NCBI GenBank assembly: GCA_947457465.1
Contig: CANGWB010000002.1
Span: forward strand, 124,001-188,000
Source of the DNA: Chitinophagaceae bacterium
Lineage (GTDB): Bacteria; Bacteroidota; Bacteroidia; Chitinophagales; Chitinophagaceae
Direction: 5' to 3'
Length of the DNA stretch: 64,000 bases
Part shown: piece by piece, positions 1 to 64,000 of the stretch
Layout: each line of letters begins with the position of its first letter
Numbering within the stretch: position 1 is the first letter of the stretch
Position numbers and translations under genes: made by a program
Notes under the pieces: model-generated
What the model was told of the DNA's origin: nothing
Database searches by the model: none
The model's input: only the letters and a program-made list of their open reading frames with translations

Positions 1-284
1 TCGGCTTTCTTTTTCTCCATCTCGGCCCGGATATCCGACACCGCAAAGGCAATATGGTGCAGTCCTTCACCCCGTTTTTCGATGAACTGGGCGATGACTC
101 CGTCCGGACTCATGGATTCCAGTAGTTCGATCTTCGTCTCCCCCTGTCTGAAAAAGGCTGTTCGAACCTGCTCCGAGGCCACTTCCTCGGTTTTATAGCA
201 GGGTGTGCCCAACAGTTGTTCGTATTTGGGGATGGCTTCGGTGAGGGAGCGGACCGCGATTCCGATGTGTTCTACCTTCTCCAT
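1..284 (-). CDS. mce: Methylmalonyl-CoA epimerase, C-terminal part cut off by window edge
   Basis: Read on the minus strand from the ATG at 284, the visible 94 residues begin MEKVEHIGIAVRSL and continue with the paired motifs of the VOC (glyoxalase fold) superfamily, including the HHIAFAV strand near residue 77 whose His binds the metal. The order of motifs and the E-x-L-E-S segment fit methylmalonyl-CoA epimerase, which interconverts (R)- and (S)-methylmalonyl-CoA in the cytosolic propionate/succinate route. A stand-alone mutase-type B12-binding protein lies at 15763-16176, consistent with that pathway. The gene runs off the left edge, so about a third of the protein is not seen. It is divergent from iscS, with a 124-bp gap. 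Confidence 0.85.
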   Translation of the reverse strand, partial: MEKVEHIGIAVRSLTEAIPKYEQLLGTPCYKTEEVASEQVRTAFFRQGETKIELLESMSPDGVIAQFIEKRGEGLHHIAFAVSDIRAEMEKKKA

Positions 285-372
285 GACATTCAAATGATTA
301 GAATTGTCTTTCGATTTAAGAAATTTCACAAATCCCTCCGAAAATACCACAATCCCCTTCAACCTTTTGAGG

Positions 373-380
373 TAAATTTG
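373..380 (+). promoter_or_regulatory. Bacteroidota -7 box for iscS
   Basis: TAAATTTG matches the Bacteroidota -7 consensus TAnnTTTG and lies 28 nt upstream of the iscS ATG. No clear -33 TTTG was found at the expected distance. It probably drives the iscS-iscU-iscA operon. Confidence 0.5.
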
Positions 381-408
381 CGTTCTTAAGCCGAACATAA
401 AAATCATT

Positions 409-1629
409 ATGAGCCTGAACCTTCCCGTATACCTCGATCACAATGCCACCACCCCCTGCGATCCGCGGGTCGTGGAGGCTATGATCCCCTATTTTACTCA
501 GAGTTTTGGAAACGCAGCCAGCCGCAATCACTCTTTCGGATGGCAGGCAGAAAACGCGGTTGACAATGCCCGCGAGCAAGTAGCCAAACTCATCGGTGCT
601 GATCCCAAAGAAATCATCTTTACTTCCGGTGCCACAGAGGGCGACAACCTCGGCATCAAGGGAGTTTTCGATATGTACGCCTCCAAAGGCAATCACATCA
701 TCACCTGCAACATCGAGCACAAAGCCGTGATCGATACCTGCAAGCACATCGAGCGTGAGGGTGGGGAAGTGACCTACCTGGATGTGAAGCCGAACGGACT
801 CATTGATCTGCAAGAGCTGGAAGCGGCCATCAAGCCCACTACCATCCTCATCGCGATCATGTACGCCAACAACGAGATCGGAACCATCATGCCGGTTCGT
901 GAGATCAGTGCCCTTGCCCGCAAGCATGGTGTCCTTTTCTTCACGGATGGTGTTCAGGCGGTCGGAAAGATCCCCGTGGATGTGAATAAGGATGGCATTG
1001 ACATCATGGCCTTCACCGCACACAAGATGTACGGTCCCAAAGGCGTAGGAGCACTGTATGTACGTCGTAAGAATCCACGTGTGAAAGTGACTGCTCAGAT
1101 CGATGGCGGTGGACATGAGCGTGGTATGCGTAGCGGTACACTCAACGTGCCCGGCATTGTTGGATTCGGAAAGGCTTGTGAGATCTGCATGCAGGAAATG
1201 GAATCAGATACTGCCCGCATCATCAAGCTTCGCGATAAACTCGAGAATGCGCTCCTGAAAGTAGAGGAGTCTTATTTGAATGGTGATAAAGAAGCTCGTT
1301 TGCCCCATGTTACGAATATCTCTTTCAAGTATGTGGAAGGGGAGGGACTGATGATGGGCTTCAACAAGAACATTGCACTCTCTTCCGGTTCTGCTTGTAC
1401 GTCTGCTTCGCTGGAGCCTTCGTATGTGTTGAAGGCGTTGGGACTGGGCGATGACCTGGCTCATAGTTCTTTGCGTTTCGGACTGGGTCGTTATACCACC
1501 GAGGAGCAGATCGACTTTACGATCGAGCAAGTGTCAGGCACTGTGAACAAGCTTCGTGAGATGAGTCCGCTTTGGGAGATGTTCAAAGAGGGCATCGACC
1601 TGAACACCATTGAATGGGCACATCATTAA
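409..1629 (+). CDS. iscS: Cysteine desulfurase IscS
   Basis: A 406-residue PLP enzyme that takes sulfur from cysteine and passes it to the IscU scaffold. The N-terminal substrate motif YLDHNATTP is at residues 8-16, the PLP-binding Lys is K206 in TAHKMYGPKG, and the persulfide-forming Cys is C329 in SSGSACTSASLEP; K206 and C329 are almost at the E. coli IscS positions (206 and 328). The length and the SACTSASLEPSYVL loop place it in the group I (IscS/NifS) class rather than SufS. It is first in an iscS-iscU-iscA operon (gaps of 41 and 12 nt). No iscR, hscA, hscB or fdx gene is next to it. Confidence 0.96.
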   Translation: MSLNLPVYLDHNATTPCDPRVVEAMIPYFTQSFGNAASRNHSFGWQAENAVDNAREQVAKLIGADPKEIIFTSGATEGDNLGIKGVFDMYASKGNHIITCNIEHKAVIDTCKHIEREGGEVTYLDVKPNGLIDLQELEAAIKPTTILIAIMYANNEIGTIMPVREISALARKHGVLFFTDGVQAVGKIPVDVNKDGIDIMAFTAHKMYGPKGVGALYVRRKNPRVKVTAQIDGGGHERGMRSGTLNVPGIVGFGKACEICMQEMESDTARIIKLRDKLENALLKVEESYLNGDKEARLPHVTNISFKYVEGEGLMMGFNKNIALSSGSACTSASLEPSYVLKALGLGDDLAHSSLRFGLGRYTTEEQIDFTIEQVSGTVNKLREMSPLWEMFKEGIDLNTIEWAHH

Positions 1630-1670
1630 TTGAAAACAGTAATTTTATAAACGAATAATATCCAATTATC

Positions 1671-2090
1671 ATGGCATACAGTGAAAAAGTGATCGACCAC
1701 TACCAGAACCCCAAGAATGTGGGTACGCTGGACAAGTCAAAGAACACCGTAGGAACCGGTCTCGTAGGTGCACCTGAGTGCGGCGACGTGATGCGTTTGC
1801 AGATCGAAGTGGATGAGGCTACCGGCATCATCAAGGACGCCAAGTTCAAGACTTTCGGTTGCGGATCTGCTATCGCCTCCTCTTCTCTGGCTACGGAGTG
1901 GCTGAAGGGTAAATCGGTAGATGATGCGGTTAAGATCGACAACATGACTATCGTAGAGGAGTTGAACCTGCCTCCGGTGAAGATCCACTGTTCTGTACTC
2001 GCAGAAGATGCGATCAAGGCGGCGATCAATGATTACCGCAAGAAGAATGGTTTGGAGGAATTGAAGTTTGAAGAGAGTGTGATCCACTAA
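1671..2090 (+). CDS. iscU: Fe-S cluster scaffold IscU
   Basis: A 139-residue cytosolic scaffold on which [2Fe-2S] clusters are built. All ligands are visible: C37 and D39 in PECGDV, C64 in FGCGSA and C107 in KIHCSV. The HscA recognition motif LPPVK is intact at residues 100-104, even though hscA/hscB are not adjacent, so the chaperones are presumably encoded elsewhere. Length is slightly above E. coli IscU (128). Co-transcribed between iscS and iscA. Confidence 0.97.
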   Translation: MAYSEKVIDHYQNPKNVGTLDKSKNTVGTGLVGAPECGDVMRLQIEVDEATGIIKDAKFKTFGCGSAIASSSLATEWLKGKSVDDAVKIDNMTIVEELNLPPVKIHCSVLAEDAIKAAINDYRKKNGLEELKFEESVIH

Positions 2091-2102
2091 TATCAGTCAG
2101 TT

Positions 2103-2474
2103 ATGAGTGATACAGTAATAGTTGACGTACAACCACAGAACGCCATCTTCGTCAGCGAGAAAGCTGCCGGTAAGGTGCGTGAGTTGATGCAGGAGGCGGG
2201 CGTGGAGAACGACCCTTCTTATTTTCTGCGCGTAGGTGTAGTAGGAGGGGGTTGTTCGGGTTTGAGTTACAAGATGGATTTTGATAATGAGATCGGTCCC
2301 ACCGATCAGCAGTTCGAGGACAATGGCATCCGCGTGGTCACCGATTTGAAGAGCTTTCTGTATCTGGTGAATACGGTCCTTGAATTTTCTGACGGACTGA
2401 ATGGCAAGGGTTTTCATTTTGCCAATCCCAATGCCAGCCGCACCTGTGGTTGCGGAGAAAGTTTCTCGGTGTAA
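2103..2474 (+). CDS. iscA: A-type Fe-S carrier IscA/HesB family
   Basis: A 123-residue A-type carrier that moves Fe-S clusters from the scaffold to target proteins. The three conserved cysteines are present: C51 in GGGCSGLSY and C115 and C117 in the C-terminal CGCGESF. The extra N-terminal 14 residues before the first strand are common in Bacteroidota copies. IscA, SufA and ErpA cannot be told apart by sequence alone; the name follows the operon. The gene starts 12 nt after iscU and is followed by a strong terminator. Confidence 0.93.
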   Translation: MSDTVIVDVQPQNAIFVSEKAAGKVRELMQEAGVENDPSYFLRVGVVGGGCSGLSYKMDFDNEIGPTDQQFEDNGIRVVTDLKSFLYLVNTVLEFSDGLNGKGFHFANPNASRTCGCGESFSV

Positions 2475-2501
2475 TTACTTCTTTCAAGAATTTGCTGTAA
2501 T

Positions 2502-2534
2502 AAAAAAATCCCGCTTAATAGGCGGGATTTTTTT
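2502..2534 (+). terminator. Rho-independent terminator of the isc operon
   Basis: An AT-flanked hairpin with arms AAAAATCCCGC and GCGGGATTTTT around an 8-base loop, ending in a T run, 28 nt after the iscA stop. The A run on the left arm makes it potentially bidirectional. Confidence 0.9.
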
Positions 2535-2540
2535 GTAAGG

Positions 2541-2610
2541 TTTAGAACGTTTAGGAAGTTTAGAAGGTTGAGATCTAAACTATCTAAACTTGCTAAACTA
2601 TCTAAACTGT
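2541..2610. repeat. 9-bp periodic repeat, two inverted blocks
   Basis: Three head-to-tail 9-mers of the type TTTAGAANG (2541-2567) are followed by four 9-mers of the opposite orientation, CTAAACTNT (2575-2610). Together they can fold into a long imperfect hairpin. The array ends exactly at the stop codon of the next gene (minus strand). The same 9-mer family occurs inside gltX at 16573-16608. Confidence 0.8.
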
Positions 2611-5025
2611 TTATTCGATTCGTACCGATTTAACATACTTCACTACTCCTCCTTTCACTTCCATCTGATAGATGCCTTGGCTGAGCTTGGGCAGACTTAC
2701 AGGTAGTGATCGGCTACCGCCTTCGTGTGTGAGGGGTTGTTGGTAGACGGTTTGTCCCACAGCGTTGATCAGTCTGATCTGATAATTCCCGGCGGGGATG
2801 TTCAGTCCGAGGTTGAGTTCTCCGCGGCTGGGGTTGGGATAGACGCGGATATCATTATCAACGGCGTTGTTATTGTCGAGACGAATGATCTTGCTATAGG
2901 TGAGTTTACCGTCGATGTCGACCGCTTTCACGCGATAGTAGTTCGCACCTGTGTGGAGTTGCGCATCGGTGGCTTGGTAGCTGCTGCGGCTGGCGGCGTC
3001 AACCTGGGTGAAGGTCTGGAACTGTCGGCCGTTGGCGGACTCTTCCACTTCATATCGATCTACATTATGCTCATCCGCGATGTTCCAATTCAGATTCGCC
3101 CTTCCGTTGCGGATAGAACCCGTTAGGGAGGTGAAGGTGACGGGGAGGGTGATATTATTCCCTGCAGTAAAATCGCTGAAGCTTGTTGTGTTGAAGGAGA
3201 TGGTGTTGTTAGTGGAATTTACCTGAGTTCCGTATGACCAAGCAGCACCGTCATACTTCATTGACCAGAGATTAGATTCATTGCCAACTACATCTGCCTG
3301 AAGGTATGAGGCTGACACATTACAAACGAATGAAGTAATTCCAGAAGTGGAAACGTTCCAATAGCGTGATAATTTATCAGTGGTTGCGATATTGGGATGT
3401 TCGGCATCTGTTAAGGAAACACTTGCTGACGCTGAGCTAAAGGTACCTGACGTAAAGTTTAGGGTAATTGGGGAGTACTCTGCTGTTACTATGTTATCTC
3501 CTACGGGAAATGTAAAGGATCCTGTCCCAGAGAATAATTTGATCAGTTTGCCTGAGCTAGTTGCAACGATCATTTTCGTTTCGGATGGTGTTCCAGATAT
3601 TGTTGCTGTTTGGCCAAGGGTTAGGTTACTTGAACCAAGTGTTAAAATGCCATCGGTAAGCGTCAAAGTCCCTGTAACTGTTATGTCTTTATCAAGTGTA
3701 ATTCCACTTGATCTGTTGATCTCCAGATTGACCATCGAGGAGATAGTTGACGAGGAGCCTGGGAATGTTGAGTTTCCTTTTAGAATGAGATTGCCATTAT
3801 TCTGTATGGCACCACCCCCGGTAAAGGTTCCATTTATGGTTAATGTTGTGTTCGCATCAATGATAAGGGTAGCTCCATTAGAGACCGTCAAATTGTCCAA
3901 CACTTGATTGCTTGAAATTCTCAATGTGCCACCTGAAACTGAAACGTTGTTTGTGTTGGGGATGGTGGTGCCACCCGAACGATTCAGTCGGAGTGTGCCC
4001 ACATTAATAGTGGTAGAGCCTGAGTATGTATTAGCTCCAGAGAGAACGAGAGTGCCAGAACCTTCTTTTAATATTGAACCAGATCCATTTATTATTCCAG
4101 AAATCTCTAATGTTCCATTTGTTTCAACTACTTCAATGTTCAATTGATTTGCGCTGCTTCTTGAAATATTTCCAGAAAAGGTATGTGTGCCTGAGCTGTT
4201 TAAACTGCCAATGTATCTTGTGTTAATATTACCGTTGTTGATGTTGATATTTCTTGAAAAGTTTGTACCCCCGCTTGCATGCTGCAAAAACAATTTTGCA
4301 ACGTTCGATAGACTACCCCCATTACCTACCCATATTTCGCTATTAGGTAAATTACCGTTACTTCCTATCCATATTTCACCTTTCTCTATTTCGGTATTTC
4401 CACTGTAAGTATTTGATGTATTAAAAATAGCGATGCTGCGCTGTTTGGTGATAAATTTTCCAGAGCCTGAAATGACTCCATTGTATGTTACAGACCTACC
4501 GTTTTCTCCCCACATTACTATGTCCGTACCTTGATTATTTATTGTTCCATTGATCGTGAGATTTCCAGAAACGGGATTTATTTCTAGAGGGTCACTATTG
4601 CCATCTCCTTCAATGTTTAAATTGATGATATGATTGGCTGTTGATTGATTTTCGATTTTAGGGTCAGTTCCACTAAAATCAGTTAGACGAACAGTATTGC
4701 CATTTATTGTTCTTACGGAAGTATTAAAAGGCCCGAATATGATTTGATGTTGTGTGTATATTCCTGAAACGTTATTATTCATACTCAATTGGTGGTTGTT
4801 GTTAAATCTCAACACCCCAAAAGATGGTTCGTCCCACAAACCACCAGGATTCCATCTGGCGGCACCTCCTAAACCTTGTCTCCAATTTCCATCAGGAGCT
4901 GTGTTTAGCCAATCAAATGTCGTCTGCCCCCACACCCTCGCATTTACAAACACAATCAACGCGAGCAAAAGGCTACTGCGCAATAAAAACTTAACAAAAA
5001 CATTTGCCTGTGTGAAATCATTCAT
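2611..5025 (-). CDS. T9SS-secreted autotransporter-repeat surface protein
   Basis: A secreted protein of 804 residues from the chosen start. The start at 5025 is preferred because the signal peptide then begins MNDFTQANVF and ends near VWGQ; an open frame continues upstream to 5127. The middle is rich in G, N, S and T with repeats like NTYSGxTxI and GxGTLVLSGANTYSG, typical of autotransporter-associated beta-strand (PATR-like) passenger repeats. It ends with a fibronectin-like segment and a C-terminal T9SS sorting domain containing IRVYPNPSRGEL and GIYQMEVKGG. It is thus expected to cross the outer membrane by the type IX system and stay on the surface or be released. The repeat region is more AT-rich than the C terminus. 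Cargo function is unknown. Confidence 0.85.
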   Translation of the reverse strand: MNDFTQANVFVKFLLRSSLLLALIVFVNARVWGQTTFDWLNTAPDGNWRQGLGGAARWNPGGLWDEPSFGVLRFNNNHQLSMNNNVSGIYTQHQIIFGPFNTSVRTINGNTVRLTDFSGTDPKIENQSTANHIINLNIEGDGNSDPLEINPVSGNLTINGTINNQGTDIVMWGENGRSVTYNGVISGSGKFITKQRSIAIFNTSNTYSGNTEIEKGEIWIGSNGNLPNSEIWVGNGGSLSNVAKLFLQHASGGTNFSRNININNGNINTRYIGSLNSSGTHTFSGNISRSSANQLNIEVVETNGTLEISGIINGSGSILKEGSGTLVLSGANTYSGSTTINVGTLRLNRSGGTTIPNTNNVSVSGGTLRISSNQVLDNLTVSNGATLIIDANTTLTINGTFTGGGAIQNNGNLILKGNSTFPGSSSTISSMVNLEINRSSGITLDKDITVTGTLTLTDGILTLGSSNLTLGQTATISGTPSETKMIVATSSGKLIKLFSGTGSFTFPVGDNIVTAEYSPITLNFTSGTFSSASASVSLTDAEHPNIATTDKLSRYWNVSTSGITSFVCNVSASYLQADVVGNESNLWSMKYDGAAWSYGTQVNSTNNTISFNTTSFSDFTAGNNITLPVTFTSLTGSIRNGRANLNWNIADEHNVDRYEVEESANGRQFQTFTQVDAASRSSYQATDAQLHTGANYYRVKAVDIDGKLTYSKIIRLDNNNAVDNDIRVYPNPSRGELNLGLNIPAGNYQIRLINAVGQTVYQQPLTHEGGSRSLPVSLPKLSQGIYQMEVKGGVVKYVKSVRIE

Positions 5026-5175
5026 ACGGGCGGAAATACATATCCCCTTCTGGACATTTAAATTGGATGACATAGCAATGAGGTTATAATGAAACAATCG
5101 TCCCTTCAAATTATGTACTATGTACACATTACCAAAAAAATGTTTAAGAAAATTTAAAATCCGAACAACCGTTCT

Positions 5176-6606
5176 TTAACGCCGGATTTGCAGGGAGCGG
5201 GAGGCTACTTTCCCCTCGGAAACAAGGGTCAGGCGGTAAGACCCGCTCGGAAGGGATGCAGGCAGACTAAGACATTCTACTGACTGGGCCAATGCAAGTG
5301 TTCCAGCGAGAACAGGTTGCCCCAACCCATTGTATAGCGTCCACCGGCAGGGACTCCCGGCAAAACCTGACATCCGAATGAATATCTTTTCCGCTGCCGG
5401 ATTCGGAAAAATATGAATCGGTGAAATCGATTGATTTTCAATGGAAACGGTCTTGCTGTACACCGACTGTCCATTCCGCTTTCGGGCCACTACACGGTAA
5501 ATATTTTTTCCTTCCAATGGGGTCTTATCAATATAATCATACTGTGCTACCGATCCCTGATCCCTCGCTGCCATCAAACCGATACGCTCAAATTGAGTCC
5601 CATCCGAAGATCGCTCCATGTAGTAGTAATTCGCTTCACCCTGCTCAGCCACCGACCAGTCTAGCCGTACCCCAGACCCCTCTTTTTTGGCACTTACCCC
5701 CAGAAAATTCAAGGGCAGTACCACCCAGGGCTGGGTGTAAAAAATATCCTTACCCGGATTAGAGATCGTACTCAAATTAAAACTGCAGCCCAGATTCGAG
5801 GTGCCCGGATCGCCGGGAATGCAAACATTCGAAGCCAAGCCATCCGCATTGGTGATCAACACAAAAAAACGGAGCTGATGGCCAATTGTTGTGCCGGTCA
5901 ACGCCGCATAAGGAATAGAAATTTCCATACCCTTGTTTGGTGCTGTGCTGGGATCAAAACCGTTTTGCCAGGCAAAACTGAACTGATTGGTTCCGGTATT
6001 CCAGTTAGTGATATTGATCGAATATCCTGCCGTACCACCCGATTGATTGCACGTTCCCACAAAATGTGGTCCAGCTAAATAAGAAGGTGTTGGTGTTGGT
6101 AAAAAGTCGTTAGTGTAATTGCTGAACCTTACCGCATCTAAAAAGATGGTATTGCCGGTGTTCCCCTTATTGAAGGCAATCGCAAAATCTGCATCAAAAT
6201 CAGTATCCATTCTGGCCCCGGCTAATCCATTCGGCTCGGAAGGATTGAAGCCACCAGTGGGGCAGGATGAACTTGTGGTTTTGAAGACGGTATTGAAAAC
6301 GGATGACATGTTTTCTCCAAGTCTGTTAGGTCCTCGACCATTATAACTCTGATTGTCGATGAACAGTACAATATTGTTGTTGGCATTTATCTCACCGGTA
6401 ATGGCAAGAAAAAGCGTTGTGGAGTTGGAGTGATATTTGAGTAGTCCTAATCTATTACCGGTGCCGAATGACGTGTTCGATGTACCGGATGTATTGACCA
6501 GCCCGATGATCCGCCATGCCGCATCGCTGCAATCACCATCAATGACCGGCTGTCCTCCCGCAAAAAGCGGAAGCCAAGTCAATAACAGTAAAGCAAATCG
6601 CTTCAT
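5176..6606 (-). CDS. T9SS-secreted protein with N-terminal carbohydrate-binding-like domain
   Basis: A 476-residue secreted protein. The start at 6606 gives a clear signal peptide (MKRFALLLLTWLPLFAGGQ). Residues about 22-290 form a beta-rich domain starting VIDGDCSDAAWRIIG, a pattern seen in family-9-type carbohydrate-binding/DOMON-like modules. A C-terminal T9SS sorting domain carries IHIFPNPAAEKIFIR and GSYRLTLVSEGK. The two halves are joined by a fibronectin-like stretch (VRLDWSVAEQGEANYY) shared with the neighbouring T9SS protein. No catalytic motif was recognised, so the target is unknown. The gene is divergent from gldF. Confidence 0.8.
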   Translation of the reverse strand: MKRFALLLLTWLPLFAGGQPVIDGDCSDAAWRIIGLVNTSGTSNTSFGTGNRLGLLKYHSNSTTLFLAITGEINANNNIVLFIDNQSYNGRGPNRLGENMSSVFNTVFKTTSSSCPTGGFNPSEPNGLAGARMDTDFDADFAIAFNKGNTGNTIFLDAVRFSNYTNDFLPTPTPSYLAGPHFVGTCNQSGGTAGYSINITNWNTGTNQFSFAWQNGFDPSTAPNKGMEISIPYAALTGTTIGHQLRFFVLITNADGLASNVCIPGDPGTSNLGCSFNLSTISNPGKDIFYTQPWVVLPLNFLGVSAKKEGSGVRLDWSVAEQGEANYYYMERSSDGTQFERIGLMAARDQGSVAQYDYIDKTPLEGKNIYRVVARKRNGQSVYSKTVSIENQSISPIHIFPNPAAEKIFIRMSGFAGSPCRWTLYNGLGQPVLAGTLALAQSVECLSLPASLPSGSYRLTLVSEGKVASRSLQIRR

Positions 6607-6683
6607 GGTCAAATCGTTAGTTTTGCCGAAGGCACCGAAAAATAACAATTTTTCACACCTACTATACGTTCTGATTATCCAAC

Positions 6684-7406
6684 ATGTGGCCTGTTTGTAA
6701 AAAAGAACTCCGACAATTCTTCTCCGGTCTCACCGGATACCTCGCCATCGGGGCCTTTCTTGTCGTGAACGGACTCGCCCTCTTCGTCTTCAACGACAAC
6801 CTCTTCGACTACGGCTATGCCACCCTCGACCCCTTCTTCGCCCTGGCACCCTGGGTGCTCCTGTTCCTGATCCCCGCTATCACCATGCGCAGCTTCGCCG
6901 ATGACTTCCGAACCGGCACCTACGAGATCCTACAAGCACAACCCATCAGCCCCTTTCGCATCATCCTCGGAAAATACCTGGCTGCCCTCATCGTGGTCAT
7001 CATCGCCCTAATCCCTACCGCCCTCTATAGCATCACCATCGATCAGCTCGCTGCCGATCAAACAATCGATGCCGGCGCCACCCTCGGGGCCTATATCGGA
7101 CTCATCCTCCTCGCCGGCGTGTTCGCGGCCATCAGCATCTATTGCAGCAGCCTGACCCCCAACGCCGTCGCCGTCTTCCTGCTCGCCGCCCTCGGATGCG
7201 CCACCATCCACTACGGCGCACAAGCCATCAGCCAACTCCCTGTAGTCGCCGGCTCGCTCGATTATTACATCGATATGGCCGGGATCGAATTTCATTATAG
7301 AAGCATTCGGCGCGGACTGATCGATAGCCGCGACCTGATCTATTTCCTCTCCCTCATCACGGCCTTTCTATTGCTCACCCTCCGTAACCTCCTGCGCCGC
7401 CGATGA
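6684..7406 (+). CDS. gldF: Gliding motility ABC transporter permease GldF
   Basis: A 240-residue inner-membrane permease with about six hydrophobic segments. It is of the ABC-2 type, with the conserved MRSFADDFRTGTYEILQAQPIS region after the second transmembrane helix. With GldG it forms the membrane part of the GldAFG complex, needed for gliding in some Flavobacteriia but not universally. The stop overlaps the gldG start (ATGA, 4 nt), so the two are translationally coupled. The ATPase gldA is not in the window. Codons here are strikingly C-rich in third positions compared with neighbours. Confidence 0.9.
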   Translation: MWPVCKKELRQFFSGLTGYLAIGAFLVVNGLALFVFNDNLFDYGYATLDPFFALAPWVLLFLIPAITMRSFADDFRTGTYEILQAQPISPFRIILGKYLAALIVVIIALIPTALYSITIDQLAADQTIDAGATLGAYIGLILLAGVFAAISIYCSSLTPNAVAVFLLAALGCATIHYGAQAISQLPVVAGSLDYYIDMAGIEFHYRSIRRGLIDSRDLIYFLSLITAFLLLTLRNLLRRR

Positions 7407-9139
7407 TCAACCGCCTCCAACATATTTTCCTGCATCGCTGGGGCGGATGGATCCTGATCCCTGTAATGCTACTGATCAATTGGGCCGCTTCCATATTGCC
7501 CATCCGCACCGATCTAACAGCGGATAAACGTTATACGCTAAGTCCCGGCACCCAAAAACTAGTTCGCTCCATCCAAGAACCCATCACCATCGATGTGTTT
7601 CTGAAAGGGGAGTTCCCCTCCGGATTCCGAAAGCTGGCTAATAGTACCCGAGACTTTCTCGAACTGATCAAAGAAGAAAACGGACAGAATATTCAGTTTC
7701 GTTTTTTGTCACCCGAAGACCTGCAAGAAAATAACCAACCCTACGCCGATACACTCAGCAAAATGGGCGCCATGCCCATCAACCTGACGGTGCAGAAAAA
7801 AGCCGGACAATCCACCAACCTGCTCTATCCCTATGCGTGGATACGGACCGGCCATAAGCAACAACTTGTTCCACTCTTCACCGGTAGCAAAGGCCGCATC
7901 AGTCAAGAAGAGATCAACAGCGCTGAAAGCCTGCTCGAATATCAATTCGCTGGTACGCTACAAAAAATCAGCTCAACCAAACAAGCCACCATCGCCTATG
8001 AAGTAGGTCATGGTGAACCCACCGATCTGCGCGGCTACGATCTGGAAAATACACTCAGCGCCGACCATCGTTTCGGGTTACTAAATATGCGTGATTCCTT
8101 GACGATCCCCGACGGGATCGATCTGCTGATGATCGTCAAACCAACCGATGCATTCACGGAGGATGACAAGTTCAAACTCGATCAATTTGTGATGCGTGGA
8201 GGCAAACTCTTGCTCTTCATCGATAATCTCATCGCCGAGCAGGATAGTCTGCGCGTAAAAGCAACCGGCGAAACCATCGCCTTCGATCGCAACCTGCAAC
8301 TCACCGATCTGCTGTTCCGATACGGTTGTAGAATCAACACTGATCTGGTGATGGATCTACAATCCGATTTCATTCCCCTCGTCGTCGGCGGTACGATGGA
8401 AAATCCCCAACTCGAGTACCTGCGTTGGAATTATTACCCGCTCGCCAATGGTGCCGGACCGTTCAGCAAAAACCTCGGATACGTCTCCACCCGCTTCGCG
8501 AACTCCATCGATACTATTCAGGTGCCCGGTATTCTCAAAACACCTATCTTGACCAGCTCAGCAAATGCACGCACCATCACCACACCGGCACTGATCAGTT
8601 TCAATGAAAACCGAAACGCACCGGAGGATGAAAAATTCAAGCAATCCAACATTCCCATCGGCTATCTGCTGGAGGGAAGTTTTAGTTCCCTTTATAGTAA
8701 CCGCATCAGTACAGCCTGGCGAGATAGTTTGCAGCGGATCGGTAAACCATTTCAATCAAAATCGGTACCCAACCGCATGATCGTGGTGGCCGACGGAGAT
8801 GTTGTGTTAAATGAGGGTGTCGCGCAGGTAGGCCCCCTTCCGATGGGCTGGAATAAGTATACATATATGGCTTATCAGGAAGGTCAGCCTGGCGGACAAT
8901 TTTTCATCCCCGCCGCTAATCGCGATTTTCTGAAAATGGCCATCGAGCAATTGGTCGGTGACCCGGCCATCATGGAAACCCGAAATAAGGAAATCGTACT
9001 GCGCTTGCTGGATTCCAAGAAGATCGAGGAGGGACGTTCAAAATGGCAAGCCCTGAATATCGCGCTGCCAGTTCTCTTGCTGGCCCTCTTCGGCGGCCTC
9101 TTTCATTGGTCGCGTAAAAAGCGCTTCGGCGCCGCCTGA
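7403..9139 (+). CDS. gldG: Gliding motility ABC transporter auxiliary subunit GldG
   Basis: A 578-residue protein anchored by an N-terminal helix (about residues 15-35) and a C-terminal helix (about 550-570) just before the basic tail KKRFG. The large periplasmic part starts IRTDLTADKRYTLS, the typical opening of the GldG/ABC-auxiliary (IFT52-like) family, and includes the sugar-binding-like stretch ATIAYEVGHGEPTDL. It overlaps gldF by 4 nt and acts with it. Length is normal for the family. Confidence 0.9.
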   Translation: MINRLQHIFLHRWGGWILIPVMLLINWAASILPIRTDLTADKRYTLSPGTQKLVRSIQEPITIDVFLKGEFPSGFRKLANSTRDFLELIKEENGQNIQFRFLSPEDLQENNQPYADTLSKMGAMPINLTVQKKAGQSTNLLYPYAWIRTGHKQQLVPLFTGSKGRISQEEINSAESLLEYQFAGTLQKISSTKQATIAYEVGHGEPTDLRGYDLENTLSADHRFGLLNMRDSLTIPDGIDLLMIVKPTDAFTEDDKFKLDQFVMRGGKLLLFIDNLIAEQDSLRVKATGETIAFDRNLQLTDLLFRYGCRINTDLVMDLQSDFIPLVVGGTMENPQLEYLRWNYYPLANGAGPFSKNLGYVSTRFANSIDTIQVPGILKTPILTSSANARTITTPALISFNENRNAPEDEKFKQSNIPIGYLLEGSFSSLYSNRISTAWRDSLQRIGKPFQSKSVPNRMIVVADGDVVLNEGVAQVGPLPMGWNKYTYMAYQEGQPGGQFFIPAANRDFLKMAIEQLVGDPAIMETRNKEIVLRLLDSKKIEEGRSKWQALNIALPVLLLALFGGLFHWSRKKRFGAA

Positions 9140-9143
9140 GGGT

Positions 9144-9151
9144 TATCTTTG
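9144..9151 (+). promoter_or_regulatory. Bacteroidota -7 box for the TerC-family gene
   Basis: TATCTTTG matches TAnnTTTG and lies 17 nt upstream of the ATG at 9169, just after the gldG stop. It suggests the terC-like gene has its own promoter. Confidence 0.5.
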
Positions 9152-9168
9152 TTCTTCAATTTTCCATT

Positions 9169-10119
9169 ATGACGGTCGATCAGATCACCTATTCCGTGTT
9201 CGGTATTGTGTTGGTATTGGCCCTGGTGTTCGACCTGGGACTGCTTAGTAAAAAAAATCAGGACGTTTCGATCAAGCAAGCCCTGAACCAAACTTTTTTC
9301 TGGGTGGGCCTTGCCCTTGCCTTTTTCTTTTTTATGTGGTATGAGAAAGGTCAAGGTCTCGCGCTTGAATACCTGAGTGCCTATCTGATGGAATGGAGCC
9401 TGAGCATCGACAACATCTTTGTATTCATCTTGATCTTCTCGGCTTTCTCTGTGGCGCCCAAGAACTACGGACGCGTTTTGTTGATCGGTATTCTGATGGC
9501 CATCATATTCCGTATTTTATTTATCACTGTCGGTGTGGCACTGGTCGATCGCTTTCACTGGATCCTATATGTATTTGGCGTGTTTCTGGTGTATACAGGT
9601 TATAAGATGTTCACCTCTACGGAGGACAAAGAATTCGATCCCCAACAAAGTAAGATCTATCTGTTCTTAAAGAAATTTCTTCCACTGGTACCGCACGATG
9701 GAGGTGGTAAATTCATGATCCGGGAGAATGGTCGCCCTGTTTACACAACACTCTTTGTAGTTGTAGTGATGCTCGCAGCCATCGATCTGGTCTTCGCATT
9801 GGATTCCATTCCGGCCGTGATGGGCATCTCGCGCGATAAACTTGTGATCTACACCTCGAATATTTTTGCAGTATTGGGATTGCGGTCTTTATTCTTTTTG
9901 TTACGCGGTGCCGTAAATCAATTCGATTATTTACCGCAGGGGATTTCAATCGTTCTGGTCTTTATCGGACTCAAAATGCTGGGTGAGCATTGGTTGAATG
10001 AATGGTTCAGCAAGAGCGTATTGGTTGCGCTTTCACTCGGCGTGATCATGCTTTGTATCGGAGGTTCGATCTTCTATTCCATCTTTATGCGTAAGCCCGG
10101 TACGCCGGATAAACTTTGA
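9169..10119 (+). CDS. TerC/Alx family integral membrane protein
   Basis: A 316-residue protein with about nine transmembrane helices. The two acidic family motifs are visible: EWSLSIDNIFVF (about residues 75-86) and AAIDLVFALDSIPAVMGISRD (about 203-223). Members (Alx, TerC, MeeY) export manganese and are linked to metal handling of exoenzymes or to tellurite resistance. The sequence does not show which metal this one moves. It stands alone between gldG and murF-alr, with its own -7 box. Confidence 0.9.
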   Translation: MTVDQITYSVFGIVLVLALVFDLGLLSKKNQDVSIKQALNQTFFWVGLALAFFFFMWYEKGQGLALEYLSAYLMEWSLSIDNIFVFILIFSAFSVAPKNYGRVLLIGILMAIIFRILFITVGVALVDRFHWILYVFGVFLVYTGYKMFTSTEDKEFDPQQSKIYLFLKKFLPLVPHDGGGKFMIRENGRPVYTTLFVVVVMLAAIDLVFALDSIPAVMGISRDKLVIYTSNIFAVLGLRSLFFLLRGAVNQFDYLPQGISIVLVFIGLKMLGEHWLNEWFSKSVLVALSLGVIMLCIGGSIFYSIFMRKPGTPDKL

Positions 10120-10155
10120 TCGGTTGCTAATTCTGAACGATGAACGATCCATCCT

Positions 10156-12561
10156 GTGAGCTATTCCATCTCGACCATATGCAAAATTTTGACAGGTGCG
10201 ACCGTATCACTGGATCAGAACCATGTGATCACAGAACTGATAATCGATTCCCGTAAGATCACTCCGGCGGAAAAGCTCAATCATTTTCCCGATATCAACG
10301 ATTATCCGAGGAATAATTTATTCTTCGCACTGATAACTGATCGTCGGAACGGACATGATTTTATTCCAGCTGCCTATGCCGCAGGCATTCGGGCTTTCGT
10401 GGTGAGTCAGTATGTCGACAGTTCCTTATTCCCAGAAGCTTTTTTTATCAGTGTGGCGGATACGCTGGATGCTTTACAAATGCTGGCTGCTCATCACCGA
10501 TCGCAGTTTCAGTATCCGGTTATCGGTATAACCGGTAGCAACGGGAAAACGATTGTGAAAGAGTGGTTGTATCAGTTATTGAACTTGGATTATCGGATCG
10601 TTCGATCTCCGCGCAGTTATAATTCACAGATCGGTGTTCCACTGAGTGTGTGGCGGATGAGTCATCTGCATGACTTAGCCATTTTTGAAGCCGGAATATC
10701 CAAAGCGGGGGAGATGGAAAAGTTGGCTGCGATCATTCGTCCCACGATCGGCGTATTGACCAATATAGGTGCGGCACACGATGAGGGCTTCGCCTCCCGT
10801 GCAGATAAGGAAACTGAGAAGCAAAAGTTATTTGAAGGCGCAAACATTCCGGAATCCATTGAGGTGGCTGATCGTGTTGTAGAAGGCGGCATGACAAGAA
10901 TTACGGATCGAGGAGGAGAAGTGATTCTAATTCCTTTTACCGATGAGGCATCTGTTCAAAATGCGTTAACCTGTTGGTCGGTGATGCGTCACCTGGGCTA
11001 TTCTATCGAAACCATCGCTCTGCGTATGCTATCACTACAGCCGGTACAGATGCGGCTCGAGATCAAGCGTGGGATCAACCAATGCTTGCTTCTGAATGAT
11101 GCATACAGCATGGATCTGGATTCGCTTAACATTGCCTTGGCACATCTTCGTCAACAGTCGGGTGATTTGCCACGTACTGCTATACTCACGGATCTGCCGG
11201 GGGGTGGAGTTCCTGAATACGATCAATTGATTCGCTACTTGTTGCAGCATCAGTTGCATCGTTTGATCACGATCGGTCCCGCTTTCCAGCAGTATCTGGC
11301 GGATAAGCGTTATTCGAATCTGATTGTTACATCCTATCCCGACCGGGACAGTTTTGAGAGTCATTTCTCCTCACGTTCGTTTCATCAGGAGGCCATATTG
11401 ATCAAAGGGGCTCGCCGTTTTCAAATGGATAAACTTCTTTCGCTGCTGGAAGCACAATTGCACCAGACGCGAATGGAGATCGATCTGGGAGCATTACGAC
11501 ATAATATCCAAGCCTATCAATCTGTATTGAAGTCGGGCGTGAAGATCATGGCCATGGTGAAATCATTTGCCTACGGCAGCGGCGGCGTGGAGATTGCCCG
11601 GGTGATGCAAGAAGAGGGGATTGCCTATCTGGGTGTTGCCTATGCGGATGAAGGAGTGGCCTTGCGAACGGGAGGTATACGTATCCCGATCATGGTCATG
11701 AATACAGAACCCGCTGCTTTCGATGCAATCGTCGAGCATCGATTAGAGCCTGTCTTGTACTCGATGGAAATGGTACATACATTCCGACAGTATTTGCGCA
11801 GCCAAGGGGAGTTGCATTATCCGGTGCATATTGAAGTAGAGACCGGTATGAATCGTTTAGGTATTGCGGAGTCTGAACTCGATGAATTAATAGAGGGGGT
11901 GTTGATCGGAAATGAATTTCAGATAAGCTCTGTGTTTTCGCATTTCACGTCTGGTGAAGAGGTGGGAGGAGATGATTTTTCTGCTTTACAAGTAACGCGA
12001 CTGAATAGAGCAATTGATCATATCTGTACGGTGCACGGGAATACATTCATTCGTCACATCGCGAATTCAGCGGCCGCCATTCGACATCCTGAGTGGCAAA
12101 TGGACATGGTGCGTATCGGAATCGGATTGTATGGCATCGATCCGGCGGTTTCGGATAAAATACAATTGAATCCTGTTGCTAGGTTATTGGCAACCGTTGC
12201 TCAATTGAAAGACCTGAAGCCGGGCGATTCAGTTAGTTATAATCGGAAAATGATCGCGGATCGTCCGATGCGGATCGCCACGATACGGTTGGGTTATGCG
12301 GATGGATTTCCGCGTCGCTTGGGAAATGGTGTGGGATCAGTGATCTTACATGGGAAGCGGGCGCCGGTAGTGGGTACGGTGTGTATGGATATGTTCATGG
12401 TCGATGTATCGGACATTCCCGCTGTGCAGGTCGGGGATGCAGCTATCATATTTGGTGCTGAATTGCCACTAACGGAATTGGCTAAACTCGCCGGAACGAT
12501 TCCTTATGAGATTATGACCGGGATCTCACAGCGGGTGAAACGGATCTATGTGGAGGAGTGA
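10156..12561 (+). CDS. Bifunctional MurF-alanine racemase fusion
   Basis: An 801-residue fusion of two peptidoglycan enzymes. Residues 1-435 are a MurF-type ligase with the ATP loop GITGSNGKT at 124-132; the C-terminal MurF domain is around 260-430. Residues 440-801 are alanine racemase, starting TRMEIDLGALRHN, with the PLP lysine K469 in MVKSFAYGSGG and the second catalytic tyrosine in GDSVSYNRKM. Making D-Ala and attaching D-Ala-D-Ala in one protein is a known Bacteroidota arrangement. The start is GTG at 10156; the nearby ATG at 10140 is out of frame. The MurF half diverges more from textbook motifs than the Alr half. Confidence 0.94.
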   Translation: MSYSISTICKILTGATVSLDQNHVITELIIDSRKITPAEKLNHFPDINDYPRNNLFFALITDRRNGHDFIPAAYAAGIRAFVVSQYVDSSLFPEAFFISVADTLDALQMLAAHHRSQFQYPVIGITGSNGKTIVKEWLYQLLNLDYRIVRSPRSYNSQIGVPLSVWRMSHLHDLAIFEAGISKAGEMEKLAAIIRPTIGVLTNIGAAHDEGFASRADKETEKQKLFEGANIPESIEVADRVVEGGMTRITDRGGEVILIPFTDEASVQNALTCWSVMRHLGYSIETIALRMLSLQPVQMRLEIKRGINQCLLLNDAYSMDLDSLNIALAHLRQQSGDLPRTAILTDLPGGGVPEYDQLIRYLLQHQLHRLITIGPAFQQYLADKRYSNLIVTSYPDRDSFESHFSSRSFHQEAILIKGARRFQMDKLLSLLEAQLHQTRMEIDLGALRHNIQAYQSVLKSGVKIMAMVKSFAYGSGGVEIARVMQEEGIAYLGVAYADEGVALRTGGIRIPIMVMNTEPAAFDAIVEHRLEPVLYSMEMVHTFRQYLRSQGELHYPVHIEVETGMNRLGIAESELDELIEGVLIGNEFQISSVFSHFTSGEEVGGDDFSALQVTRLNRAIDHICTVHGNTFIRHIANSAAAIRHPEWQMDMVRIGIGLYGIDPAVSDKIQLNPVARLLATVAQLKDLKPGDSVSYNRKMIADRPMRIATIRLGYADGFPRRLGNGVGSVILHGKRAPVVGTVCMDMFMVDVSDIPAVQVGDAAIIFGAELPLTELAKLAGTIPYEIMTGISQRVKRIYVEE

Positions 12562-12624
12562 TGAAAGATGAAGGGTGAAGCCTGCCTGCCGGCAGGGATG
12601 AAAGATGAGGGATGAAAGTTGAAA
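12560..12624. repeat. 7-bp periodic repeat interrupted by a GC-rich palindrome
   Basis: Seven-base units of the type GATGAAA (three before, four after) start on the murF-alr stop codon. Exactly between units, at 12581-12596, sits CCTGCCTGCCGGCAGG, whose last 12 bases are a perfect palindrome. The flanking 7-mers keep their unit boundaries on both sides. Confidence 0.75.
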
Positions 12625-12695
12625 TCAGTCAGTCAACTTAAAACATTACATACTGAACAATGAACTCTCATCGTTCAACTATCATCATTCAACTC

Positions 12696-13406
12696 CTAGA
12701 GGATTTCCTTCGAATCGTTATGCTGCTGAGAGGTGCTGATCGTAGGAGGAGTATTGACCTCCTTCGGTTGCTTTAATAATCTTTTTTGGAAGAAGAACAG
12801 CACTAGAACGCCCACGGAGATGGAAGCATCGGCAATGTTGAAGATGGGGCTGAAAAATTCAAATTCCTGTCCGCCAATAAAAGGAACCCAAGCGGGCCAG
12901 GTAGTATTGATGATGGGGAAGTAGAGCATGTCAACGACGCTGCCATGTAAGAAAGAAGAGTAACCTTCAGATCCTATCGCAGCTGTACCGATGTACGATA
13001 CATAATCGCCGATGGTGCTATCGAAGTGGAGTCCTTTATCGAAGAACATTCCGTAGAACATGCTGTCGATCAGATTGCCCAGTGCACCGGCGTAGATGAG
13101 TCCGGCACAGATCATGAGTCCGCGTGAAAAATTTTGTTTCGTCATCTTGCTCAGATACCAAGTTCCGATGATCACGGCGATCAGACGGAATAGGGTGAGG
13201 ATGAGTTTTCCGGTCTCGTTTCCGAATTTCCAACCCCAGGCCATACCCGGATTCTCAATGAAATGAATTCGGAACCAATCCATCCCACCAACACGCACGA
13301 CCTCTCCGATCGGATACTGCGTCTTGATCCAGATCTTAATGGCCTGATCGATCACGATGATCGCAGCGATCAGTAGTACGAGGTGTGTCGGTTTTAGTTT
13401 GTTCAT
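12696..13406 (-). CDS. lspA: Lipoprotein signal peptidase (signal peptidase II)
   Basis: A 236-residue inner-membrane aspartic protease that removes signal peptides from prolipoproteins; several such lipoproteins are encoded in this window. The catalytic aspartates are D159 in GSVVDMLYFP and D193 in FNIADASISVG, and the conserved ENPGMAWGW (residues 51-59) and GALGNLIDS (107-115) motifs are present. It is longer than proteobacterial LspA (about 165) because of an insertion of about 35 residues between the third and fourth membrane helices and a polar tail; both are usual in Bacteroidota. Confidence 0.93.
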   Translation of the reverse strand: MNKLKPTHLVLLIAAIIVIDQAIKIWIKTQYPIGEVVRVGGMDWFRIHFIENPGMAWGWKFGNETGKLILTLFRLIAVIIGTWYLSKMTKQNFSRGLMICAGLIYAGALGNLIDSMFYGMFFDKGLHFDSTIGDYVSYIGTAAIGSEGYSSFLHGSVVDMLYFPIINTTWPAWVPFIGGQEFEFFSPIFNIADASISVGVLVLFFFQKRLLKQPKEVNTPPTISTSQQHNDSKEIL

Positions 13407-13431
13407 ATAGTTTCTTTATGTCTCAACCACT

Positions 13432-13496
13432 CATCTTTCATCCTTCATCTTTCATCTCTCATCTCTCATCCTTCACCCTTCATCTCTCATCCTTCC
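13432..13496. repeat. 7-bp periodic repeat between lspA and fumC
   Basis: About nine head-to-tail 7-mers of the type CATCTTT/CATCCTT/CATCTCT fill the gap up to the fumC stop codon. This is the same family (opposite orientation) as the GATGAAA units after murF-alr and upstream of fumC. Confidence 0.75.
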
Positions 13497-14888
13497 TCAC
13501 CCCACCATATTCTCCGGTCTCACCCACTGATCGAACTGTTCGCCTGTCACATAGCCCAGTTTAATCGCCATCTCCCTCAGTGTAGTTCCTTGTTTGTGCG
13601 CTTTCTGTGCGATCTCGGCTGCCTTATAATAGCCGATCTTGGTGTTCAGGGCGGTCACCAACATGAGTGAATTCTCCACGTGTTTGCGGATGTTCGCTTC
13701 GATGGGTTCGATGCCACGGGCGCATTTCAGATCGAAGGATACACATCCTTCTCCGATGAGGCGGGCACTATGCAAGAAGTTGTAAATCATCACCGGTTTG
13801 AACACGTTCAGCTCGAAGTGTCCGTTCGCCCCTCCGATGTTGATGGCAACGTCATTTCCCAAAACCTGGGCGGCGATCATCGTGAGCGCCTCACATTGAG
13901 TTGGGTTCACTTTGCCGGGCATGATGGACGATCCGGGTTCGTTATCGGGGATGAAGATCTCGCCGATGCCGCTACGTGGACCGGATGATAACATCCGAAT
14001 ATCGTTAGCGATCTTCATCAAGCTGACTGCAACTGTTTTCAAGGCGCCGTGCGCTTCCACGATGGCATCGTGGGCGGCCAGTGCTTCGAATTTATTAGGG
14101 GCTGTAACAAAGGGCAGTCCGGTGAGTGCAGCAATATGCTTTGCCACGTTTTTTGAATAATTCGGGGGCGTATTGATGCCGGTTCCGACTGCTGTTCCGC
14201 CCAATGCCAGTTCGCTCAGGTGCGACAGTGTGTTCTTGATCGCTTTCAATCCGTGATCGAGTTGCGATACATAACCGCTGAATTCTTGTCCGAGTGTGAG
14301 TGGCGTCGCATCCATGAAATGCGTGCGGCCGATCTTCACCACTTTCATGAACTGCTTGCTCTTTTTCGCGAGCGTGTTTCGCAGTTGCTCGATGCCGGGG
14401 ATTGTTGTTTCGATCAGCATCTTGTAGGCAGCGATGTGCATCGCAGTGGGGAAGGTGTCGTTCGAGGACTGTGATTTATTCACGTCGTCGTTGGGATGCA
14501 GAAACTTATTGGTGTCGGTGAGTGAGCCGCCTTTAATGACATGTCCGCGGTAGGCGATCACTTCGTTCACATTCATATTGCTCTGTGTACCGGATCCGGT
14601 CTGCCAAACTACCAGGGGGAACTGATCGTCGAGTTTTCCTTTCAGGATTTCATCACAGACTTTCCCGATCAACTGTGCTTTATTCTTGGGCAGCACGCCT
14701 GCTTCCGAATTGGTGAGGGCGGCAGCTTTTTTCAGGTAAGCGAAGGCTTGGATGATCTCTTTAGGCATCCGGTTGATGTCTTGTGCGATGCGAAAATTGT
14801 CGATGCTACGTTGCGTTTGAGCACCATAATACGCGTCCACAGGCACTTTCACTTCACCCATGGTATCCTTCTCGATACGGTATTGCAT
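13497..14888 (-). CDS. fumC: Class II fumarate hydratase
   Basis: A 463-residue TCA-cycle enzyme that interconverts fumarate and malate, active as a cytosolic tetramer. Visible motifs: [48 protein letters not shown] and the signature loop [15 protein letters not shown] with its catalytic Ser. The start [16 protein letters not shown] at 14888 is certain from family length. The open frame reaches 14972 only because the 7-bp repeat upstream happens to be open (it would encode [12 protein letters not shown]), so that extension should not be annotated. A -7 box lies 21 nt upstream of the chosen start. Confidence 0.96.
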
Positions 14889-14909
14889 AAAGCGTGATTT
14901 TGAGTGGGG

Positions 14910-14917
14910 CAAAGGTA
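14910..14917 (-). promoter_or_regulatory. Bacteroidota -7 box for fumC
   Basis: On the minus strand TACCTTTG matches TAnnTTTG, 21 nt before the fumC ATG at 14888. It supports the shorter fumC start and lies just downstream of the repeat array. Confidence 0.5.
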
Positions 14918-14923
14918 AGGAAC

Positions 14924-14988
14924 GGATGAACGATGAAAGATGAAGGATGAAAGATGAAAATTCACCCTTCATCTTTCACCCTTCAACT
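14924..14988. repeat. 7-bp periodic repeat in two inverted blocks
   Basis: Five 7-mers of the type GGATGAA/AGATGAA (14924-14958) are followed after 2 bases by four 7-mers of opposite orientation, TTCACCC/TTCATCT/TTCAACT (14961-14988), able to fold into a hairpin. The last units contribute the final codons and stop of the enoyl-CoA hydratase gene. Confidence 0.8.
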
Positions 14989-15753
14989 AAACTTAGGTGT
15001 TCTTTTCTCCAAAAACGCCCCCACGCCCTCTTGCATTTCCGGGGTAGCGAAGCATTCACCGAATAGGCGTACTTCCTCTTTATATCCGGCTTCGTCAGGG
15101 GTGCCGGATGCATTCACCGCGGCGATTACGCGTCCGACCGCATTCGGACCTTTCGACAGGATGGTCGTCAATAATTTTTTGGATTCTTCCAGTAAGGTAT
15201 CAGCTGTGAATACATGGTTGACCAGCCCCACGCGATGTGCATCCGCTGCATTCAGCATGTTACCGCTCATCATCAATTCCATCGCGCGTCCTTTTCCGAT
15301 CAGTTGGGTCAGACGTTGTGTTCCTCCATATCCGGGTATCAGACCGAGGTTTATTTCGGGCTGACCGAACCGCGCATTTTCTGAGGCTAGACGGATATGA
15401 CAGCTCATCGCCAGTTCACATCCTCCACCGAGTGCAAAACCATTCACGGCAGCAATGATCGGTTTGCGGCTACGCTCAAGACGAAAAAAACAATCCTGTC
15501 CGCGCTTGGCTAATGCCATCGCTTCTTCTTTGCTGAGTTGAGTGAACTCGCTGATATCTGCTCCGGCTACAAAAGCTTTTGGTCCGGATCCAGTCAGGAT
15601 CACACCGCGGATGGCCGGATCGGTATCGACCTGATCCATCAAGGCATTCAGGTCATCGAATACAGAACGGTTGAGTGCGTTGAGTTTATCGGGACGATTC
15701 ACGGTTACCGTCAGGATGCCTTGCTCCAGCTCGGTCAATAAAGTCTGATACAT
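14983..15753 (-). CDS. Enoyl-CoA hydratase/isomerase (crotonase family)
   Basis: A 256-residue crotonase-fold enzyme that hydrates trans-2-enoyl-CoA. The two catalytic glutamates are E113 in GGGCELAMS and E133 in GQPEINLGLIPGYGGTQRL, and the oxyanion-hole segments FVAGADI (61-67) and NGFALGGG (104-111) are intact. This pair of glutamates favours true hydratase activity over isomerase-only members. The gene follows the B12-binding protein by 9 nt on the same strand, so both are probably co-transcribed, linking it to acyl-CoA breakdown. The exact chain length used cannot be read from the sequence. Confidence 0.92.
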   Translation of the reverse strand: MYQTLLTELEQGILTVTVNRPDKLNALNRSVFDDLNALMDQVDTDPAIRGVILTGSGPKAFVAGADISEFTQLSKEEAMALAKRGQDCFFRLERSRKPIIAAVNGFALGGGCELAMSCHIRLASENARFGQPEINLGLIPGYGGTQRLTQLIGKGRAMELMMSGNMLNAADAHRVGLVNHVFTADTLLEESKKLLTTILSKGPNAVGRVIAAVNASGTPDEAGYKEEVRLFGECFATPEMQEGVGAFLEKRTPKFS

Positions 15754-15762
15754 ATGTATTTT

Positions 15763-16176
15763 TTAGAAAGGTCTTTTTTCCTGCACCCATTCACGGATAT
15801 AGGTGACGATGTCTTGCATGGGAGAGCCGGGTGCAAATAGTTTTCCAACCCCCAATTCATGTAATGTGTTCATATCTGCCTCGGGGATGATCCCACCACC
15901 GGTAAGTAATACATCTTCCAAACCTTTTTCCTTCATGAGGCCGATGACCTTTGGGAAAACCGTCATGTGTGCACCGGACAAGATGCTGATGCCGATCGCA
16001 TCCACGTCTTCCTGCAAGGCGGCAGTCACCACCATCTCAGGGGTCTGACGAAGTCCGGTATAGATCACCTCCATACCGGCATCCCGCAGAGCAGTGGCTA
16101 TTACTTTGGCTCCTCGGTCGTGGCCATCTAGACCGACTTTGGCGACCAACACACGTATGGGGCGAGCTGTATTCAT
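15763..16176 (-). CDS. Stand-alone cobalamin-binding domain of methylmalonyl-CoA mutase type
   Basis: A 137-residue protein made only of the B12-binding Rossmann-like domain. The base-off/His-on motif D-x-H-x-x-G is present as LDGHDRG (residues 16-22), followed by the conserved SILSGAHM and [10 protein letters not shown] segments that cradle the nucleotide tail. It matches the mutase C-terminal domain or small subunits such as IcmB/HcmB, which need a separate catalytic subunit; none is seen nearby. It is co-oriented with the enoyl-CoA hydratase, and the epimerase gene is at the window's left edge. It may serve an acyl-CoA mutase encoded elsewhere. Confidence 0.88.
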
Positions 16177-16184
16177 CGATTGTG

Positions 16185-16192
16185 CAAAGTTA
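16185..16192 (-). promoter_or_regulatory. Bacteroidota -7 box for the B12-binding gene
   Basis: TAACTTTG on the minus strand overlaps the gltX stop codon and ends 8 nt before the ATG at 16176. It suggests a separate transcript for the B12-binding and crotonase genes, with a very short or absent leader. Confidence 0.5.
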
Positions 16193-17707
16193 ATTGTTCG
16201 TCAATTGAGCAGTCAACACCTCGATCCGCCGAATCGTTTCCTCTTTTCCGAGAATGTCGGCGATATCGAATACACCCGGACCGAATTTTCCGCCCACCAA
16301 CATGATCCGCAGTGGCAACATCAACTCGCCGGGCTTGATCGCTTTTTCATCCGCCAGCGATTTGAAACTTGTCTCCAGTTCGATGGCGGTCCACTCTGCT
16401 AATGTCTCGTATCGTTGCATCAGCGTTCGAAAGAAATCCGTTTTTGCCTCATTCCATTTCGGTTGAATCGCTGCTACATCGACCGTCTTTGGGTATTCGA
16501 AGAAATAACTCGTTTGCTCCGCAAAATCCGTGAGCAAATGACATCGATCCTTAACCAATCCCACTATTTTTTCTAAACTTCCTAAACCTTCTAAGCCTCC
16601 TAAACTTTTCTCAACCCTCATCGCTAAACCCTCAACTGGAACCCGCTGTATCCAGGCATGATTGAACCACTTCGCTTTTTCATAATCAAATTTGGCACCG
16701 GCACTGTGTACCCGTTCCATGGAAAAGGCTTCAATCAATTCTTCCATGTAGAATATTTCTTTTTCAGTGCCATCATTCCATCCCAGCATGGCCAGCAGGT
16801 TGATGAATGCTTCGGGTAAGAAGCCGCGTTCGCGGAATCCTTCTACGGTTTCACCGGTCTTCGGATCGGTCCAGTTCATGGCAAACACCGGAAATCCGTA
16901 TTTAGCACCATCTCGTTTGCTGAGTTTTCCACTCGGGCCGAGTATCAGGGGTAAATGTGCCCACTGGGGCATGGCGTCACGACCGAATAATTTTTCCCAT
17001 AAACGTACATGAACAGGGGCGGAGGGAAGCCACTCCTCTCCCCGAAAAGCATGTGAGATCTGCATGAGATGATCGTCCACTACCACAGCCAGATGATAGG
17101 TAGGCATGCCATCGGCTTTCAGCAAAACTTTATCATCTACCGTGCTCATGTCGAACGAAACCTCACCCCGGATCATGTCGTTGAATGCGATGGTACCGGT
17201 GCCCGGCATGTTGATGCGGATCACGTGCGGGGTGCCGTCAGTAAGAAGAGAATCCACCTCCTCTTTTGACAGGGTCAGCGAGTTGCGCATCTTCAGTCGC
17301 AACGTATGGTCATATTGAGGGGAGGGGTTCTGCTCTGTCTTATAATTTTCGCGCATCGATTCCAGTTCGCCTGGGGTATCGAAGGCATAGTAGGCGTCGC
17401 CTTGTTCGATCAGTTTCTCTGCGTAGGTTCGATAAATCGGTTTTCTTTCGCTTTGGCGATAGGGACCGAAGGAGCCGCCGTGTTGTACGCTTTCATCGGG
17501 TTCGAGTCCGCACCAACGCAGGCAATCGAAAATATATTCTTCCGCTCCGGGCACATACCGGCTTTGGTCGGTGTCTTCGACCCGGACAATAAAGTCACCT
17601 CCGTGTTTTTTGGCAAAGAGGTAGTTGTAGAGAACGGTACGAACACCGCCGAGGTGTAGGCCTCCGGTTGGACTGGGCGCAAAGCGGACGCGGACTTTTT
17701 TCGACAT
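16190..17707 (-). CDS. gltX: Glutamyl-tRNA synthetase with an in-frame repeat insert
   Basis: A 505-residue class I aminoacyl-tRNA synthetase that charges tRNA-Glu. The HIGH-type motif is in [11 protein letters not shown] (residues 11-21) and the KMSKS-type loop is KLSKR (261-265). The anticodon-binding part follows. Residues 368-380 ([13 protein letters not shown]) are encoded by a 9-bp DNA repeat of the same family as the intergenic array at 2541-2610; because the unit is three codons long the frame is kept. This sits in the helical C-terminal half, where an insert can be tolerated. The start is fixed by a -7 box ending 4 nt upstream. Confidence 0.95.
16573..16608. repeat. 9-bp periodic repeat inside gltX
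   Basis: Four head-to-tail units CTAAACTTC, CTAAACCTT, CTAAGCCTC, CTAAACTTT lie within the gltX coding region. On the coding (minus) strand they encode alternating GLE/GLG/SLG triplets. The intergenic array at 2541-2610 uses the same unit. Confidence 0.8.
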
Positions 17708-17711
17708 GCCG

Positions 17712-17719
17712 CAAAGATA
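17712..17719 (-). promoter_or_regulatory. Bacteroidota -7 box for gltX, leaderless arrangement
   Basis: TATCTTTG on the minus strand is separated from the gltX ATG (17707) by only 4 nt, so the transcript should start at or next to the A of ATG. Together with the box at 17739-17746 it forms a 9-bp perfect inverted repeat (CAAAGATAA/TTATCTTTG). Confidence 0.6.
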
Positions 17720-17738
17720 ACCCCTCCCGCTTGGCGTT

Positions 17739-17746
17739 TATCTTTG
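17739..17746 (+). promoter_or_regulatory. Bacteroidota -7 box for the polysaccharide deacetylase, leaderless arrangement
   Basis: TATCTTTG lies 5 nt before the ATG at 17752. It is divergent from the gltX box in a gap of only 44 bp, so the two promoters share nearly all their DNA. Confidence 0.6.
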
Positions 17747-17751
17747 TTCTG

Positions 17752-18384
17752 ATGTGTGATTACTTGGTTCGATCCCCCCGATGGCTGCAATGGCTCTATC
17801 CCAACAGGATATGGTCCTTGCCGAACACTGAACGCATCGTGTACCTGACCTTCGATGACGGCCCACATCCTGAGATCACTCAGTTTGTACTGGAAGAGTT
17901 AGAGCGATACCAGGCTAGGGCTACTTTCTTCTGCATCGGCCAGAACGTGGATCGATATCCCTTGGTATACCGATCAATCATCGAGGCTGGTCATGGTGTC
18001 GGAAATCATACACAGCATCATTTAAATGGGTGGAAAACGTCCACTGAAAAATATCTGTCTGATGTGGAGGAGGCTCAAAAGCGGATCGAATCCAATTGGT
18101 TTCGTCCGCCGTATGGACGCATGACCGGCAAGCAGGCTATCGCGTTGCAAAATCGATTTCCTGAAATGAAGATCGCTATGTGGGATGTATTGTCGGGGGA
18201 TTTCGACCGTTCAAAAAATGGTGAGTGGTGTGCTCGTCAGCTTCAACAAAATGTGAAATCTGGGTCAGTGGTAGTGATGCACGATTCAGAAAAAGCATGG
18301 GATCGGTTGAGGGTTTGTTTACCTCTCATATTAGAATATTTCAACAAGCAAGGATTTCGGCTGGAAAAACTGCCAGGATCTTAA
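17752..18384 (+). CDS. Polysaccharide deacetylase (NodB/CE4 family)
   Basis: A 210-residue carbohydrate esterase family 4 protein. All NodB motifs are present: TFDDGPHP (catalytic base Asp and metal Asp), NHTQHH (metal histidines), the RPPYGRMT loop, the DVLSGDFD motif and VVMHDSEKAW with the catalytic His. It should remove acetyl groups from an N-acetylated glycan such as peptidoglycan or chitin-like polymer. No signal peptide is seen; a short hydrophobic-aromatic N terminus (WLQWLYP) precedes the domain. The start at 17752 is chosen because the -7 box lies 5 nt upstream; the longer open frame to 17668 runs antisense into gltX. Confidence 0.9.
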   Translation: MCDYLVRSPRWLQWLYPNRIWSLPNTERIVYLTFDDGPHPEITQFVLEELERYQARATFFCIGQNVDRYPLVYRSIIEAGHGVGNHTQHHLNGWKTSTEKYLSDVEEAQKRIESNWFRPPYGRMTGKQAIALQNRFPEMKIAMWDVLSGDFDRSKNGEWCARQLQQNVKSGSVVVMHDSEKAWDRLRVCLPLILEYFNKQGFRLEKLPGS

Positions 18385-18421
18385 AAAAATTGGGCCGGGG
18401 TGGAAACCCTGGCCCGTTTTT
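18383..18421 (+). terminator. Rho-independent terminator after the deacetylase gene
   Basis: A GC-rich 9-bp stem (18392-18400 with 18407-18415, one G-T pair) with a 6-base loop, flanked by an A run and a T run, overlapping the stop codon. The flanks allow action in both directions. Confidence 0.85.
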
Positions 18422-18511
18422 AATCCGTACCCTATGAAAACTCCGACAAATATAGGGGAATACAACTATGCTCAGTGATATTCTAACCCCCACATGTTGA
18501 TAATGCCGGAA

Positions 18512-19408
18512 TCAGGGCAATGTTATCTGGCGGGAAACGCCATTTATCGTGATGGTCGCTAAATTGTCGCAAGTGCCCGTGCCAAAGTCCAACACGGCGA
18601 TCCAGGCATTGGGGGCGGCGGCGCTGACCCGTACCGTACGAATCTTACCTCTAACGATCCAGCGACAGGTGAATTTTTTCATAAGTGGTTCAATGACATT
18701 AGTTTCGAAACGAGACAAGCGACCATTCCGAGAAACTCGTCCTCTCGAACTCCCTTCGATCCGGAATATATCGTCCACAGATATGTTCGTGATCATTCCC
18801 TCCACTTGGGTTATCACTTTATTGCTGTTCCATTCGATGAAATTGCCGCTTGGGCGGGTGAGTTTTCCGTCGGTTACGGCCACGGTGTACTGAAAAGCGG
18901 GCGGATTTCCGATCTGGCCACTTCCGGTATTGGTGATCTTGTGGGTGCCTTCTACTTTGGTGCTGTCAACATAATAGCCATCGAAATTGGTTGTGGCGAT
19001 CGCACCGGGCACAATCAATCGATTGGTGTAGGTGGTAGAGATCTTACCGCGACGAGTCCGTCCATCACGGCCAACACAGCCGGTAGCGCCGAAGTCCATG
19101 GTGATACGAACTGGGAAAGCGGTTCCGGCTCCCAAACGGGTAACTGTAACAACCGGACAATTGGTGGGTCGGCCAAATATGCCGGTGCCCCCCAGGCCAA
19201 CTTCATCATTTACGCCCATCACATCATCAAAAACATCATTGAAAAGTGCATCAGCCTCGCCATCAGATTCGCTGCTGATCTGTGAATCTTGCTCTTCCAG
19301 GAGGTTCTGCGCTGAATCATCCTGTTTTTTCTGGCAACCGGGAAGGGCAAAAAGACTTAGTGCCAAAACGGGCAGCCAAAGATTTTTAAGGGATAGGATA
19401 TGTTTCAT
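18512..19408 (-). CDS. Uncharacterised lipoprotein
   Basis: A 298-residue lipoprotein: the signal peptide ends in the lipobox LPGC with the lipidated Cys at about residue 25, followed by an acidic, Q/S/D-rich linker. The rest is beta-rich. Two parts resemble each other, each with an arginine-rich strand (RGKI) and a D-F-G-x-x-x-C pattern (MDFGATGC near residue 107 and LDFGTGTC near 278), suggesting an internal duplication. No enzyme motif is recognised. It is probably anchored in the outer membrane. It lies alone between the deacetylase terminator and tatD. Confidence 0.75.
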   Translation of the reverse strand: MKHILSLKNLWLPVLALSLFALPGCQKKQDDSAQNLLEEQDSQISSESDGEADALFNDVFDDVMGVNDEVGLGGTGIFGRPTNCPVVTVTRLGAGTAFPVRITMDFGATGCVGRDGRTRRGKISTTYTNRLIVPGAIATTNFDGYYVDSTKVEGTHKITNTGSGQIGNPPAFQYTVAVTDGKLTRPSGNFIEWNSNKVITQVEGMITNISVDDIFRIEGSSRGRVSRNGRLSRFETNVIEPLMKKFTCRWIVRGKIRTVRVSAAAPNAWIAVLDFGTGTCDNLATITINGVSRQITLP

Positions 19409-19495
19409 TGTAAATGGTTATGTGCTCTATGAGAGTAAATCTAGTCTGAAAGGTTTAACCGAAAGCAGGATAAATTCCTGAGTTTTGTCAACAAG

Positions 19496-20266
19496 ATGAC
19501 CCTGATCGACAGCCATACCCATATTTATCTGCCCGAATTTGATTCCGACCGAGCCGCTATGATTGAACGGGCTCTCGCAAATGGGGTAGAAAAACTCCTA
19601 CTGCCGGCCATCGATTCCTCCACCCATCAAAAACAATTGGAAGCAGAGGCTGCGTTTCCGGGCCAATGCCTGTCCATGATGGGGCTGCATCCTTGCTCGG
19701 CAAAAGAGAATGTCGAAGAGGAACTGGCTATCGTACGGGGCTATCTGGAGTCGCGCTCGTTCGTGGCGATCGGGGAGATCGGGCTGGATCTTTACTGGGA
19801 TAAAGACCACCTCGATCAGCAGTACCTGGCCTTTGAACGTCAGATTGAATGGGCATTCGAGTTCGACCTACCGATCGTGATCCATTCGAGAGAATCCATG
19901 GATCGATGCATCGAAGTGGTTAAAAAATATCAAAACGGGAAACTCCGAGGCGTTTTTCATTGCTTTACCGGTTCCGTTGAATCGGCCAAGCGGATCATCG
20001 ATCTGGGTTTTTATCTGGGGATCGGTGGGGTAGCTACCTATAAAAACGCGGGATTGCCGGCTGTATTGGAGCAGCTCTCCCTTGAGCATCTGTTATTGGA
20101 GACCGATGCACCCTATCTTACTCCTGTACCACACCGGGGCAAACGAAATGAACCGGCCTATCTCAAGCTCGTAGCGGAAAAGATTGCTGAATCAAAATTC
20201 TGCTCGGTTCAAGAAGTGACGGAACAGACCACGAAAAATGCTCGTCAGCTGTTTCGATTGCCTTAA
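19496..20266 (+). CDS. tatD: TatD family metal-dependent deoxyribonuclease
   Basis: A 256-residue TIM-barrel hydrolase. Metal-binding and catalytic residues are visible: H7 and H9 in DSHTHIY, the glutamate in AIGEIGLDLYWD (about residue 89), the histidines in VIHSRES and VFHCFTGS, and the aspartate in LLETDAPYLTP. Length is normal. TatD-type enzymes act as 3'-5' DNA exonucleases and have been linked to DNA repair and D-tyrosyl-tRNA-related roles; the exact member (YcfH, YjjV or TatD) cannot be assigned. It is a single gene. Confidence 0.92.
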   Translation: MTLIDSHTHIYLPEFDSDRAAMIERALANGVEKLLLPAIDSSTHQKQLEAEAAFPGQCLSMMGLHPCSAKENVEEELAIVRGYLESRSFVAIGEIGLDLYWDKDHLDQQYLAFERQIEWAFEFDLPIVIHSRESMDRCIEVVKKYQNGKLRGVFHCFTGSVESAKRIIDLGFYLGIGGVATYKNAGLPAVLEQLSLEHLLLETDAPYLTPVPHRGKRNEPAYLKLVAEKIAESKFCSVQEVTEQTTKNARQLFRLP

Positions 20267-20314
20267 GCCTGTTACATCTTCTTTGTTTGGGACACTATTT
20301 AATAAATCATCGCC

Positions 20315-21232
20315 ATGCGAGTGCTGTTGCTTTCCGCTGTTCTGCTCTATTCTATTTCCCTGATCGGACAAAACAATGCGCCTCCCGGTGCAACTCATGA
20401 TGCGGCCGGACATACCTCGTATTATGCTGGCACCATGCCCTTGGTGATCAGTGTTCCGCATGGGGGCACCTGGAATCTGACAGAGATCAAAGACCGCGAT
20501 TGTGAGGGGGCCGTGACCGTAACAGACCGCGAGACAAAAGAATTAGCCTTTGAGATTTCTGACGCGTTGGCTAAGTACCATGGAATGCGACCCTATTTGA
20601 TCGTGTGTAACATTACTCGAAAGGATGTGGATCAAAACCGGGAGATCAATGAGGCAACCTGTGGTAATCCGGAAATGGCAAAACCCTGGGAGACGTTTCA
20701 TGCCTACATCGACTCAGCCCTCGCAGAGGCGGTCGCTAAATTCGGCAGCTGCCTGTATATCGATCTGCACGGACATGGACACCCGGAACAGCGACTGGAA
20801 GTCGGTTACCTGATCACCGATAAAAAGCTTACGAGTTTTTATGATCAGTCTGAGTTGTTGTCTGACCATACAACCTCCCTTGGCAATCTCCTCTCTCGTA
20901 AAGAAGTCAGCTCACTGCGTGAGTGGTTATTCGGAGAGCGAGCATTCGGTACGCTGATGGCAGCTAAGGGCTATCCCTCGGTACCGAGTCAGCAAGATCC
21001 ACATCCCAAAGAGGGAGAAAAATATTTCAATGGCGGATACAACACGAAGCGCTATACCGGGGCGGCTTATCCAAATGTGTTCGGTTGGCAGATCGAGAGT
21101 AATTACAGAGGGGTCAGAGATCCAAAAGGCAGGCCGGCATTTGCCATGGCATTCAGTGATGTGATCACCGGTTTTCTTCGTCAATTCTCTTTTGTGAAAA
21201 TGCCTGCGTCGATGGGAGAGCAGGTACGCTGA
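20315..21232 (+). CDS. Exported N-formylglutamate amidohydrolase-like protein
   Basis: A 305-residue protein with a signal peptide (MRVLLLSAVLLYSISLIGQ). The rest resembles the N-formylglutamate amidohydrolase (FGase) family: VISVPHGG near residue 50, the DRETKELAFEI segment, the acidic VDQNREINEA and the metal-like motif YIDLHGHGH near residue 150. FGases normally release formate from N-formyl-Glu in histidine breakdown in the cytosol; this copy is exported, so its substrate may be another N-acyl amino acid or peptide. Its 3' end overlaps the convergent sigma factor gene by 68 bp. Confidence 0.75.
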   Translation: MRVLLLSAVLLYSISLIGQNNAPPGATHDAAGHTSYYAGTMPLVISVPHGGTWNLTEIKDRDCEGAVTVTDRETKELAFEISDALAKYHGMRPYLIVCNITRKDVDQNREINEATCGNPEMAKPWETFHAYIDSALAEAVAKFGSCLYIDLHGHGHPEQRLEVGYLITDKKLTSFYDQSELLSDHTTSLGNLLSRKEVSSLREWLFGERAFGTLMAAKGYPSVPSQQDPHPKEGEKYFNGGYNTKRYTGAAYPNVFGWQIESNYRGVRDPKGRPAFAMAFSDVITGFLRQFSFVKMPASMGEQVR

Positions 21233-21773
21233 TACTCCGTTGTTCCAGTATGCCGCGTAACCGCTTGATGCCTTGATGTAAATGATTGCGTGCGATCTGA
21301 TAATCCAGCGATAAGATCGAACAGATCTCCCGGTAGGATAGTGAAAGATAAAAACGCAGGTATACGACTTCACGCTGGCGGGGTGATAGTTGTTGTATGG
21401 CTTCTGCCAGCTGCTTGTTCCAGGCTGCATCTTCTTCTTGTCGGATGCGCAAATCTTCGGCACTCATCACAAAAGGGGTATCATGCTCTTCAATGGTTCT
21501 TATATCCGCACCGCTTCGTGTCAGCCGAATGAGTTTGTAGCGAATGGATTGGAGTAAGTAGCCTTTGATGGACATCACCGGTTTGGGTTCCCGCTGCTGC
21601 CAGATTTCCAGAAACAGATCCTGGACCAGGTCATTGATCGCCTCGCGGTCGGGGTGGATCTTATGCGCATAGCGGAACAACTGAGCATAATGCCGTTCGA
21701 ACAGTTTGGCCAGGGCTTCTTTATTCCCTTGCCGGAAACTGTCCCAGAGGATATCATCCTTAAGGGTAAGCAA
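21165..21773 (-). CDS. ECF-type RNA polymerase sigma factor (FecI-like)
   Basis: A 202-residue sigma-70 family protein of the extracytoplasmic function class. Region 2 spans about residues 22-88 (FRYAHKI...LVQDLFLEIWQQRE), and region 4 about 125-175 with LSPRQREVVYLRFYLSLSYREI and a helix-turn-helix. The start codon is TTG at 21773; an in-frame stop lies two codons upstream and no in-frame ATG fits. It is divergent from a FecR-type gene and a SusC with an STN domain, the usual arrangement for a sigma factor switched on by outer-membrane substrate binding. A tail of about 25 residues after region 4 is dispensable-looking. Confidence 0.92.
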   Translation of the reverse strand: MLTLKDDILWDSFRQGNKEALAKLFERHYAQLFRYAHKIHPDREAINDLVQDLFLEIWQQREPKPVMSIKGYLLQSIRYKLIRLTRSGADIRTIEEHDTPFVMSAEDLRIRQEEDAAWNKQLAEAIQQLSPRQREVVYLRFYLSLSYREICSILSLDYQIARNHLHQGIKRLRGILEQRSISVPALPSTQAFSQKRIDEENR

Positions 21774-21851
21774 TCGTTAGTCTTGTCATTAAAAATAGTC
21801 GTTCCGCCCTGTTACAAACAGAACTTTTTTTGCACCTATGTAATACTACGT

Positions 21852-22850
21852 ATGTCAATGCCTCAACCAGACCGATTCGTAAACGCCGAGCAGATCCTGT
21901 TGGATGAGCGTTTTTTGGCTTGGGCCGAGGGGCTGGAGGATGCTTCAGCGACTGATTGGATCGAGTCCCTGCGCCTATCCTCCCCCGAACAGGAAGAAGA
22001 GCTACTCGAGGCGCTTCTGACTTTTCAGGCTATTCGCCGGGATGAATCACCTGTTGTTGGCGCCCCCGAACAACTCGAGCGGCTGCTGTATCGGTTGGAG
22101 CGAGAATCCATTCCGGCGTTTCAACCCTCAAAAACTTCGAAAAGGTCCCTTATTCCACTGTTGAGTATTACGCTGCTGGCCGCTGTGTTGGCTATTGCTC
22201 TTTATTTGAATGACCGCAATGCCAATAATACCATTACCGGGGATGGTAAGGTGACCAAACTATCGGATGGCACGAAGGTGGCATTAAGTTCAACCAGCAC
22301 CATCACCTATGCCGATGGCTTTGAAAAGAAAAAGGTCCGTGAGGTATGGGTGAAAGGGGAAGCCCAGTTCGATGTTGCCCATCAAAAAAACGATCAGCCC
22401 TTCATTGTTCATACACGTCACTTTGATATCGAAGTCACAGGAACGCGCTTCATCGTGAACAATCAGTCAACTGATGCCAGCGTGTTACTGCAGGAAGGAT
22501 CCGTGAACCTGATTTTTCCGAATGGAGAGCGGGCGCAAATGAAGCCTGGTGATTTTTTCTCCCTGAATGCGAAAAAGGCTTCTGTTGATGCAGCGACAAC
22601 AACGATCACGCCCGCTATATTGGAGCGTCACATTGTATTTGACAATACGCCGTTTTCGCAGGTAGCCAAAGAGATTGAGCGTCGTTATGAAGTACCTGTC
22701 CGGATCCTCGATCCGGTACTGAGCGAAAAACTCATCACGGGTATTCTGCCAAACAATGATCTCAATGCTTTATTAAAAGCGCTGGAGTCGGCAATGGACT
22801 GCCAAATCACACGAGAAAATCAGATGATCTATATAAAATCTTCTTTCTAA
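21852..22850 (+). CDS. FecR-type anti-sigma factor
   Basis: A 332-residue single-pass inner-membrane protein. The N-terminal cytoplasmic part (about 1-95) would hold the ECF sigma factor; a transmembrane helix is at about 98-115 (LIPLLSITLLAAVLAIALYL). The periplasmic FecR domain follows (DGTKVALSSTSTITYADGF...VKGEAQFDV) and ends with a DUF4974-type C-terminal domain (IVFDNTPFSQVAKEIERRYEVPVRI), which contacts the STN domain of the partner SusC. The start at 21852 was preferred to an upstream frame that runs antisense through the sigma gene. SusC begins 9 nt after its stop. Confidence 0.93.
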   Translation: MSMPQPDRFVNAEQILLDERFLAWAEGLEDASATDWIESLRLSSPEQEEELLEALLTFQAIRRDESPVVGAPEQLERLLYRLERESIPAFQPSKTSKRSLIPLLSITLLAAVLAIALYLNDRNANNTITGDGKVTKLSDGTKVALSSTSTITYADGFEKKKVREVWVKGEAQFDVAHQKNDQPFIVHTRHFDIEVTGTRFIVNNQSTDASVLLQEGSVNLIFPNGERAQMKPGDFFSLNAKKASVDAATTTITPAILERHIVFDNTPFSQVAKEIERRYEVPVRILDPVLSEKLITGILPNNDLNALLKALESAMDCQITRENQMIYIKSSF

Positions 22851-22859
22851 ACCTTGCAT

Positions 22860-25800
22860 ATGCCAAACCTTTTCAAACACTGGATCCTCCGTTCGCTGAC
22901 TGTTGCGATGTTATTTTCTCATCTCGTAACAAACGCTCAGGGTAGCTTTGCCGGCACGACCCGCAGCAACGAAGCCGAACGCCAAACGGATCGGTTATCA
23001 TCAGATTCTAATGCCCCAACAACGGCACTTTCCTCCGTGCTTAAAAAGCTGAATCAGGAAAAGGGTATCTATTTCCTGTATACCGATCCCTCGATCGGTT
23101 CAACCCAGGTGTCCGATCCCGATTATCGTAAACAAGCCGAGACGATACTGGAAGAGATCACTCGTCAAGCCGGACTGGAATACAAGAAGGTAGCGGAGAA
23201 CACCTATGTAATCCGGACAACCGGCCGCCCTCGTACGAACAGTGAAGAGAAATTATACAAGTTCGATCAGGTTGTAGCAGAAGACATCATTGTGAAAGGA
23301 AAGGTCTTCAATGCAAAAGACAATACACCACTGGAAAATGTATCCGTCAAAATAATCGGTGCCAAGAAAGGAACCACCACCAAAGCTGACGGCAGCTTTT
23401 CCATCACGGTTCAGAAAGGACAGTCCATCGAATTCTCCAGTGTTAATATGATCTCCCGCACGGTTAAGATCAATGACGCGAAAGAGTTACAGATCTTCTT
23501 GCAGGAATCTGAAAACAACCTTTCTGAAGTAATGGTCGTTGCGTACTCCAATCAAAAACGCAGCACCTTCACCGGAGCGGCCACTACTGTGAAAGCCTCT
23601 GTACTGGAGAGTGCCCCCAATACATCCGTTCAAGAAAGTATTCAGGGAAATGTGGCAGGGGTACAATCCACCAACGGTAGCGGACAGCCCGGTCAGGCTC
23701 CGGATATCCGAGTACGTGGTATCGGCTCCATCTCTGCTTCTTCCACACCGCTTTATGTGATCGATGGGATACCGGTTGTCAGCGGAGACATCTCCGGTGG
23801 AAACACCAACACCATCGCGGGCCTGAACCCGAATGACATCGCCAGCATGACCATCCTAAAAGACGCATCAGCTACTTCACTCTATGGATCCCGTGCAGCC
23901 AACGGTGTAGTACTGATTACGACCAAAACCGGTAAGGCTGGTAAAGTGAAAGTGAACTTCACCTATCAACGCGGTTATAATAATTACACCATACGCGACG
24001 AACAAAAAACGCTCACTACCGCTCAGTACATTCAATATTATCGTGAGGGTTGGGTGAATGCGGGCAATCCGGTCTCTTCGTATGATTCTTTACTGACGGC
24101 CAATCGCATCGACACCAACGTTAACACGGATTGGTTCGAGCAAGTTCTCCGTCAGGGAAAGTACTCGCAATACAACCTGAATATCAGTGGAGGAAGTGAT
24201 CGTTCTACTTACTTCATGTCGGGTAGTTACTATGCATCTGAGGCCCCAACCAAGGGAGTGGATTACAACCGCGGAACCTTCCGTACCAGCATCACGTCTG
24301 AACTTTCGAAGAAGTGGTCGGTGAAAGGAAGCCTGGCGGGAAGTTATCAGCGATCCACCAACTTCCTGGGTGGTTCCTTTTTTGGAAACCCTATTCGCGC
24401 CATGTATCGTTTGGCCCCTTGGTTGCCTGTCTATAAAAGTGATGGAGTCACCTATGAATTGGGTTATAACAACGGGTATAATCCTGTTGCTGTTATTGAA
24501 ACTACCAAGCGTCTCGCACAGACCTATAATCTGGCAGCGAACGCATCCACTACTTTCAAAATCTTTGATGGTCTTCAGTATGAAGGAAGTCTGGCACTGG
24601 ACTTTAACCATGCCTTCCGTAGTACCTATTACGATCCGCGTGTCGGTAACACCTACGTAGCGGTGGGCGGTTCAGTCACCAACTACACACAAGACATCAC
24701 GAACTGGGTCGCTACCAACATCCTGCGCTATAAGAAGAACTTCCGTGATAAGCATTCAGTTGAAGCTTTCGCCGGTTATGAAGCGCAAAGCAGAGGTGAT
24801 CTCGAAACAAGTGTCACCGTCAATGGAATCGCGCCAGGTACCAGTACGCCTGCAGGTGGTTCTTTGATCGAGTCCGCTACCGGAACAAACACCGGGTTCA
24901 AGTTGCTGAGTAAGTTTCTGAACTCCAGCTATTCTTTCCGGGACAAGTATTTTGTTTCTGGTTCCATTCGTGAAGATGCTTCTTCACGCTTTGCCAAGAA
25001 TTTCCGTTCGGCAACCTTCTGGTCGGCCGGTATCGGATGGAACATCGCCAATGAATCTTTCTTCAAGTGGCGTGCCGTAACGGAATTGAAACTCCGTGCC
25101 AGCTATGGATACACCGGTAATCAGGGCATCGACAATTTTGAGTCGCAAGGTTTGTATAGCACCGGAGGTGATTATAATCAGTCATCCGGACTCACGCTCT
25201 TGCAACTGGCAAACGATAATCTCACCTGGGAAAAGAACCGTCCCTTTAACATCGGATTGGATTTTGTGACATGGAAAGGGCGCCTGACAGGTACCTTCGA
25301 GTGGTACTCACGTGAATCCAGCAATCTGCTTCGTAATCAGCCGGTGCCCAGTACCAATGGCGTTACTTCTGTAACTGTCAATAACGGCGCGATGAAAAAT
25401 ACCGGTATAGAGGCAACTGTGTCCATGGTCTTGATCTCGCCTACAAAAGCACGTGGATTCAAGTGGACCACCGACATGAACATCACGTCATTCCGTAATG
25501 AGATCACGCAGATCGATTCCAACTTCTCCAACAATGCCAACTATCTACGTCGCGTCGGAACCAGTTACTATACTCACTTCCAACGAGGATACGCCGGTGT
25601 GAATCCGTTGAACGGAGAAGCCCTCTGGTACACCTCCGCCGATAAGGAGCAGACTACAAACAATTTCAACTCCGCCGTTCGGATCCGCTATGGCTCGGCA
25701 TTACCTCGCTTCTATGGTGGCATGTCACACACGTTCTCCTATATGAACTTCCGCCTTAGTATGCATTGGTTCATCAACTGGGGCAATTTCATCTATGATG

Positions 25801-26216
25801 ATTATGGATACCTGCAAAAGACGGATGCGAATCTTGGGTTCTCCGATCAGAGCAACGGCCTGAGTCGATACGATTATGCCCGTCGCTGGACGACACCCGG
25901 ACAAATCACCAATGTTCCCAAACCTGTTTTCCTTGGTTCACAATCATCCGCGGCTAGCTATGAGAGTACTCGATTCCTGTATGATGGCAGTTACATCCGC
26001 CTGCGAGACATGCAACTTTCGTACAGCATCCCCAAAAAATGGCTGGCAAAGTATAAGCTAAATACAGCCAGGGCTTATGTACGCGGACAAAATCTCTATA
26101 CCTGGGTGAAGGATAAAGGATACAACACCGATCCCGAAGCGGGTATCGATGGGGTGCTATCCCAAAAGCCACCCGTATTCAATACCATTTTATTTGGAAT
26201 CGATTTCACCCTCTAA
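22860..26216 (+). CDS. SusC/RagA-type TonB-linked outer-membrane transporter with STN domain
   Basis: A 1118-residue outer-membrane receptor. After the signal peptide (cleaved near TNAQG) comes an STN signalling domain (about 50-115; ALSSVLKKLNQEKGIYFLY), then a carboxypeptidase-D-regulatory-like domain (about 140-220), a plug with the SusC signature (PLYVIDGIPVVSGD; LKDASATSLYGSRAANGVVLITTK), and a C-terminal beta barrel. The STN domain lets ligand binding be signalled through FecR to the ECF sigma factor. A TTG codon 6 nt upstream (22854) is a possible alternative start. It works with the SusD lipoprotein that follows. Confidence 0.95.
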   Translation: MPNLFKHWILRSLTVAMLFSHLVTNAQGSFAGTTRSNEAERQTDRLSSDSNAPTTALSSVLKKLNQEKGIYFLYTDPSIGSTQVSDPDYRKQAETILEEITRQAGLEYKKVAENTYVIRTTGRPRTNSEEKLYKFDQVVAEDIIVKGKVFNAKDNTPLENVSVKIIGAKKGTTTKADGSFSITVQKGQSIEFSSVNMISRTVKINDAKELQIFLQESENNLSEVMVVAYSNQKRSTFTGAATTVKASVLESAPNTSVQESIQGNVAGVQSTNGSGQPGQAPDIRVRGIGSISASSTPLYVIDGIPVVSGDISGGNTNTIAGLNPNDIASMTILKDASATSLYGSRAANGVVLITTKTGKAGKVKVNFTYQRGYNNYTIRDEQKTLTTAQYIQYYREGWVNAGNPVSSYDSLLTANRIDTNVNTDWFEQVLRQGKYSQYNLNISGGSDRSTYFMSGSYYASEAPTKGVDYNRGTFRTSITSELSKKWSVKGSLAGSYQRSTNFLGGSFFGNPIRAMYRLAPWLPVYKSDGVTYELGYNNGYNPVAVIETTKRLAQTYNLAANASTTFKIFDGLQYEGSLALDFNHAFRSTYYDPRVGNTYVAVGGSVTNYTQDITNWVATNILRYKKNFRDKHSVEAFAGYEAQSRGDLETSVTVNGIAPGTSTPAGGSLIESATGTNTGFKLLSKFLNSSYSFRDKYFVSGSIREDASSRFAKNFRSATFWSAGIGWNIANESFFKWRAVTELKLRASYGYTGNQGIDNFESQGLYSTGGDYNQSSGLTLLQLANDNLTWEKNRPFNIGLDFVTWKGRLTGTFEWYSRESSNLLRNQPVPSTNGVTSVTVNNGAMKNTGIEATVSMVLISPTKARGFKWTTDMNITSFRNEITQIDSNFSNNANYLRRVGTSYYTHFQRGYAGVNPLNGEALWYTSADKEQTTNNFNSAVRIRYGSALPRFYGGMSHTFSYMNFRLSMHWFINWGNFIYDDYGYLQKTDANLGFSDQSNGLSRYDYARRWTTPGQITNVPKPVFLGSQSSAASYESTRFLYDGSYIRLRDMQLSYSIPKKWLAKYKLNTARAYVRGQNLYTWVKDKGYNTDPEAGIDGVLSQKPPVFNTILFGIDFTL

Positions 26217-26234
26217 TCATCCCGAACAAAACGA

Positions 26235-27833
26235 ATGCATATGAAACGCTCTACTCTTATACTTGGTACACTTGCGCTGTTGACATTGGGCTCCTGTAAG
26301 AAGGATTTTTTGGATATACGTCCCCAGCAAAGTGTCTTCACATCTGACGTTTTCTCCAGCCTTTCCACGGCCCGAGCAGCTGTCAATGGTCTTTATTCAC
26401 AGATGCAGTCTTACAGCTATTATGGCCGGGATGCACATGTTATCCCGGAGATCCTTTCAGATAACGCCACCCGTAGTATCAAATCCGGAAATCGGTACAC
26501 CGGTATGAACACCATGACTCATGCTGCTACCGATGCGAACGTAGGCAGAATGTGGGATCAGATCTATCGTACGGTGATCAATGCCAATGCCATTATTGAT
26601 AATGAAGAAAAGTTGCGAAACGTAGTTGCGCCACTCGAATTGCCGGAACTGACTCAATTAGTGGGAGAGGCCTATGCCGTACGAGCACTGGCTTATTTCG
26701 ATCTGGCGAAATTCTTTTCTCGTCCGTTGAAATTCACAGCAGACGGTTCTCATCTCTGCGTGCCATTGGTATTGAAACAGCCTACTACGGTTGGCGAACT
26801 CACCTATCCGGCTCGTAATACGGCAGCCGAAGTGTATGCACAGATCGACCGAGATCTCACCGCTGCACTTGAGCGACTGCCCCAGAATGGAAATGTGATC
26901 GTGAGCGGTGCAGAAAATGCAAACTGGTTCCGCGTGCGATTGAATAGATGGTCTGCACTCGGACTGAAAACACGCGTCGCCATTTACAAAGAGGATTGGA
27001 CGACTGCCGCTGCTATTGCCACGGAAGTGATCAATTCAGGACGCTATACACTCTATCCCTTTGCCAGCATGGTGCAGGATTTCCGGACACCGGGCAACGC
27101 AGAGGCGATGTTCGAAGTGGTGAATAATACAAATGACAATCCGGGTACAGACGGACTCGCTTATCTCAGCAGCCAGCAAGGTTATGGCGAACTATTGGCC
27201 ACCCGTCAATCGATGAATCGTCAGACTGGTACCACAGCCAGTACATTCAGAGGTTTATATGATGCGTACAGCGCATCCGACGTGCGCCGCCAGTTCATTC
27301 CGCTGGGAAATCGTAATTCTGTCGGTGGAGAGATCAATGTTCCGCTCGCCCAGAAATATGTCAACATTTCCACCTATCAAGAGAATCTGAAGATCATTCG
27401 TTTCGCAGAAATGTATCTCTCGCGTGCAGAGGCGAATGCTCGTCTCGCATTGCAAAATGCAGATGCTGCTGCCCTCACTTCATCTGTTGCTGATCTGAAC
27501 CTGCTGCGCAATCGTCGGGATACTGCCACCGTGAGTCGCCCGTTGAACGTGGCATTATCAGGAACACCGCCTGCTGGTTCGATCTCCTTGCCGGCCTATT
27601 TGGACACCATGATGTTGGAACGTCGTCGTGAGTTCGCACTGGAAGGGCAGCGGCTATTCGACTTGAATCGTACACGGACTAACTATGTGAAGATCAGTAC
27701 TGCGGGCAGTGCAACCTCTCGCTTGATCGAATACAATGTAGCACCTACTTCATTTTTCAATCGCACGATTCTTCCAATCCCGAATGGTGAGTTAGCCGTT
27801 AATCCGAACCTTCTTCAAAACCCCGGATTCTAA
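26235..27833 (+). CDS. SusD/RagB-type nutrient-binding lipoprotein
   Basis: A 532-residue surface lipoprotein with the lipobox LGSCKKD (Cys near residue 21). Typical SusD features: the N-terminal DFLDIRPQQSVFTSDVFSS segment, TPR-like helices (AYAVRALAYFDLAKFFSRPL), and the C-terminal ERRREFALEGQRLFDLNR motif. It caps the SusC barrel and captures ligand. It starts 18 nt after susC and its last base is shared with the start of the next gene. ATG codons at 26235 and 26241 are both possible. Confidence 0.94.
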   Translation: MHMKRSTLILGTLALLTLGSCKKDFLDIRPQQSVFTSDVFSSLSTARAAVNGLYSQMQSYSYYGRDAHVIPEILSDNATRSIKSGNRYTGMNTMTHAATDANVGRMWDQIYRTVINANAIIDNEEKLRNVVAPLELPELTQLVGEAYAVRALAYFDLAKFFSRPLKFTADGSHLCVPLVLKQPTTVGELTYPARNTAAEVYAQIDRDLTAALERLPQNGNVIVSGAENANWFRVRLNRWSALGLKTRVAIYKEDWTTAAAIATEVINSGRYTLYPFASMVQDFRTPGNAEAMFEVVNNTNDNPGTDGLAYLSSQQGYGELLATRQSMNRQTGTTASTFRGLYDAYSASDVRRQFIPLGNRNSVGGEINVPLAQKYVNISTYQENLKIIRFAEMYLSRAEANARLALQNADAAALTSSVADLNLLRNRRDTATVSRPLNVALSGTPPAGSISLPAYLDTMMLERRREFALEGQRLFDLNRTRTNYVKISTAGSATSRLIEYNVAPTSFFNRTILPIPNGELAVNPNLLQNPGF

Positions 27834-28720
27834 TGATGATCCGCTCCGTCATATTGTTCCTTCTAAGTGTAGCCGTCATTTCTTTAGGGGCGCAACCGGA
27901 TCTGCAAAAAGCAGGTAAGCAGTCATTCATATTTGACGGTGCTGCCTCTGTTCGGGCAAAGCCTATACAGGTTTGGTATTACAGTCCGACCAGCCGCCCC
28001 GATACCTTGCCCATCTTGATCATGTTGCATGGGGCAGAGCGTAATGCGTCCGGTTATTTGGATCAATGGATACCCGTTGCCGAACTGCATCAGTATGTGG
28101 TGGTGGCGCCGGAATTCTCCAAAGAGGATTATGGTGGTGCTGCGCGGTACAATAGCGGAAACGTGTGGAATGAAAAGATCGGAAAATTGAATCCGGAAGA
28201 TACCTGGACCTTCTCATCCATTGAACCGCTCTATGATTATGTACGCGGACTGACGAATAATGGATTCCCCGGTTATTACCTCAGTGGTCATTCTGCCGGT
28301 TCGCAATTTGTACACCGGTTTCTTTATATGGTTCCTCAGAACCGAGCCATGCGTGTTGCCATTTCCAACGCCGGCTGGTACACGTTTCCAGACAGAAAGC
28401 GTGATTTTCCGTTCGGGCTGAATAATGTACCGGTAGGTGACGATCACCTGAAAAAACTCTACTCGAAAGAAGTCTTCGTTGTATTGGGTGAGGCCGATAC
28501 AGCCACCAACAGCACGAATTATAATAAAGGACCTGAATACGATTGGCAGGGTACGGGCCGATTTCAACGCGGACAATCTTTTTATGCAGCATCGGAACAA
28601 CTGGCTGGTTCGCTTCGCACCCCTTTTAGATGGAAACTGATCACGCTGCCGGGCGTAGCGCATTCCAATGCTTCTACAGCCAAAGCTATCGGCGCTTTAT
28701 TTAAAATGAACCTTCGCTGA
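27833..28720 (+). CDS. Secreted alpha/beta-hydrolase (esterase/PHB depolymerase-like)
   Basis: A 295-residue protein with a signal peptide ending near ISLGAQ. The alpha/beta hydrolase fold shows the oxyanion segment MLHGAERNASGY (about residues 64-75), the nucleophile elbow GHSAGSQFVH with Ser near residue 150, and a C-terminal catalytic His in LPGVAHSN. It resembles esterases related to polyhydroxybutyrate depolymerase and feruloyl esterase families. The start overlaps the susD stop (TAATGATG region), so it is part of the same operon and probably frees or trims the ligand taken up by the SusC/D pair. Substrate is unknown. Confidence 0.83.
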   Translation: MMIRSVILFLLSVAVISLGAQPDLQKAGKQSFIFDGAASVRAKPIQVWYYSPTSRPDTLPILIMLHGAERNASGYLDQWIPVAELHQYVVVAPEFSKEDYGGAARYNSGNVWNEKIGKLNPEDTWTFSSIEPLYDYVRGLTNNGFPGYYLSGHSAGSQFVHRFLYMVPQNRAMRVAISNAGWYTFPDRKRDFPFGLNNVPVGDDHLKKLYSKEVFVVLGEADTATNSTNYNKGPEYDWQGTGRFQRGQSFYAASEQLAGSLRTPFRWKLITLPGVAHSNASTAKAIGALFKMNLR

Positions 28721-28724
28721 CACA

Positions 28725-29954
28725 ATGCGGAAACGTTTGAAAAATATTATCGGCACACTGACCTTCTGGGTACTCACCGCCATTTTTGCCGGTGCGATGC
28801 TGGGGCATTTTTCACCCGACATGGGTGTGGCCATGGAGCCGTTAGGTAAACAATTCATAAATATTGTTAAGCTATTCATTAACCCCATCATTTTCCTGAC
28901 GATCGTAATCGGTGTGAGTGGAATGGGAGACCTCAAGCAAGTTGGACGGGTAGGAGGGAAGGCGATTATTTACTTTGAGGTTGTTACCACGCTGGCTTTG
29001 TTCATCGGTGTTGTCGTGGCGCATTTCGTTCAACCGGGTGCGGACGTTGATACCTCAACCGCAGCCGCTACACAAGTTTCAACGTTTCAACAGCGTGCAT
29101 CGGATTTTTCCTGGCTCAAATTCCTCAAAGAAAACCTGACGATACAAGTGTTGTTGTTATCGATCGTGTCAGGTGTGATACTCAGCCGCTATTCGGGTAA
29201 GGAGCAAGTGATCAAACCTCTGAAAAAAGCTTCGGGTTATGTATTCAAGGCCTTGCATTGGGTGATGTACGCAGCACCTATCGGTGCGTTTGGTGGCATG
29301 GCCTTCACCATCGGTAAATACGGGATCGATACGTTGATCCCTTTGGCTAAACTCATGGTCTCCGTTTATCTCACCATGTTCGTTTTCATTTTTGCTGTGA
29401 TGGGCGGAATCCTTTGGTACTACAAAGTATCCCTGATCAAATTCCTGAGTTATATACGGGAGGAGTTGCTCATCGTGTTGGGTACATCCTCCTCGGAAGC
29501 CGCGCTACCTTCTCTGATGGAAAAGCTGGAAGAGATGGGTTGTTCCAAACCGGTGGTGGGATTGGTTGTACCTGCCGGCTATTCTTTCAATCTGGATGGC
29601 ACCACTATCTATTTGTCGATGGCCGTATTGTTTCTGGCGCAGGCATTCCAGGTAGATCTTACGCCCGAGCAAATGCTTTACATCACGGGGGTGTTGATGG
29701 TCACGTCTAAGGGCGCCGCCGGTGTTACCGGAAGCGGCTTTGTGGTGCTGGCTTCCACGCTCACGGCCGTACAGGTAATTCCCGTCTACGGATTGGCACT
29801 GCTGCTGGGCGTAGATCGTTTCATGTCGGAGGCCCGTGCCATTACCAATTTCATCGGCAATGGTGTAGCTGCGATCTTCCTGGCCAATCAGGAAAAAGCA
29901 TTCGACCGAAAAAAAATGAATAAGGCTTTTCGCATTCATGAAAGCCACTTATAA
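28725..29954 (+). CDS. DctA/GltP-type dicarboxylate/amino-acid:cation symporter
   Basis: A 409-residue inner-membrane secondary transporter. DAACS family motifs are intact: the serine-rich re-entrant loop GTSSSEAALPSLMEKLEEMG, the FNLDGTTIYLSMAVLFLAQAF helix, the second loop TSKGAAGVTGSGFVVLASTL, and DRFMSEARAITNFIGNGVAAI with the substrate-binding Arg/Asn. It imports C4-dicarboxylates or acidic amino acids with protons or sodium. It begins 4 nt after the hydrolase, so the operon combines outer-membrane uptake, hydrolysis and inner-membrane import of what may be a carboxylic acid released from an ester. Confidence 0.9.
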   Translation: MRKRLKNIIGTLTFWVLTAIFAGAMLGHFSPDMGVAMEPLGKQFINIVKLFINPIIFLTIVIGVSGMGDLKQVGRVGGKAIIYFEVVTTLALFIGVVVAHFVQPGADVDTSTAAATQVSTFQQRASDFSWLKFLKENLTIQVLLLSIVSGVILSRYSGKEQVIKPLKKASGYVFKALHWVMYAAPIGAFGGMAFTIGKYGIDTLIPLAKLMVSVYLTMFVFIFAVMGGILWYYKVSLIKFLSYIREELLIVLGTSSSEAALPSLMEKLEEMGCSKPVVGLVVPAGYSFNLDGTTIYLSMAVLFLAQAFQVDLTPEQMLYITGVLMVTSKGAAGVTGSGFVVLASTLTAVQVIPVYGLALLLGVDRFMSEARAITNFIGNGVAAIFLANQEKAFDRKKMNKAFRIHESHL

Positions 29955-29990
29955 AATAGTTCAATCATAACCGAAACAAAATCGATCGCC

Positions 29991-32900
29991 ATGTTCCAAC
30001 GCTTTTTTAATCGCTTCTACACGCTCCTGTTGTTTGTTTCACTGATCGGTAGTGCTGCACAGGCTCAGTCTGTGATCTTCTCTGAGAATGTTGGTGTTCC
30101 ATCAGCAACTACATTGGTCAATGCCTACACCGGTTGGCAGAATAACGGATTGCTGACATTTACCAATGGAGGTCAGCCTACTACTTCTGATGCTCGAACC
30201 AGTAATGCTTCTTCCGGATATGCTGGGGCTTCCGGAGGTGGAAATGTTTTCTTCACGGGTGTAGGTAGTGCTGTCGTTGGATTTGCGATCGAAGGGATCA
30301 ACGTATCAAATTATGTGAATCTTACGCTAGACTACGCCTACCGGAAGGAATCTTCAACGGCACATGCACCTTTTGCAGTAGACTATTGGAATGGTACGGC
30401 ATGGGTGAGCGTGGCTAGTACAGCAGCAAACTTGTTCAATGAAGCCACAACTGCAGCCACCGGCTGGTATCTGGCCAAAACATTATCGCTGCCGGCTGCC
30501 GCACAAATAAATGGTTTGAAACTTCGTTTCACTCGTACAGGTACCAATACTCTTACCATTCGTATCGATGATATCGTATTGAAGGGTATTGATGCCAGCG
30601 GACCGGTGATCATTCCTACCACTTCCTCTTTCAACGGTTCATTCGAAGTCATCAATGTAGGTAGCTCCTCAGCTTCCTCCAGCTTCACAGTGCAGGGCGC
30701 TAACCTGACAACTCCTTTGGTGGTTACGCCACCTGCCGGATTTGAAATTCGCACAGGCACCAACGCATTCTCTACGAATCCCATTTCATTTACGCCCGCT
30801 GCTGGTGCCGTTCCGGTTACAAGCATCGATGTTCGATTTACGCCGCCTGCATACAACCGGTATACCGGTAATATTACGTGCACGTCAGCCGGTGCAACTA
30901 CCATCAACGTACCGGTATCCGGAAACGGTGCCATTAAGAATATCGCTGTTGGAAACTGGAGCAGTCCTTCAACTTGGGATGGCGGAATCGTACCCAACGC
31001 CACTCAAAATGTCTATATCAATAGTGCATTTCCGGTAACGATCGATATACCCAATGCGGAATGTAAAACGATCGACTTTGACGCAGTTGGTACGAGTGGA
31101 CTGCTTATCATGGGTTCGTCAACCAGTGGCCTGGATGTATATGGGGATTTCAATTTGGGTAATACGACTCAAATGGTTTTCAATACATGGCCAGCAGGCG
31201 CTAAGCTCCGCTTTAAAGGCAATGCGGCTACGCAAACCATAACTGGGTTGAATACAGGAACCACGAACTCAGCCGGAATCATGGAGTTGGTCGTCGACAA
31301 GTCTACCGGAAAACTCACCACACCTGGGAACAATAGTAAACTGACGATTGGAACGTCTCTGGAGGTTGTATCTGGAACATTTGAACTGGGACTGGCAGAT
31401 GATATTTTCGGTCGCGATCAGGCAGGTGCTACTACATTGCCTACTATTACAATCCAGTCTGCCGGCACATTCACCATTGTGTCTGGTGGCGCTTCACAGA
31501 TCAATGCCGGATCCGGATCCGCTAGTGGCAAGATCGGAAAACTGACAATCCTCGGAACGGCTGAATTGTCCACTACTAGCAGTGTTGGTATACAGTTTTC
31601 TGACGTTGATGTTGAATCAGGGGGCACACTACGTTTGATGCCGAACTGGTTCACGAGCAGTACCATTGGCTTCAATTCCGGAACGATAACGGTCAAATCC
31701 GGAGGCACGTTGCGCTATTCCACTACCAGTACTGTTCTTTGGAGTACCGCCTCGGCTGTAATCATGAATGATGGAAGTATCCTCAATATCACAACTATTA
31801 CAGCTCCTACCTTGGCGCCTACTTTTACAGACAACGGAGCCACCTGGCGCTACAATTTTGCCGGTAATCAGGATGGAGTTGGCATCTCTGCACGGAGCGT
31901 TAAAAATCTTGAACTATCCGGTGGTGGCATCAAGACACTCGCCGCTGCAGTAACAGTGAATGGACTATTGTCAATCACTGAAACATCCAGCCTCAGTTTG
32001 GGTGCCGGTACACTAACCTACGGCTCCGGCGCTACGCTGCAATATGGAAGTGCTACTCAAGTGGATGCACAAACCACCAGTATAAATGAATGGCCGGCTA
32101 CCGGTTCTGTTCCTCCAAATGTGAAAGTGCAAAACACTGGCGGACTCACACTGGATGCAAGTAAGACGATCTCCGGCAACCTAGAGTTAGCTGGCGGTAT
32201 TGTTACACTTGGTAATAATTCCCTCTCGGTTGCCAGTGTTACAGGTGGTTCCGCTTCTAATTACGTAGCTACAACTGGTACGGGTGTATTCACTGTACAA
32301 TCAGTGGGCAGTACTTCTGTCAATTTTCCTGTAGGAAATGGATCTTACACACCTATGACCATCAGTAACAGCGGTGCATCAGATGATCTGTCTGTGAATG
32401 TTTCCTTCGGAACACCCTGTGATGTGAACGCGCTGAATAGCGTCAACCGAGTATGGACCCTCACAGAAGGAACACCGGGTGGAAGTAATGCCACAATCGG
32501 ATTCCAGTGGAATGCCGCAGAAGAGAACTTCGGATTTACACGCAGTATGATCAATGCGGTCCGTTGCAACGGCGCAGCGGTCGATCTGGTAGGACAAGCA
32601 GCGCCCGCATCAGGAAGCGGACCTTATACAGGTTCGATCAGTGGGGTGACGGCATTCGGTCCTTTCGGCATCACCAACAGCGTCAATGATATTTCCTTGA
32701 CCGCATTGGTTGCTCCTGTTGACGGCGGTTGTAAGACATCAACTGAAACAGTTACAGTAACCATCAAGAATAACAGCAGCTTTCCAGTCGACCTTAGCAA
32801 GAATAACGTAACGGTTTCCGTAGCTACAACCGGAGGATATAACAGTACAGTTGTGTTGAATACGGGTACACTGCTTGCTAATGGTACTCAAAATGTGACT

Positions 32901-35804
32901 CTGCCTGCTACCATCGACATGAGTGCTGGAGGCAGTTTCACATTCAACGCATCTGCAACGATCCCAGGTGACGTGAATACAGCCAATGACGCACTCGCTG
33001 CTGTTACCCTCACGGCTTCTGCGCAACCAACGGCTTCGATCAGCTATGCCGGTACATCCTATTGCGCCAGCTTGGTTGGAGCTCAACCCGTCACTTTTAC
33101 CGGTACAACCGGGGGAACCTTTAGTTCAACTGCTGGTCTTACTCTTGATGTAGCTACCGGATCAGTAACACCTTCCAGCAGTACAGCCGGTGCTTATACA
33201 GTAACCTATTCCATCGCTGCGGTCAATGGCTGTAATGCCGTTTCTGTTACGGCGCCTGTGGTAATCAATGCACTTCGTGATGCTTCATTCAATTACGGCG
33301 CAACCAATACCTTCTGTCAGACCGGAAGCAATCCAACAGCTACCATTACGGGAACGAGCGGCGGAATATTTACTTCAGCTCCTGCTGGATTATCGATCGA
33401 TGCAACCACCGGCGCAATCAACCTAGCTGCCAGTGCATTGAATTCATATACGGTTACCTATACTACACCCGGACCTTGTGCTGAGTCACTCACGCTCAAC
33501 ATCGCGGTAACAAGTGCTCCGTCTGCAAACTTTACGTATGCCAATACATCTTATTGTAGCAACGGTACAAACCCGACACCGGTATTCGGAGCCGGTGCGA
33601 GCGGTGGCGTATTCAGTGCCATACCTGCAGGCCTTTCAATCAACCCTTCGACCGGAGAGATCAACCTGTCAGCTAGTACGCCCGGAACATACACAGTGAA
33701 TAATTCGATCGCTGCATCAGGTGGCTGTGCATCTGCATCTGCTAATGCAACCATCACTGTTACTGCATTGCCACAGGCCTCTATCAGTTACGCCGGTGCT
33801 CCCTATTGCATCGGTAATACCAGCAATCAATCTGCTACACTGAGCGGAACCACGGGTGGTACATTCACTTCGTCACCAACTGGTCTTTCGATCAGCTCAT
33901 CAACCGGTGCCGTGCTCCCCTCGGGCAGCACTCCTGGCACTTATACAGTTAGCTATACCCTTGCAGCAGGAGGTGGTTGTCCGGCTGTTACAGCAACGAC
34001 TTCACTGATCATAAATCCACTTCCGGCAGCCAGTGTTTCTTATAGCGGTTCCCCTTTCTGTAATTCAGTGTCTGCTCCTCAGTCTGTCACTCAAACCGGC
34101 ACATTGGGTGGAGCCTATAGTGCTGCTCCTGTAGGATTGTCCATCGACCCAACGACGGGATCGATCACACCTTCTGCCAGTACGCCAGGCACCTATACTG
34201 TAACCTATTCTGTTGCGGCCACTGGAGGATGCGCTGCATTGAATGTTACCACATCCGTTACGATCACTGCCACACCTAGTGCAACATTCTCCTATGCAGG
34301 AACACCATTCTGTGCCTCTCTCACTACTGCGCAGGCAGTTTCCCTGACAGGTACATCAGGCGGTGTTTTCAGTGCACCAGCCGGATTGGTCATCAATGCT
34401 TCTACAGGGGCCATCACACCATCTGCCAGCACACCGGTTACATACACCGTAACGTATAGTATTGGGGCATCCGGTGGATGTGCTGCGTTCTCTACGACAT
34501 CGAATGTCACGATCACGGCGGTACCTCAGGCCTCTATACTCTATGCTTCATCGCCTTTCTGTACAACGGTGACCACCCCTCAACCAGTTAGCCTCACGGG
34601 CGTGGGAGGGGGTGCCTATAGTGCAAGTCCGGCTGGATTGAACCTGAATATCAACATCGGAACGATCGCTCCTTCTACCAGCACGCCTGGTTCTTATACC
34701 GTCAGTTACACCATTCCTGCTATTGCCGGTTGTCCGACTCGTGATGTAACGACACCGGTAACGATCACTCCTGCACCGACAGCCACCATCAGTTACACAG
34801 CTACTCCTTATTGTCAAGGTAGCGGATTGGCCACCGTAACAAGAACAGGTTCTTCGGGCGGTGCATATAGTTCAACAGCAGGTCTTGTGATCAATGCTTC
34901 TACCGGCGAGATCAATCTGAATACGAGTACACCGGGGACATACACCGTTACGTATTCGATCGCGGCAAGTGGCGGTTGTGCCGCCTTCAGCACCACTGCA
35001 ACGATCACCATCAATGCGCTTTCTCTAGCAGCCACTAGTGCAACTGTTACGCCTACCAGCTTCTGCGGTCCTACAAACATCACGCTCCGCACAGTCGGCG
35101 GTACGCTTGCACCCGGTGCCAGCTGGGTATGGTACAGCGGATCCTGTGGTGGTACACGTGTCGGTACCGGTGCTACATTGGCGTTGACCGGCATAAGCGC
35201 AACTACTACTTATTTCGTTCGTGCAGAGGGTGGAACCTGTGCCAATTCTGCTTGCGTATCTACAACCGTAACGATCAATACTGTACCAACGATTCAGATC
35301 GATGTACTGGGAGATACCAGCTTGTTGCCGGGTAGGACCTGTACGCTGATCGCAACAGCCAATCCGTTGAATGCAGCCAACACATTCGCTTGGTTCCTCA
35401 ATGGTACTCAGGTTACAGGTGCTACTGCCAGTTCACTGATCGTGGATGTTGACAAAGTCGGATTGTACACGGTACGGGTCACTACACCGAGTGGATGCAG
35501 TACTACCTCTGTCGGACGACGAATCAATGCGGCCGCTTCGGCCCAGGTATGGATCGCGCCGAATCCGAGCACCGGACGATTCCAGGTGCGTTTCTACTCG
35601 CGCGCGACCGTATTCAATTTCAAGCGAACCTTGCTTGTATACGATACACGTGGTGTGCTGGTACATTCCGTTACCGTACCGATCACCGGTCCGTATAGCA
35701 CCATCGATGTCGACCTGACCGCTAAACCAAGAGGCATGTACTTCTTGTTCCTGCGTAAGGAGAATGAGGAGAAACTCGGGGCGGGACGCATCTTCTTGTA
35801 TTGA
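29991..35804 (+). CDS. Giant T9SS-secreted multidomain protein with eight tandem domains
   Basis: A 1937-residue secreted protein. Signal peptide to about residue 25 (ending AQAQS). Then a beta-sandwich segment (to about 200), an Ig-like domain (about 205-310; FTVQGANLTTPLVVTPPAGFE), a G8-like beta-helical region starting GNWSSPSTWDGGIVPN (about 325 onward), a linker, eight tandem domains of about 83 residues (about 1012-1677), two further Ig-like domains, and a T9SS C-terminal sorting domain (WIAPNPSTGRFQVRF...KPRGMYFLF). Each repeat has a Y-C pair, a GTxGGxFS turn and a TPGTYTVTYSI strand. It is likely a surface adhesin or gliding-related protein. It begins 36 nt after the symporter but seems functionally separate. 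Confidence 0.88.
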   Translation: MFQRFFNRFYTLLLFVSLIGSAAQAQSVIFSENVGVPSATTLVNAYTGWQNNGLLTFTNGGQPTTSDARTSNASSGYAGASGGGNVFFTGVGSAVVGFAIEGINVSNYVNLTLDYAYRKESSTAHAPFAVDYWNGTAWVSVASTAANLFNEATTAATGWYLAKTLSLPAAAQINGLKLRFTRTGTNTLTIRIDDIVLKGIDASGPVIIPTTSSFNGSFEVINVGSSSASSSFTVQGANLTTPLVVTPPAGFEIRTGTNAFSTNPISFTPAAGAVPVTSIDVRFTPPAYNRYTGNITCTSAGATTINVPVSGNGAIKNIAVGNWSSPSTWDGGIVPNATQNVYINSAFPVTIDIPNAECKTIDFDAVGTSGLLIMGSSTSGLDVYGDFNLGNTTQMVFNTWPAGAKLRFKGNAATQTITGLNTGTTNSAGIMELVVDKSTGKLTTPGNNSKLTIGTSLEVVSGTFELGLADDIFGRDQAGATTLPTITIQSAGTFTIVSGGASQINAGSGSASGKIGKLTILGTAELSTTSSVGIQFSDVDVESGGTLRLMPNWFTSSTIGFNSGTITVKSGGTLRYSTTSTVLWSTASAVIMNDGSILNITTITAPTLAPTFTDNGATWRYNFAGNQDGVGISARSVKNLELSGGGIKTLAAAVTVNGLLSITETSSLSLGAGTLTYGSGATLQYGSATQVDAQTTSINEWPATGSVPPNVKVQNTGGLTLDASKTISGNLELAGGIVTLGNNSLSVASVTGGSASNYVATTGTGVFTVQSVGSTSVNFPVGNGSYTPMTISNSGASDDLSVNVSFGTPCDVNALNSVNRVWTLTEGTPGGSNATIGFQWNAAEENFGFTRSMINAVRCNGAAVDLVGQAAPASGSGPYTGSISGVTAFGPFGITNSVNDISLTALVAPVDGGCKTSTETVTVTIKNNSSFPVDLSKNNVTVSVATTGGYNSTVVLNTGTLLANGTQNVTLPATIDMSAGGSFTFNASATIPGDVNTANDALAAVTLTASAQPTASISYAGTSYCASLVGAQPVTFTGTTGGTFSSTAGLTLDVATGSVTPSSSTAGAYTVTYSIAAVNGCNAVSVTAPVVINALRDASFNYGATNTFCQTGSNPTATITGTSGGIFTSAPAGLSIDATTGAINLAASALNSYTVTYTTPGPCAESLTLNIAVTSAPSANFTYANTSYCSNGTNPTPVFGAGASGGVFSAIPAGLSINPSTGEINLSASTPGTYTVNNSIAASGGCASASANATITVTALPQASISYAGAPYCIGNTSNQSATLSGTTGGTFTSSPTGLSISSSTGAVLPSGSTPGTYTVSYTLAAGGGCPAVTATTSLIINPLPAASVSYSGSPFCNSVSAPQSVTQTGTLGGAYSAAPVGLSIDPTTGSITPSASTPGTYTVTYSVAATGGCAALNVTTSVTITATPSATFSYAGTPFCASLTTAQAVSLTGTSGGVFSAPAGLVINASTGAITPSASTPVTYTVTYSIGASGGCAAFSTTSNVTITAVPQASILYASSPFCTTVTTPQPVSLTGVGGGAYSASPAGLNLNINIGTIAPSTSTPGSYTVSYTIPAIAGCPTRDVTTPVTITPAPTATISYTATPYCQGSGLATVTRTGSSGGAYSSTAGLVINASTGEINLNTSTPGTYTVTYSIAASGGCAAFSTTATITINALSLAATSATVTPTSFCGPTNITLRTVGGTLAPGASWVWYSGSCGGTRVGTGATLALTGISATTTYFVRAEGGTCANSACVSTTVTINTVPTIQIDVLGDTSLLPGRTCTLIATANPLNAANTFAWFLNGTQVTGATASSLIVDVDKVGLYTVRVTTPSGCSTTSVGRRINAAASAQVWIAPNPSTGRFQVRFYSRATVFNFKRTLLVYDTRGVLVHSVTVPITGPYSTIDVDLTAKPRGMYFLFLRKENEEKLGAGRIFLY
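33024..35021 (+). repeat. Eight tandem coding repeats of about 250 bp
   Basis: Eight consecutive domains within the giant T9SS protein share the pattern SYAGTxYC - GTTGGxFSS - TGLSI - STGxIxPSxSTPGTYTVTYSIAAxGGC. Spacing is about 81-84 residues. Protein similarity is high but DNA copies have diverged, so the array is not a recent exact duplication. Confidence 0.85.
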
Positions 35805-35822
35805 TAAATGTTAATCCTACAT

Positions 35823-35850
35823 AAGCCGGGTCATTGATCCGGCTTTTTTT
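35823..35850 (+). terminator. Rho-independent terminator after the giant T9SS gene
   Basis: Arms AAGCCGG and CCGGCTT separated by 9 bases and followed by a T run, 19 nt after the stop codon. Confidence 0.85.
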
Positions 35851-35863
35851 ATACCTTGTTTTC

Positions 35864-37249
35864 ATGAAACAACTCCGCGCGATCCTCATTGCCTCATTGA
35901 TTTCGATTGTATCTGTTGTGTCTGCTCAATCACCCATCGGGGTGTTTGATTCGGGTACAGGCGGACTCACCGTTTTGGAAGCCATTCTCAACCTGGATGC
36001 TTTCAATAATAAGACAGGCAAGCCCGGGGCCGATGGAAAAAAAGATTTTGAACGAGAGTCCTTTCAATATTTAGCCGATCAGGCTAACATGCCCTACGGG
36101 AACTATGCAGCTGAAAAGAAAACGGATCTACTGAAAGAAAATATTCTGAATTGCATGGATTTTTTGCGCGGACAAACTTTCATAACCCGAAGCAACATTA
36201 ATAACTGGAATCCACAAGGAAAAGCGCCGGTTAAAATGTTGGTCCTCGCCTGCAATACGGCCACTGCTTATGCACTCACGGATATACGCGCACACGTCAA
36301 CCAAACGGATAATCAAACACCCGTGATCGGAGTCATCGATGCCGGATCCAAAGCAGCAATTCTTCATCAGCAAAAAAATCAGGGTACCATCGGCGTGTTT
36401 GCGACTGCAGGAACCGTGGCCTCCGATGGCTATCCACGCACCCTTCGCAATATGGCCACCTCGTACGGATTGAATCAACTTTCTATCGTAAGCCAGGGCG
36501 GATTCGGCTTAGCGGAGAGCATCGATCGGGATTGGAGTTATTTTGTCGATACGGCCACACGTATTCGCTCCGATTATAAAGGTCCTTCACTGCAGCATAA
36601 GAATTATCCCATTCGCCCCGAGCTGATGAAGATCTATCAATTCGATACCACCAACAATCGATTGCTTTGTGAATATGATGATCAAGGGCGTTGTACCGAG
36701 GTGCAACTCAACGATCCGGTGAACTACACCCGTTATCACCTGGTGAGTTTGCTGGAGAAAATGCGAGCAGAAAAATTTACCCTACCGCTCAACACGTTAA
36801 TTCTTGGATGTACGCATTATCCGTACATGCGCGATACCATTCGAACCGTTTTAAAAGAGTTGTATCAGTACCAGGAAAACGGTTCTTATATCTATCGAAG
36901 TGTATTAGCTGCAGATGTAGCGTTGATCGATCCTTCGGTTGAAACAGCTAAGGAGGCTTATATCGCACTTAGAAATCAATCCCTTCAGAACCGCAAGCCG
37001 ATCCAATTTTCAACTGCGATGCCCCGCGCGGAGTTTTTTATCTCTGTGCCAAATCCTGATGCTTCGTTGGTGCAGTTGCAGCCGGATGGCTGGTTCACCT
37101 ATGCATATAAATATGGAAGAGAACAAGGGGAGAAACGTGATGATGTTCGCTATGTTCCTTTCGATCGCATCAATATATCGGAAGCGACGTATAAGCGTTT
37201 TCAGATTGCTTTGCCCAGTGTTCACTCACTTCTCCATCCGCAACCCTAG
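35864..37249 (+). CDS. Exported glutamate racemase (MurI) homologue
   Basis: A 461-residue member of the Asp/Glu racemase superfamily. Both catalytic cysteine motifs are kept, LACNTATAYAL (near residue 128) and LGCTHYPYM (near 320), and the first motif IGVFDSGTGGLTVLEAI follows the signal peptide directly. The start at 35864 (MKQLRAILIASLISIVSVVSAQ) gives a clear export signal; an upstream in-frame ATG at 35834 lies in the terminator. Normal MurI is cytosolic and about 270 residues; this one has about 190 extra residues in several inserts. An exported enzyme cannot serve peptidoglycan synthesis directly. Its stop overlaps the convergent methyltransferase by 4 nt. Confidence 0.85.
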   Translation: MKQLRAILIASLISIVSVVSAQSPIGVFDSGTGGLTVLEAILNLDAFNNKTGKPGADGKKDFERESFQYLADQANMPYGNYAAEKKTDLLKENILNCMDFLRGQTFITRSNINNWNPQGKAPVKMLVLACNTATAYALTDIRAHVNQTDNQTPVIGVIDAGSKAAILHQQKNQGTIGVFATAGTVASDGYPRTLRNMATSYGLNQLSIVSQGGFGLAESIDRDWSYFVDTATRIRSDYKGPSLQHKNYPIRPELMKIYQFDTTNNRLLCEYDDQGRCTEVQLNDPVNYTRYHLVSLLEKMRAEKFTLPLNTLILGCTHYPYMRDTIRTVLKELYQYQENGSYIYRSVLAADVALIDPSVETAKEAYIALRNQSLQNRKPIQFSTAMPRAEFFISVPNPDASLVQLQPDGWFTYAYKYGREQGEKRDDVRYVPFDRINISEATYKRFQIALPSVHSLLHPQP

Positions 37250-37869
37250 GCGATCATTTCTTTCGTGAGGCTGCAGAATACAAAATTCTGAACCGATCCG
37301 GAAGGCGTGAGGTGATCTTCTCGTTTGCAGCCTAGTTTTCGAAAATGTGCTTGCTCGAAGAGATGTGACATGGAGTCCTCGTTGTATTGCTTGATCTCGA
37401 GTCCGCTGCATTTTTTCGGTCCGTCTGTCGAGAAGGTGGCGACTATCATTTTTCCCTTTACGGCTTCTTCTGCAATGTGCAGATAGGCTTGCACGGTTTC
37501 CGGTGAGGTTTGAAAATGAAAAGCTGCGCGGTCGTGCCAGACATCATATTTTTCAGTTGGATGAAAATCAAGCACGTCACTAACAAGCCATTTCACTTTT
37601 TGTGCCTGGTCACCCAACCTTGATTTGGTTCGGTTGATGGCGGCTTCAGAAATATCAAGCACGGTTACATCTGTATAGCCTTCCTCTACGAGGTGATCGA
37701 CCAGTTTGCTGTCGCCTCCGCCGATATCGATGATCTTGGCTGATTTCGGCGGATCGAGCCGATGCAGGATTTCCAAGGAAGTGGCGGGCACGTCCTGTGT
37801 CCAGCTAACCTCATTGGGCTGTTTTGTCTGATAGATGGTTTCCCAGTGCTGCTTTTTGATATTGTTCAT
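37246..37869 (-). CDS. Class I SAM-dependent methyltransferase
   Basis: A 207-residue soluble methyltransferase. The SAM-binding glycine-rich motif is IIDIGGGDSKLVDHL (about residues 45-59), followed by the acidic end of strand 2 (VLDIS) and motif II-like WLVSDVLDFHP. The N terminus HWETIYQTKQPNEVSWTQ is typical of a methyltransferase subgroup found widely in bacteria, often described as tellurite/thiopurine methyltransferase-like, but the substrate is not known. It converges on the racemase homologue and shares 4 bp with it. Confidence 0.85.
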   Translation of the reverse strand: MNNIKKQHWETIYQTKQPNEVSWTQDVPATSLEILHRLDPPKSAKIIDIGGGDSKLVDHLVEEGYTDVTVLDISEAAINRTKSRLGDQAQKVKWLVSDVLDFHPTEKYDVWHDRAAFHFQTSPETVQAYLHIAEEAVKGKMIVATFSTDGPKKCSGLEIKQYNEDSMSHLFEQAHFRKLGCKREDHLTPSGSVQNFVFCSLTKEMIA

Positions 37870-37941
37870 AATGCAAATTTTGACAATCCGGTAAGCGCTG
37901 TCAGTGACTTATATCACGCGGGTTTGGATGGGGCTGAGGGT

Positions 37942-37955
37942 GTTAGGCCCCTAAC
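37942..37955. promoter_or_regulatory. Short inverted repeat upstream of the second susC
   Basis: GTTAGG-CC-CCTAAC forms a 6-bp inverted repeat with a 2-bp centre in the 225-bp gap (37870-38094) between the methyltransferase and susC. It could be an operator; no clear TAnnTTTG box was found in this gap and nothing else was recognised there. Confidence 0.25.
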
Positions 37956-38094
37956 CAAAAGATTTTTCCCGATTTTGAAAATGTCTTTGTTAAACCATCC
38001 ATTTATTGCATTGTATTAACAATTAAGTAACCTTAATCCGGAAATGTTTTGCATTCTCGGGTATTTCTAATTTAAAAATTAAACAAAGCTGAGT

Positions 38095-41000
38095 ATGAAG
38101 AAAGCACTGAGTCTTCTTGCCGTCCTGTTGATGGGCAGCTTTGTCCTGTTTGCGCAGGACAAAACCGTTAGCGGTAAGTTGACAGATGAGAAAAGCGGAC
38201 AGCCGCTGTCCGGTGTCTCGGTAACGGTGAAGGGTACCACCTTGGGTACGCAGACCGGTACAGACGGAATCTTCCGTTTGTCCGTTCCGGCTACTGCCAA
38301 AACCTTGGTATTCTCTTTCGTGAATTACGAGACCGTTGAAACACCGATCGGTAACAAGACCTTGTTCAACCTCTCGCTTGTAGCAGCGGATAAAGATCTT
38401 CAGGAGGTGGTTATCGTCGGCTACCAGCAGTTGAAAAAGCGCGATCAGGGTGGTGCCATTGCTTCCATACGTGGTAAAGAGATCGCCAACCTGCCGAACG
38501 TATCCGTTGACCGTGCTCTTCAAGGCCGCGCAGCCGGGGTATTGGTTCAGTCCAACAACGGTATCCCCGGTGGTGGTATCAACGTACGTGTTCGTGGTAC
38601 CGGTTCTTATCTCTCCGGTAACCAGCCGCTCTTCATCGTAGATGGAGTGCAGATCAACAACCGCGACGATGCTTCTTTTACTCAGTCAAACCCACTTGCG
38701 TTTTTGAATCCAAATGACATCGAAAGCATCGATGTATTGAAGGATGCGGCCAGTGCAGCGATCTACGGTTCTCAGGCCGCTAACGGTGTAGTGATCATCA
38801 CTACAAAAAAAGGTAAGGCCGGTAAAACCAAGATCTCTGCAAACATCTTTGCCGGTGTCGCTCAGCCGATCAAATTCTTCGATGTATTGAATACAAACGA
38901 ATACATCAACATGCGGGCAGAAGCGGACTACAACCGTTATTTCCCTCAGTATGCTTCGAATTTCGGATATACCATGCTCGATTCCCGTCGCTGGGTGATG
39001 GGTGAGCTCTCCCGTATCACCGGTGTTCCATACACCGGCGGTACAGCCAACTACACGTCAGCTCAGTTGGATTCGCTCCAGAGAACACTCAAGAATACTG
39101 ACTGGCAGCGTGCTGCCATGCGTAACGGCCGTATTCAAAACTTCGATTTGAGCATGTCCGGTGGTAATGATAAAACTACATTCTACATTGGTGGTTCTTA
39201 TACCTATCAGAGCACTGTGATCAATAAAGTGGATTTCGCTCGTTATACGCTGAACTCCGATCTTTCTCACAAGATCTCGAACCGATTCTCGGTTAACCTG
39301 AAGACAAACATCAGCACTTTCGAGCAGCAACTTCCCTTCGCAGTGAGTGGTTCCTTCCTCGGAAACCCTGCGTTCTCTTCCCCGCTGATCATCCCTGCTA
39401 ACCCTATCTATAATGCGAACGGCACCTATTTCGGTCTTCCACCAACGGGTGCTCTCGCCGGAATCCTGAACCAGAATGTGATCGCGGTGAACGATTTCAA
39501 TTCTGGTTATCAGCGGACCAATCAGATGGTCGGACAAGGAAGTCTTGATTATAAGATCAATGACTGGCTCAGCTTCCGTTCGTACTACTCTATGGACTAC
39601 CGACTGGTACAGGGTAACCTCTATCGCGATCCTCGTACCAACGACGGTTTCGGTGTTCGCGGACGTGGTACGGTGCAAAGCACTTGGAATACCAACTTCC
39701 TGACTACACAGACGTTCAACTTTAATCGCACCTTCGGTAAGAACCGCATTGACGGGGTTGCCGGTTACGAGTATCGTAGCGACATCCAAGAGTCCATCAG
39801 CGCAACCGGTATCGGATTCCCATCTTTCCAATTTGTTACGATCAACGCAGCCGCTACGCCGGAGGCCGTCGGACAATTCTGGACAGGGTACAAGCGCAAC
39901 AGTATTTTCGGTCGTGTCAATTATGCTTACGATGGACGTTATGCAGTATCGGTTACTGCACGTCGTGATGGATCTAGCCGTTTCGGTAACAACTTCCCCT
40001 TCGGAACATTCGGTGGGGTGATCGGAACCTGGAACATCGACAAGGAAAGCTTCATGGCGAAAACATCCGACTGGCTTTCTCAGCTTCGTTTCCGTGCCTC
40101 TTACGGTATCACGGGTAACGACCAGATCGGAAACTTCCCTTCTCTCTCTCTGTTCGGTGCAGGTGCACAGTACAACGGACTGGCTGGTATCAACTACACC
40201 CAACTGGGTAACCCCAACATCCGTTGGGAGAAGAATGAGACCATCAACCTTGGTTTGGATTATGGTTTCTTCAACAACCGTGTAACCGGTTCCTTGGATC
40301 TGTATCGTCGTCGCACCAACGACATGCTCCTGCCTCGTCAGGTGTCATGGCTGACCGGTCAGAGTGATTTTACCGACAACGTAGGTGTATTGGATAACAA
40401 GGGTATTGAGGTTGGATTGAACGTTGAGATTATCCGTCCCAAAGTTCAGAACGGATTCCGTTGGAATGCCAATTTCAACTTTGCTTTCAACTACAGCAAT
40501 GTAGTCAGCCTCTATGGCGGACTGGAGTTCCTGCCTGGCGATCCTGAATTGCGCGTAGGTCGTTCACTGAACTCCATCTTCACAAACGTATATGCGGGTG
40601 TTAACCCAGCCACTGGACGTCCGATGTGGCTTGATACCCTCGGTAGTATTACCTATACGCCGCAAGCACGTGACCGTTATTACATCGGTGACCGTGAGCC
40701 GGATTACTGGGGTGGTTTAACCAACACCATCAGCTACAAAGGTTTCACCCTCGATGTGCTCTTCACGTATGAGTACGGCCGTTGGGCAACTGACGGACAG
40801 GTGAACTTCATGATCGAGAACGGTAACCGTACCTTCAACTCACTCCGATTTGCATACGAAGGTCGTTGGACTAAACCCGGACAGATCACTTCTTATCCAC
40901 GTGCATACGATGCAGGTTCCGAACAAGGTGGTATCAACCACGCGAGCGGTTCCAGCCGTTTGTGGCGCCGGGCGGATTTCATCCGTATGCGTGACCTGCG

Positions 41001-41190
41001 TCTCTCTTATAATTTGCCACAAAATCTGCTGCGCAAAGTCAAGTTGACCAATATGACAGTATATGTACAGGGACAGAACCTGTTCACTTACTCTGACTAT
41101 TGGGGATACGATCCTGAATTCGTAGGAGCCTCTACCGGTATCGTTCCGCAAACCAAAAACATCAACGCAGGTATCACCCTAGGCCTATAA
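38095..41190 (+). CDS. SusC/RagA-type TonB-linked outer-membrane transporter (second locus)
   Basis: A 1031-residue receptor with signal peptide (to about residue 20, LFAQ), a carboxypeptidase-D-regulatory-like domain (about 23-100; VSGKLTDEKSGQPLSGVSVTVKG), a plug with the SusC signature (QPLFIVDGVQINN; DVLKDAASAAIYGSQAANGVVIITTKKG) and a C-terminal barrel. Unlike the first SusC it has no STN domain, and no sigma/anti-sigma pair is adjacent, so control is by another route. It is the first gene of an operon with susD and two small lipoproteins. No glycoside hydrolase is linked. Confidence 0.95.
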   Translation: MKKALSLLAVLLMGSFVLFAQDKTVSGKLTDEKSGQPLSGVSVTVKGTTLGTQTGTDGIFRLSVPATAKTLVFSFVNYETVETPIGNKTLFNLSLVAADKDLQEVVIVGYQQLKKRDQGGAIASIRGKEIANLPNVSVDRALQGRAAGVLVQSNNGIPGGGINVRVRGTGSYLSGNQPLFIVDGVQINNRDDASFTQSNPLAFLNPNDIESIDVLKDAASAAIYGSQAANGVVIITTKKGKAGKTKISANIFAGVAQPIKFFDVLNTNEYINMRAEADYNRYFPQYASNFGYTMLDSRRWVMGELSRITGVPYTGGTANYTSAQLDSLQRTLKNTDWQRAAMRNGRIQNFDLSMSGGNDKTTFYIGGSYTYQSTVINKVDFARYTLNSDLSHKISNRFSVNLKTNISTFEQQLPFAVSGSFLGNPAFSSPLIIPANPIYNANGTYFGLPPTGALAGILNQNVIAVNDFNSGYQRTNQMVGQGSLDYKINDWLSFRSYYSMDYRLVQGNLYRDPRTNDGFGVRGRGTVQSTWNTNFLTTQTFNFNRTFGKNRIDGVAGYEYRSDIQESISATGIGFPSFQFVTINAAATPEAVGQFWTGYKRNSIFGRVNYAYDGRYAVSVTARRDGSSRFGNNFPFGTFGGVIGTWNIDKESFMAKTSDWLSQLRFRASYGITGNDQIGNFPSLSLFGAGAQYNGLAGINYTQLGNPNIRWEKNETINLGLDYGFFNNRVTGSLDLYRRRTNDMLLPRQVSWLTGQSDFTDNVGVLDNKGIEVGLNVEIIRPKVQNGFRWNANFNFAFNYSNVVSLYGGLEFLPGDPELRVGRSLNSIFTNVYAGVNPATGRPMWLDTLGSITYTPQARDRYYIGDREPDYWGGLTNTISYKGFTLDVLFTYEYGRWATDGQVNFMIENGNRTFNSLRFAYEGRWTKPGQITSYPRAYDAGSEQGGINHASGSSRLWRRADFIRMRDLRLSYNLPQNLLRKVKLTNMTVYVQGQNLFTYSDYWGYDPEFVGASTGIVPQTKNINAGITLGL

Positions 41191-41209
41191 TCAATAATTG
41201 ATAAAGACT

Positions 41210-42709
41210 ATGACAAAGAATATCCTCAGATTCGGTTTGCTGCTGCTGATTGCCGTAGCATCCGTTTCCTGTAAAAAACAGCTGGAGGTTCAACCTCGTC
41301 AGTCCATCCTTCTTGCGGATGCACTTAACAGCCGTGAAAACATCGATGCAGCTGTCACCGGTGTTTACTCACGCTTAAAGTCACTGCGTGTATACGGACG
41401 TGATATGTTGGCCGTGGCTGAAGCACTTGCTGACAACGCCAGCTTTACTAACAAATCCGGACGTTTAGTGAATGAAAACCTGAACGTGGCCGGTGCAAGT
41501 TTTGCCAACTGGCAGACTGCTTATTTCGCGATCGCAGAGATCAACCTGATCCTCGAAGCCATTCCCAAGCTCAATCTGGTTCCCGTTGTTAGTGCAGCCG
41601 AGCGTAATCGTTGGGAAGGACAGTTGTTTTTCCTGCGAGCACTCTACTACCATGACCTGATGCGTGCCTATGCCTACGAGCCAGGTATGGGTGTAGCCGG
41701 ACAAGATCGTGGTGGCGTTCCTGTTATCCTGACCACGCCTACTACAGTAGAGGCGGCGGTGAATACACTGCCTGGTCGCGCTTCTATCGATTCAGTGTAC
41801 TCCTTGATCAAGAATGACCTGGATCGGGCAAACCAGCGTCTGACAAATGATTTCGTGAGCTTGTATCCGAACACGGCAACCAAAGTGGCTGCTCAGGCCT
41901 TGCTGGCTCGCGTGAACCTCTACCAAAAGAACTTCACCGAAACAGTTCGCTGGTGCGACTCTGTGTTGCTTACCCCTCAAATACCTACACGCCTGACCGG
42001 TGTTAATAGTTACGTGAGTGGCTGGACAACCGCGATCCACCCCGAATCCATCTTTGAAGTTCGCTACGCTAACCAAACTGAGAACCCCGGTGTAAACGAG
42101 TCGCTGCAGACTTCATACACCACGTTGCTCACTCGTGGTAATCCCAGTGTGGTTGGTGGATTCGGTGATTTGGTACCGAACGCTACTTCATTTGGTTTGC
42201 TTGGTCTGACCGTAGCCGGAACAGCAAACATCACGGCTCGTACCGACGATGTTCGCAACCAGCTCTTCGAAATCGGAAGCTCTGCTCGTGGTACAGCTCG
42301 TATCGAGTGCACCAAGTTCATGGGTAAGAATGGTTTCCCCAATCTGGATAACGTTCCTGTGATTCGCATTCCTGAAGTATACCTGACACGCGCGGAAGCC
42401 CGTGCAAACCTCGGGTTGTTGACAGATGCACTTAATGATCTTCGTGTAGTAAAGCAGGCCCGCTATTCCAACTATGCTGTTACACAACAAACAGCCGACA
42501 ATGCCCTCACGACACAGGCTCCTTTGTTGACAGAGATTCTCCGTCAGCGCCGCATCGAGTACATGTTTGAAGGTCACCGTTGGTTCGATCTCAAGCGTCT
42601 GGGGCTGAACGATAACACGATCCTTTATACCGACTTCCGTTTCCTGGCTCGTATTCCGATCCGTGAAGTGGACAACAACCCCAACATCTTACAGAATTTC
42701 GGATACTAA
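41210..42709 (+). CDS. SusD/RagB-type nutrient-binding lipoprotein (second locus)
   Basis: A 499-residue lipoprotein with lipobox VASVSCKKQ. Typical SusD features: RENIDAAVTGVYSRLKSL, the helical FLRALYYHDLMRAYAYEPG segment and the C-terminal RQRRIEYMFEGHRWFDLKRLG motif. The ATG at 41210 is chosen over a TTG at 41198. It follows susC by 19 nt and should pair with it. Confidence 0.94.
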   Translation: MTKNILRFGLLLLIAVASVSCKKQLEVQPRQSILLADALNSRENIDAAVTGVYSRLKSLRVYGRDMLAVAEALADNASFTNKSGRLVNENLNVAGASFANWQTAYFAIAEINLILEAIPKLNLVPVVSAAERNRWEGQLFFLRALYYHDLMRAYAYEPGMGVAGQDRGGVPVILTTPTTVEAAVNTLPGRASIDSVYSLIKNDLDRANQRLTNDFVSLYPNTATKVAAQALLARVNLYQKNFTETVRWCDSVLLTPQIPTRLTGVNSYVSGWTTAIHPESIFEVRYANQTENPGVNESLQTSYTTLLTRGNPSVVGGFGDLVPNATSFGLLGLTVAGTANITARTDDVRNQLFEIGSSARGTARIECTKFMGKNGFPNLDNVPVIRIPEVYLTRAEARANLGLLTDALNDLRVVKQARYSNYAVTQQTADNALTTQAPLLTEILRQRRIEYMFEGHRWFDLKRLGLNDNTILYTDFRFLARIPIREVDNNPNILQNFGY

Positions 42710-42721
42710 AAAAATCGAATC

Positions 42722-43273
42722 ATGAAAAATATCATTAACTCCATATTGATTGCCTGCGCACTGACCATCGGTCTCAGCAGTTGCATCAAAAACGAGGACA
42801 TTGTTTGGAACAATGTGGTCGTTGAATGGGATTTGGCCACTTATCAAAGCAAGGCTACCGGTGTTCCTTACCCGGTTGTTGGTAACGTGCCAACAAACTA
42901 TGGTCGTGCAGTACTGCTGGCCGGTAATGCCTTCGGTGCACCGGCTGATCCTGCGTTGAACCGCTCCTATACCCCCATCATCACCATGCGTGTGAACCTG
43001 GTGGGTAGCCCAAGCTCCACCCAGCAAGTATTGAATGTTCGCCCAAGCGCCAACTTTAGTACGGCTGTTGAGGGCACTCACTACCAATTGCTCGACCGCA
43101 CTTGTGTCATCCCCAAGGACAGTAGTTTCGGTTATGTTCGCTGGCAAGTGATCAACCCCGGTACACCTGCACCAGGTACACCCGCCATGCGTGTCGTATT
43201 CGAACTGCAGGGTAACAGCGCGATAAAGCCAAGTGAAAACTTCAAATACCTCGGCTGGAACATCGCTCAATAA
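42722..43273 (+). CDS. Small SusD-associated lipoprotein of unknown function
   Basis: A 183-residue lipoprotein with lipobox GLSSC (Cys near residue 21). The rest is beta-rich and includes VNLVGSPSSTQQVLNVRP and EGTHYQLLDRTCVIPKDSSFGYVRWQV, a pattern like the DUF4843/DUF1735-type surface lipoproteins found after SusD, which form Ig-like folds. The family assignment is tentative. It lies 12 nt after susD and 33 nt before the fasciclin gene, so it belongs to the operon and may bind the same ligand at the cell surface. Confidence 0.75.
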   Translation: MKNIINSILIACALTIGLSSCIKNEDIVWNNVVVEWDLATYQSKATGVPYPVVGNVPTNYGRAVLLAGNAFGAPADPALNRSYTPIITMRVNLVGSPSSTQQVLNVRPSANFSTAVEGTHYQLLDRTCVIPKDSSFGYVRWQVINPGTPAPGTPAMRVVFELQGNSAIKPSENFKYLGWNIAQ

Positions 43274-43306
43274 CAACATCCGATCATCGGTATAAAAAAT
43301 CAGATT

Positions 43307-44296
43307 ATGCGTAAATTATTTATCAGCTCCTTGTTTTTCTCCTTGCTTGTAGTCTTAGCGGGCTGCGATAAGCGTGGACGAAACGACATCTACCCGCCCG
43401 GTATCCAGGACAATATCATCGAAGTGGCACAAGCGGATCCAGAACTCAGTGTATTCGTATTAGCACTGAAAGCTGCCGGTATGGACACAACGTTTGAAAG
43501 CCTTGGTTTAGTGACCGTGTTGGCACCTACCAATGCCGCTTTCTCCGCTATCGGGATCAATGCTTCCAATGTTAGCACGGCACTTCCTGTGGCTACGCTG
43601 CGTGCTGTTCTCCGCTATCACATGCTCGGCGGTAGTGTGCCTGCTTCCAACTTAGCGCCCGGACCGAATGCAACATACACGACGCTGCAGAATGAAACGA
43701 TCCTGACCAGCACCTACAGCTCCGTGAATGCAGGTACTTGGTTTAATGGGCGTGCTCGTGTGCTCAAGACAGACATCAGAGCAAATAACGGTCTCATCCA
43801 CAAGATCAATGCGGTTCTGCTTCCCCCTCCTGGAAATATGTGGGAGTCGATCAATGCAAACCCCAACCTCACTTTCCTGGCAGCTGCCATCACTCGTGCT
43901 GGTTTGGTAGCGAACTTCAATTCAACAACCGGCTTGATTCTGTTTGCACCCACCAACGCTGCATTCATTGCGGCTGGCTTCCCGGATATCGCATCCATCA
44001 ATGCCGCCAACCCTGCAGTGCTGGGTCCCATCTTAGCCTATCACGTAGTTGCAGCCACTTCTGTTAGTCAGCCTGTGGGTACTTTGTATGGTTTGCGCGG
44101 ACGCCTCATGTCCGTCGATCTGCGCGATGGCATGAGCTTACCAACCTTGGTTTCTGGTGCAAATATTGCCGTATCCACTACCGGAGCACCTGGTGTACGT
44201 GGCACGGCCAATACATCAAACTGCAACATCACTGCAGCTGACCAGATGGCTCGTAACGGTGTGATCCACGTGATCGACCGTGTATTGCTTCGCTGA
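43307..44296 (+). CDS. Fasciclin (FAS1) domain lipoprotein with two domains
   Basis: A 329-residue lipoprotein with lipobox VLAGCDK. Two FAS1 domains are visible: one about 35-170 (VTVLAPTNAAFSAIG ... NGLIHKINAVLLPP) and one about 175-329 (LILFAPTNAAFIAAG ... NGVIHVIDRVLLR), both with the H1/H2-type conserved motifs. FAS1 domains mediate adhesion or ligand binding. It is the last gene of the second SusC/D operon, followed by a terminator. Confidence 0.9.
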   Translation: MRKLFISSLFFSLLVVLAGCDKRGRNDIYPPGIQDNIIEVAQADPELSVFVLALKAAGMDTTFESLGLVTVLAPTNAAFSAIGINASNVSTALPVATLRAVLRYHMLGGSVPASNLAPGPNATYTTLQNETILTSTYSSVNAGTWFNGRARVLKTDIRANNGLIHKINAVLLPPPGNMWESINANPNLTFLAAAITRAGLVANFNSTTGLILFAPTNAAFIAAGFPDIASINAANPAVLGPILAYHVVAATSVSQPVGTLYGLRGRLMSVDLRDGMSLPTLVSGANIAVSTTGAPGVRGTANTSNCNITAADQMARNGVIHVIDRVLLR

Positions 44297-44319
44297 TTTT
44301 TGGTATGCATATAAACTGA

Positions 44320-44348
44320 AAGAGGGTGGAATTTCCACCCTCTTTTTT
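44320..44348 (+). terminator. Terminator between converging transcripts
   Basis: Arms AAAGAGGGTGGAA and TTCCACCCTCTTT, with almost no loop, followed by a T run. It lies between the fasciclin gene and a gene on the opposite strand and has an A-rich left flank, so it may serve both. Confidence 0.85.
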
Positions 44349-44365
44349 ATTTATGAAGCTTTCGC

Positions 44366-45031
44366 TTATTTAGACGAATTGCAGTACTCAATCAGCTTGA
44401 TCCAATCAGCCTCAGATTTACCTGACAAACCTTGTTCTTTCATAAATGCTTCCAAACCGGTACCGCATACCGACTGAATTTCTTGAACTTCTTTTTTATT
44501 CAATACCACCTGCTGCAATTTTCCTTCGCGAACAAAAAAGTAGGTCCTTTTTTCCTCGATCACTTTGCGCGCAACACTGTTATAGTCGGTCAGCTCCACT
44601 ACTGATTTCGATACCAGTTTATATAATCCGTTTTTGCCTGATGCGAGTACCTCTACAAAAGATGCTGGTATCTGTGGATGTACATTATCCGATCGCACAA
44701 ATAAACGAGTTCGACCTTCAGCGTTGTTGTCAACCGTGAATTCCTTCACCGGCTCATTGAACAGGTAGATATTTTCCTCAATCTTGAATACCACTGCTTT
44801 TTGCAAGGCATCAAAATTCACCTGAATGCCTTTGTATCGCGTTCCATTCTCAGACAGGATGGTCCCGTTTCCCCAATCGGGAAGGATTAACGGACTTCCC
44901 GATCGGTCGCTGGGGCTACTATAGTAAGGTTTGTTCGATAGCGGATCGGAGATCACCTGTGCTCGTACAGCAGCGATCGATAGGAATGAAAGTAACAGAA
45001 GGGCAGTCCTGCGGAATGTGGAATTATTCAT
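44366..45031 (-). CDS. Uncharacterised secreted protein
   Basis: A 221-residue protein with a signal peptide ending near AAVRAQ. The body has a beta-rich pattern (KGIQVNFDALQKAVVFKIEENIYLF) followed by a conserved-looking segment around residues 145-175 with YKLVSKSVVELTDYNSV. No catalytic motif is recognised; two cysteines occur near the C terminus (VCGTGLEAF, IEYCNSSK). Similar small exported proteins of unknown role are common in Chitinophagaceae. It is a single gene, convergent with the fasciclin operon. Confidence 0.7.
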   Translation of the reverse strand: MNNSTFRRTALLLLSFLSIAAVRAQVISDPLSNKPYYSSPSDRSGSPLILPDWGNGTILSENGTRYKGIQVNFDALQKAVVFKIEENIYLFNEPVKEFTVDNNAEGRTRLFVRSDNVHPQIPASFVEVLASGKNGLYKLVSKSVVELTDYNSVARKVIEEKRTYFFVREGKLQQVVLNKKEVQEIQSVCGTGLEAFMKEQGLSGKSEADWIKLIEYCNSSK

Positions 45032-45140
45032 GCTATAAAATTAAAGGACGACCGGTATTCAATAGCTGAAATACACGATCGTCCTTTGTAAATAATAGTC
45101 AACCTATATCTAGTATAGATAAGGCAACAGGGAAGTTCCC

Positions 45141-46052
45141 TTAGAATTTATCAGGAAGGGAGAGGAAGGGGGATTTGCCGTCGGTGATGATGAGTTTGCT
45201 ATTGTTGCTGTTCGATAAAGAGCGGAAGGCCTCGATCTGACGCAATTTCAAGATGGAAGGAGTGAGGGTTCGGTTGATGGTATCATTCGCGCGACGGGTA
45301 GCATCTGCCTCCACGCGCATGGCGTTGGCTTTACCCTCTGCCTCGATCTCCAGTGTGCGTTTTTTAGCTTCTGCCTGGATGATAACGGCATTCTTTTCAC
45401 CCTCTGCCTGAATACGGGCGATCTCTTTTTTACCTTCTGCTTCAATGATCCGACGCTCGGCATCACGCTTTTCTCTTTCTTTCACAAACTCCATGCGCTG
45501 AGCATCCTGCTCGGCCTGCAGTTTTTCTTCGATGGTGCGGGCCAGTCCGTCCGGCAGGCGGATACTTTTCATCAGCACATTATCAATGATGAATCCGGAG
45601 GGTTCCAGAATATCACTCATCTGCTTGCGAATAGCTTGCTCGATCTGACCTCTTTCACCACTGTGCATGTCCTTGGCAAGGAATTTAGCTGTTATGTCTG
45701 CGGCTGCTGACCGGAATACGGGGAGGATCACTTCGCTTTCATAATTCAGACCGATGTTCTGAACGATCTTGGGGGCCGCCTCTGGTTTGATTCGATAGAG
45801 GATGGAGATCTCAGAGCGGATGGTAAGTCCCTCTTTGGATGGAAGATCAGGCTTTACTTCGATGTTCACCATCCGGGTTGGAACTTTAAGAATGGTTGTC
45901 GTGAAAAAGTTGAAAAACGCAGGTCCCTGCTCCACATACCTTGGGTCGATCTTTCCAAGGCGGCGTTTGACCCCCGCCTCTCCTTGCCGGATCACGGTGC
46001 AGGAAACTAATACTGCCGACAGCAGTAACAACATGCTAGTGGCTGATTTCAT
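45141..46052 (-). CDS. Prohibitin/SPFH-domain lipoprotein
   Basis: A 303-residue prohibitin-family protein. The start at 46052 gives a signal with lipobox LVSCTVIRQGEAG; an in-frame ATG 21 nt upstream would add seven residues. The SPFH (band 7) domain covers about residues 20-190 (GEAGVKRRLGKIDPRYVEQGPAFF; EVILPVFRSAAADITAKF), then a long charged coiled coil (about 190-270; EREKRDAERRIIEAEGKKEIARIQAEGEKNA). Prohibitins form ring oligomers at membranes; a lipoprotein version would sit on the periplasmic face. It is a single gene. No NfeD-type partner is adjacent. Confidence 0.88.
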   Translation of the reverse strand: MKSATSMLLLLSAVLVSCTVIRQGEAGVKRRLGKIDPRYVEQGPAFFNFFTTTILKVPTRMVNIEVKPDLPSKEGLTIRSEISILYRIKPEAAPKIVQNIGLNYESEVILPVFRSAAADITAKFLAKDMHSGERGQIEQAIRKQMSDILEPSGFIIDNVLMKSIRLPDGLARTIEEKLQAEQDAQRMEFVKEREKRDAERRIIEAEGKKEIARIQAEGEKNAVIIQAEAKKRTLEIEAEGKANAMRVEADATRRANDTINRTLTPSILKLRQIEAFRSLSNSNNSKLIITDGKSPFLSLPDKF

Positions 46053-46195
46053 GGTTTTTGGTTTTTGTCCCATCAGGAACGATGAATGATTGATTTACTA
46101 GATGGTAAAACAATCCTCGATGCATAGGGTTTTTATGCAATGTATTGGACGCCTCGCCTTAACAAGAGATTAACTAGGTTTACGGCCCTGTCTTT

Positions 46196-46915
46196 TCAAC
46201 TCCAATCATACCGTTCATTCTGAACTTTTCCATCCGGCCGCAGGGTGCTCCCCCGGATCGAAAAAACGGTATGCGCGGCTAAGTCTTCAGATGGGATCTC
46301 ATGGCCGATCATCGCCTGGATATCGGTTGTTTTTATATTCGGCTCGATCCACCGGAGCGCCTGTTCCGGTGGCAGTAGCAAGGGCATCCGGAATTTATTG
46401 GCGCCATCATTATGGATATTGCGAAACAGTTCATTACCCTCACGGGTGAGAATGGCAAAGGTTTCGGTGCGCGGATTATACAGGGCAGGGATTAGCAACA
46501 ACTCTCCGGAAGCGAGACGAATATACCAGGGCATTTTACGGGTACGCCCCTTGACTTTCTGGTGTTCATAAATACCGTCGGCGATCAGCAGGCATCGGTT
46601 GTTGATATATTGAAACCAAGCAGCATTATGCTCGAGTATGCGCTCCGATCGAGCATTAAAAAAACTATTTCCGTATTTCTGAAACTGATCGGGGCGGTCG
46701 ATCATAAAATCAGCAATGAGTCCCCAGTGCATGGGAACAACCTCCGGCGTATGGTCCTTCTCGATCAAGGTCCAACAGGCAGGTCGAGCATGCGCCTGTA
46801 AATGCGGCTGATCACAATCAGCATCCGCATACTCTTTTTTGATCTTCACTCCCTTGATCATCTGCGGAAGTCCATTTGGTCCGAGCGCTGCTTTATATCC
46901 GATATCGACGCACAT
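46196..46915 (-). CDS. SRAP domain protein (YedK/HMCES family)
   Basis: A 239-residue SRAP protein that forms a covalent bond with abasic sites in single-stranded DNA through its N-terminal cysteine. The start at 46915 is chosen because it gives MC at the N terminus, the required catalytic Cys2 after Met removal; the open frame extends to 47077 without function. The conserved glutamate lies in NARSERILE and other family parts are IADGIYEHQ, RKMPWYIRL and RFRMPLLLPPEQALRW-like (here KFRMPLLLPPEQA). No LexA-like box was identified upstream. Divergent from the GH53 gene. Confidence 0.9.
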   Translation of the reverse strand: MCVDIGYKAALGPNGLPQMIKGVKIKKEYADADCDQPHLQAHARPACWTLIEKDHTPEVVPMHWGLIADFMIDRPDQFQKYGNSFFNARSERILEHNAAWFQYINNRCLLIADGIYEHQKVKGRTRKMPWYIRLASGELLLIPALYNPRTETFAILTREGNELFRNIHNDGANKFRMPLLLPPEQALRWIEPNIKTTDIQAMIGHEIPSEDLAAHTVFSIRGSTLRPDGKVQNERYDWS

Positions 46916-46990
46916 GGTCGTAAAGCTAGGGAATGGTATACTACCTTGTGTAAGATTTGTCTTGAACGTCCAAACTTGAGTTGATTTCAT

Positions 46991-46998
46991 TAGATTTG
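46991..46998 (+). promoter_or_regulatory. Bacteroidota -7 box for the GH53 gene, leaderless arrangement
   Basis: TAGATTTG matches TAnnTTTG and ends 5 nt before the ATG at 47004, implying a leaderless or nearly leaderless transcript. Confidence 0.55.
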
Positions 46999-47003
46999 AA
47001 ATC

Positions 47004-48011
47004 ATGCATTCGTTTCGGTACTTACTATTTCTGGTCTTGGTCGTTTCCTGTGGGGCGAGGCATTCAGATTTACCCAAAAAACGTGCCTGGGTAAAAGGCG
47101 CTGATATCAGCTGGGTGACTGAAATGGAGTCGGCAGGAATGAAATTTTATACGGCTTCCGGTAGCGAAAGAGATCCATTTGTTTTAATGAAGGAATTGGG
47201 CATGGAGGTTATACGATTGCGGGTATGGGTTGACCCCATCAACCGTTGGTCCGGAAAGGAAGATGTATTGGCCAAAGCCATTCGGGCAAAGCAGCATGGT
47301 TTCAAATTGCTCATTAATTTTCATTACAGTGATTTCTGGGCCGATCCCGGACAACAAAATCCCCCCGCAGCTTGGCGGAATCATAGTGTCGTGGAAATGA
47401 AAGAAGCGATCCGTTTACACACCCGGGAAATCTTATTGGCTTTAAAGGAGCAAGGCATCACCCCCCAGTGGGTACAGGTAGGGAATGAGACAAATGATGG
47501 AATGTTATGGCCACTGGGAAAAGCATCCGTTTCAATGGGTAATTATGCAGCCTTTTTCCAATCCGGCTATGATGCCGTTAAATCGGTGGATCCCTCGATT
47601 CAAGTGATGATTCATATTTCCAATGGGTTTGATCAGGAATTGTTTCGATGGAATCTCGACGGGTTAAAATTACATGGCGCAAAATGGGATCTGGTTGGTA
47701 TGTCTCTTTATCCATCTGCTTCCAATTGGGCAGAACTTAATCAGCAATGCTTTTCAAATATGCAAGCCATCGTTTCTCGCTATCAAACGCCCGTGATGGT
47801 ATGTGAAGTTGGGATGCCTTCCGATCAACCGGATGCTTGCTACTCCTTTTTGAGCGACCTGATGGAAAAAATAGACCGAATGCCCCAGGGCCAGGGGCTC
47901 GGCGTGCTTTATTGGGAGCCGCAATGTTATGGCAACTGGAAAGGTTATACGTTAGGTGCATTCGATCCATCCGGCCGACCGACCCGCGCAATGCAGGCAT
48001 TCGCCCGATAA
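47004..48011 (+). CDS. GH53 endo-beta-1,4-galactanase lipoprotein
   Basis: A 335-residue glycoside hydrolase family 53 enzyme, expected to cut beta-1,4-galactan side chains of pectin. It has a lipobox LVVSC (Cys16), so it is anchored to a membrane, probably the outer one. The acid/base glutamate is E162 in VGNETNDGM and the nucleophile is E268 in MVCEVGMPS; family motifs GADISWV, RLRVWVDP and NFHYSDFWADPG are intact. Length fits a single catalytic domain. It is not linked to a SusC/D pair here. Confidence 0.94.
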   Translation: MHSFRYLLFLVLVVSCGARHSDLPKKRAWVKGADISWVTEMESAGMKFYTASGSERDPFVLMKELGMEVIRLRVWVDPINRWSGKEDVLAKAIRAKQHGFKLLINFHYSDFWADPGQQNPPAAWRNHSVVEMKEAIRLHTREILLALKEQGITPQWVQVGNETNDGMLWPLGKASVSMGNYAAFFQSGYDAVKSVDPSIQVMIHISNGFDQELFRWNLDGLKLHGAKWDLVGMSLYPSASNWAELNQQCFSNMQAIVSRYQTPVMVCEVGMPSDQPDACYSFLSDLMEKIDRMPQGQGLGVLYWEPQCYGNWKGYTLGAFDPSGRPTRAMQAFAR

Positions 48012-48044
48012 ATGGCTTCAGATGAGTAACGACAAATAATTCCT

Positions 48045-48752
48045 ATGACCAACCTCAACATCGACAATTACCTAGACACGCACTATATCCATCGAAGTAA
48101 CTGGCTGCGGGCGGCTGTACTCGGGGCCAATGATGGCATCATCTCTATCTCCAGTCTCGCGATCGGCGTAGCCGCCGCCAGCTCTTCCCGCGAGCCGATC
48201 TTGTTGGCGACTGTAGCCGGACTGGTTGCCGGTGCACTCTCCATGGCTGCTGGCGAATATGTATCCGTCAGCTCTCAAACCGATATCGAAAAAGCAGACA
48301 TCGAGCGCGAAAAAAAAGAGTTGGAAGAGATGCCTGCCGAAGAAATGCAAATATTGGCAGAGATCTATGAGCGCCGCGGACTGAAAAAAGAAACAGCCCT
48401 GCAGGTGGCTAAAGAACTAACAGAAACAGATGCATTAGGCGCACACGTACGTGATGAATTGGGCATCACAGAGCTTACACAGGCCAACCCTATCCAGGCA
48501 GCTCTTGCCTCGGGAGCTGCATTCACGGCCGGCGGATTCTTGCCGCTGATGGTTGCCTTGCTGGCGCCGGTGCCATTGATGGAATATGCCCTTTATGTAG
48601 TCACGATCATGGCACTGGTGGTGCTGGGTGCAGTTTCCGCCCGTACCGGCGGATCCAGTTCAAAAAAAGCTATTATTCGAATTGTGATCTGGGGTACCAT
48701 CGCGATGGGACTATCCGCCCTCGTCGGTTATTTGTTCGGCGTGAGAGTCTAA
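48045..48752 (+). CDS. VIT1/CCC1 family membrane transporter
   Basis: A 235-residue inner-membrane protein with five transmembrane helices. The family opening HRSNWLRAAVLGANDGIISISSL is at residues 16-38, the motif AGALSMAAGEYVSVSSQ at about 68-84, followed by a charged cytoplasmic helical hairpin (DIEREKKELEEMPAEEM...) where VIT-type proteins bind metal. Members transport ferrous iron and manganese. It is 33 nt after the GH53 gene and 11 nt before the acetyltransferase, though no shared function is evident. Confidence 0.92.
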   Translation: MTNLNIDNYLDTHYIHRSNWLRAAVLGANDGIISISSLAIGVAAASSSREPILLATVAGLVAGALSMAAGEYVSVSSQTDIEKADIEREKKELEEMPAEEMQILAEIYERRGLKKETALQVAKELTETDALGAHVRDELGITELTQANPIQAALASGAAFTAGGFLPLMVALLAPVPLMEYALYVVTIMALVVLGAVSARTGGSSSKKAIIRIVIWGTIAMGLSALVGYLFGVRV

Positions 48753-48763
48753 CGCATTACGAC

Positions 48764-49276
48764 ATGAAAACCATCACCGCCGATCTCAAGGATGTTCCGG
48801 CAATAGAAAATCTCATTAACCGGGCCTATCGTTCCAAGGATGGAGCGAGTAGCTGGACTAACGAAGCGCATTTACTGGAGGGTAATCGAACCGACCCAGA
48901 TCATTTGAGAGAACTGATCGAGACGCCCAACAATATGATCTTGTTATGTTGTTCATCGAATGATGAATTGATAGGATCCGTTCATCTAATCCGAAGCAAG
49001 GATCACTTGTATTTCGGAATGCTGGCCGTTGATCCGGTGTATCAGTCCAAGGGTGTCGGACGATTTCTATTAGAGTCTGCCAAAGAATTTGCCGGCTCCA
49101 ACGGATTAAGCCAAATCAATCTGACCGTTCTGTCCACGCGACAAGAGTTGATCGACTGGTATACCCGGTCCGGTTTCAGGATTGTTCAAAAGGATCTGCC
49201 TTTCCCAAATACGGAACGTTTTGGAAAACCGAGAATGCAATTAAGCCTTGTGAAAATGGCTTGGGATGCTCCATAG
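48764..49276 (+). CDS. GNAT family N-acetyltransferase
   Basis: A 170-residue GCN5-related acetyltransferase. The acetyl-CoA-binding motif A is LAVDPVYQSKGVGRFLLESAKEFA (Q/R-x-x-G-x-G/A pattern as QSKGVG), and motif B is ITQINLTVLSTRQELIDWYTRSGF-like (here QINLTVLSTRQELIDWYTRSGF). Substrate is unknown. It lies 11 nt after the VIT1-type gene and may be co-transcribed. Confidence 0.87.
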   Translation: MKTITADLKDVPAIENLINRAYRSKDGASSWTNEAHLLEGNRTDPDHLRELIETPNNMILLCCSSNDELIGSVHLIRSKDHLYFGMLAVDPVYQSKGVGRFLLESAKEFAGSNGLSQINLTVLSTRQELIDWYTRSGFRIVQKDLPFPNTERFGKPRMQLSLVKMAWDAP

Positions 49277-49325
49277 GAGGGATGACTAAATATAAAGTTC
49301 ACTCCAATGAATCAGTAGCTGATGT

Positions 49326-51788
49326 CTAATCGTTGCCTTCAATTGTTCTTTCAAAAAAGAAGGGCTTGCCCGTAGTGGTCATGCCCTCCGCGACGATCCG
49401 AAATCGTTTGGTGCGGTCGTTGTTGTAAAACCGGATCGGGATCTGTTTTCGATCGTTACTTAAAAAGATATTTGGACGCCAATCCAATGTAACACGTCCA
49501 TCCGGTTTGTTCTGCGCAGAAGGATCGATATCGTAACGTGGGATGGGGAAAGGACTGATTGTAGAATAGCCGGAGTACGTAGCCGCTGATCCATTGGTTT
49601 CCCGAAGAAGATCCGGCTTCTTCGTATAGATGGCGAGTGCTCCACCCGGACCACCACCCGGAGCTGCCGTAAAACTGCTGAAGATCTTCACCAACGCGAT
49701 CTCCGCAGCAGGGATGGTGAGTAAGATGTCGGCATCGGTTTCGATCTCATTCAAGTAGATCACCATCGGAATATTTCCCATACTACTGGCACTGGGCATT
49801 TGCCTGAAAAAGATGCGATATTTCGTAGGGTCGTTTCTCATATCCCCACTGATATCTGGTGGTGGGCGCGAATAGTCAGGTTCCATTACCTGCAAGCCCG
49901 GTACCCGAAACCGCAAGTATTCGAAAATGTTCGGATACACATTCGCTTCATCGGTATTCACCAGGTCGATCACCCGCTCCACAAAGGCATCCGTGTCAAA
50001 TGCACCAGTAGTGTATTCCTCCTGTAGTTTTTCCAAGGGGGATTTAGATCTTGTTTTGATCGTCACTTCCTCCAACGTCAAGCCCTCTGCCTTCCGAATG
50101 ATGTCTTCGTAGTCTTTCATCCAACTTAGGTCGGATGGCGTATCATCTGGGATCCTGTTTGTCAAACGGTAGCTCTCCCAACCTGCGGGCCCAACCAAAT
50201 TTTGTATTGAATCTTGAGATAGCCGAATGTCAATGAATCGGGGTTTCTTTTTTATTCGCTGCTCTGCGAAGAATAGACGCGCCCGACCGAAGAATAATAA
50301 TGAATCGATGCTGAATCGTCCGGCGGGGTCCGTTTCAGTAAATAAGATCTGACTTCTCATTTTGTTTCCGGACAATACTGCCATCAACTGACTGTTCGCT
50401 AGTGGCTGACGAGTTCCTCGTAATAAGGCCTGTCCTTGTATAGTGATGAATCCTTTCTTTTTGGCATTTCCTGCTACCGGTTTCAGGTCATCAGCAAAGT
50501 CTCGCATTTCCTTGTGTGTCAGCATCAGCAGATCCAGCCCTACATCTGCGCTATCTTTCGTGGTTTTGAAATACCAATCGGGTTGAAATACCTTATCTAA
50601 TATCCCAGTCGTAAGTAATACCCGGCTCAGTAGTGATGGCTGACGGTATATGCCACCGTCCATTTCTGCATCGGTAATCGATATTGAACAAGATCCCTGC
50701 AAGGAGTCCGGCATCTGGATTGTCCATCTGTTTTTTCCTTTCGGTAAAATGGAGAGGGTATCTACTCGAAGTGAAATAGGGAGCCTATATTCTTCATTGT
50801 TTACAAAAACGTTTCTGCGTGATAGAGTAAGGCCATCTTCACTCAATACGCTTATGTGCAGCACACCGGAGCTTAACTGTTTTGTTTTTAGGACACCTTG
50901 TATGAGGTCTACATTTTTAGATAGCGGTTGCTTGAACACTTCCTGACCATTCATCAGTCCGGAAAGCCAAACTCCTTTTTTAGATTCATTCTTTTCCTTT
51001 CGCTTGATGTCAAAAAGAAACCCCTCGGGGTGGTTGATCAGCGAAAGGCTGGTGCCCGCTGGTAGTACTTCCGGTAATGCCTGGCGGAATTTCCGATCAG
51101 CCACTTGCCATTCAGCGTAGTATATCTTACCGATCTCAGGGGTAAGCATAAAATCGCCCATACCCCGACTCCAACTACTGAACGTGGTAACGAGTTGACC
51201 TTTCTGGTCGAGTATCCGCCCACTTATATTTTGAGGGTTATTGTATCGATCGGTGGCTTTGAATGCGATCAGCGTTTCAATACCATCGATCAACTGATCG
51301 CTCTCCGGATGAAAAGCTACAACGACACTGTCATTGCTTGATGGGATGTTGTTTTTAGAGGGGATCTGGTTACCAAGGATATAAAGATGACAGCTGAAAA
51401 AAGCTAGACTCGGTTCCTCCGTAAAGGCGCGCATCCGATACCATCCGGTTGGAAGTTCTTTAGGAATCGCAAGTTGTCCCTCTGTAACGCCCAGCACCAG
51501 CGGATACTTTACGCGTACGATGGCGGAGTCCAGTTGCAAGAGTTCGACCTGCAGGGTTGATCCAATGGGTTTGCCTTCCGAGTCCAAGACATACGCATTG
51601 AACCAAATGGTTTCACCTCTTCCGTAAACCGGTTTATCTAATTGAAGGTGTATGCCTGGCCTGGTTGCTGCGACTTCAGTAAGGGATGACTGCGCTGAGG
51701 CGGATAATGAACCTATGATCACGAATCCGCTGGCAAGAATGCATCGGATGAATAATTTATATAGAGGAATCTGTAGCGGATGAAGCAT
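49326..51788 (-). CDS. MG2/TonB-plug domain protein without a barrel
   Basis: An 820-residue exported protein. The start at 51788 gives a signal peptide ending near LSASAQS; the open frame extends into the upstream gene. The N terminus has an alpha-2-macroglobulin MG2-like domain (HLQLDKPVYGRGETIWFNAYV), the middle has Ig-like strands, and the C-terminal third has a plug-like domain (VYLNEIETDADILLTIPAAEIALVKIF ... GGPGGALAIYTKKPD) like that of SusC receptors but no beta barrel. Such proteins are frequent in Bacteroidota and their role is unknown. It lies 35 nt after gamma-glutamyltransferase on the same strand. Confidence 0.85.
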   Translation of the reverse strand: MLHPLQIPLYKLFIRCILASGFVIIGSLSASAQSSLTEVAATRPGIHLQLDKPVYGRGETIWFNAYVLDSEGKPIGSTLQVELLQLDSAIVRVKYPLVLGVTEGQLAIPKELPTGWYRMRAFTEEPSLAFFSCHLYILGNQIPSKNNIPSSNDSVVVAFHPESDQLIDGIETLIAFKATDRYNNPQNISGRILDQKGQLVTTFSSWSRGMGDFMLTPEIGKIYYAEWQVADRKFRQALPEVLPAGTSLSLINHPEGFLFDIKRKEKNESKKGVWLSGLMNGQEVFKQPLSKNVDLIQGVLKTKQLSSGVLHISVLSEDGLTLSRRNVFVNNEEYRLPISLRVDTLSILPKGKNRWTIQMPDSLQGSCSISITDAEMDGGIYRQPSLLSRVLLTTGILDKVFQPDWYFKTTKDSADVGLDLLMLTHKEMRDFADDLKPVAGNAKKKGFITIQGQALLRGTRQPLANSQLMAVLSGNKMRSQILFTETDPAGRFSIDSLLFFGRARLFFAEQRIKKKPRFIDIRLSQDSIQNLVGPAGWESYRLTNRIPDDTPSDLSWMKDYEDIIRKAEGLTLEEVTIKTRSKSPLEKLQEEYTTGAFDTDAFVERVIDLVNTDEANVYPNIFEYLRFRVPGLQVMEPDYSRPPPDISGDMRNDPTKYRIFFRQMPSASSMGNIPMVIYLNEIETDADILLTIPAAEIALVKIFSSFTAAPGGGPGGALAIYTKKPDLLRETNGSAATYSGYSTISPFPIPRYDIDPSAQNKPDGRVTLDWRPNIFLSNDRKQIPIRFYNNDRTKRFRIVAEGMTTTGKPFFFERTIEGND

Positions 51789-51823
51789 AACGGTAAAGTT
51801 CCGCAATCCTCGCTTACCAACCG

Positions 51824-53731
51824 CTACCATCCGATCCCATAATCCTCGCCGTGATTACTCGATCCACCCCAAAAAGATCCGTGCTTCCAGTCGAAATAGA
51901 GCGCATTGATCGGGCCGGAGGTTCTTTCCTCAAAACTCATCTTGTATCCCATCGATCTGAGTTTCTCCCGAACCGATGCCGGTGTTTTGTCTGACAAAAG
52001 AATATTACCCGCACGAGGCTTGCGGTCATCGATCTTGTTTCCGCCCAGCGACAACCACAATTGATTTGTATTGATGTTCGCCGCCTCGGAAGCTTGCTGC
52101 ACCGTCATCCCGAACTCCGCCATATTCAGGAAGAACTGCAATAAGTTCTGATCCTGTGTATCCCCTCCCTGTACGCCAAAACAGAGATAGGGTTTGCCAT
52201 CTTTCATGGCAAGGGTGGGGGTGAGCGTTACACGAGGTCTTTTGCCGGGGGTTACTACATTATATGGATTGAGCGTTGAGTCCAGTACAAAACTCTGCAT
52301 ACGCTGACTCATCCCAACGCCGGTGTTACCGGCTATGCAAGCAGGGATCCAGCCACCACTGGGTGTAATGGAAACGATCCAGCCCTCTTTATCGGCTGCT
52401 TCTACGGTTGTTGTGCCGCGCCAGAGCCTGTCTTGGTACAGCTCTTCGACCATTGCTACACCGCTCGTATCATGTGCCGGTGCAAAATTTCTGTTATCAT
52501 TTTTCCCATCCGGAGCGAATCTTTTTTTCAGCAGCTCTGCATAAGGATTTGTTTTTCCTTCGAAGGGGTAGGGGTCACCCGGACCGATCAGCGAGTCATT
52601 CTGATTTGGGTTGATCAGCGCAGCCCGTTGTTTCGCATATGCTTTGCTGAGTAGTCCCTGCATCGGCTCTTTCGGCTCGAAATACGGATCGCCGTAATAG
52701 AAATCCCGGTCTGCAAAAGCCATACTCATCGCCTGGTAGATCGTATGGATGTAAGAAGGACTGTTATAGCCCATCGATTTAAGATCGAAATTCTCCAAGA
52801 TGTTCAATGCTTGTAACATCGACGGGCCTTGTGTCCATTGTTGCATCTTGTATACATCGATCCCTTTGTAATTGACTTGCATCGGCTCCTCTTCGATCGG
52901 CTTCCAATTGGCCAGATCTGCTTTTGTGATCAATCCGCCCTGCTCCTGACAACCTCTTACAAATTCATCGGCAATATCCCCTTTATAAAAACGATCGTAT
53001 GCCGCCATGATCGCTGCTTTACGTGAAGCTCCTTTTTTCAATGCCTGTTTTTCAGCTTCAACCATTTTTGTCAAGGTATTCAGTAAGTCGCTTTGCACGA
53101 AGATCTCGCCGGCCTCCGGGGCTTCTCTTTTCTCGCCGAGGTGTGGCAGCAATACTTTTTTACTGTAGGGCCACTGTTTGATTATATTTTTTTGACGTTC
53201 GATGCTATTGGCTGTTTGTGCATCGATGGGATATCCGGCGGCCATCTCCATGGCAGGCGCTAATATCTCCTGCAAGGATTTGGTTCCATACTTGGCCAGC
53301 ATGTGGCAAAGTCCGCCCGGCGTACCGGGGGTAGTAGCAGCAAGCGGACCGTATTCAGGAGGAAACTCATATCCCTTACTCTTGAAAAACGCTGCCGTTG
53401 CGCCCGATGGGGCTACACCCATGGCGTTGAGGCTGATAACTTTTTTTGTCTTCGGGTTGTAGATCAAGGCCTGTGTTTCACCACCCCAACTGAGTACGTC
53501 CCACATTGTACAGGTGGCCGCCAACATCGCACAAGCTGCATCGACGGCATTGCCGCCATCTTGGAAAACTCTCGCACCGGCTGTAGCCGCCAAAGGTTTA
53601 CCTGTGATGGCCATCCAATGCTTGGCGTGTAAGGGTGGTTTTTGTGTGCGTTGGGCTATGATCGGAGACAGGGAAAAGAAGCTGGTGGTGACTAGCAGCA
53701 ATGTATTAATATGGAATTTCATGGAGATCAT
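51824..53731 (-). CDS. Gamma-glutamyltransferase, periplasmic
   Basis: A 635-residue Ntn-hydrolase precursor with a signal peptide (to about IIAQR). It cleaves the gamma-glutamyl bond of glutathione and related peptides. The autocatalytic nucleophile is T440 in LWRGTTTVEAADKEG, lined up with T391 of the E. coli enzyme (TTHxxVVDKDG); the usual His two residues on is Thr here. The N-terminal GGNAVDAACAML and C-terminal GIDEPxxxVxG-like (here LTPTLAMKDGKPYLCFGVQGG) segments are in place. ATG codons at 53731 and 53722 are both possible. It is probably co-transcribed with the MG2/plug gene. Confidence 0.9.
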   Translation of the reverse strand: MISMKFHINTLLLVTTSFFSLSPIIAQRTQKPPLHAKHWMAITGKPLAATAGARVFQDGGNAVDAACAMLAATCTMWDVLSWGGETQALIYNPKTKKVISLNAMGVAPSGATAAFFKSKGYEFPPEYGPLAATTPGTPGGLCHMLAKYGTKSLQEILAPAMEMAAGYPIDAQTANSIERQKNIIKQWPYSKKVLLPHLGEKREAPEAGEIFVQSDLLNTLTKMVEAEKQALKKGASRKAAIMAAYDRFYKGDIADEFVRGCQEQGGLITKADLANWKPIEEEPMQVNYKGIDVYKMQQWTQGPSMLQALNILENFDLKSMGYNSPSYIHTIYQAMSMAFADRDFYYGDPYFEPKEPMQGLLSKAYAKQRAALINPNQNDSLIGPGDPYPFEGKTNPYAELLKKRFAPDGKNDNRNFAPAHDTSGVAMVEELYQDRLWRGTTTVEAADKEGWIVSITPSGGWIPACIAGNTGVGMSQRMQSFVLDSTLNPYNVVTPGKRPRVTLTPTLAMKDGKPYLCFGVQGGDTQDQNLLQFFLNMAEFGMTVQQASEAANINTNQLWLSLGGNKIDDRKPRAGNILLSDKTPASVREKLRSMGYKMSFEERTSGPINALYFDWKHGSFWGGSSNHGEDYGIGW

Positions 53732-53862
53732 ACTTGGTTTGTTGGACTTAAATTTAAATACGCGTGGAATATTTTTTAAAGTTACTCCAGGGAATTATCT
53801 TGTACACATAATTTAGTCTGTTAATTCACCATCGGTTACTGCGATTCGTTAAATAAAGCCCA

Positions 53863-55140
53863 ATGAAACACACTATTGCACTTATCTTATTACTGTGGGT
53901 AATGAAATTGGCAGCGCAGCCGAGTGCTACAGTCAGTGGCAAAATTCCTCCTTTCAGCGGCTATTATTCGCAGCACATTATTGCCAGGTCGTTAGATGCC
54001 AAGATGAATGGCGAAGAAAACGCTGAAAGTCAAACAGACATAAAGGAGGATGCATGGGTATTTGTTCAGTCAAAATATATTAAAGACAGCTTGATGGTCG
54101 AGGTTCGTCGTTACGATTCTTATCATAAGCTAATAGATGTGCGAACGTTGGCATCTAGTGGTATTCCGTCTGTATGGGAAGGAGATAACCAGTCTCCGAT
54201 TCTCTTTTGTACTGATCGTACGGGTAACAATTTATCGATCCTATTGATAAAAGGCACTTTAATAGCTTTTTTGGAGGCTCAATCCTTTTCAGTCAGTTTT
54301 TCTCTATCCATGAACTATACCGGTCCCTTATTGGCGAATAATTCTTTTTGCGAGGTTGAAATCAGCTTTAATGGAAAAAATTTTTTTCCGCTCGATCAGC
54401 TAATTCCCATGGAAAAAATTAATGGGAAAACATATGCTTATCCTATTTCTGAACCTGAATCCAAACGCTTCTACGACCAGTTAAAAAAACAGAATGGAGA
54501 TGTATTCAGCAAGAATGCAACCATTTACTATCGATTTATTTTAAGTGATGCAAATCAAACTTCAATCCGGACAAATGTTCATCAGACTTCGGTAGGCTCC
54601 AAACTTAAGACGCGGACTCATTTATACATGGAGGGGGATTGGCGAAATCAAGAAGAAATTGTAGCAAAAAGGCAATTGAGCGAAAAGTCAGACATATCTC
54701 AAAAAAACGTTCCTACTCCTGCAGCTTCTAAGACTGACGTCGACTCGCTGATCAAGGTCAGTATGATGGAAAGAGAGACAACCTCCATCGGTATTGTTGA
54801 GGTATCGGAGCCGATTGTAGAACTGAAGATCTATGACAATGGTGTCGTAGATGGTGATACGATCAGTTTGTTTGTGAATAATAAACTGGTTCTACCCAGG
54901 AGAGTGGTATCACAGGAGCCAATTGTATATAAGCTGTCGCTGAATGAGAATAGCCCGGAACAGCAATTGGTGCTTTTCGCTAACAATTTGGGATCCATAC
55001 CGCCGAACACAGCACTTATGATCATAAATAGTGGGTCTAAACGTTTTGTGCTGAATCCTTCTACAGACCTTGGTAAGAATGCCAAATTGATTTTTCGTTA
55101 TAATCCAAGACTGAAAGAAGGGGCCGTGATGCGAAAATAG
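53863..55140 (+). CDS. Uncharacterised exported protein
   Basis: A 425-residue protein with a signal peptide (MKHTIALILLLWVMKLAAQ). The N-terminal half is beta-rich (about 80-240) with a region resembling an Ig-like fold; a K/S/T-rich linker (about 255-295) joins a C-terminal domain starting IVELKIYDNGVVDGDTISLFVNNK (about 317-420), a pattern also found at the C terminus of other exported Bacteroidota proteins. No catalytic residues are recognised. It is divergent from gamma-glutamyltransferase and is followed by a DUF5686-type gene 81 nt on. It is somewhat more AT-rich than its neighbours. Confidence 0.7.
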   Translation: MKHTIALILLLWVMKLAAQPSATVSGKIPPFSGYYSQHIIARSLDAKMNGEENAESQTDIKEDAWVFVQSKYIKDSLMVEVRRYDSYHKLIDVRTLASSGIPSVWEGDNQSPILFCTDRTGNNLSILLIKGTLIAFLEAQSFSVSFSLSMNYTGPLLANNSFCEVEISFNGKNFFPLDQLIPMEKINGKTYAYPISEPESKRFYDQLKKQNGDVFSKNATIYYRFILSDANQTSIRTNVHQTSVGSKLKTRTHLYMEGDWRNQEEIVAKRQLSEKSDISQKNVPTPAASKTDVDSLIKVSMMERETTSIGIVEVSEPIVELKIYDNGVVDGDTISLFVNNKLVLPRRVVSQEPIVYKLSLNENSPEQQLVLFANNLGSIPPNTALMIINSGSKRFVLNPSTDLGKNAKLIFRYNPRLKEGAVMRK

Positions 55141-55205
55141 TTCGAGGGCTGATTTCGGCTTTCCATTTACCTCAACTCAATGATTCCGAGGAACAGCTGC
55201 TGCAC

Positions 55206-55213
55206 TACCTTTG
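55206..55213 (+). promoter_or_regulatory. Bacteroidota -7 box for the DUF5686 gene
   Basis: TACCTTTG matches TAnnTTTG and ends 8 nt before the ATG at 55222. It shows that the longer open frame from 55180 would begin upstream of the promoter, so 55222 is the real start. Confidence 0.6.
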
Positions 55214-55221
55214 ATCTCCAT

Positions 55222-57681
55222 ATGATCAGGTTCTTTTTTTTCTTTTCAGTTTTATTTATTCCCTATGTGGGCGCAGCGACTACTATCGAGGGTTCTGTAG
55301 TCGATGCTGACGGTCGCCCGCTCCCATATGCATCGATCGCCGTAAAGGGAACCAATAAAGGCGCCGTGGCCAATAGTCAGGGTCGATTTGAACTGAATCT
55401 ATCTCCGGGCGAGTATACCCTGATCTGTCAGCACGTGGGTTATGCGCAGCAGAAAAAACGTATAACGGTTCAAGACACTAAACTTCAGGTGAATTTTATA
55501 CTCGCGCAGCAGGAGCTGGTCATGCCCGATGTGTTGGTGAAAAAAGGAGAAGACCCGGCTTATGCCATTATTCGAAGCACCATTTCGCAGCAACAGGAGA
55601 ATCTGGACCGCACACGCGAATATAGCTGTCAGGTTTATTCAAAGGGCCAACTTCGCCTGCGTTCCTTCCCTAAAAAATTCATGGGCGAGAAAGTAGATTT
55701 TGAAGATGGAGACACCGGAAAGCAAAAGATCTTGTATCTGTCTGAAACCGTTTCTCGTTTTTCGATCGGGAAAAAATCACAACGTAAAGTAGAAGTTATC
55801 TCTTCCAAGGTCAGTGGTAACAGTGATGGCTATGGCCTAGCGGTGCCCGATCAGTACAGTCTGTATCAAAACAATGTGCTCATCTCCACGCGACTCAATC
55901 CACGCGGATTTGTTTCACCGCTGGCAAGCAACGCCCTTTCCTTCTATCGATATAAATATCTCGGCACCTTTTATGAAAATCAAAAAGCCATCAGCCGTGT
56001 TCAGGTCACTCCTCGTCGAAATATGGAACCTTTGTTCAGCGGGGTGATCACGATCGTGGAGGATGAGTGGCAACTCTATTCTGTCGATCTGACTATCACG
56101 GCACAGCAACAACTCGAGCTGTTAGATACTTTGAAATTGGTGCAACTGTATCAGCCCAACGATCTAGGTGATCGGTTGATCTACAGCCAGGTATTATATC
56201 CGGCGGCCAAGAAGTTCGGATTTGATGCGTATGGCAGTTTTGTGAATATTTATACGGAGTACAATACACGTCCCAGTTGGACCAAGCGTTCTTTTGATCG
56301 GACCATTCTTCGTTATACCGAGGAGGCTAACAAGAAGGATGATGCCTACTGGGAGTCGATGCGGCCGGTTCCGTTAATGTCAGACGAGCTACGGGATTAT
56401 ATCAAGAAGGATAGTTTGGAGCGCGTTCAAAAAGATCCGCGTTACATCGACTCACTCAATAAGATCCGAAATGCCTTTTCGGTTTCTAAGTTGCTGCTAC
56501 GAGGACAAACCCTCTATGCTAAGGGCGATATCACGCGGGGGTCGTTGAATCCGGTGATCGAGCAGATCAATTTTAATCCGGCCGAAGGATTAGTTGTGCA
56601 ACCCGAGCTCAGTTGGCGTCGTGATCTCGACAGTGGCGGAACACGTCGTTCACTGAGCGGTTCGGTGGCGATGCGTTATGGATTTGCCAATCAGCGGTTC
56701 AGTCCGCGTGCCAGTGTCTCCTATAATTTCGGATCCAAGCTTTCTCGTTCGCTTTCTGTTTCATTCGGTCGACAAGTACTTCAATTCAATGAGGAAAGTC
56801 CGATCGACGAACGCAACAATACCCTTGCCTGTTTGCTGTATGAACAGAATGTGATCAAGACTTATCAGTCCACCTATGGCCGCATCCGGTTCTCTTCCGG
56901 TATCGGTGCAGGACTTGGTGTCTCCGCTTCGATTCAATACGCCAGTCGGTCACCACTCGAGAACCGAACTGATTATACTTGGCGAGATCTTGACAATAAA
57001 AGCTATTCACCAAACTACCCCACAGAGATCGCTACCGCGAATATTGTTCCGCATCAAGTATTTCAATTGACAGCGGGTATCCGTTGGCAGCCGGGCGCGA
57101 GGTACATCGAGTTGCCGCAACGCACCATCAATGTGGGTGGAAAGTCGCCAGTGTTTTCCTTACAACTAGTTAAATCGATGAAAGGTATTGCGGGTAGCGA
57201 TGGATCTTTTTTCAAGTGGAAGCTGGATATGACGGATCAGTTGAATTTGAAACTGAGAGGGATTTTTCGCTACCGCATCGGGGTGGGGGGCTTTATGGAA
57301 CGGCACCAGGTATTCATGCCTGACTTTGCTCACTTCAATGCGAATAACTGGCCGCTCGGCACAAGCAACCTGAGCAGTTTTATGTTGCTGCCGGCCTATC
57401 AGCTCAGTCATACCGAGCCGTTATACGGACTGGGACATGCGGAGTATAACCTGAAAGGGTTCCTAACGAATAAGATTCCCGGCATCAAGAAGTTGAATCT
57501 GTATCTACTGACCGGCTTGAATACGGCCTATGTGAATGCGGATCGCCGTTATTTCGAATGGTATGTCGGTATCGATAATCTGTTCAAGGTGATCCGGGCC
57601 GATTATATTTTCTCTTATATGCCGGGTCGACCCATGCAATCGGCTTTCCGTATCGGGGTCACGGATCGGTTGATCCGATAG
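55222..57681 (+). CDS. DUF5686/carboxypeptidase-regulatory-like outer-membrane protein
   Basis: An 819-residue exported protein. Signal peptide MIRFFFFFSVLFIPYVGA, then a carboxypeptidase-D-regulatory-like domain (about 22-105; IEGSVVDADGRPLPYASIAVKGTNKG), and a long beta-rich DUF5686 region with amphipathic strands to the C terminus, ending VTDRLIR. Similar proteins are predicted outer-membrane barrels of unknown function; no SusD partner is present. Single gene with its own -7 box. Confidence 0.85.
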   Translation: MIRFFFFFSVLFIPYVGAATTIEGSVVDADGRPLPYASIAVKGTNKGAVANSQGRFELNLSPGEYTLICQHVGYAQQKKRITVQDTKLQVNFILAQQELVMPDVLVKKGEDPAYAIIRSTISQQQENLDRTREYSCQVYSKGQLRLRSFPKKFMGEKVDFEDGDTGKQKILYLSETVSRFSIGKKSQRKVEVISSKVSGNSDGYGLAVPDQYSLYQNNVLISTRLNPRGFVSPLASNALSFYRYKYLGTFYENQKAISRVQVTPRRNMEPLFSGVITIVEDEWQLYSVDLTITAQQQLELLDTLKLVQLYQPNDLGDRLIYSQVLYPAAKKFGFDAYGSFVNIYTEYNTRPSWTKRSFDRTILRYTEEANKKDDAYWESMRPVPLMSDELRDYIKKDSLERVQKDPRYIDSLNKIRNAFSVSKLLLRGQTLYAKGDITRGSLNPVIEQINFNPAEGLVVQPELSWRRDLDSGGTRRSLSGSVAMRYGFANQRFSPRASVSYNFGSKLSRSLSVSFGRQVLQFNEESPIDERNNTLACLLYEQNVIKTYQSTYGRIRFSSGIGAGLGVSASIQYASRSPLENRTDYTWRDLDNKSYSPNYPTEIATANIVPHQVFQLTAGIRWQPGARYIELPQRTINVGGKSPVFSLQLVKSMKGIAGSDGSFFKWKLDMTDQLNLKLRGIFRYRIGVGGFMERHQVFMPDFAHFNANNWPLGTSNLSSFMLLPAYQLSHTEPLYGLGHAEYNLKGFLTNKIPGIKKLNLYLLTGLNTAYVNADRRYFEWYVGIDNLFKVIRADYIFSYMPGRPMQSAFRIGVTDRLIR

Positions 57682-57802
57682 GGAGATTTAAGCTTGAAAT
57701 TCATATCGGTTATGGTGGCGCTTGACTACGCCTTTACATAGATGTTATTTTCCGTAAATCGAAATACAGGTTTTTATCTGCCCCGTAATTTCAGCGGTAT
57801 CT

Positions 57803-58189
57803 ATGCAAAACAATCAATTACCCATGCCCGCTCAGGTGATGCCGGGTATGCCAGAGATCACCCATCTGAATTATGCGCAAGCTTTCTATGAGCGCCTGAT
57901 CTTGTATATCGTAGAGTTCGAAAAAGGTTTGAAAGAGGACGAAGAGGTGGGTGCTCGTTTGGTATCGTTCGGCGAATCCATGGAAATCCATATCGATAAT
58001 CTGGGTTATTGGAATCCGAGTTTGTTATGCTTTTATGGTCGGGATAATAATGGAAGAGAGGTGCAATTGGTGCAGCATGTTTCGCAGATCAGTATTCTGT
58101 TGATGAAAGTCCCCCGCATTGCGAACCGTGAGCCTGTTCGTATCGGTTTCAAGTTACAGCAAGCGTGCGGATCACAGCTTGGGTCTTAG
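57803..58189 (+). CDS. Small conserved protein, possibly DUF6173 family
   Basis: A 128-residue soluble protein without a signal peptide. A recognisable core is ARLVSFGESMEIHIDNLGYWNPSLLCFYGRDNNGREVQLVQHVSQISILLMKVPR, followed by REPVRIGFKLQ near the C terminus; this resembles the DUF6173 family as I recall it. Function is unknown. The following 165 bases (58190-58354) carry no convincing gene; one 25-codon ORF at 58243-58320 was considered and not called. Confidence 0.65.
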   Translation: MQNNQLPMPAQVMPGMPEITHLNYAQAFYERLILYIVEFEKGLKEDEEVGARLVSFGESMEIHIDNLGYWNPSLLCFYGRDNNGREVQLVQHVSQISILLMKVPRIANREPVRIGFKLQQACGSQLGS

Positions 58190-58354
58190 TAGGCGATTTT
58201 ATCCTAGGATTGTTTTTTTGCTATTACTATGTGCGCTAAGTGATGATCACAATGCCAAGCATAGAATCCGACGATTTCATCAATCTGGATCGTTTTGTTG
58301 TGTTCCGGATGAAAAAATGATTGGTCTTTTACCGTCAGGCAATTGGGCCCAGTT

Positions 58355-59002
58355 CTAGTTTCTTTCCATCATGCTGCTATACATGTATCGGTGTAATCCC
58401 TTCTCGGGTTCGGCTGATGCACGGATCATGGCTTTGGCTACAATGGCAGCTGAAATTGATCTGTATCTGGCGGGTAGCAAAAAATCAATTTTCGGATAGA
58501 TTATCTGACTGATCTTTTCGCCAAGTCTGAATTCCTGCCGATCACCCAGCAATAGGGAAGGCTGAAAGAAACTGATGTAGGGAATGGGCATGGCCGCGAT
58601 GGTGTCTTCGACTTCTCCTTTTATGCGCAGGTAGAAATTTTTACTTCGGCTGTTAGCCCCGACGGAGGATACGATCAAGATCCGGGGAATGGAATTTGCT
58701 ACACAGGCCTTGGCTACCGCGATCGGAATATCATGGTCTACTTTTCGATAGGCTACCATATCGCCTTTTACTTTTTTTTGTGTGGTGCCAATGGCTACGA
58801 AAACAGTCTCGCATCCGGCTAAAGCATTGGTCAATGACTGTTCATCAGAAAAATCAATGAGTATCTCTTTGATGCGTGGATTTTGCCATTGAATGGACTT
58901 TCGTACAAGAACGGTGATGGTTGAATCAGGTTGGTTTAAAAGTTCTTGTAAAACATGGCTACCGATTAGTCCGGTAGCGCCGATGAGTGCGTAATGGGGC
59001 AT
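58355..59002 (-). CDS. NAD(P)-binding oxidoreductase, atypical SDR
   Basis: A 215-residue Rossmann-fold protein. The dinucleotide motif GATGLIGSHVLQEL (G-x-x-G-x-x-G) is at residues 8-21, followed by a typical VLVRKSIQW strand 2 and FVAIGTTQKKV. It resembles atypical short-chain dehydrogenases such as the HTATIP2/TIP30 and YbjT-like group, which lack a full YxxxK catalytic pair; here RILIVSSVGANSRSKNFYLRIKGEVE contains Tyr-x-x-x-Lys-like spacing (Y-L-R-I-K). Substrate unknown. Divergent from the SOUL gene. Confidence 0.82.
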   Translation of the reverse strand: MPHYALIGATGLIGSHVLQELLNQPDSTITVLVRKSIQWQNPRIKEILIDFSDEQSLTNALAGCETVFVAIGTTQKKVKGDMVAYRKVDHDIPIAVAKACVANSIPRILIVSSVGANSRSKNFYLRIKGEVEDTIAAMPIPYISFFQPSLLLGDRQEFRLGEKISQIIYPKIDFLLPARYRSISAAIVAKAMIRASAEPEKGLHRYMYSSMMERN

Positions 59003-59134
59003 GGTGGAAGTTAAAATTAATGCAGCAATGAATCTGCAAGATTCTGCGTTTCCGTTATGTATCCGGATTCTCTACGCCATAATGAACATCCGGCGTGCAC
59101 ATTTGTTGTTAAACAAAACAATATCGACGTGAAA

Positions 59135-59722
59135 ATGGCTCTAACCTTGGTTATTATAGTTGCTATATTTATTGTATTTCAATCATTTATGTCGGTATCT
59201 ACCAGCAACATTGAAAAACAGCCTTATCGGCTCATACAAAAAGATAAGTCTTTTGAGATTCGGTATTATGCTGCCGCAACGTTCGCCACTATCAAATCAA
59301 ATGCTACTAGTTACCGAGAATTATCGAGTAGTGGGTTTAGACGTATTGCCGGCTATATTTTTGGCGGCAATGAATCGTCTACCAAAATCGCCATGACATC
59401 GCCCGTTCATATGGATATCAGTGCCGAGGGCTCATCGATGAGTTTTGTTATGCCGGCCAGATATAACACTAACAATCTCCCCAAACCGAATGATGCTGCA
59501 GTAGAAATTCATCAGTCGAAGCCGCAGTACGCGGCTGCCATTGAGTTCGGCGGCTATGTGAACGACGAAACACTAAAAAGGTATACTAAGCAACTGGAGG
59601 ATAAATTGAAAGCACTCAACATCAAGCCCATTGGACATTACCGGTATCTGGGCTATAATCCTCCCTATCAACTTATAAACCGCAGAAACGAAGTGATCGT
59701 TGAAATCGAGTGGAAAGAATAA
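59135..59722 (+). CDS. SOUL-family heme-binding protein, membrane anchored
   Basis: A 195-residue SOUL/HBP family protein. The start at 59135 gives a single N-terminal membrane helix (MALTLVIIVAIFIVFQSFM); the open frame reaches back to 59057 with a poor N terminus, so the start is uncertain. The SOUL domain runs from about residue 35 to the end: FEIRYYAAATFATI, GFRRIAGYIFGGN, KIAMTSPVHMDI and YLGYNPPYQLINRRNEVIVEI. Members bind heme or porphyrin. It is the last clearly chromosomal gene before the integrated element. Confidence 0.88.
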   Translation: MALTLVIIVAIFIVFQSFMSVSTSNIEKQPYRLIQKDKSFEIRYYAAATFATIKSNATSYRELSSSGFRRIAGYIFGGNESSTKIAMTSPVHMDISAEGSSMSFVMPARYNTNNLPKPNDAAVEIHQSKPQYAAAIEFGGYVNDETLKRYTKQLEDKLKALNIKPIGHYRYLGYNPPYQLINRRNEVIVEIEWKE

Positions 59723-59737
59723 TAGTCTTTAAATGAA

Positions 59738-59762
59738 AACTGCCGCTTTGCGGCGGCAGTTG
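59738..59762 (+). terminator. Probable terminator after the SOUL gene
   Basis: Arms AACTGCCGC and GCGGCAGTT with a 6-base loop, 16 nt after the stop. It lacks a long T run on the right side but the stem is perfect and has an A-rich left flank. Confidence 0.6.
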
Positions 59763-59770
59763 GGAAGAGT

Positions 59771-59800
59771 TGCGGAGACTGAGGGATCGTAACCTACCCT
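59771..59800 (-). other. Sequence resembling a tRNA 3' end; candidate att site
   Basis: On the minus strand the segment reads GGTTACGATCCCTCAGTCTCCGCA, close to the T-loop, T-stem and acceptor 3' side of a serine-type tRNA (GGTTCGAATCCCTC...CTCCGCA). The matching 5' parts of a tRNA are absent: the T-stem cannot pair fully. A tRNA 3' end copy beside a tyrosine recombinase gene is what integration at a tRNA gene leaves behind. The intact tRNA would be expected outside this window. Confidence 0.4.
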
Positions 59801-59938
59801 ATTTTTCAGAAGATTTTTAGTAACGGAAATTATGCTTAAAAAAGCTTGTAGTATATTGAAATACATAGTGTTATTGAATAAGACAACAACAAATATAAAT
59901 GAAAATAAACATATATTCTGTAACACAAATAAGCATTT

Positions 59939-59960
59939 GGTGGACTAACGGTGGACTAGA
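59939..59960 (+). repeat. 11-bp tandem repeat just upstream of the integrase
   Basis: GGTGGACTA occurs at 59939-59947 and again at 59950-59958, an exact 11-bp period (GGTGGACTAAC, GGTGGACTAGA). It ends 17 bp before the -7 box of the integrase gene. It could be an arm-type binding site for the recombinase or an operator. Confidence 0.6.
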
Positions 59961-59977
59961 ATTTTGGCCTTTTTGGG

Positions 59978-59985
59978 TACCTTTG
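59978..59985 (+). promoter_or_regulatory. Bacteroidota -7 box for the integrase gene, leaderless arrangement
   Basis: TACCTTTG lies 4 nt upstream of the integrase ATG at 59990, so the transcript should begin at or next to the start codon. Confidence 0.55.
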
Positions 59986-59989
59986 AGCC

Positions 59990-61276
59990 ATGGCCTCGAT
60001 CCATTATTACATACAATCTGACCTAAGCCCTGCAATCATTTATGTACGCATGCGTGATGGCCGCACCGTTGATGCAAAGGCCAAGACAAAGCTCGTAGTA
60101 GATGTAGAAGACTGGAGCCATTCTAAGGGTGCTCCCAAGCATACACGCAATGAACACATGCGTCAGCTCTCTAAATCACTGGCCGACCTGCGCAGTTCGA
60201 TCTTGGGTCACTATAATGATGAAGCCGCTACTCAAAAGATCAATTCTGTCTGGCTGCGTGATTTTATTTCACATGAGGTAGAGGTCAAACAGAACATTCC
60301 TACATCACTCACCGAGTATTTTGATTTATATGCGCAGCAGCAAAAGGGAGTTATCTCCGATGAGCTCTATGAAAAGATCGCACCCAACAAAGCCCGTATC
60401 GAGCGTTTTGAGAAACATACCGGAAAGCGATATCAAGTAAAAGATGTAGACCTGGCCTTTCACAATGACCTGCACCGCTATCTTATCCATAACGAGAAAT
60501 ACAGTCTGGGTACCGTGAACCGCTGTATGAAGTTCATCAAGACCGTCTGTTATCATGCCCAACAGAATGGGGTAGAGGTGAGCTATCAGCTAAAGGCCAT
60601 TCGGGTCAAGAACAAGGAGGTACAGCCCATTTATCTGACGGAGGAGGAGATCAAGCTGATTGAACAGGTGGAGCTGCCTTTCGATTACCTGCGCAATGCT
60701 CGAAATTCTCTTGTTATCAGTTGCTATACCGCCCAGCGTGTGTCGGACTTCAAACGAAACACGGTCAAGAACATTCGGTACGTGAAGGGGGTGCCATACT
60801 TGGACTTTATTCAGAAGAAGACCGGAGCGCCGGTCAGTCTGCCTTTGCACCCCTCTGTTATGAAGGTGATCAAAGAATGTGGTGGGGAGTTCCCCCGGCC
60901 TATCTCGAACGATAAGTACAACGACTATATCAAGAAGGTCTGTAAGCTAGCCGGGGTGGAGGATGAGGTGCAGGGAACCAAGGCTGAGGTAATTAAAATG
61001 AGGCGGGGGGATCGAATGGTCAGCGCCACCCGCAAAAAGCATGGCAGATTTGCCAAATGGGAACTGGTGAGCTCCCACATCGGTCGGAGGTCGTTCGCTA
61101 CCAATCACTTCGGAAAGATCCCAACTCCCATAATCATGGCTGCCACCGGCCACAAATCAGAATCGTCATTTTTGAAGTATATTGGTAAGGGAAGAGCGGA
61201 AATGGTGAGTATGCTGGCGGATTATTGGTATGGGGGCGATGTTGAACATAAATCAAAACAGACCTATACAGCATAA
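59990..61276 (+). CDS. Tyrosine recombinase (integrase)
   Basis: A 428-residue site-specific recombinase. The catalytic set is complete: R250 in SCYTAQRVSDF, K277 in IQKKTGAPV, H363 and R366 in SSHIGRRSFATNHFG, H388 in AATGHKSESS and Y397 in SFLKYIGKG. The N-terminal arm-binding domain (about 1-95) and the SAM-like core-binding domain (about 105-205) are typical of Bacteroidota phage-type integrases. Together with the tRNA-like sequence upstream it marks an integrated element reaching into the AT-rich genes downstream. A leaderless-type -7 box supports the start. Confidence 0.94.
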   Translation: MASIHYYIQSDLSPAIIYVRMRDGRTVDAKAKTKLVVDVEDWSHSKGAPKHTRNEHMRQLSKSLADLRSSILGHYNDEAATQKINSVWLRDFISHEVEVKQNIPTSLTEYFDLYAQQQKGVISDELYEKIAPNKARIERFEKHTGKRYQVKDVDLAFHNDLHRYLIHNEKYSLGTVNRCMKFIKTVCYHAQQNGVEVSYQLKAIRVKNKEVQPIYLTEEEIKLIEQVELPFDYLRNARNSLVISCYTAQRVSDFKRNTVKNIRYVKGVPYLDFIQKKTGAPVSLPLHPSVMKVIKECGGEFPRPISNDKYNDYIKKVCKLAGVEDEVQGTKAEVIKMRRGDRMVSATRKKHGRFAKWELVSSHIGRRSFATNHFGKIPTPIIMAATGHKSESSFLKYIGKGRAEMVSMLADYWYGGDVEHKSKQTYTA

Positions 61277-61399
61277 ATGGAGGGATAGGGCGGTAAAAAT
61301 GTGCGACCTATCCAAAATCCAATCCTTCAAAAAACCAAAAGAGCCATTTTTGCCCACGCACGGCCAGAACAAAGAGAAAATTCAATAAACTTGTTGCAT

Positions 61400-61942
61400 A
61401 TGAAAAAACTATTCATCTTAACACTTTTCTTACTGACATCATCAATAGGTTTCAGTCAATCCTATTTAGGCTGGGTGACAAAACAGGTAAACTTTCGACA
61501 AGGACCGGGCACAGACTATGGAGTAATTTCATCTTTGAAACCGGGAACACAAATATTTATTGTATCCCTTGAGACGGAAAATGATTTCTACAATATAATT
61601 GACATTGCAACCGACAAGGAAGGATATATACATAAGTCGTTTGTAAAACTTGGAGACCTAGTTGAAAAAAATGAAAGAGGTATGTTTACTCCAAGCGGTA
61701 AAACTTCGACTTACAATCCTGAAATTGAAATTTTCAACAATACTTCATTAACCCTAACACTGAAACTCAATAGTGAAACATACACTTTTTCACCAAAGCA
61801 AAAACGAACATTAACATTAAGCCCAGGAACATATAATTACCGTGCCTCTGCCCCTGGTGTTATACCAAACATCGGCACAGAATACATGGAGAGTAGTATG
61901 GGTTACACTTGGCAATTTTATATTGTAACTGAAAGAAGATAA
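61400..61942 (+). CDS. Exported protein with SH3-type domain (island gene 1)
   Basis: A 180-residue protein with a clear signal peptide (MKKLFILTLFLLTSSIGFSQ); the start at 61400 fits this, the open frame reaches back to 61301. Residues about 22-85 form a bacterial SH3 domain (GWVTKQVNFRQGPGTDYGVISSLKPGTQIFIV ... GYIHKSFVKLG). The C-terminal part (about 105-180) is beta-rich with a pattern like NTSLTLTLKLNSETYTFSPKQKRTLTLSPGTYNYRAS, a cap-like surface-binding domain. Function unknown. Gene 2 follows 1 nt after the stop, so the two are co-transcribed. AT-rich codon use. Confidence 0.75.
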   Translation: MKKLFILTLFLLTSSIGFSQSYLGWVTKQVNFRQGPGTDYGVISSLKPGTQIFIVSLETENDFYNIIDIATDKEGYIHKSFVKLGDLVEKNERGMFTPSGKTSTYNPEIEIFNNTSLTLTLKLNSETYTFSPKQKRTLTLSPGTYNYRASAPGVIPNIGTEYMESSMGYTWQFYIVTERR

Positions 61943-61943
61943 A

Positions 61944-63599
61944 ATGAACAGTATTTTAAACAACCCATACAGAACAGTTGGTTTGCTTGTTGGGGCAACC
62001 GCAAAGGAGCAGACAAAGCAAATTAGTAGGCTCAAAAAGTATATTGAAGCTGAACAAGACCCGCAGGATGACTTTAGCTTTCCTGCTCTTGGTAATCTTC
62101 ATAGAACGCTTGATAGTATTGAAGAAGCAGCATCAAAACTCAATCTTGATAATGATAAGATAAATGCAGCCTTATTTTGGTTTTGGAATGGAAACCCAAT
62201 AACAGACGAAGCTGCATTTGAAGCATTGAAAAGCGGAGACATAGAAGCAGCTTATGAAATTTGGGATAAACTAATTACCAAAACTGACGAAGAAGGAAAA
62301 AGATTTTGGAAACCAGTTACTGAAAAAAACTATTCTGCTTTTCACAATTGTTCAGTTCTCAATATTATCCGAAGCAGTGGTAATTTACATAATGCCATTG
62401 TAGCAAGTCTGTATTTTCTTGAAAGCGATTTGGTTAATAAATTCATTTCATCTGTTGCAGATGAAACGAACAAAGCCAACAAAAAAGAGCTACAACTAAT
62501 CTTTCTCAATCAACTTCATTCAGACCTTGAGGCCAACAAAAAAGCATCGCTACCTAAGTTTCTTGAAACCCTAAACAAGCAAGAATTTGTTGCGAAGCAA
62601 GATTTTATGAAAGGGTTTGTTCAAAAGCCCATTGAACAAATTGAGCATAAAATTGAAACCACAAAAAACAAACGAAAAGCAAGCAAAGCCAATGGAGCAA
62701 AAGCGGGACAAGAACTATACACAGCTACTGCAAACGATTTGACACAACTCAAAAGTATTGTTGGTGCAACTGATTTAAAATACACTTCTATTTCTGATAA
62801 AGTTGCAAACGAAATTCTACAATGTAGCATTGACTATTTTAATGACAGCCAAGAAAAGGACAGCAGTTCTGATTATGCGGAAACTGCAATGAAATTAGCA
62901 AAGCAGGCTGAAACACTTGCAGTCGGAAAACTTACGAAAGACAGGGTTAAAGATAGCATTGAGACACTTTCAGAGATGAAAGACAGAGAACTTTCTCAAG
63001 CTATAGACATATTAAAATCGGTTAAGGATGCGTATGAGACCAACAAGGCAAAAATTAATGCAGAAGTTCTTTCAATGCCTTTAGGTTATAATCAAACAAT
63101 CAATTGGAGCAAGGTAGATCAAATGATTGAAAAGTCACTTGATTGGGACAAGGTTGTTGAGTTAATTTTAAAGGTAATACCTCTGAAAAACATTGAGAAA
63201 ATTAAAAACACGAACAACCCAGCCCAAATAAATGAATACAAAACTTTAACAGACTTCGTATTAAGCAAATTGAGTTACTCACAAATTAACAAGGTAAAAT
63301 ACATTTGCTATTGGAAGGAAGTTTCTCCAATGATGGCTTCGGCAAAAAATATTGCCACACAAAAATCTAAGGATGCTTGCTATGTGGCAACTATGGCATA
63401 TGGAAGTTATGATCATCCACAAGTTTTAGAATTGCGAAAATTTAGGGATGAAATCTTAGCAAAAACACTGGCTGGAAGACTATTCATAAAGACTTACTAT
63501 TTCATTTCACCAAAACTTGTAATGCTATTAAAAGACCAAAAGAGAGTGAACACCTTTATTAGAAAGTATTTAAACCAATTTATAAAATTCATCAAATAA
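61944..63599 (+). CDS. Large protein with J-domain-like N terminus and CFI-box C terminus (island gene 2)
   Basis: A 551-residue protein without signal peptide or clear membrane helix. The N terminus NPYRTVGLLVGATAKEQTKQISRLKKYIEAE looks like the start of J-domain-like modules that bind Hsp70-type chaperones, although the HPD tripeptide is not seen. The middle is helical and K/E-rich (about 190-430). The C-terminal 73 residues start with CYVATMAYGSYDHPQVLELRKFRDEIL (C479) and continue FIKTYYFISPKLV; this matches the CFI-box C-terminal domain, a conserved module of unknown function. It sits 1 nt after gene 1 and overlaps gene 3 by 1 nt. Confidence 0.75.
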   Translation: MNSILNNPYRTVGLLVGATAKEQTKQISRLKKYIEAEQDPQDDFSFPALGNLHRTLDSIEEAASKLNLDNDKINAALFWFWNGNPITDEAAFEALKSGDIEAAYEIWDKLITKTDEEGKRFWKPVTEKNYSAFHNCSVLNIIRSSGNLHNAIVASLYFLESDLVNKFISSVADETNKANKKELQLIFLNQLHSDLEANKKASLPKFLETLNKQEFVAKQDFMKGFVQKPIEQIEHKIETTKNKRKASKANGAKAGQELYTATANDLTQLKSIVGATDLKYTSISDKVANEILQCSIDYFNDSQEKDSSSDYAETAMKLAKQAETLAVGKLTKDRVKDSIETLSEMKDRELSQAIDILKSVKDAYETNKAKINAEVLSMPLGYNQTINWSKVDQMIEKSLDWDKVVELILKVIPLKNIEKIKNTNNPAQINEYKTLTDFVLSKLSYSQINKVKYICYWKEVSPMMASAKNIATQKSKDACYVATMAYGSYDHPQVLELRKFRDEILAKTLAGRLFIKTYYFISPKLVMLLKDQKRVNTFIRKYLNQFIKFIK

Positions 63600-64000
63600 T
63601 GAGAAGGACAGTAATATCAATTTTTATATTGGCAAGCGTTAACGCTTTTGCCCAAACAGAAACCTTAACTAAAGAGGATTTGGCTAAGGAGCTTCAACCT
63701 TTAAAGACAAATATTCAGACCTTGCAGAATGAGAATGGAGGTTTAAAATCTGAAATAAGCAATCTGAACACAGAACTATCTAAGGCTAACAAAAGTATTG
63801 ACAGTTTAAGAACTCTGACGCAAGAAAATAGCTCCGCTATTTCTCAAACCGCAAATCAATTAGGTATTCAGATTACAACTACTGAACAAACAGCAAACAA
63901 AAGAATAGACGAAGTCGGACAATCTTTAAGCACAAATTCTCTCTACGGAATTATCGGAGTGCTTTCAGCAATCTTGCTTTCAGGTCTTTTGTATTGGCTA
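63599..64000 (+). CDS. Exported coiled-coil protein with membrane segment, partial (island gene 3)
   Basis: The gene starts at the ATG overlapping the gene 2 stop (TAATG) and runs past the window end; 134 codons are visible. They show a signal peptide (MRRTVISIFILASVNAFAQ), a long heptad-like coiled coil (about 25-108; PLKTNIQTLQNENGGLKSEI and following) and a hydrophobic stretch starting SLYGIIGVLSAILLSGLLYW (about 113-133). This suggests a membrane-tethered extracytoplasmic stalk. No family is recognised. The tight overlap with gene 2 indicates translational coupling. Confidence 0.75.
   Translation, partial: MRRTVISIFILASVNAFAQTETLTKEDLAKELQPLKTNIQTLQNENGGLKSEISNLNTELSKANKSIDSLRTLTQENSSAISQTANQLGIQITTTEQTANKRIDEVGQSLSTNSLYGIIGVLSAILLSGLLYWL

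Follow-up and report, generated by a model that had tools for sequence, protein, structure and literature searches.

Short tandem repeat arrays in species-specific dialects between genes and inside gltX in a freshwater Chitinophagaceae bacterium and its relatives

Introduction

Rickettsia palindromic elements (RPE) are palindromic repeats that are found between genes and also in frame inside genes, as insertions of about 100-150 bp. In REPIN/RAYT systems, a short sequence with a genome-specific consensus occurs as inverted pairs between genes. Dispersed short tandem repeats form a broad kind, covered in parts of PMC4679880, PMC6749651 and PMC9879509. In the portion of MacGregor (2015, PMC4679880) devoted to them, TAACTGA heptamers are reported from Beggiatoaceae, Cyanobacteria and some Bacteroidetes, and protein binding is proposed.

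The window (the whole stretch of 64,000 nucleotides analyzed here) covers positions 124001-188000 of contig 2 of G000, the 2.06-Mb genome (46 contigs) of a freshwater bacterium. The initial annotation held that an intergenic 9-bp repeat, also forming the array after iscA, had invaded gltX in frame and added residue triplets there, and it took this as pointing to a mobile or self-expanding repeat. Here, the gltX array is compared with intergenic arrays of the same genome and with those of its relatives, including the sister species G023 and G007. For arrays of the kind described below, no prior description in Chitinophagaceae or Bacteroidota was found in the open-access literature.

Results

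The gltX array

The open reading frame gltX (16190-17707, minus strand) encodes a glutamate--tRNA ligase of 505 aa (TIGR00464, 457 bits; PF00749 and PF19269). Its residues 358-380 are encoded by a repeat array (16568-16636, minus strand), recognized from its sequence, its score under the species model and synonymous permutations. Read from 16636 to 16568, the array consists of the heptamers GTTGAGG, GTTTAGC and GATGAGG, which make up 21 bp and are therefore frame-neutral, followed by the 10-bp GTTGAGAAAA and four degenerate 9-mers. The latter, CTAAACTTC, CTAAACCTT, CTAAGCCTC and CTAAACTTT (16573-16608), lie in frame within S368-K380. The four tandem units first noted in gltX are therefore confirmed, within a longer array. 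The array beside iscA is built of the same degenerate unit, as had been proposed, but only the first gltX copy (CTAAACTTC) is exact.

This iscA-side array (2537-2610), downstream of an iscA-like gene (PF01521), has two inverted arms of the unit, the left one assigned to the minus strand (2537-2572; GTTTAGNNN on the plus strand) and the right one to the plus strand (2575-2610; CTAAACNNN). A U-tailed hairpin, read from the sequence, precedes it. Over the whole G000 genome, the double unit with at most three mismatches occurs at 31 places (10 for a reversed control), and three exact GTTTAG cores at 9-bp pitch occur at 10 partly overlapping places (control, 0).

In a predicted structure of GltX (mean pLDDT 90.1, from a 36-row alignment), the array-coded residues are helical at 358-369, form a loop at 370-377 and then begin another helix; mean confidence is at its lowest in the model (67) over residues 371-380. 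According to Pfam, most of the array falls after the catalytic domain, which extends to residue 347, and before the match to the anticodon-binding domain, which starts at 377.

The GltX segment in relatives

The window's GltX was aligned with 91 loci (92 rows, 81 distinct proteins; 3 of 94 loci were too short). The named relatives belong to Chitinophagaceae and other Bacteroidota and include many MAGs. The conserved residues H350 and R388 are 38 residues apart in the window, the shortest spacing among the 81 distinct GltX; it is 42 in 61 of them, 41 in 14, 40 in three and 43 in G023 and G007. The window's segment is four residues below the commonest length and five below that of G023 and G007, and the partial sister sequence L063 (genome G058) is likewise five residues longer. 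The segment is hypervariable, with identities of 10/31 to G023 and 14/31 to G007, compared with 409/474 and 410/474 for the rest of GltX. In a tree of 34 GltX rows, the window, L063, G023 and G007 form one clade (support 100/100); all three sisters carry their own 9-bp array of the AGTTTGNNN type in this segment, in the same reading frame. In the small-genome congeners G003, G011, G013, G015, G016 and G022 (1.7-1.9 Mb), the gltX segment is without an array by eye, and none of the four exact patterns tried matched anywhere in these six genomes.

The idea that the repeat invaded gltX and added triplets is not supported by these lengths, the window's segment being the shortest of 81 and those of G023 and G007, with their own 9-bp repeat, five residues longer. 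The alignment revealed no insert that the relatives lack; instead, they differ in both length and residues. An insertion of the RPE kind, relative to orthologues without it, does not appear among the 81 distinct proteins, and an insertion in gltX was accordingly rejected.

Other coding members

Called genes of G000, G023 and G007 were scored with a 6-mer model built from intergenic arrays only. Gene names were taken from NCBIfam, the HolB and E1 proteins being below curated cut-offs. The top internal windows in G000 were those of icmF (77.5), the holB-like gene (61.3) and gltX (59.9), with a reversed-sequence control maximum of 27.1. In G023 they were gltX (78.2), the holB-like gene (65.5), leuS (41.8) and an E1-dehydrogenase-like gene (39.6; control maximum 36.4), and in G007 gltX (83.1) and yggS (71.4; control maximum 64.3, next 33.1). 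Arrays are not peculiar to gltX, as the holB-like, icmF, yggS and E1-dehydrogenase-like genes carry them too.

The HolB-like protein has an array before CGxCPxC in G000, G023 and G007, each in its own dialect; among the 10 of 20 HolB rows recovered by regular expressions, the linker is short and without array in the six small-genome congeners, and long and without array in G018. The yggS array is of A-type in G007 and of G-type in G023. In icmF of G000 (contig 4, 103126-106479; L174:3126-6479), TCAACCC/TCATCCC heptamers encode the linker between the B12 and G domains; linkers differ in the other eight rows that were recovered (9 of 17 tried), one of which has AGTC-like units (G008). In leuS of G023 (contig 1, 72639-75428), a possible array lies at about residue 290, where the species' own dialect was not the best-scoring one.

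Among the typed coding segments, the intergenic model of the same species scored best in 10 of 12, the exceptions being G023 leuS and, in G000, the E1 segment, where no array is clear. When codons were permuted synonymously by genome usage (5000 permutations per segment), none reached the observed score in six of eight segments, including gltX in each of the three species; the other two were the G000 holB-like segment (1/5000) and the G023 E1 segment (42/5000). Codon choice therefore does not explain the gltX match. The own-species scores and these permutations uphold the proposal that coding and intergenic arrays are one family at the DNA level.

They also bear on selection at the level of amino acids, according to which GltX would need a Gly/Ser-Leu-x repeat and the DNA repeat would be a by-product. 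Such a need would fit the xSLxSL/GLxGL-like peptides that are common in the segment of the window and its sisters. It is nevertheless extremely improbable, since the congeners carry other residues, TTA, a codon that accounts for 10% of Leu in the G000 sample, encodes all five leucines of residues 358-381, and the synonymous permutations for gltX gave 0/5000 in each of three species.

Location of the intergenic arrays

The window contains further arrays between genes. A heptamer array TTCATCT/CTCATCY (13431-13495, plus strand) separates the signal peptidase II and fumarase genes, a junction that carries CAAACTNNN 9-mers in G023 and G007. An inverted heptamer array, GATGAAA ... TTCATCTTTCACCC (14925-14982, plus strand), lies upstream of fumarase, and a heptamer-built inverted repeat (12560-12694, plus strand), seen in the sequence and as short TRF rows, lies downstream of the gene ending at 12561. 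No Rfam family matched the window at gathering scores.

A motif-free scan was carried out on samples of 461 kb (G000, including 9441 bases that are N), 400 kb (G023) and 356 kb (G007); array hits guided the choice of the G007 sample, G000 contig 4 and a second G023 set. Periods 7 and 9 and multiples of them accounted for most of the excess, and G007 also showed some at period 8 (9 arrays); 8-mer over-representation was weak. Period-7 arrays were intergenic in 25/26 cases in G000, 21/22 in G023 and 25/25 in G007, and period-9 arrays in 7/8, 11/16 and 17/19, respectively, the G000 gltX array being below the threshold of this count. In these genome samples, short (5-11 bp) tandem units are dispersed and mainly intergenic. 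Gene calls were made with a purpose-written script, and several of the tests reported here were designed after the data had been seen.

In the G000 contig 1 spacers at 33830, 103404, 126161 and 180024, arrays end near TATATTYG/TAnnTTTG boxes upstream of start codons, which we take to be promoter-like. On G000 contig 4 (L173, L174), and similarly in G023 and G007, several genes end inside an array, which then codes for C-terminal residues such as ...VEKVERV*, ...ERMRDEG* and ...GTGFRV*.

Species dialects and shared sites

The exact triple GTTTAGNNN at 9-bp pitch was found at 10 places in G000 (control, 0) and at none in 57 relatives. The exact triple AGTTTGNNN at the same pitch was confined to G023 (62 places) and G007 (23 places), the other 56 genomes having none; since places overlap, loci are fewer than places. 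The reversed control of the AGTTTGNNN pattern gave 8 places in G023 and 18 in G007, where it is no clean null because the backwards pattern GTTTGANNN has nearly the same core. Among the 9-mer units of intergenic arrays, A stands at base 6 in 100% in G000 (n=23), and G in 100% in G023 (n=47) and 89% in G007 (n=73), while base 7 is G in 96% in G000 and 79% in G023, and A in 89% in G007. Detection by exact core fixes the core bases by construction; motif-free, lag-based detection gave the same cores. Read on the other strand, the three 9-mer cores are CCAAAC, CTAAAC and TCAAAC, one C-to-T step apart.

Two heptamer patterns, both picked from gltX segments, were searched for as triples. AGTCNGN was found at 109 places in G027, 88 in G012, 81 in G004, 14 in G021, 11 in G001 and 10 in G030, and at 1 to 3 places in each of nine further genomes. 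GTTTGAN was found at 23 places in G001 and at one each in G024 and G048. In G000, G023 and G007, gltX bears the genome's own unit, and so do the HolB-like and YggS genes. As the sisters have their own version of the repeat both between genes and inside gltX, something may hold each genome to one dialect.

The match between gltX and its genome is not strict. G058, the nearest to the window in the GltX tree, has gltX units AGTTTGAAY; the predicted AGTTTGNNN triple was not found in exact form in its genome, although the test is coarse because this pattern would miss even G058's own gltX array. The one G058 spacer compared lies upstream of fumarase, and its heptamers resemble those of G000 at that junction. 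In G012, the gltX units are GTTGGAR, against 88 AGTCNGN places genome-wide. Among ten congeners with gltX heptamers, four fit their genome pattern (G001, G021, G027 and G030, with 3 of the 10 AGTCNGN places of G030 being gltX itself), G012 does not, and G009, G014, G018, G024 and G031 have too few genome places for comparison. Mismatches of the G058 and G012 type imply that a coding array can lag behind, or differ from, its genome.

Site sharing was assessed at collinear junctions with spacers of 30-600 bp, an array being defined by 14/18 lag matches (shuffled spacers gave 0). Between G000 and G023, arrays were present in 14 and 9 of 66 junctions, with 5 in common (P 0.017); between G000 and G007, in 7 and 7 of 37, with 5 in common (P 9e-4); and between G023 and G007, in 9 and 9 of 40, with 8 in common (P 1e-6). 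At a stricter threshold of 15, the sharing between G023 and G007 holds (P 6e-4), and that of G000 with G023 (P 0.10) and with G007 (P 0.38) is not significant. For 12 of 41 G023 9-mer arrays, a recognizable G007 interval was found. Seven of these are G-type in G023 versus A-type in G007 (two being the arms of one hairpin), three are of the same type, and two have 9-mers versus heptamers. At G023 contig 1, 221589, the spacers AT, GA and AT are the same in G007 and base 7 differs in 3/3 units, which could be due to chance at a single site.

Inverted pairs and folding

Oriented inverted pairs make up about two-fifths of the runs. The GTTTAG-type arm comes first in 48 pairs and second in 4, of which three are of the GACAT unit, whose reading direction was set by choice. 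Runs without inverted partner within 150 bp number 154, versus 52 pairs; these counts are approximate because some unit classes overlap. Another hairpin family, whose arms are of the GGGTTTAG type and whose loops span 32-57 bp, occurs in many spacers of G023 contig 1, and a third family of GACATYG heptamers is found on the same contig, some of them near GCGCAGCGGAC. Spacers with arrays fold better than their shuffles (mean z -3.16 in G000, n=10; -2.54 in G023, n=20), compared with -0.91 (G000, n=52) and -0.95 (G023, n=56, a random half) for spacers without arrays.

This folding, together with the mostly single orientation of the inverted arms, is what would be expected if the intergenic arrays were hairpin terminators or stabilizers of mRNA ends, with the dialect incidental and gltX a stray. 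Such a role is unlikely to account for the arrays, however. A U-tailed hairpin already stands before the iscA-side array, arrays also occur in divergent junctions, and many have no inverted partner. Convergent junctions are enriched in arrays in G000 (4/16 versus 10/150 others, P 0.03), but the enrichment fails in G023 (3/23 versus 25/170, P 1.0), and the dialects would be left unexplained.

Copying and slippage

The order of units is not common to loci. Two-spacer runs shared between loci numbered 17 in G023 (21.8 expected) and 6 in G007 (4.1 expected), and three-spacer runs 1 (0.3 expected) and 0 (0.02 expected), respectively. Arrays of G023 keep a single base at position 7 in 28 of 40 cases (16 expected), and those of G007 in 11 of 17 (10.2 expected). 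By eye, a few arrays have a common GGCC just upstream. No Y1_Tnp transposase (PF01797) was found in G000, G007 or G023, whereas 31 of 58 genomes had a match; RAYT-driven spread finds no support in these three genomes.

A mobile repeat, copied and pasted from locus to locus in the manner of REPINs or RPE and at times landing in frame in genes, would agree with the dispersed, partly inverted arrays, some of them in the reading frames of core genes, and with the array-level homogeneity in G023. It is improbable in view of the lack of a common unit order, the window's gltX segment being the shortest and without insert, the missing Y1 transposase in all three genomes, and sites that are common to species.

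Neighboring 9-mer units are no more often identical than expected (9/62 versus 8.6 in G023, 4/23 versus 3.1 in G007 and 0/10 versus 0.5 in G000). The same holds for neighboring heptamers in G000 (23/46 versus 21.9), those of G007 being uninformative with their one-base spacer. The mutS gene is present in G000 and in pieces on two contigs in G007 (34 genomes searched, G023 not among them), and loss of mismatch repair was rejected as a cause.

These observations weigh against drift of a satellite, in which slippage at periods 7 and 9 is tolerated in intergenic and variable coding DNA and the dialects reflect ancestry plus mutation bias. Such drift is consistent with several features: the excess chiefly at these two periods, the occurrence in spacers and variable segments, where indels are tolerated, the cores one C-to-T step apart, and the net shortening of the window's gltX segment, which fits slippage better than insertion. 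Moreover, where bacteria have long simple repeats, heptamers are in most of them the most frequent class, as stated in a passage of PMC4679880 citing Mrazek et al. It seems somewhat unlikely all the same, given that neighbors are no more alike than distant units, that one dialect spans many loci of a genome, that the unit family swaps at kept sites, and that G000 has mutS.

Of the initial reading as a whole, a mobile repeat invading gltX, the shared repeat family is supported, insertion is not, and mobility lacks support. Self-expansion or mobility finds no backing in unit order, in the likeness of neighbors or in a Y1/REP transposase in the three genomes. The count of array positions relative to genes that it had called for, made in sampled stretches of G000, G023 and G007, places them mainly in intergenic DNA.

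Discussion

The arrays have a defined structure, occur in a dialect of their own in each of the three species sampled best, share sites between species, and match their genome in coding segments in most cases; copying and recent slippage lack support and fit these facts poorly. Taken together, the data are tentatively read, with a probability of roughly 0.4, as making the gltX array a coding member of fixed-pitch motif arrays in a species dialect, kept by a force that acts on the core motif. An array consists of a core of 5-7 bases that recurs every 7 or 9 bp, the spacer bases being free; most arrays lie between genes, at sites that are often kept between sisters while the core there differs by dialect. 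Inside genes, arrays survive in hypervariable segments when the frame is preserved by 9-bp units or by blocks of 21 bp; these segments are the GltX domain junction, the HolB-like linker before the Zn motif, YggS and the IcmF linker.

The dialect would be maintained by this force on the core, most likely through a hypothetical trans-acting DNA- or RNA-binding factor. The core preferred by the factor may have drifted between species. The gltX array would follow the dialect of its genome, at times late, as in G058, and the encoded part of the protein would be passive. The homogeneity of base 7 within G023 arrays also fits replacement array by array and counts against this explanation.

A dedicated writer is a very unlikely alternative: an enzyme or RNA-guided activity would lay down the species-specific core every 7 or 9 bp and leave the spacer bases degenerate. 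That such a writer acts at kept intergenic sites and variable protein segments, gradually rewriting the genome to its current dialect, is just as doubtful. The lack of unit copying between loci and of identity between neighbors are the traces expected from synthesis of this type.

If a genome-wide force can bring part of an aminoacyl-tRNA synthetase or of a clamp-loader subunit into line with non-coding repeats, some protein variation between species would be set by the DNA dialect and not by protein function. The sister species also offer a comparative system for studying how a genome holds its many short arrays to one dialect.

Among known systems, the arrays are set apart from RPE-like insertions because there is no insert, and from REPIN/RAYT because no transposase was found. 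They share with RPE the occurrence between genes and in frame within genes, but the segment in gltX is not inserted and consists of degenerate short units. With REPIN/RAYT they share a genome-specific consensus, and inverted pairs occur for part of the runs (52 pairs, against 154 runs without a partner); they form fixed-pitch tandem arrays, and the three genomes had no Y1 transposase match.

In a broad sense the arrays are dispersed short tandem repeats, although neighboring units are not identical as often as slippage would lead one to expect. Like the TAACTGA repeats, as far as the relevant part of PMC4679880 describes them, they include dispersed, mostly intergenic heptamer direct repeats with a minority in or overlapping ORFs. 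That account gives a single fixed unit in lineages far apart, located in the main species mostly close to start codons, whereas the arrays here are degenerate, of 7 and 9 bp, often with inverted arms, and differ between sister species. Borg tandem repeats, in the portion of PMC9879509 that treats them, likewise occur in spacers and ORFs, with lengths divisible by three in ORFs and in disordered segments. Borg units are near-perfect and nearly all unique to one locus, unlike the one degenerate dialect over many loci seen here.

The DNA uptake sequence of Neisseriaceae, as presented in part of PMC3630211, resembles the arrays in having dialects of one short motif between related species, intragenic copies, inverted pairs capable of forming stem-loops and a place in permissive intergenic regions. 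The uptake sequence is not organized in fixed-pitch tandem arrays, and its role in uptake is shown there. The arrays are not assigned to this system. By analogy, a force at the level of the motif would work like that behind the uptake sequence dialects described in that part of PMC3630211.
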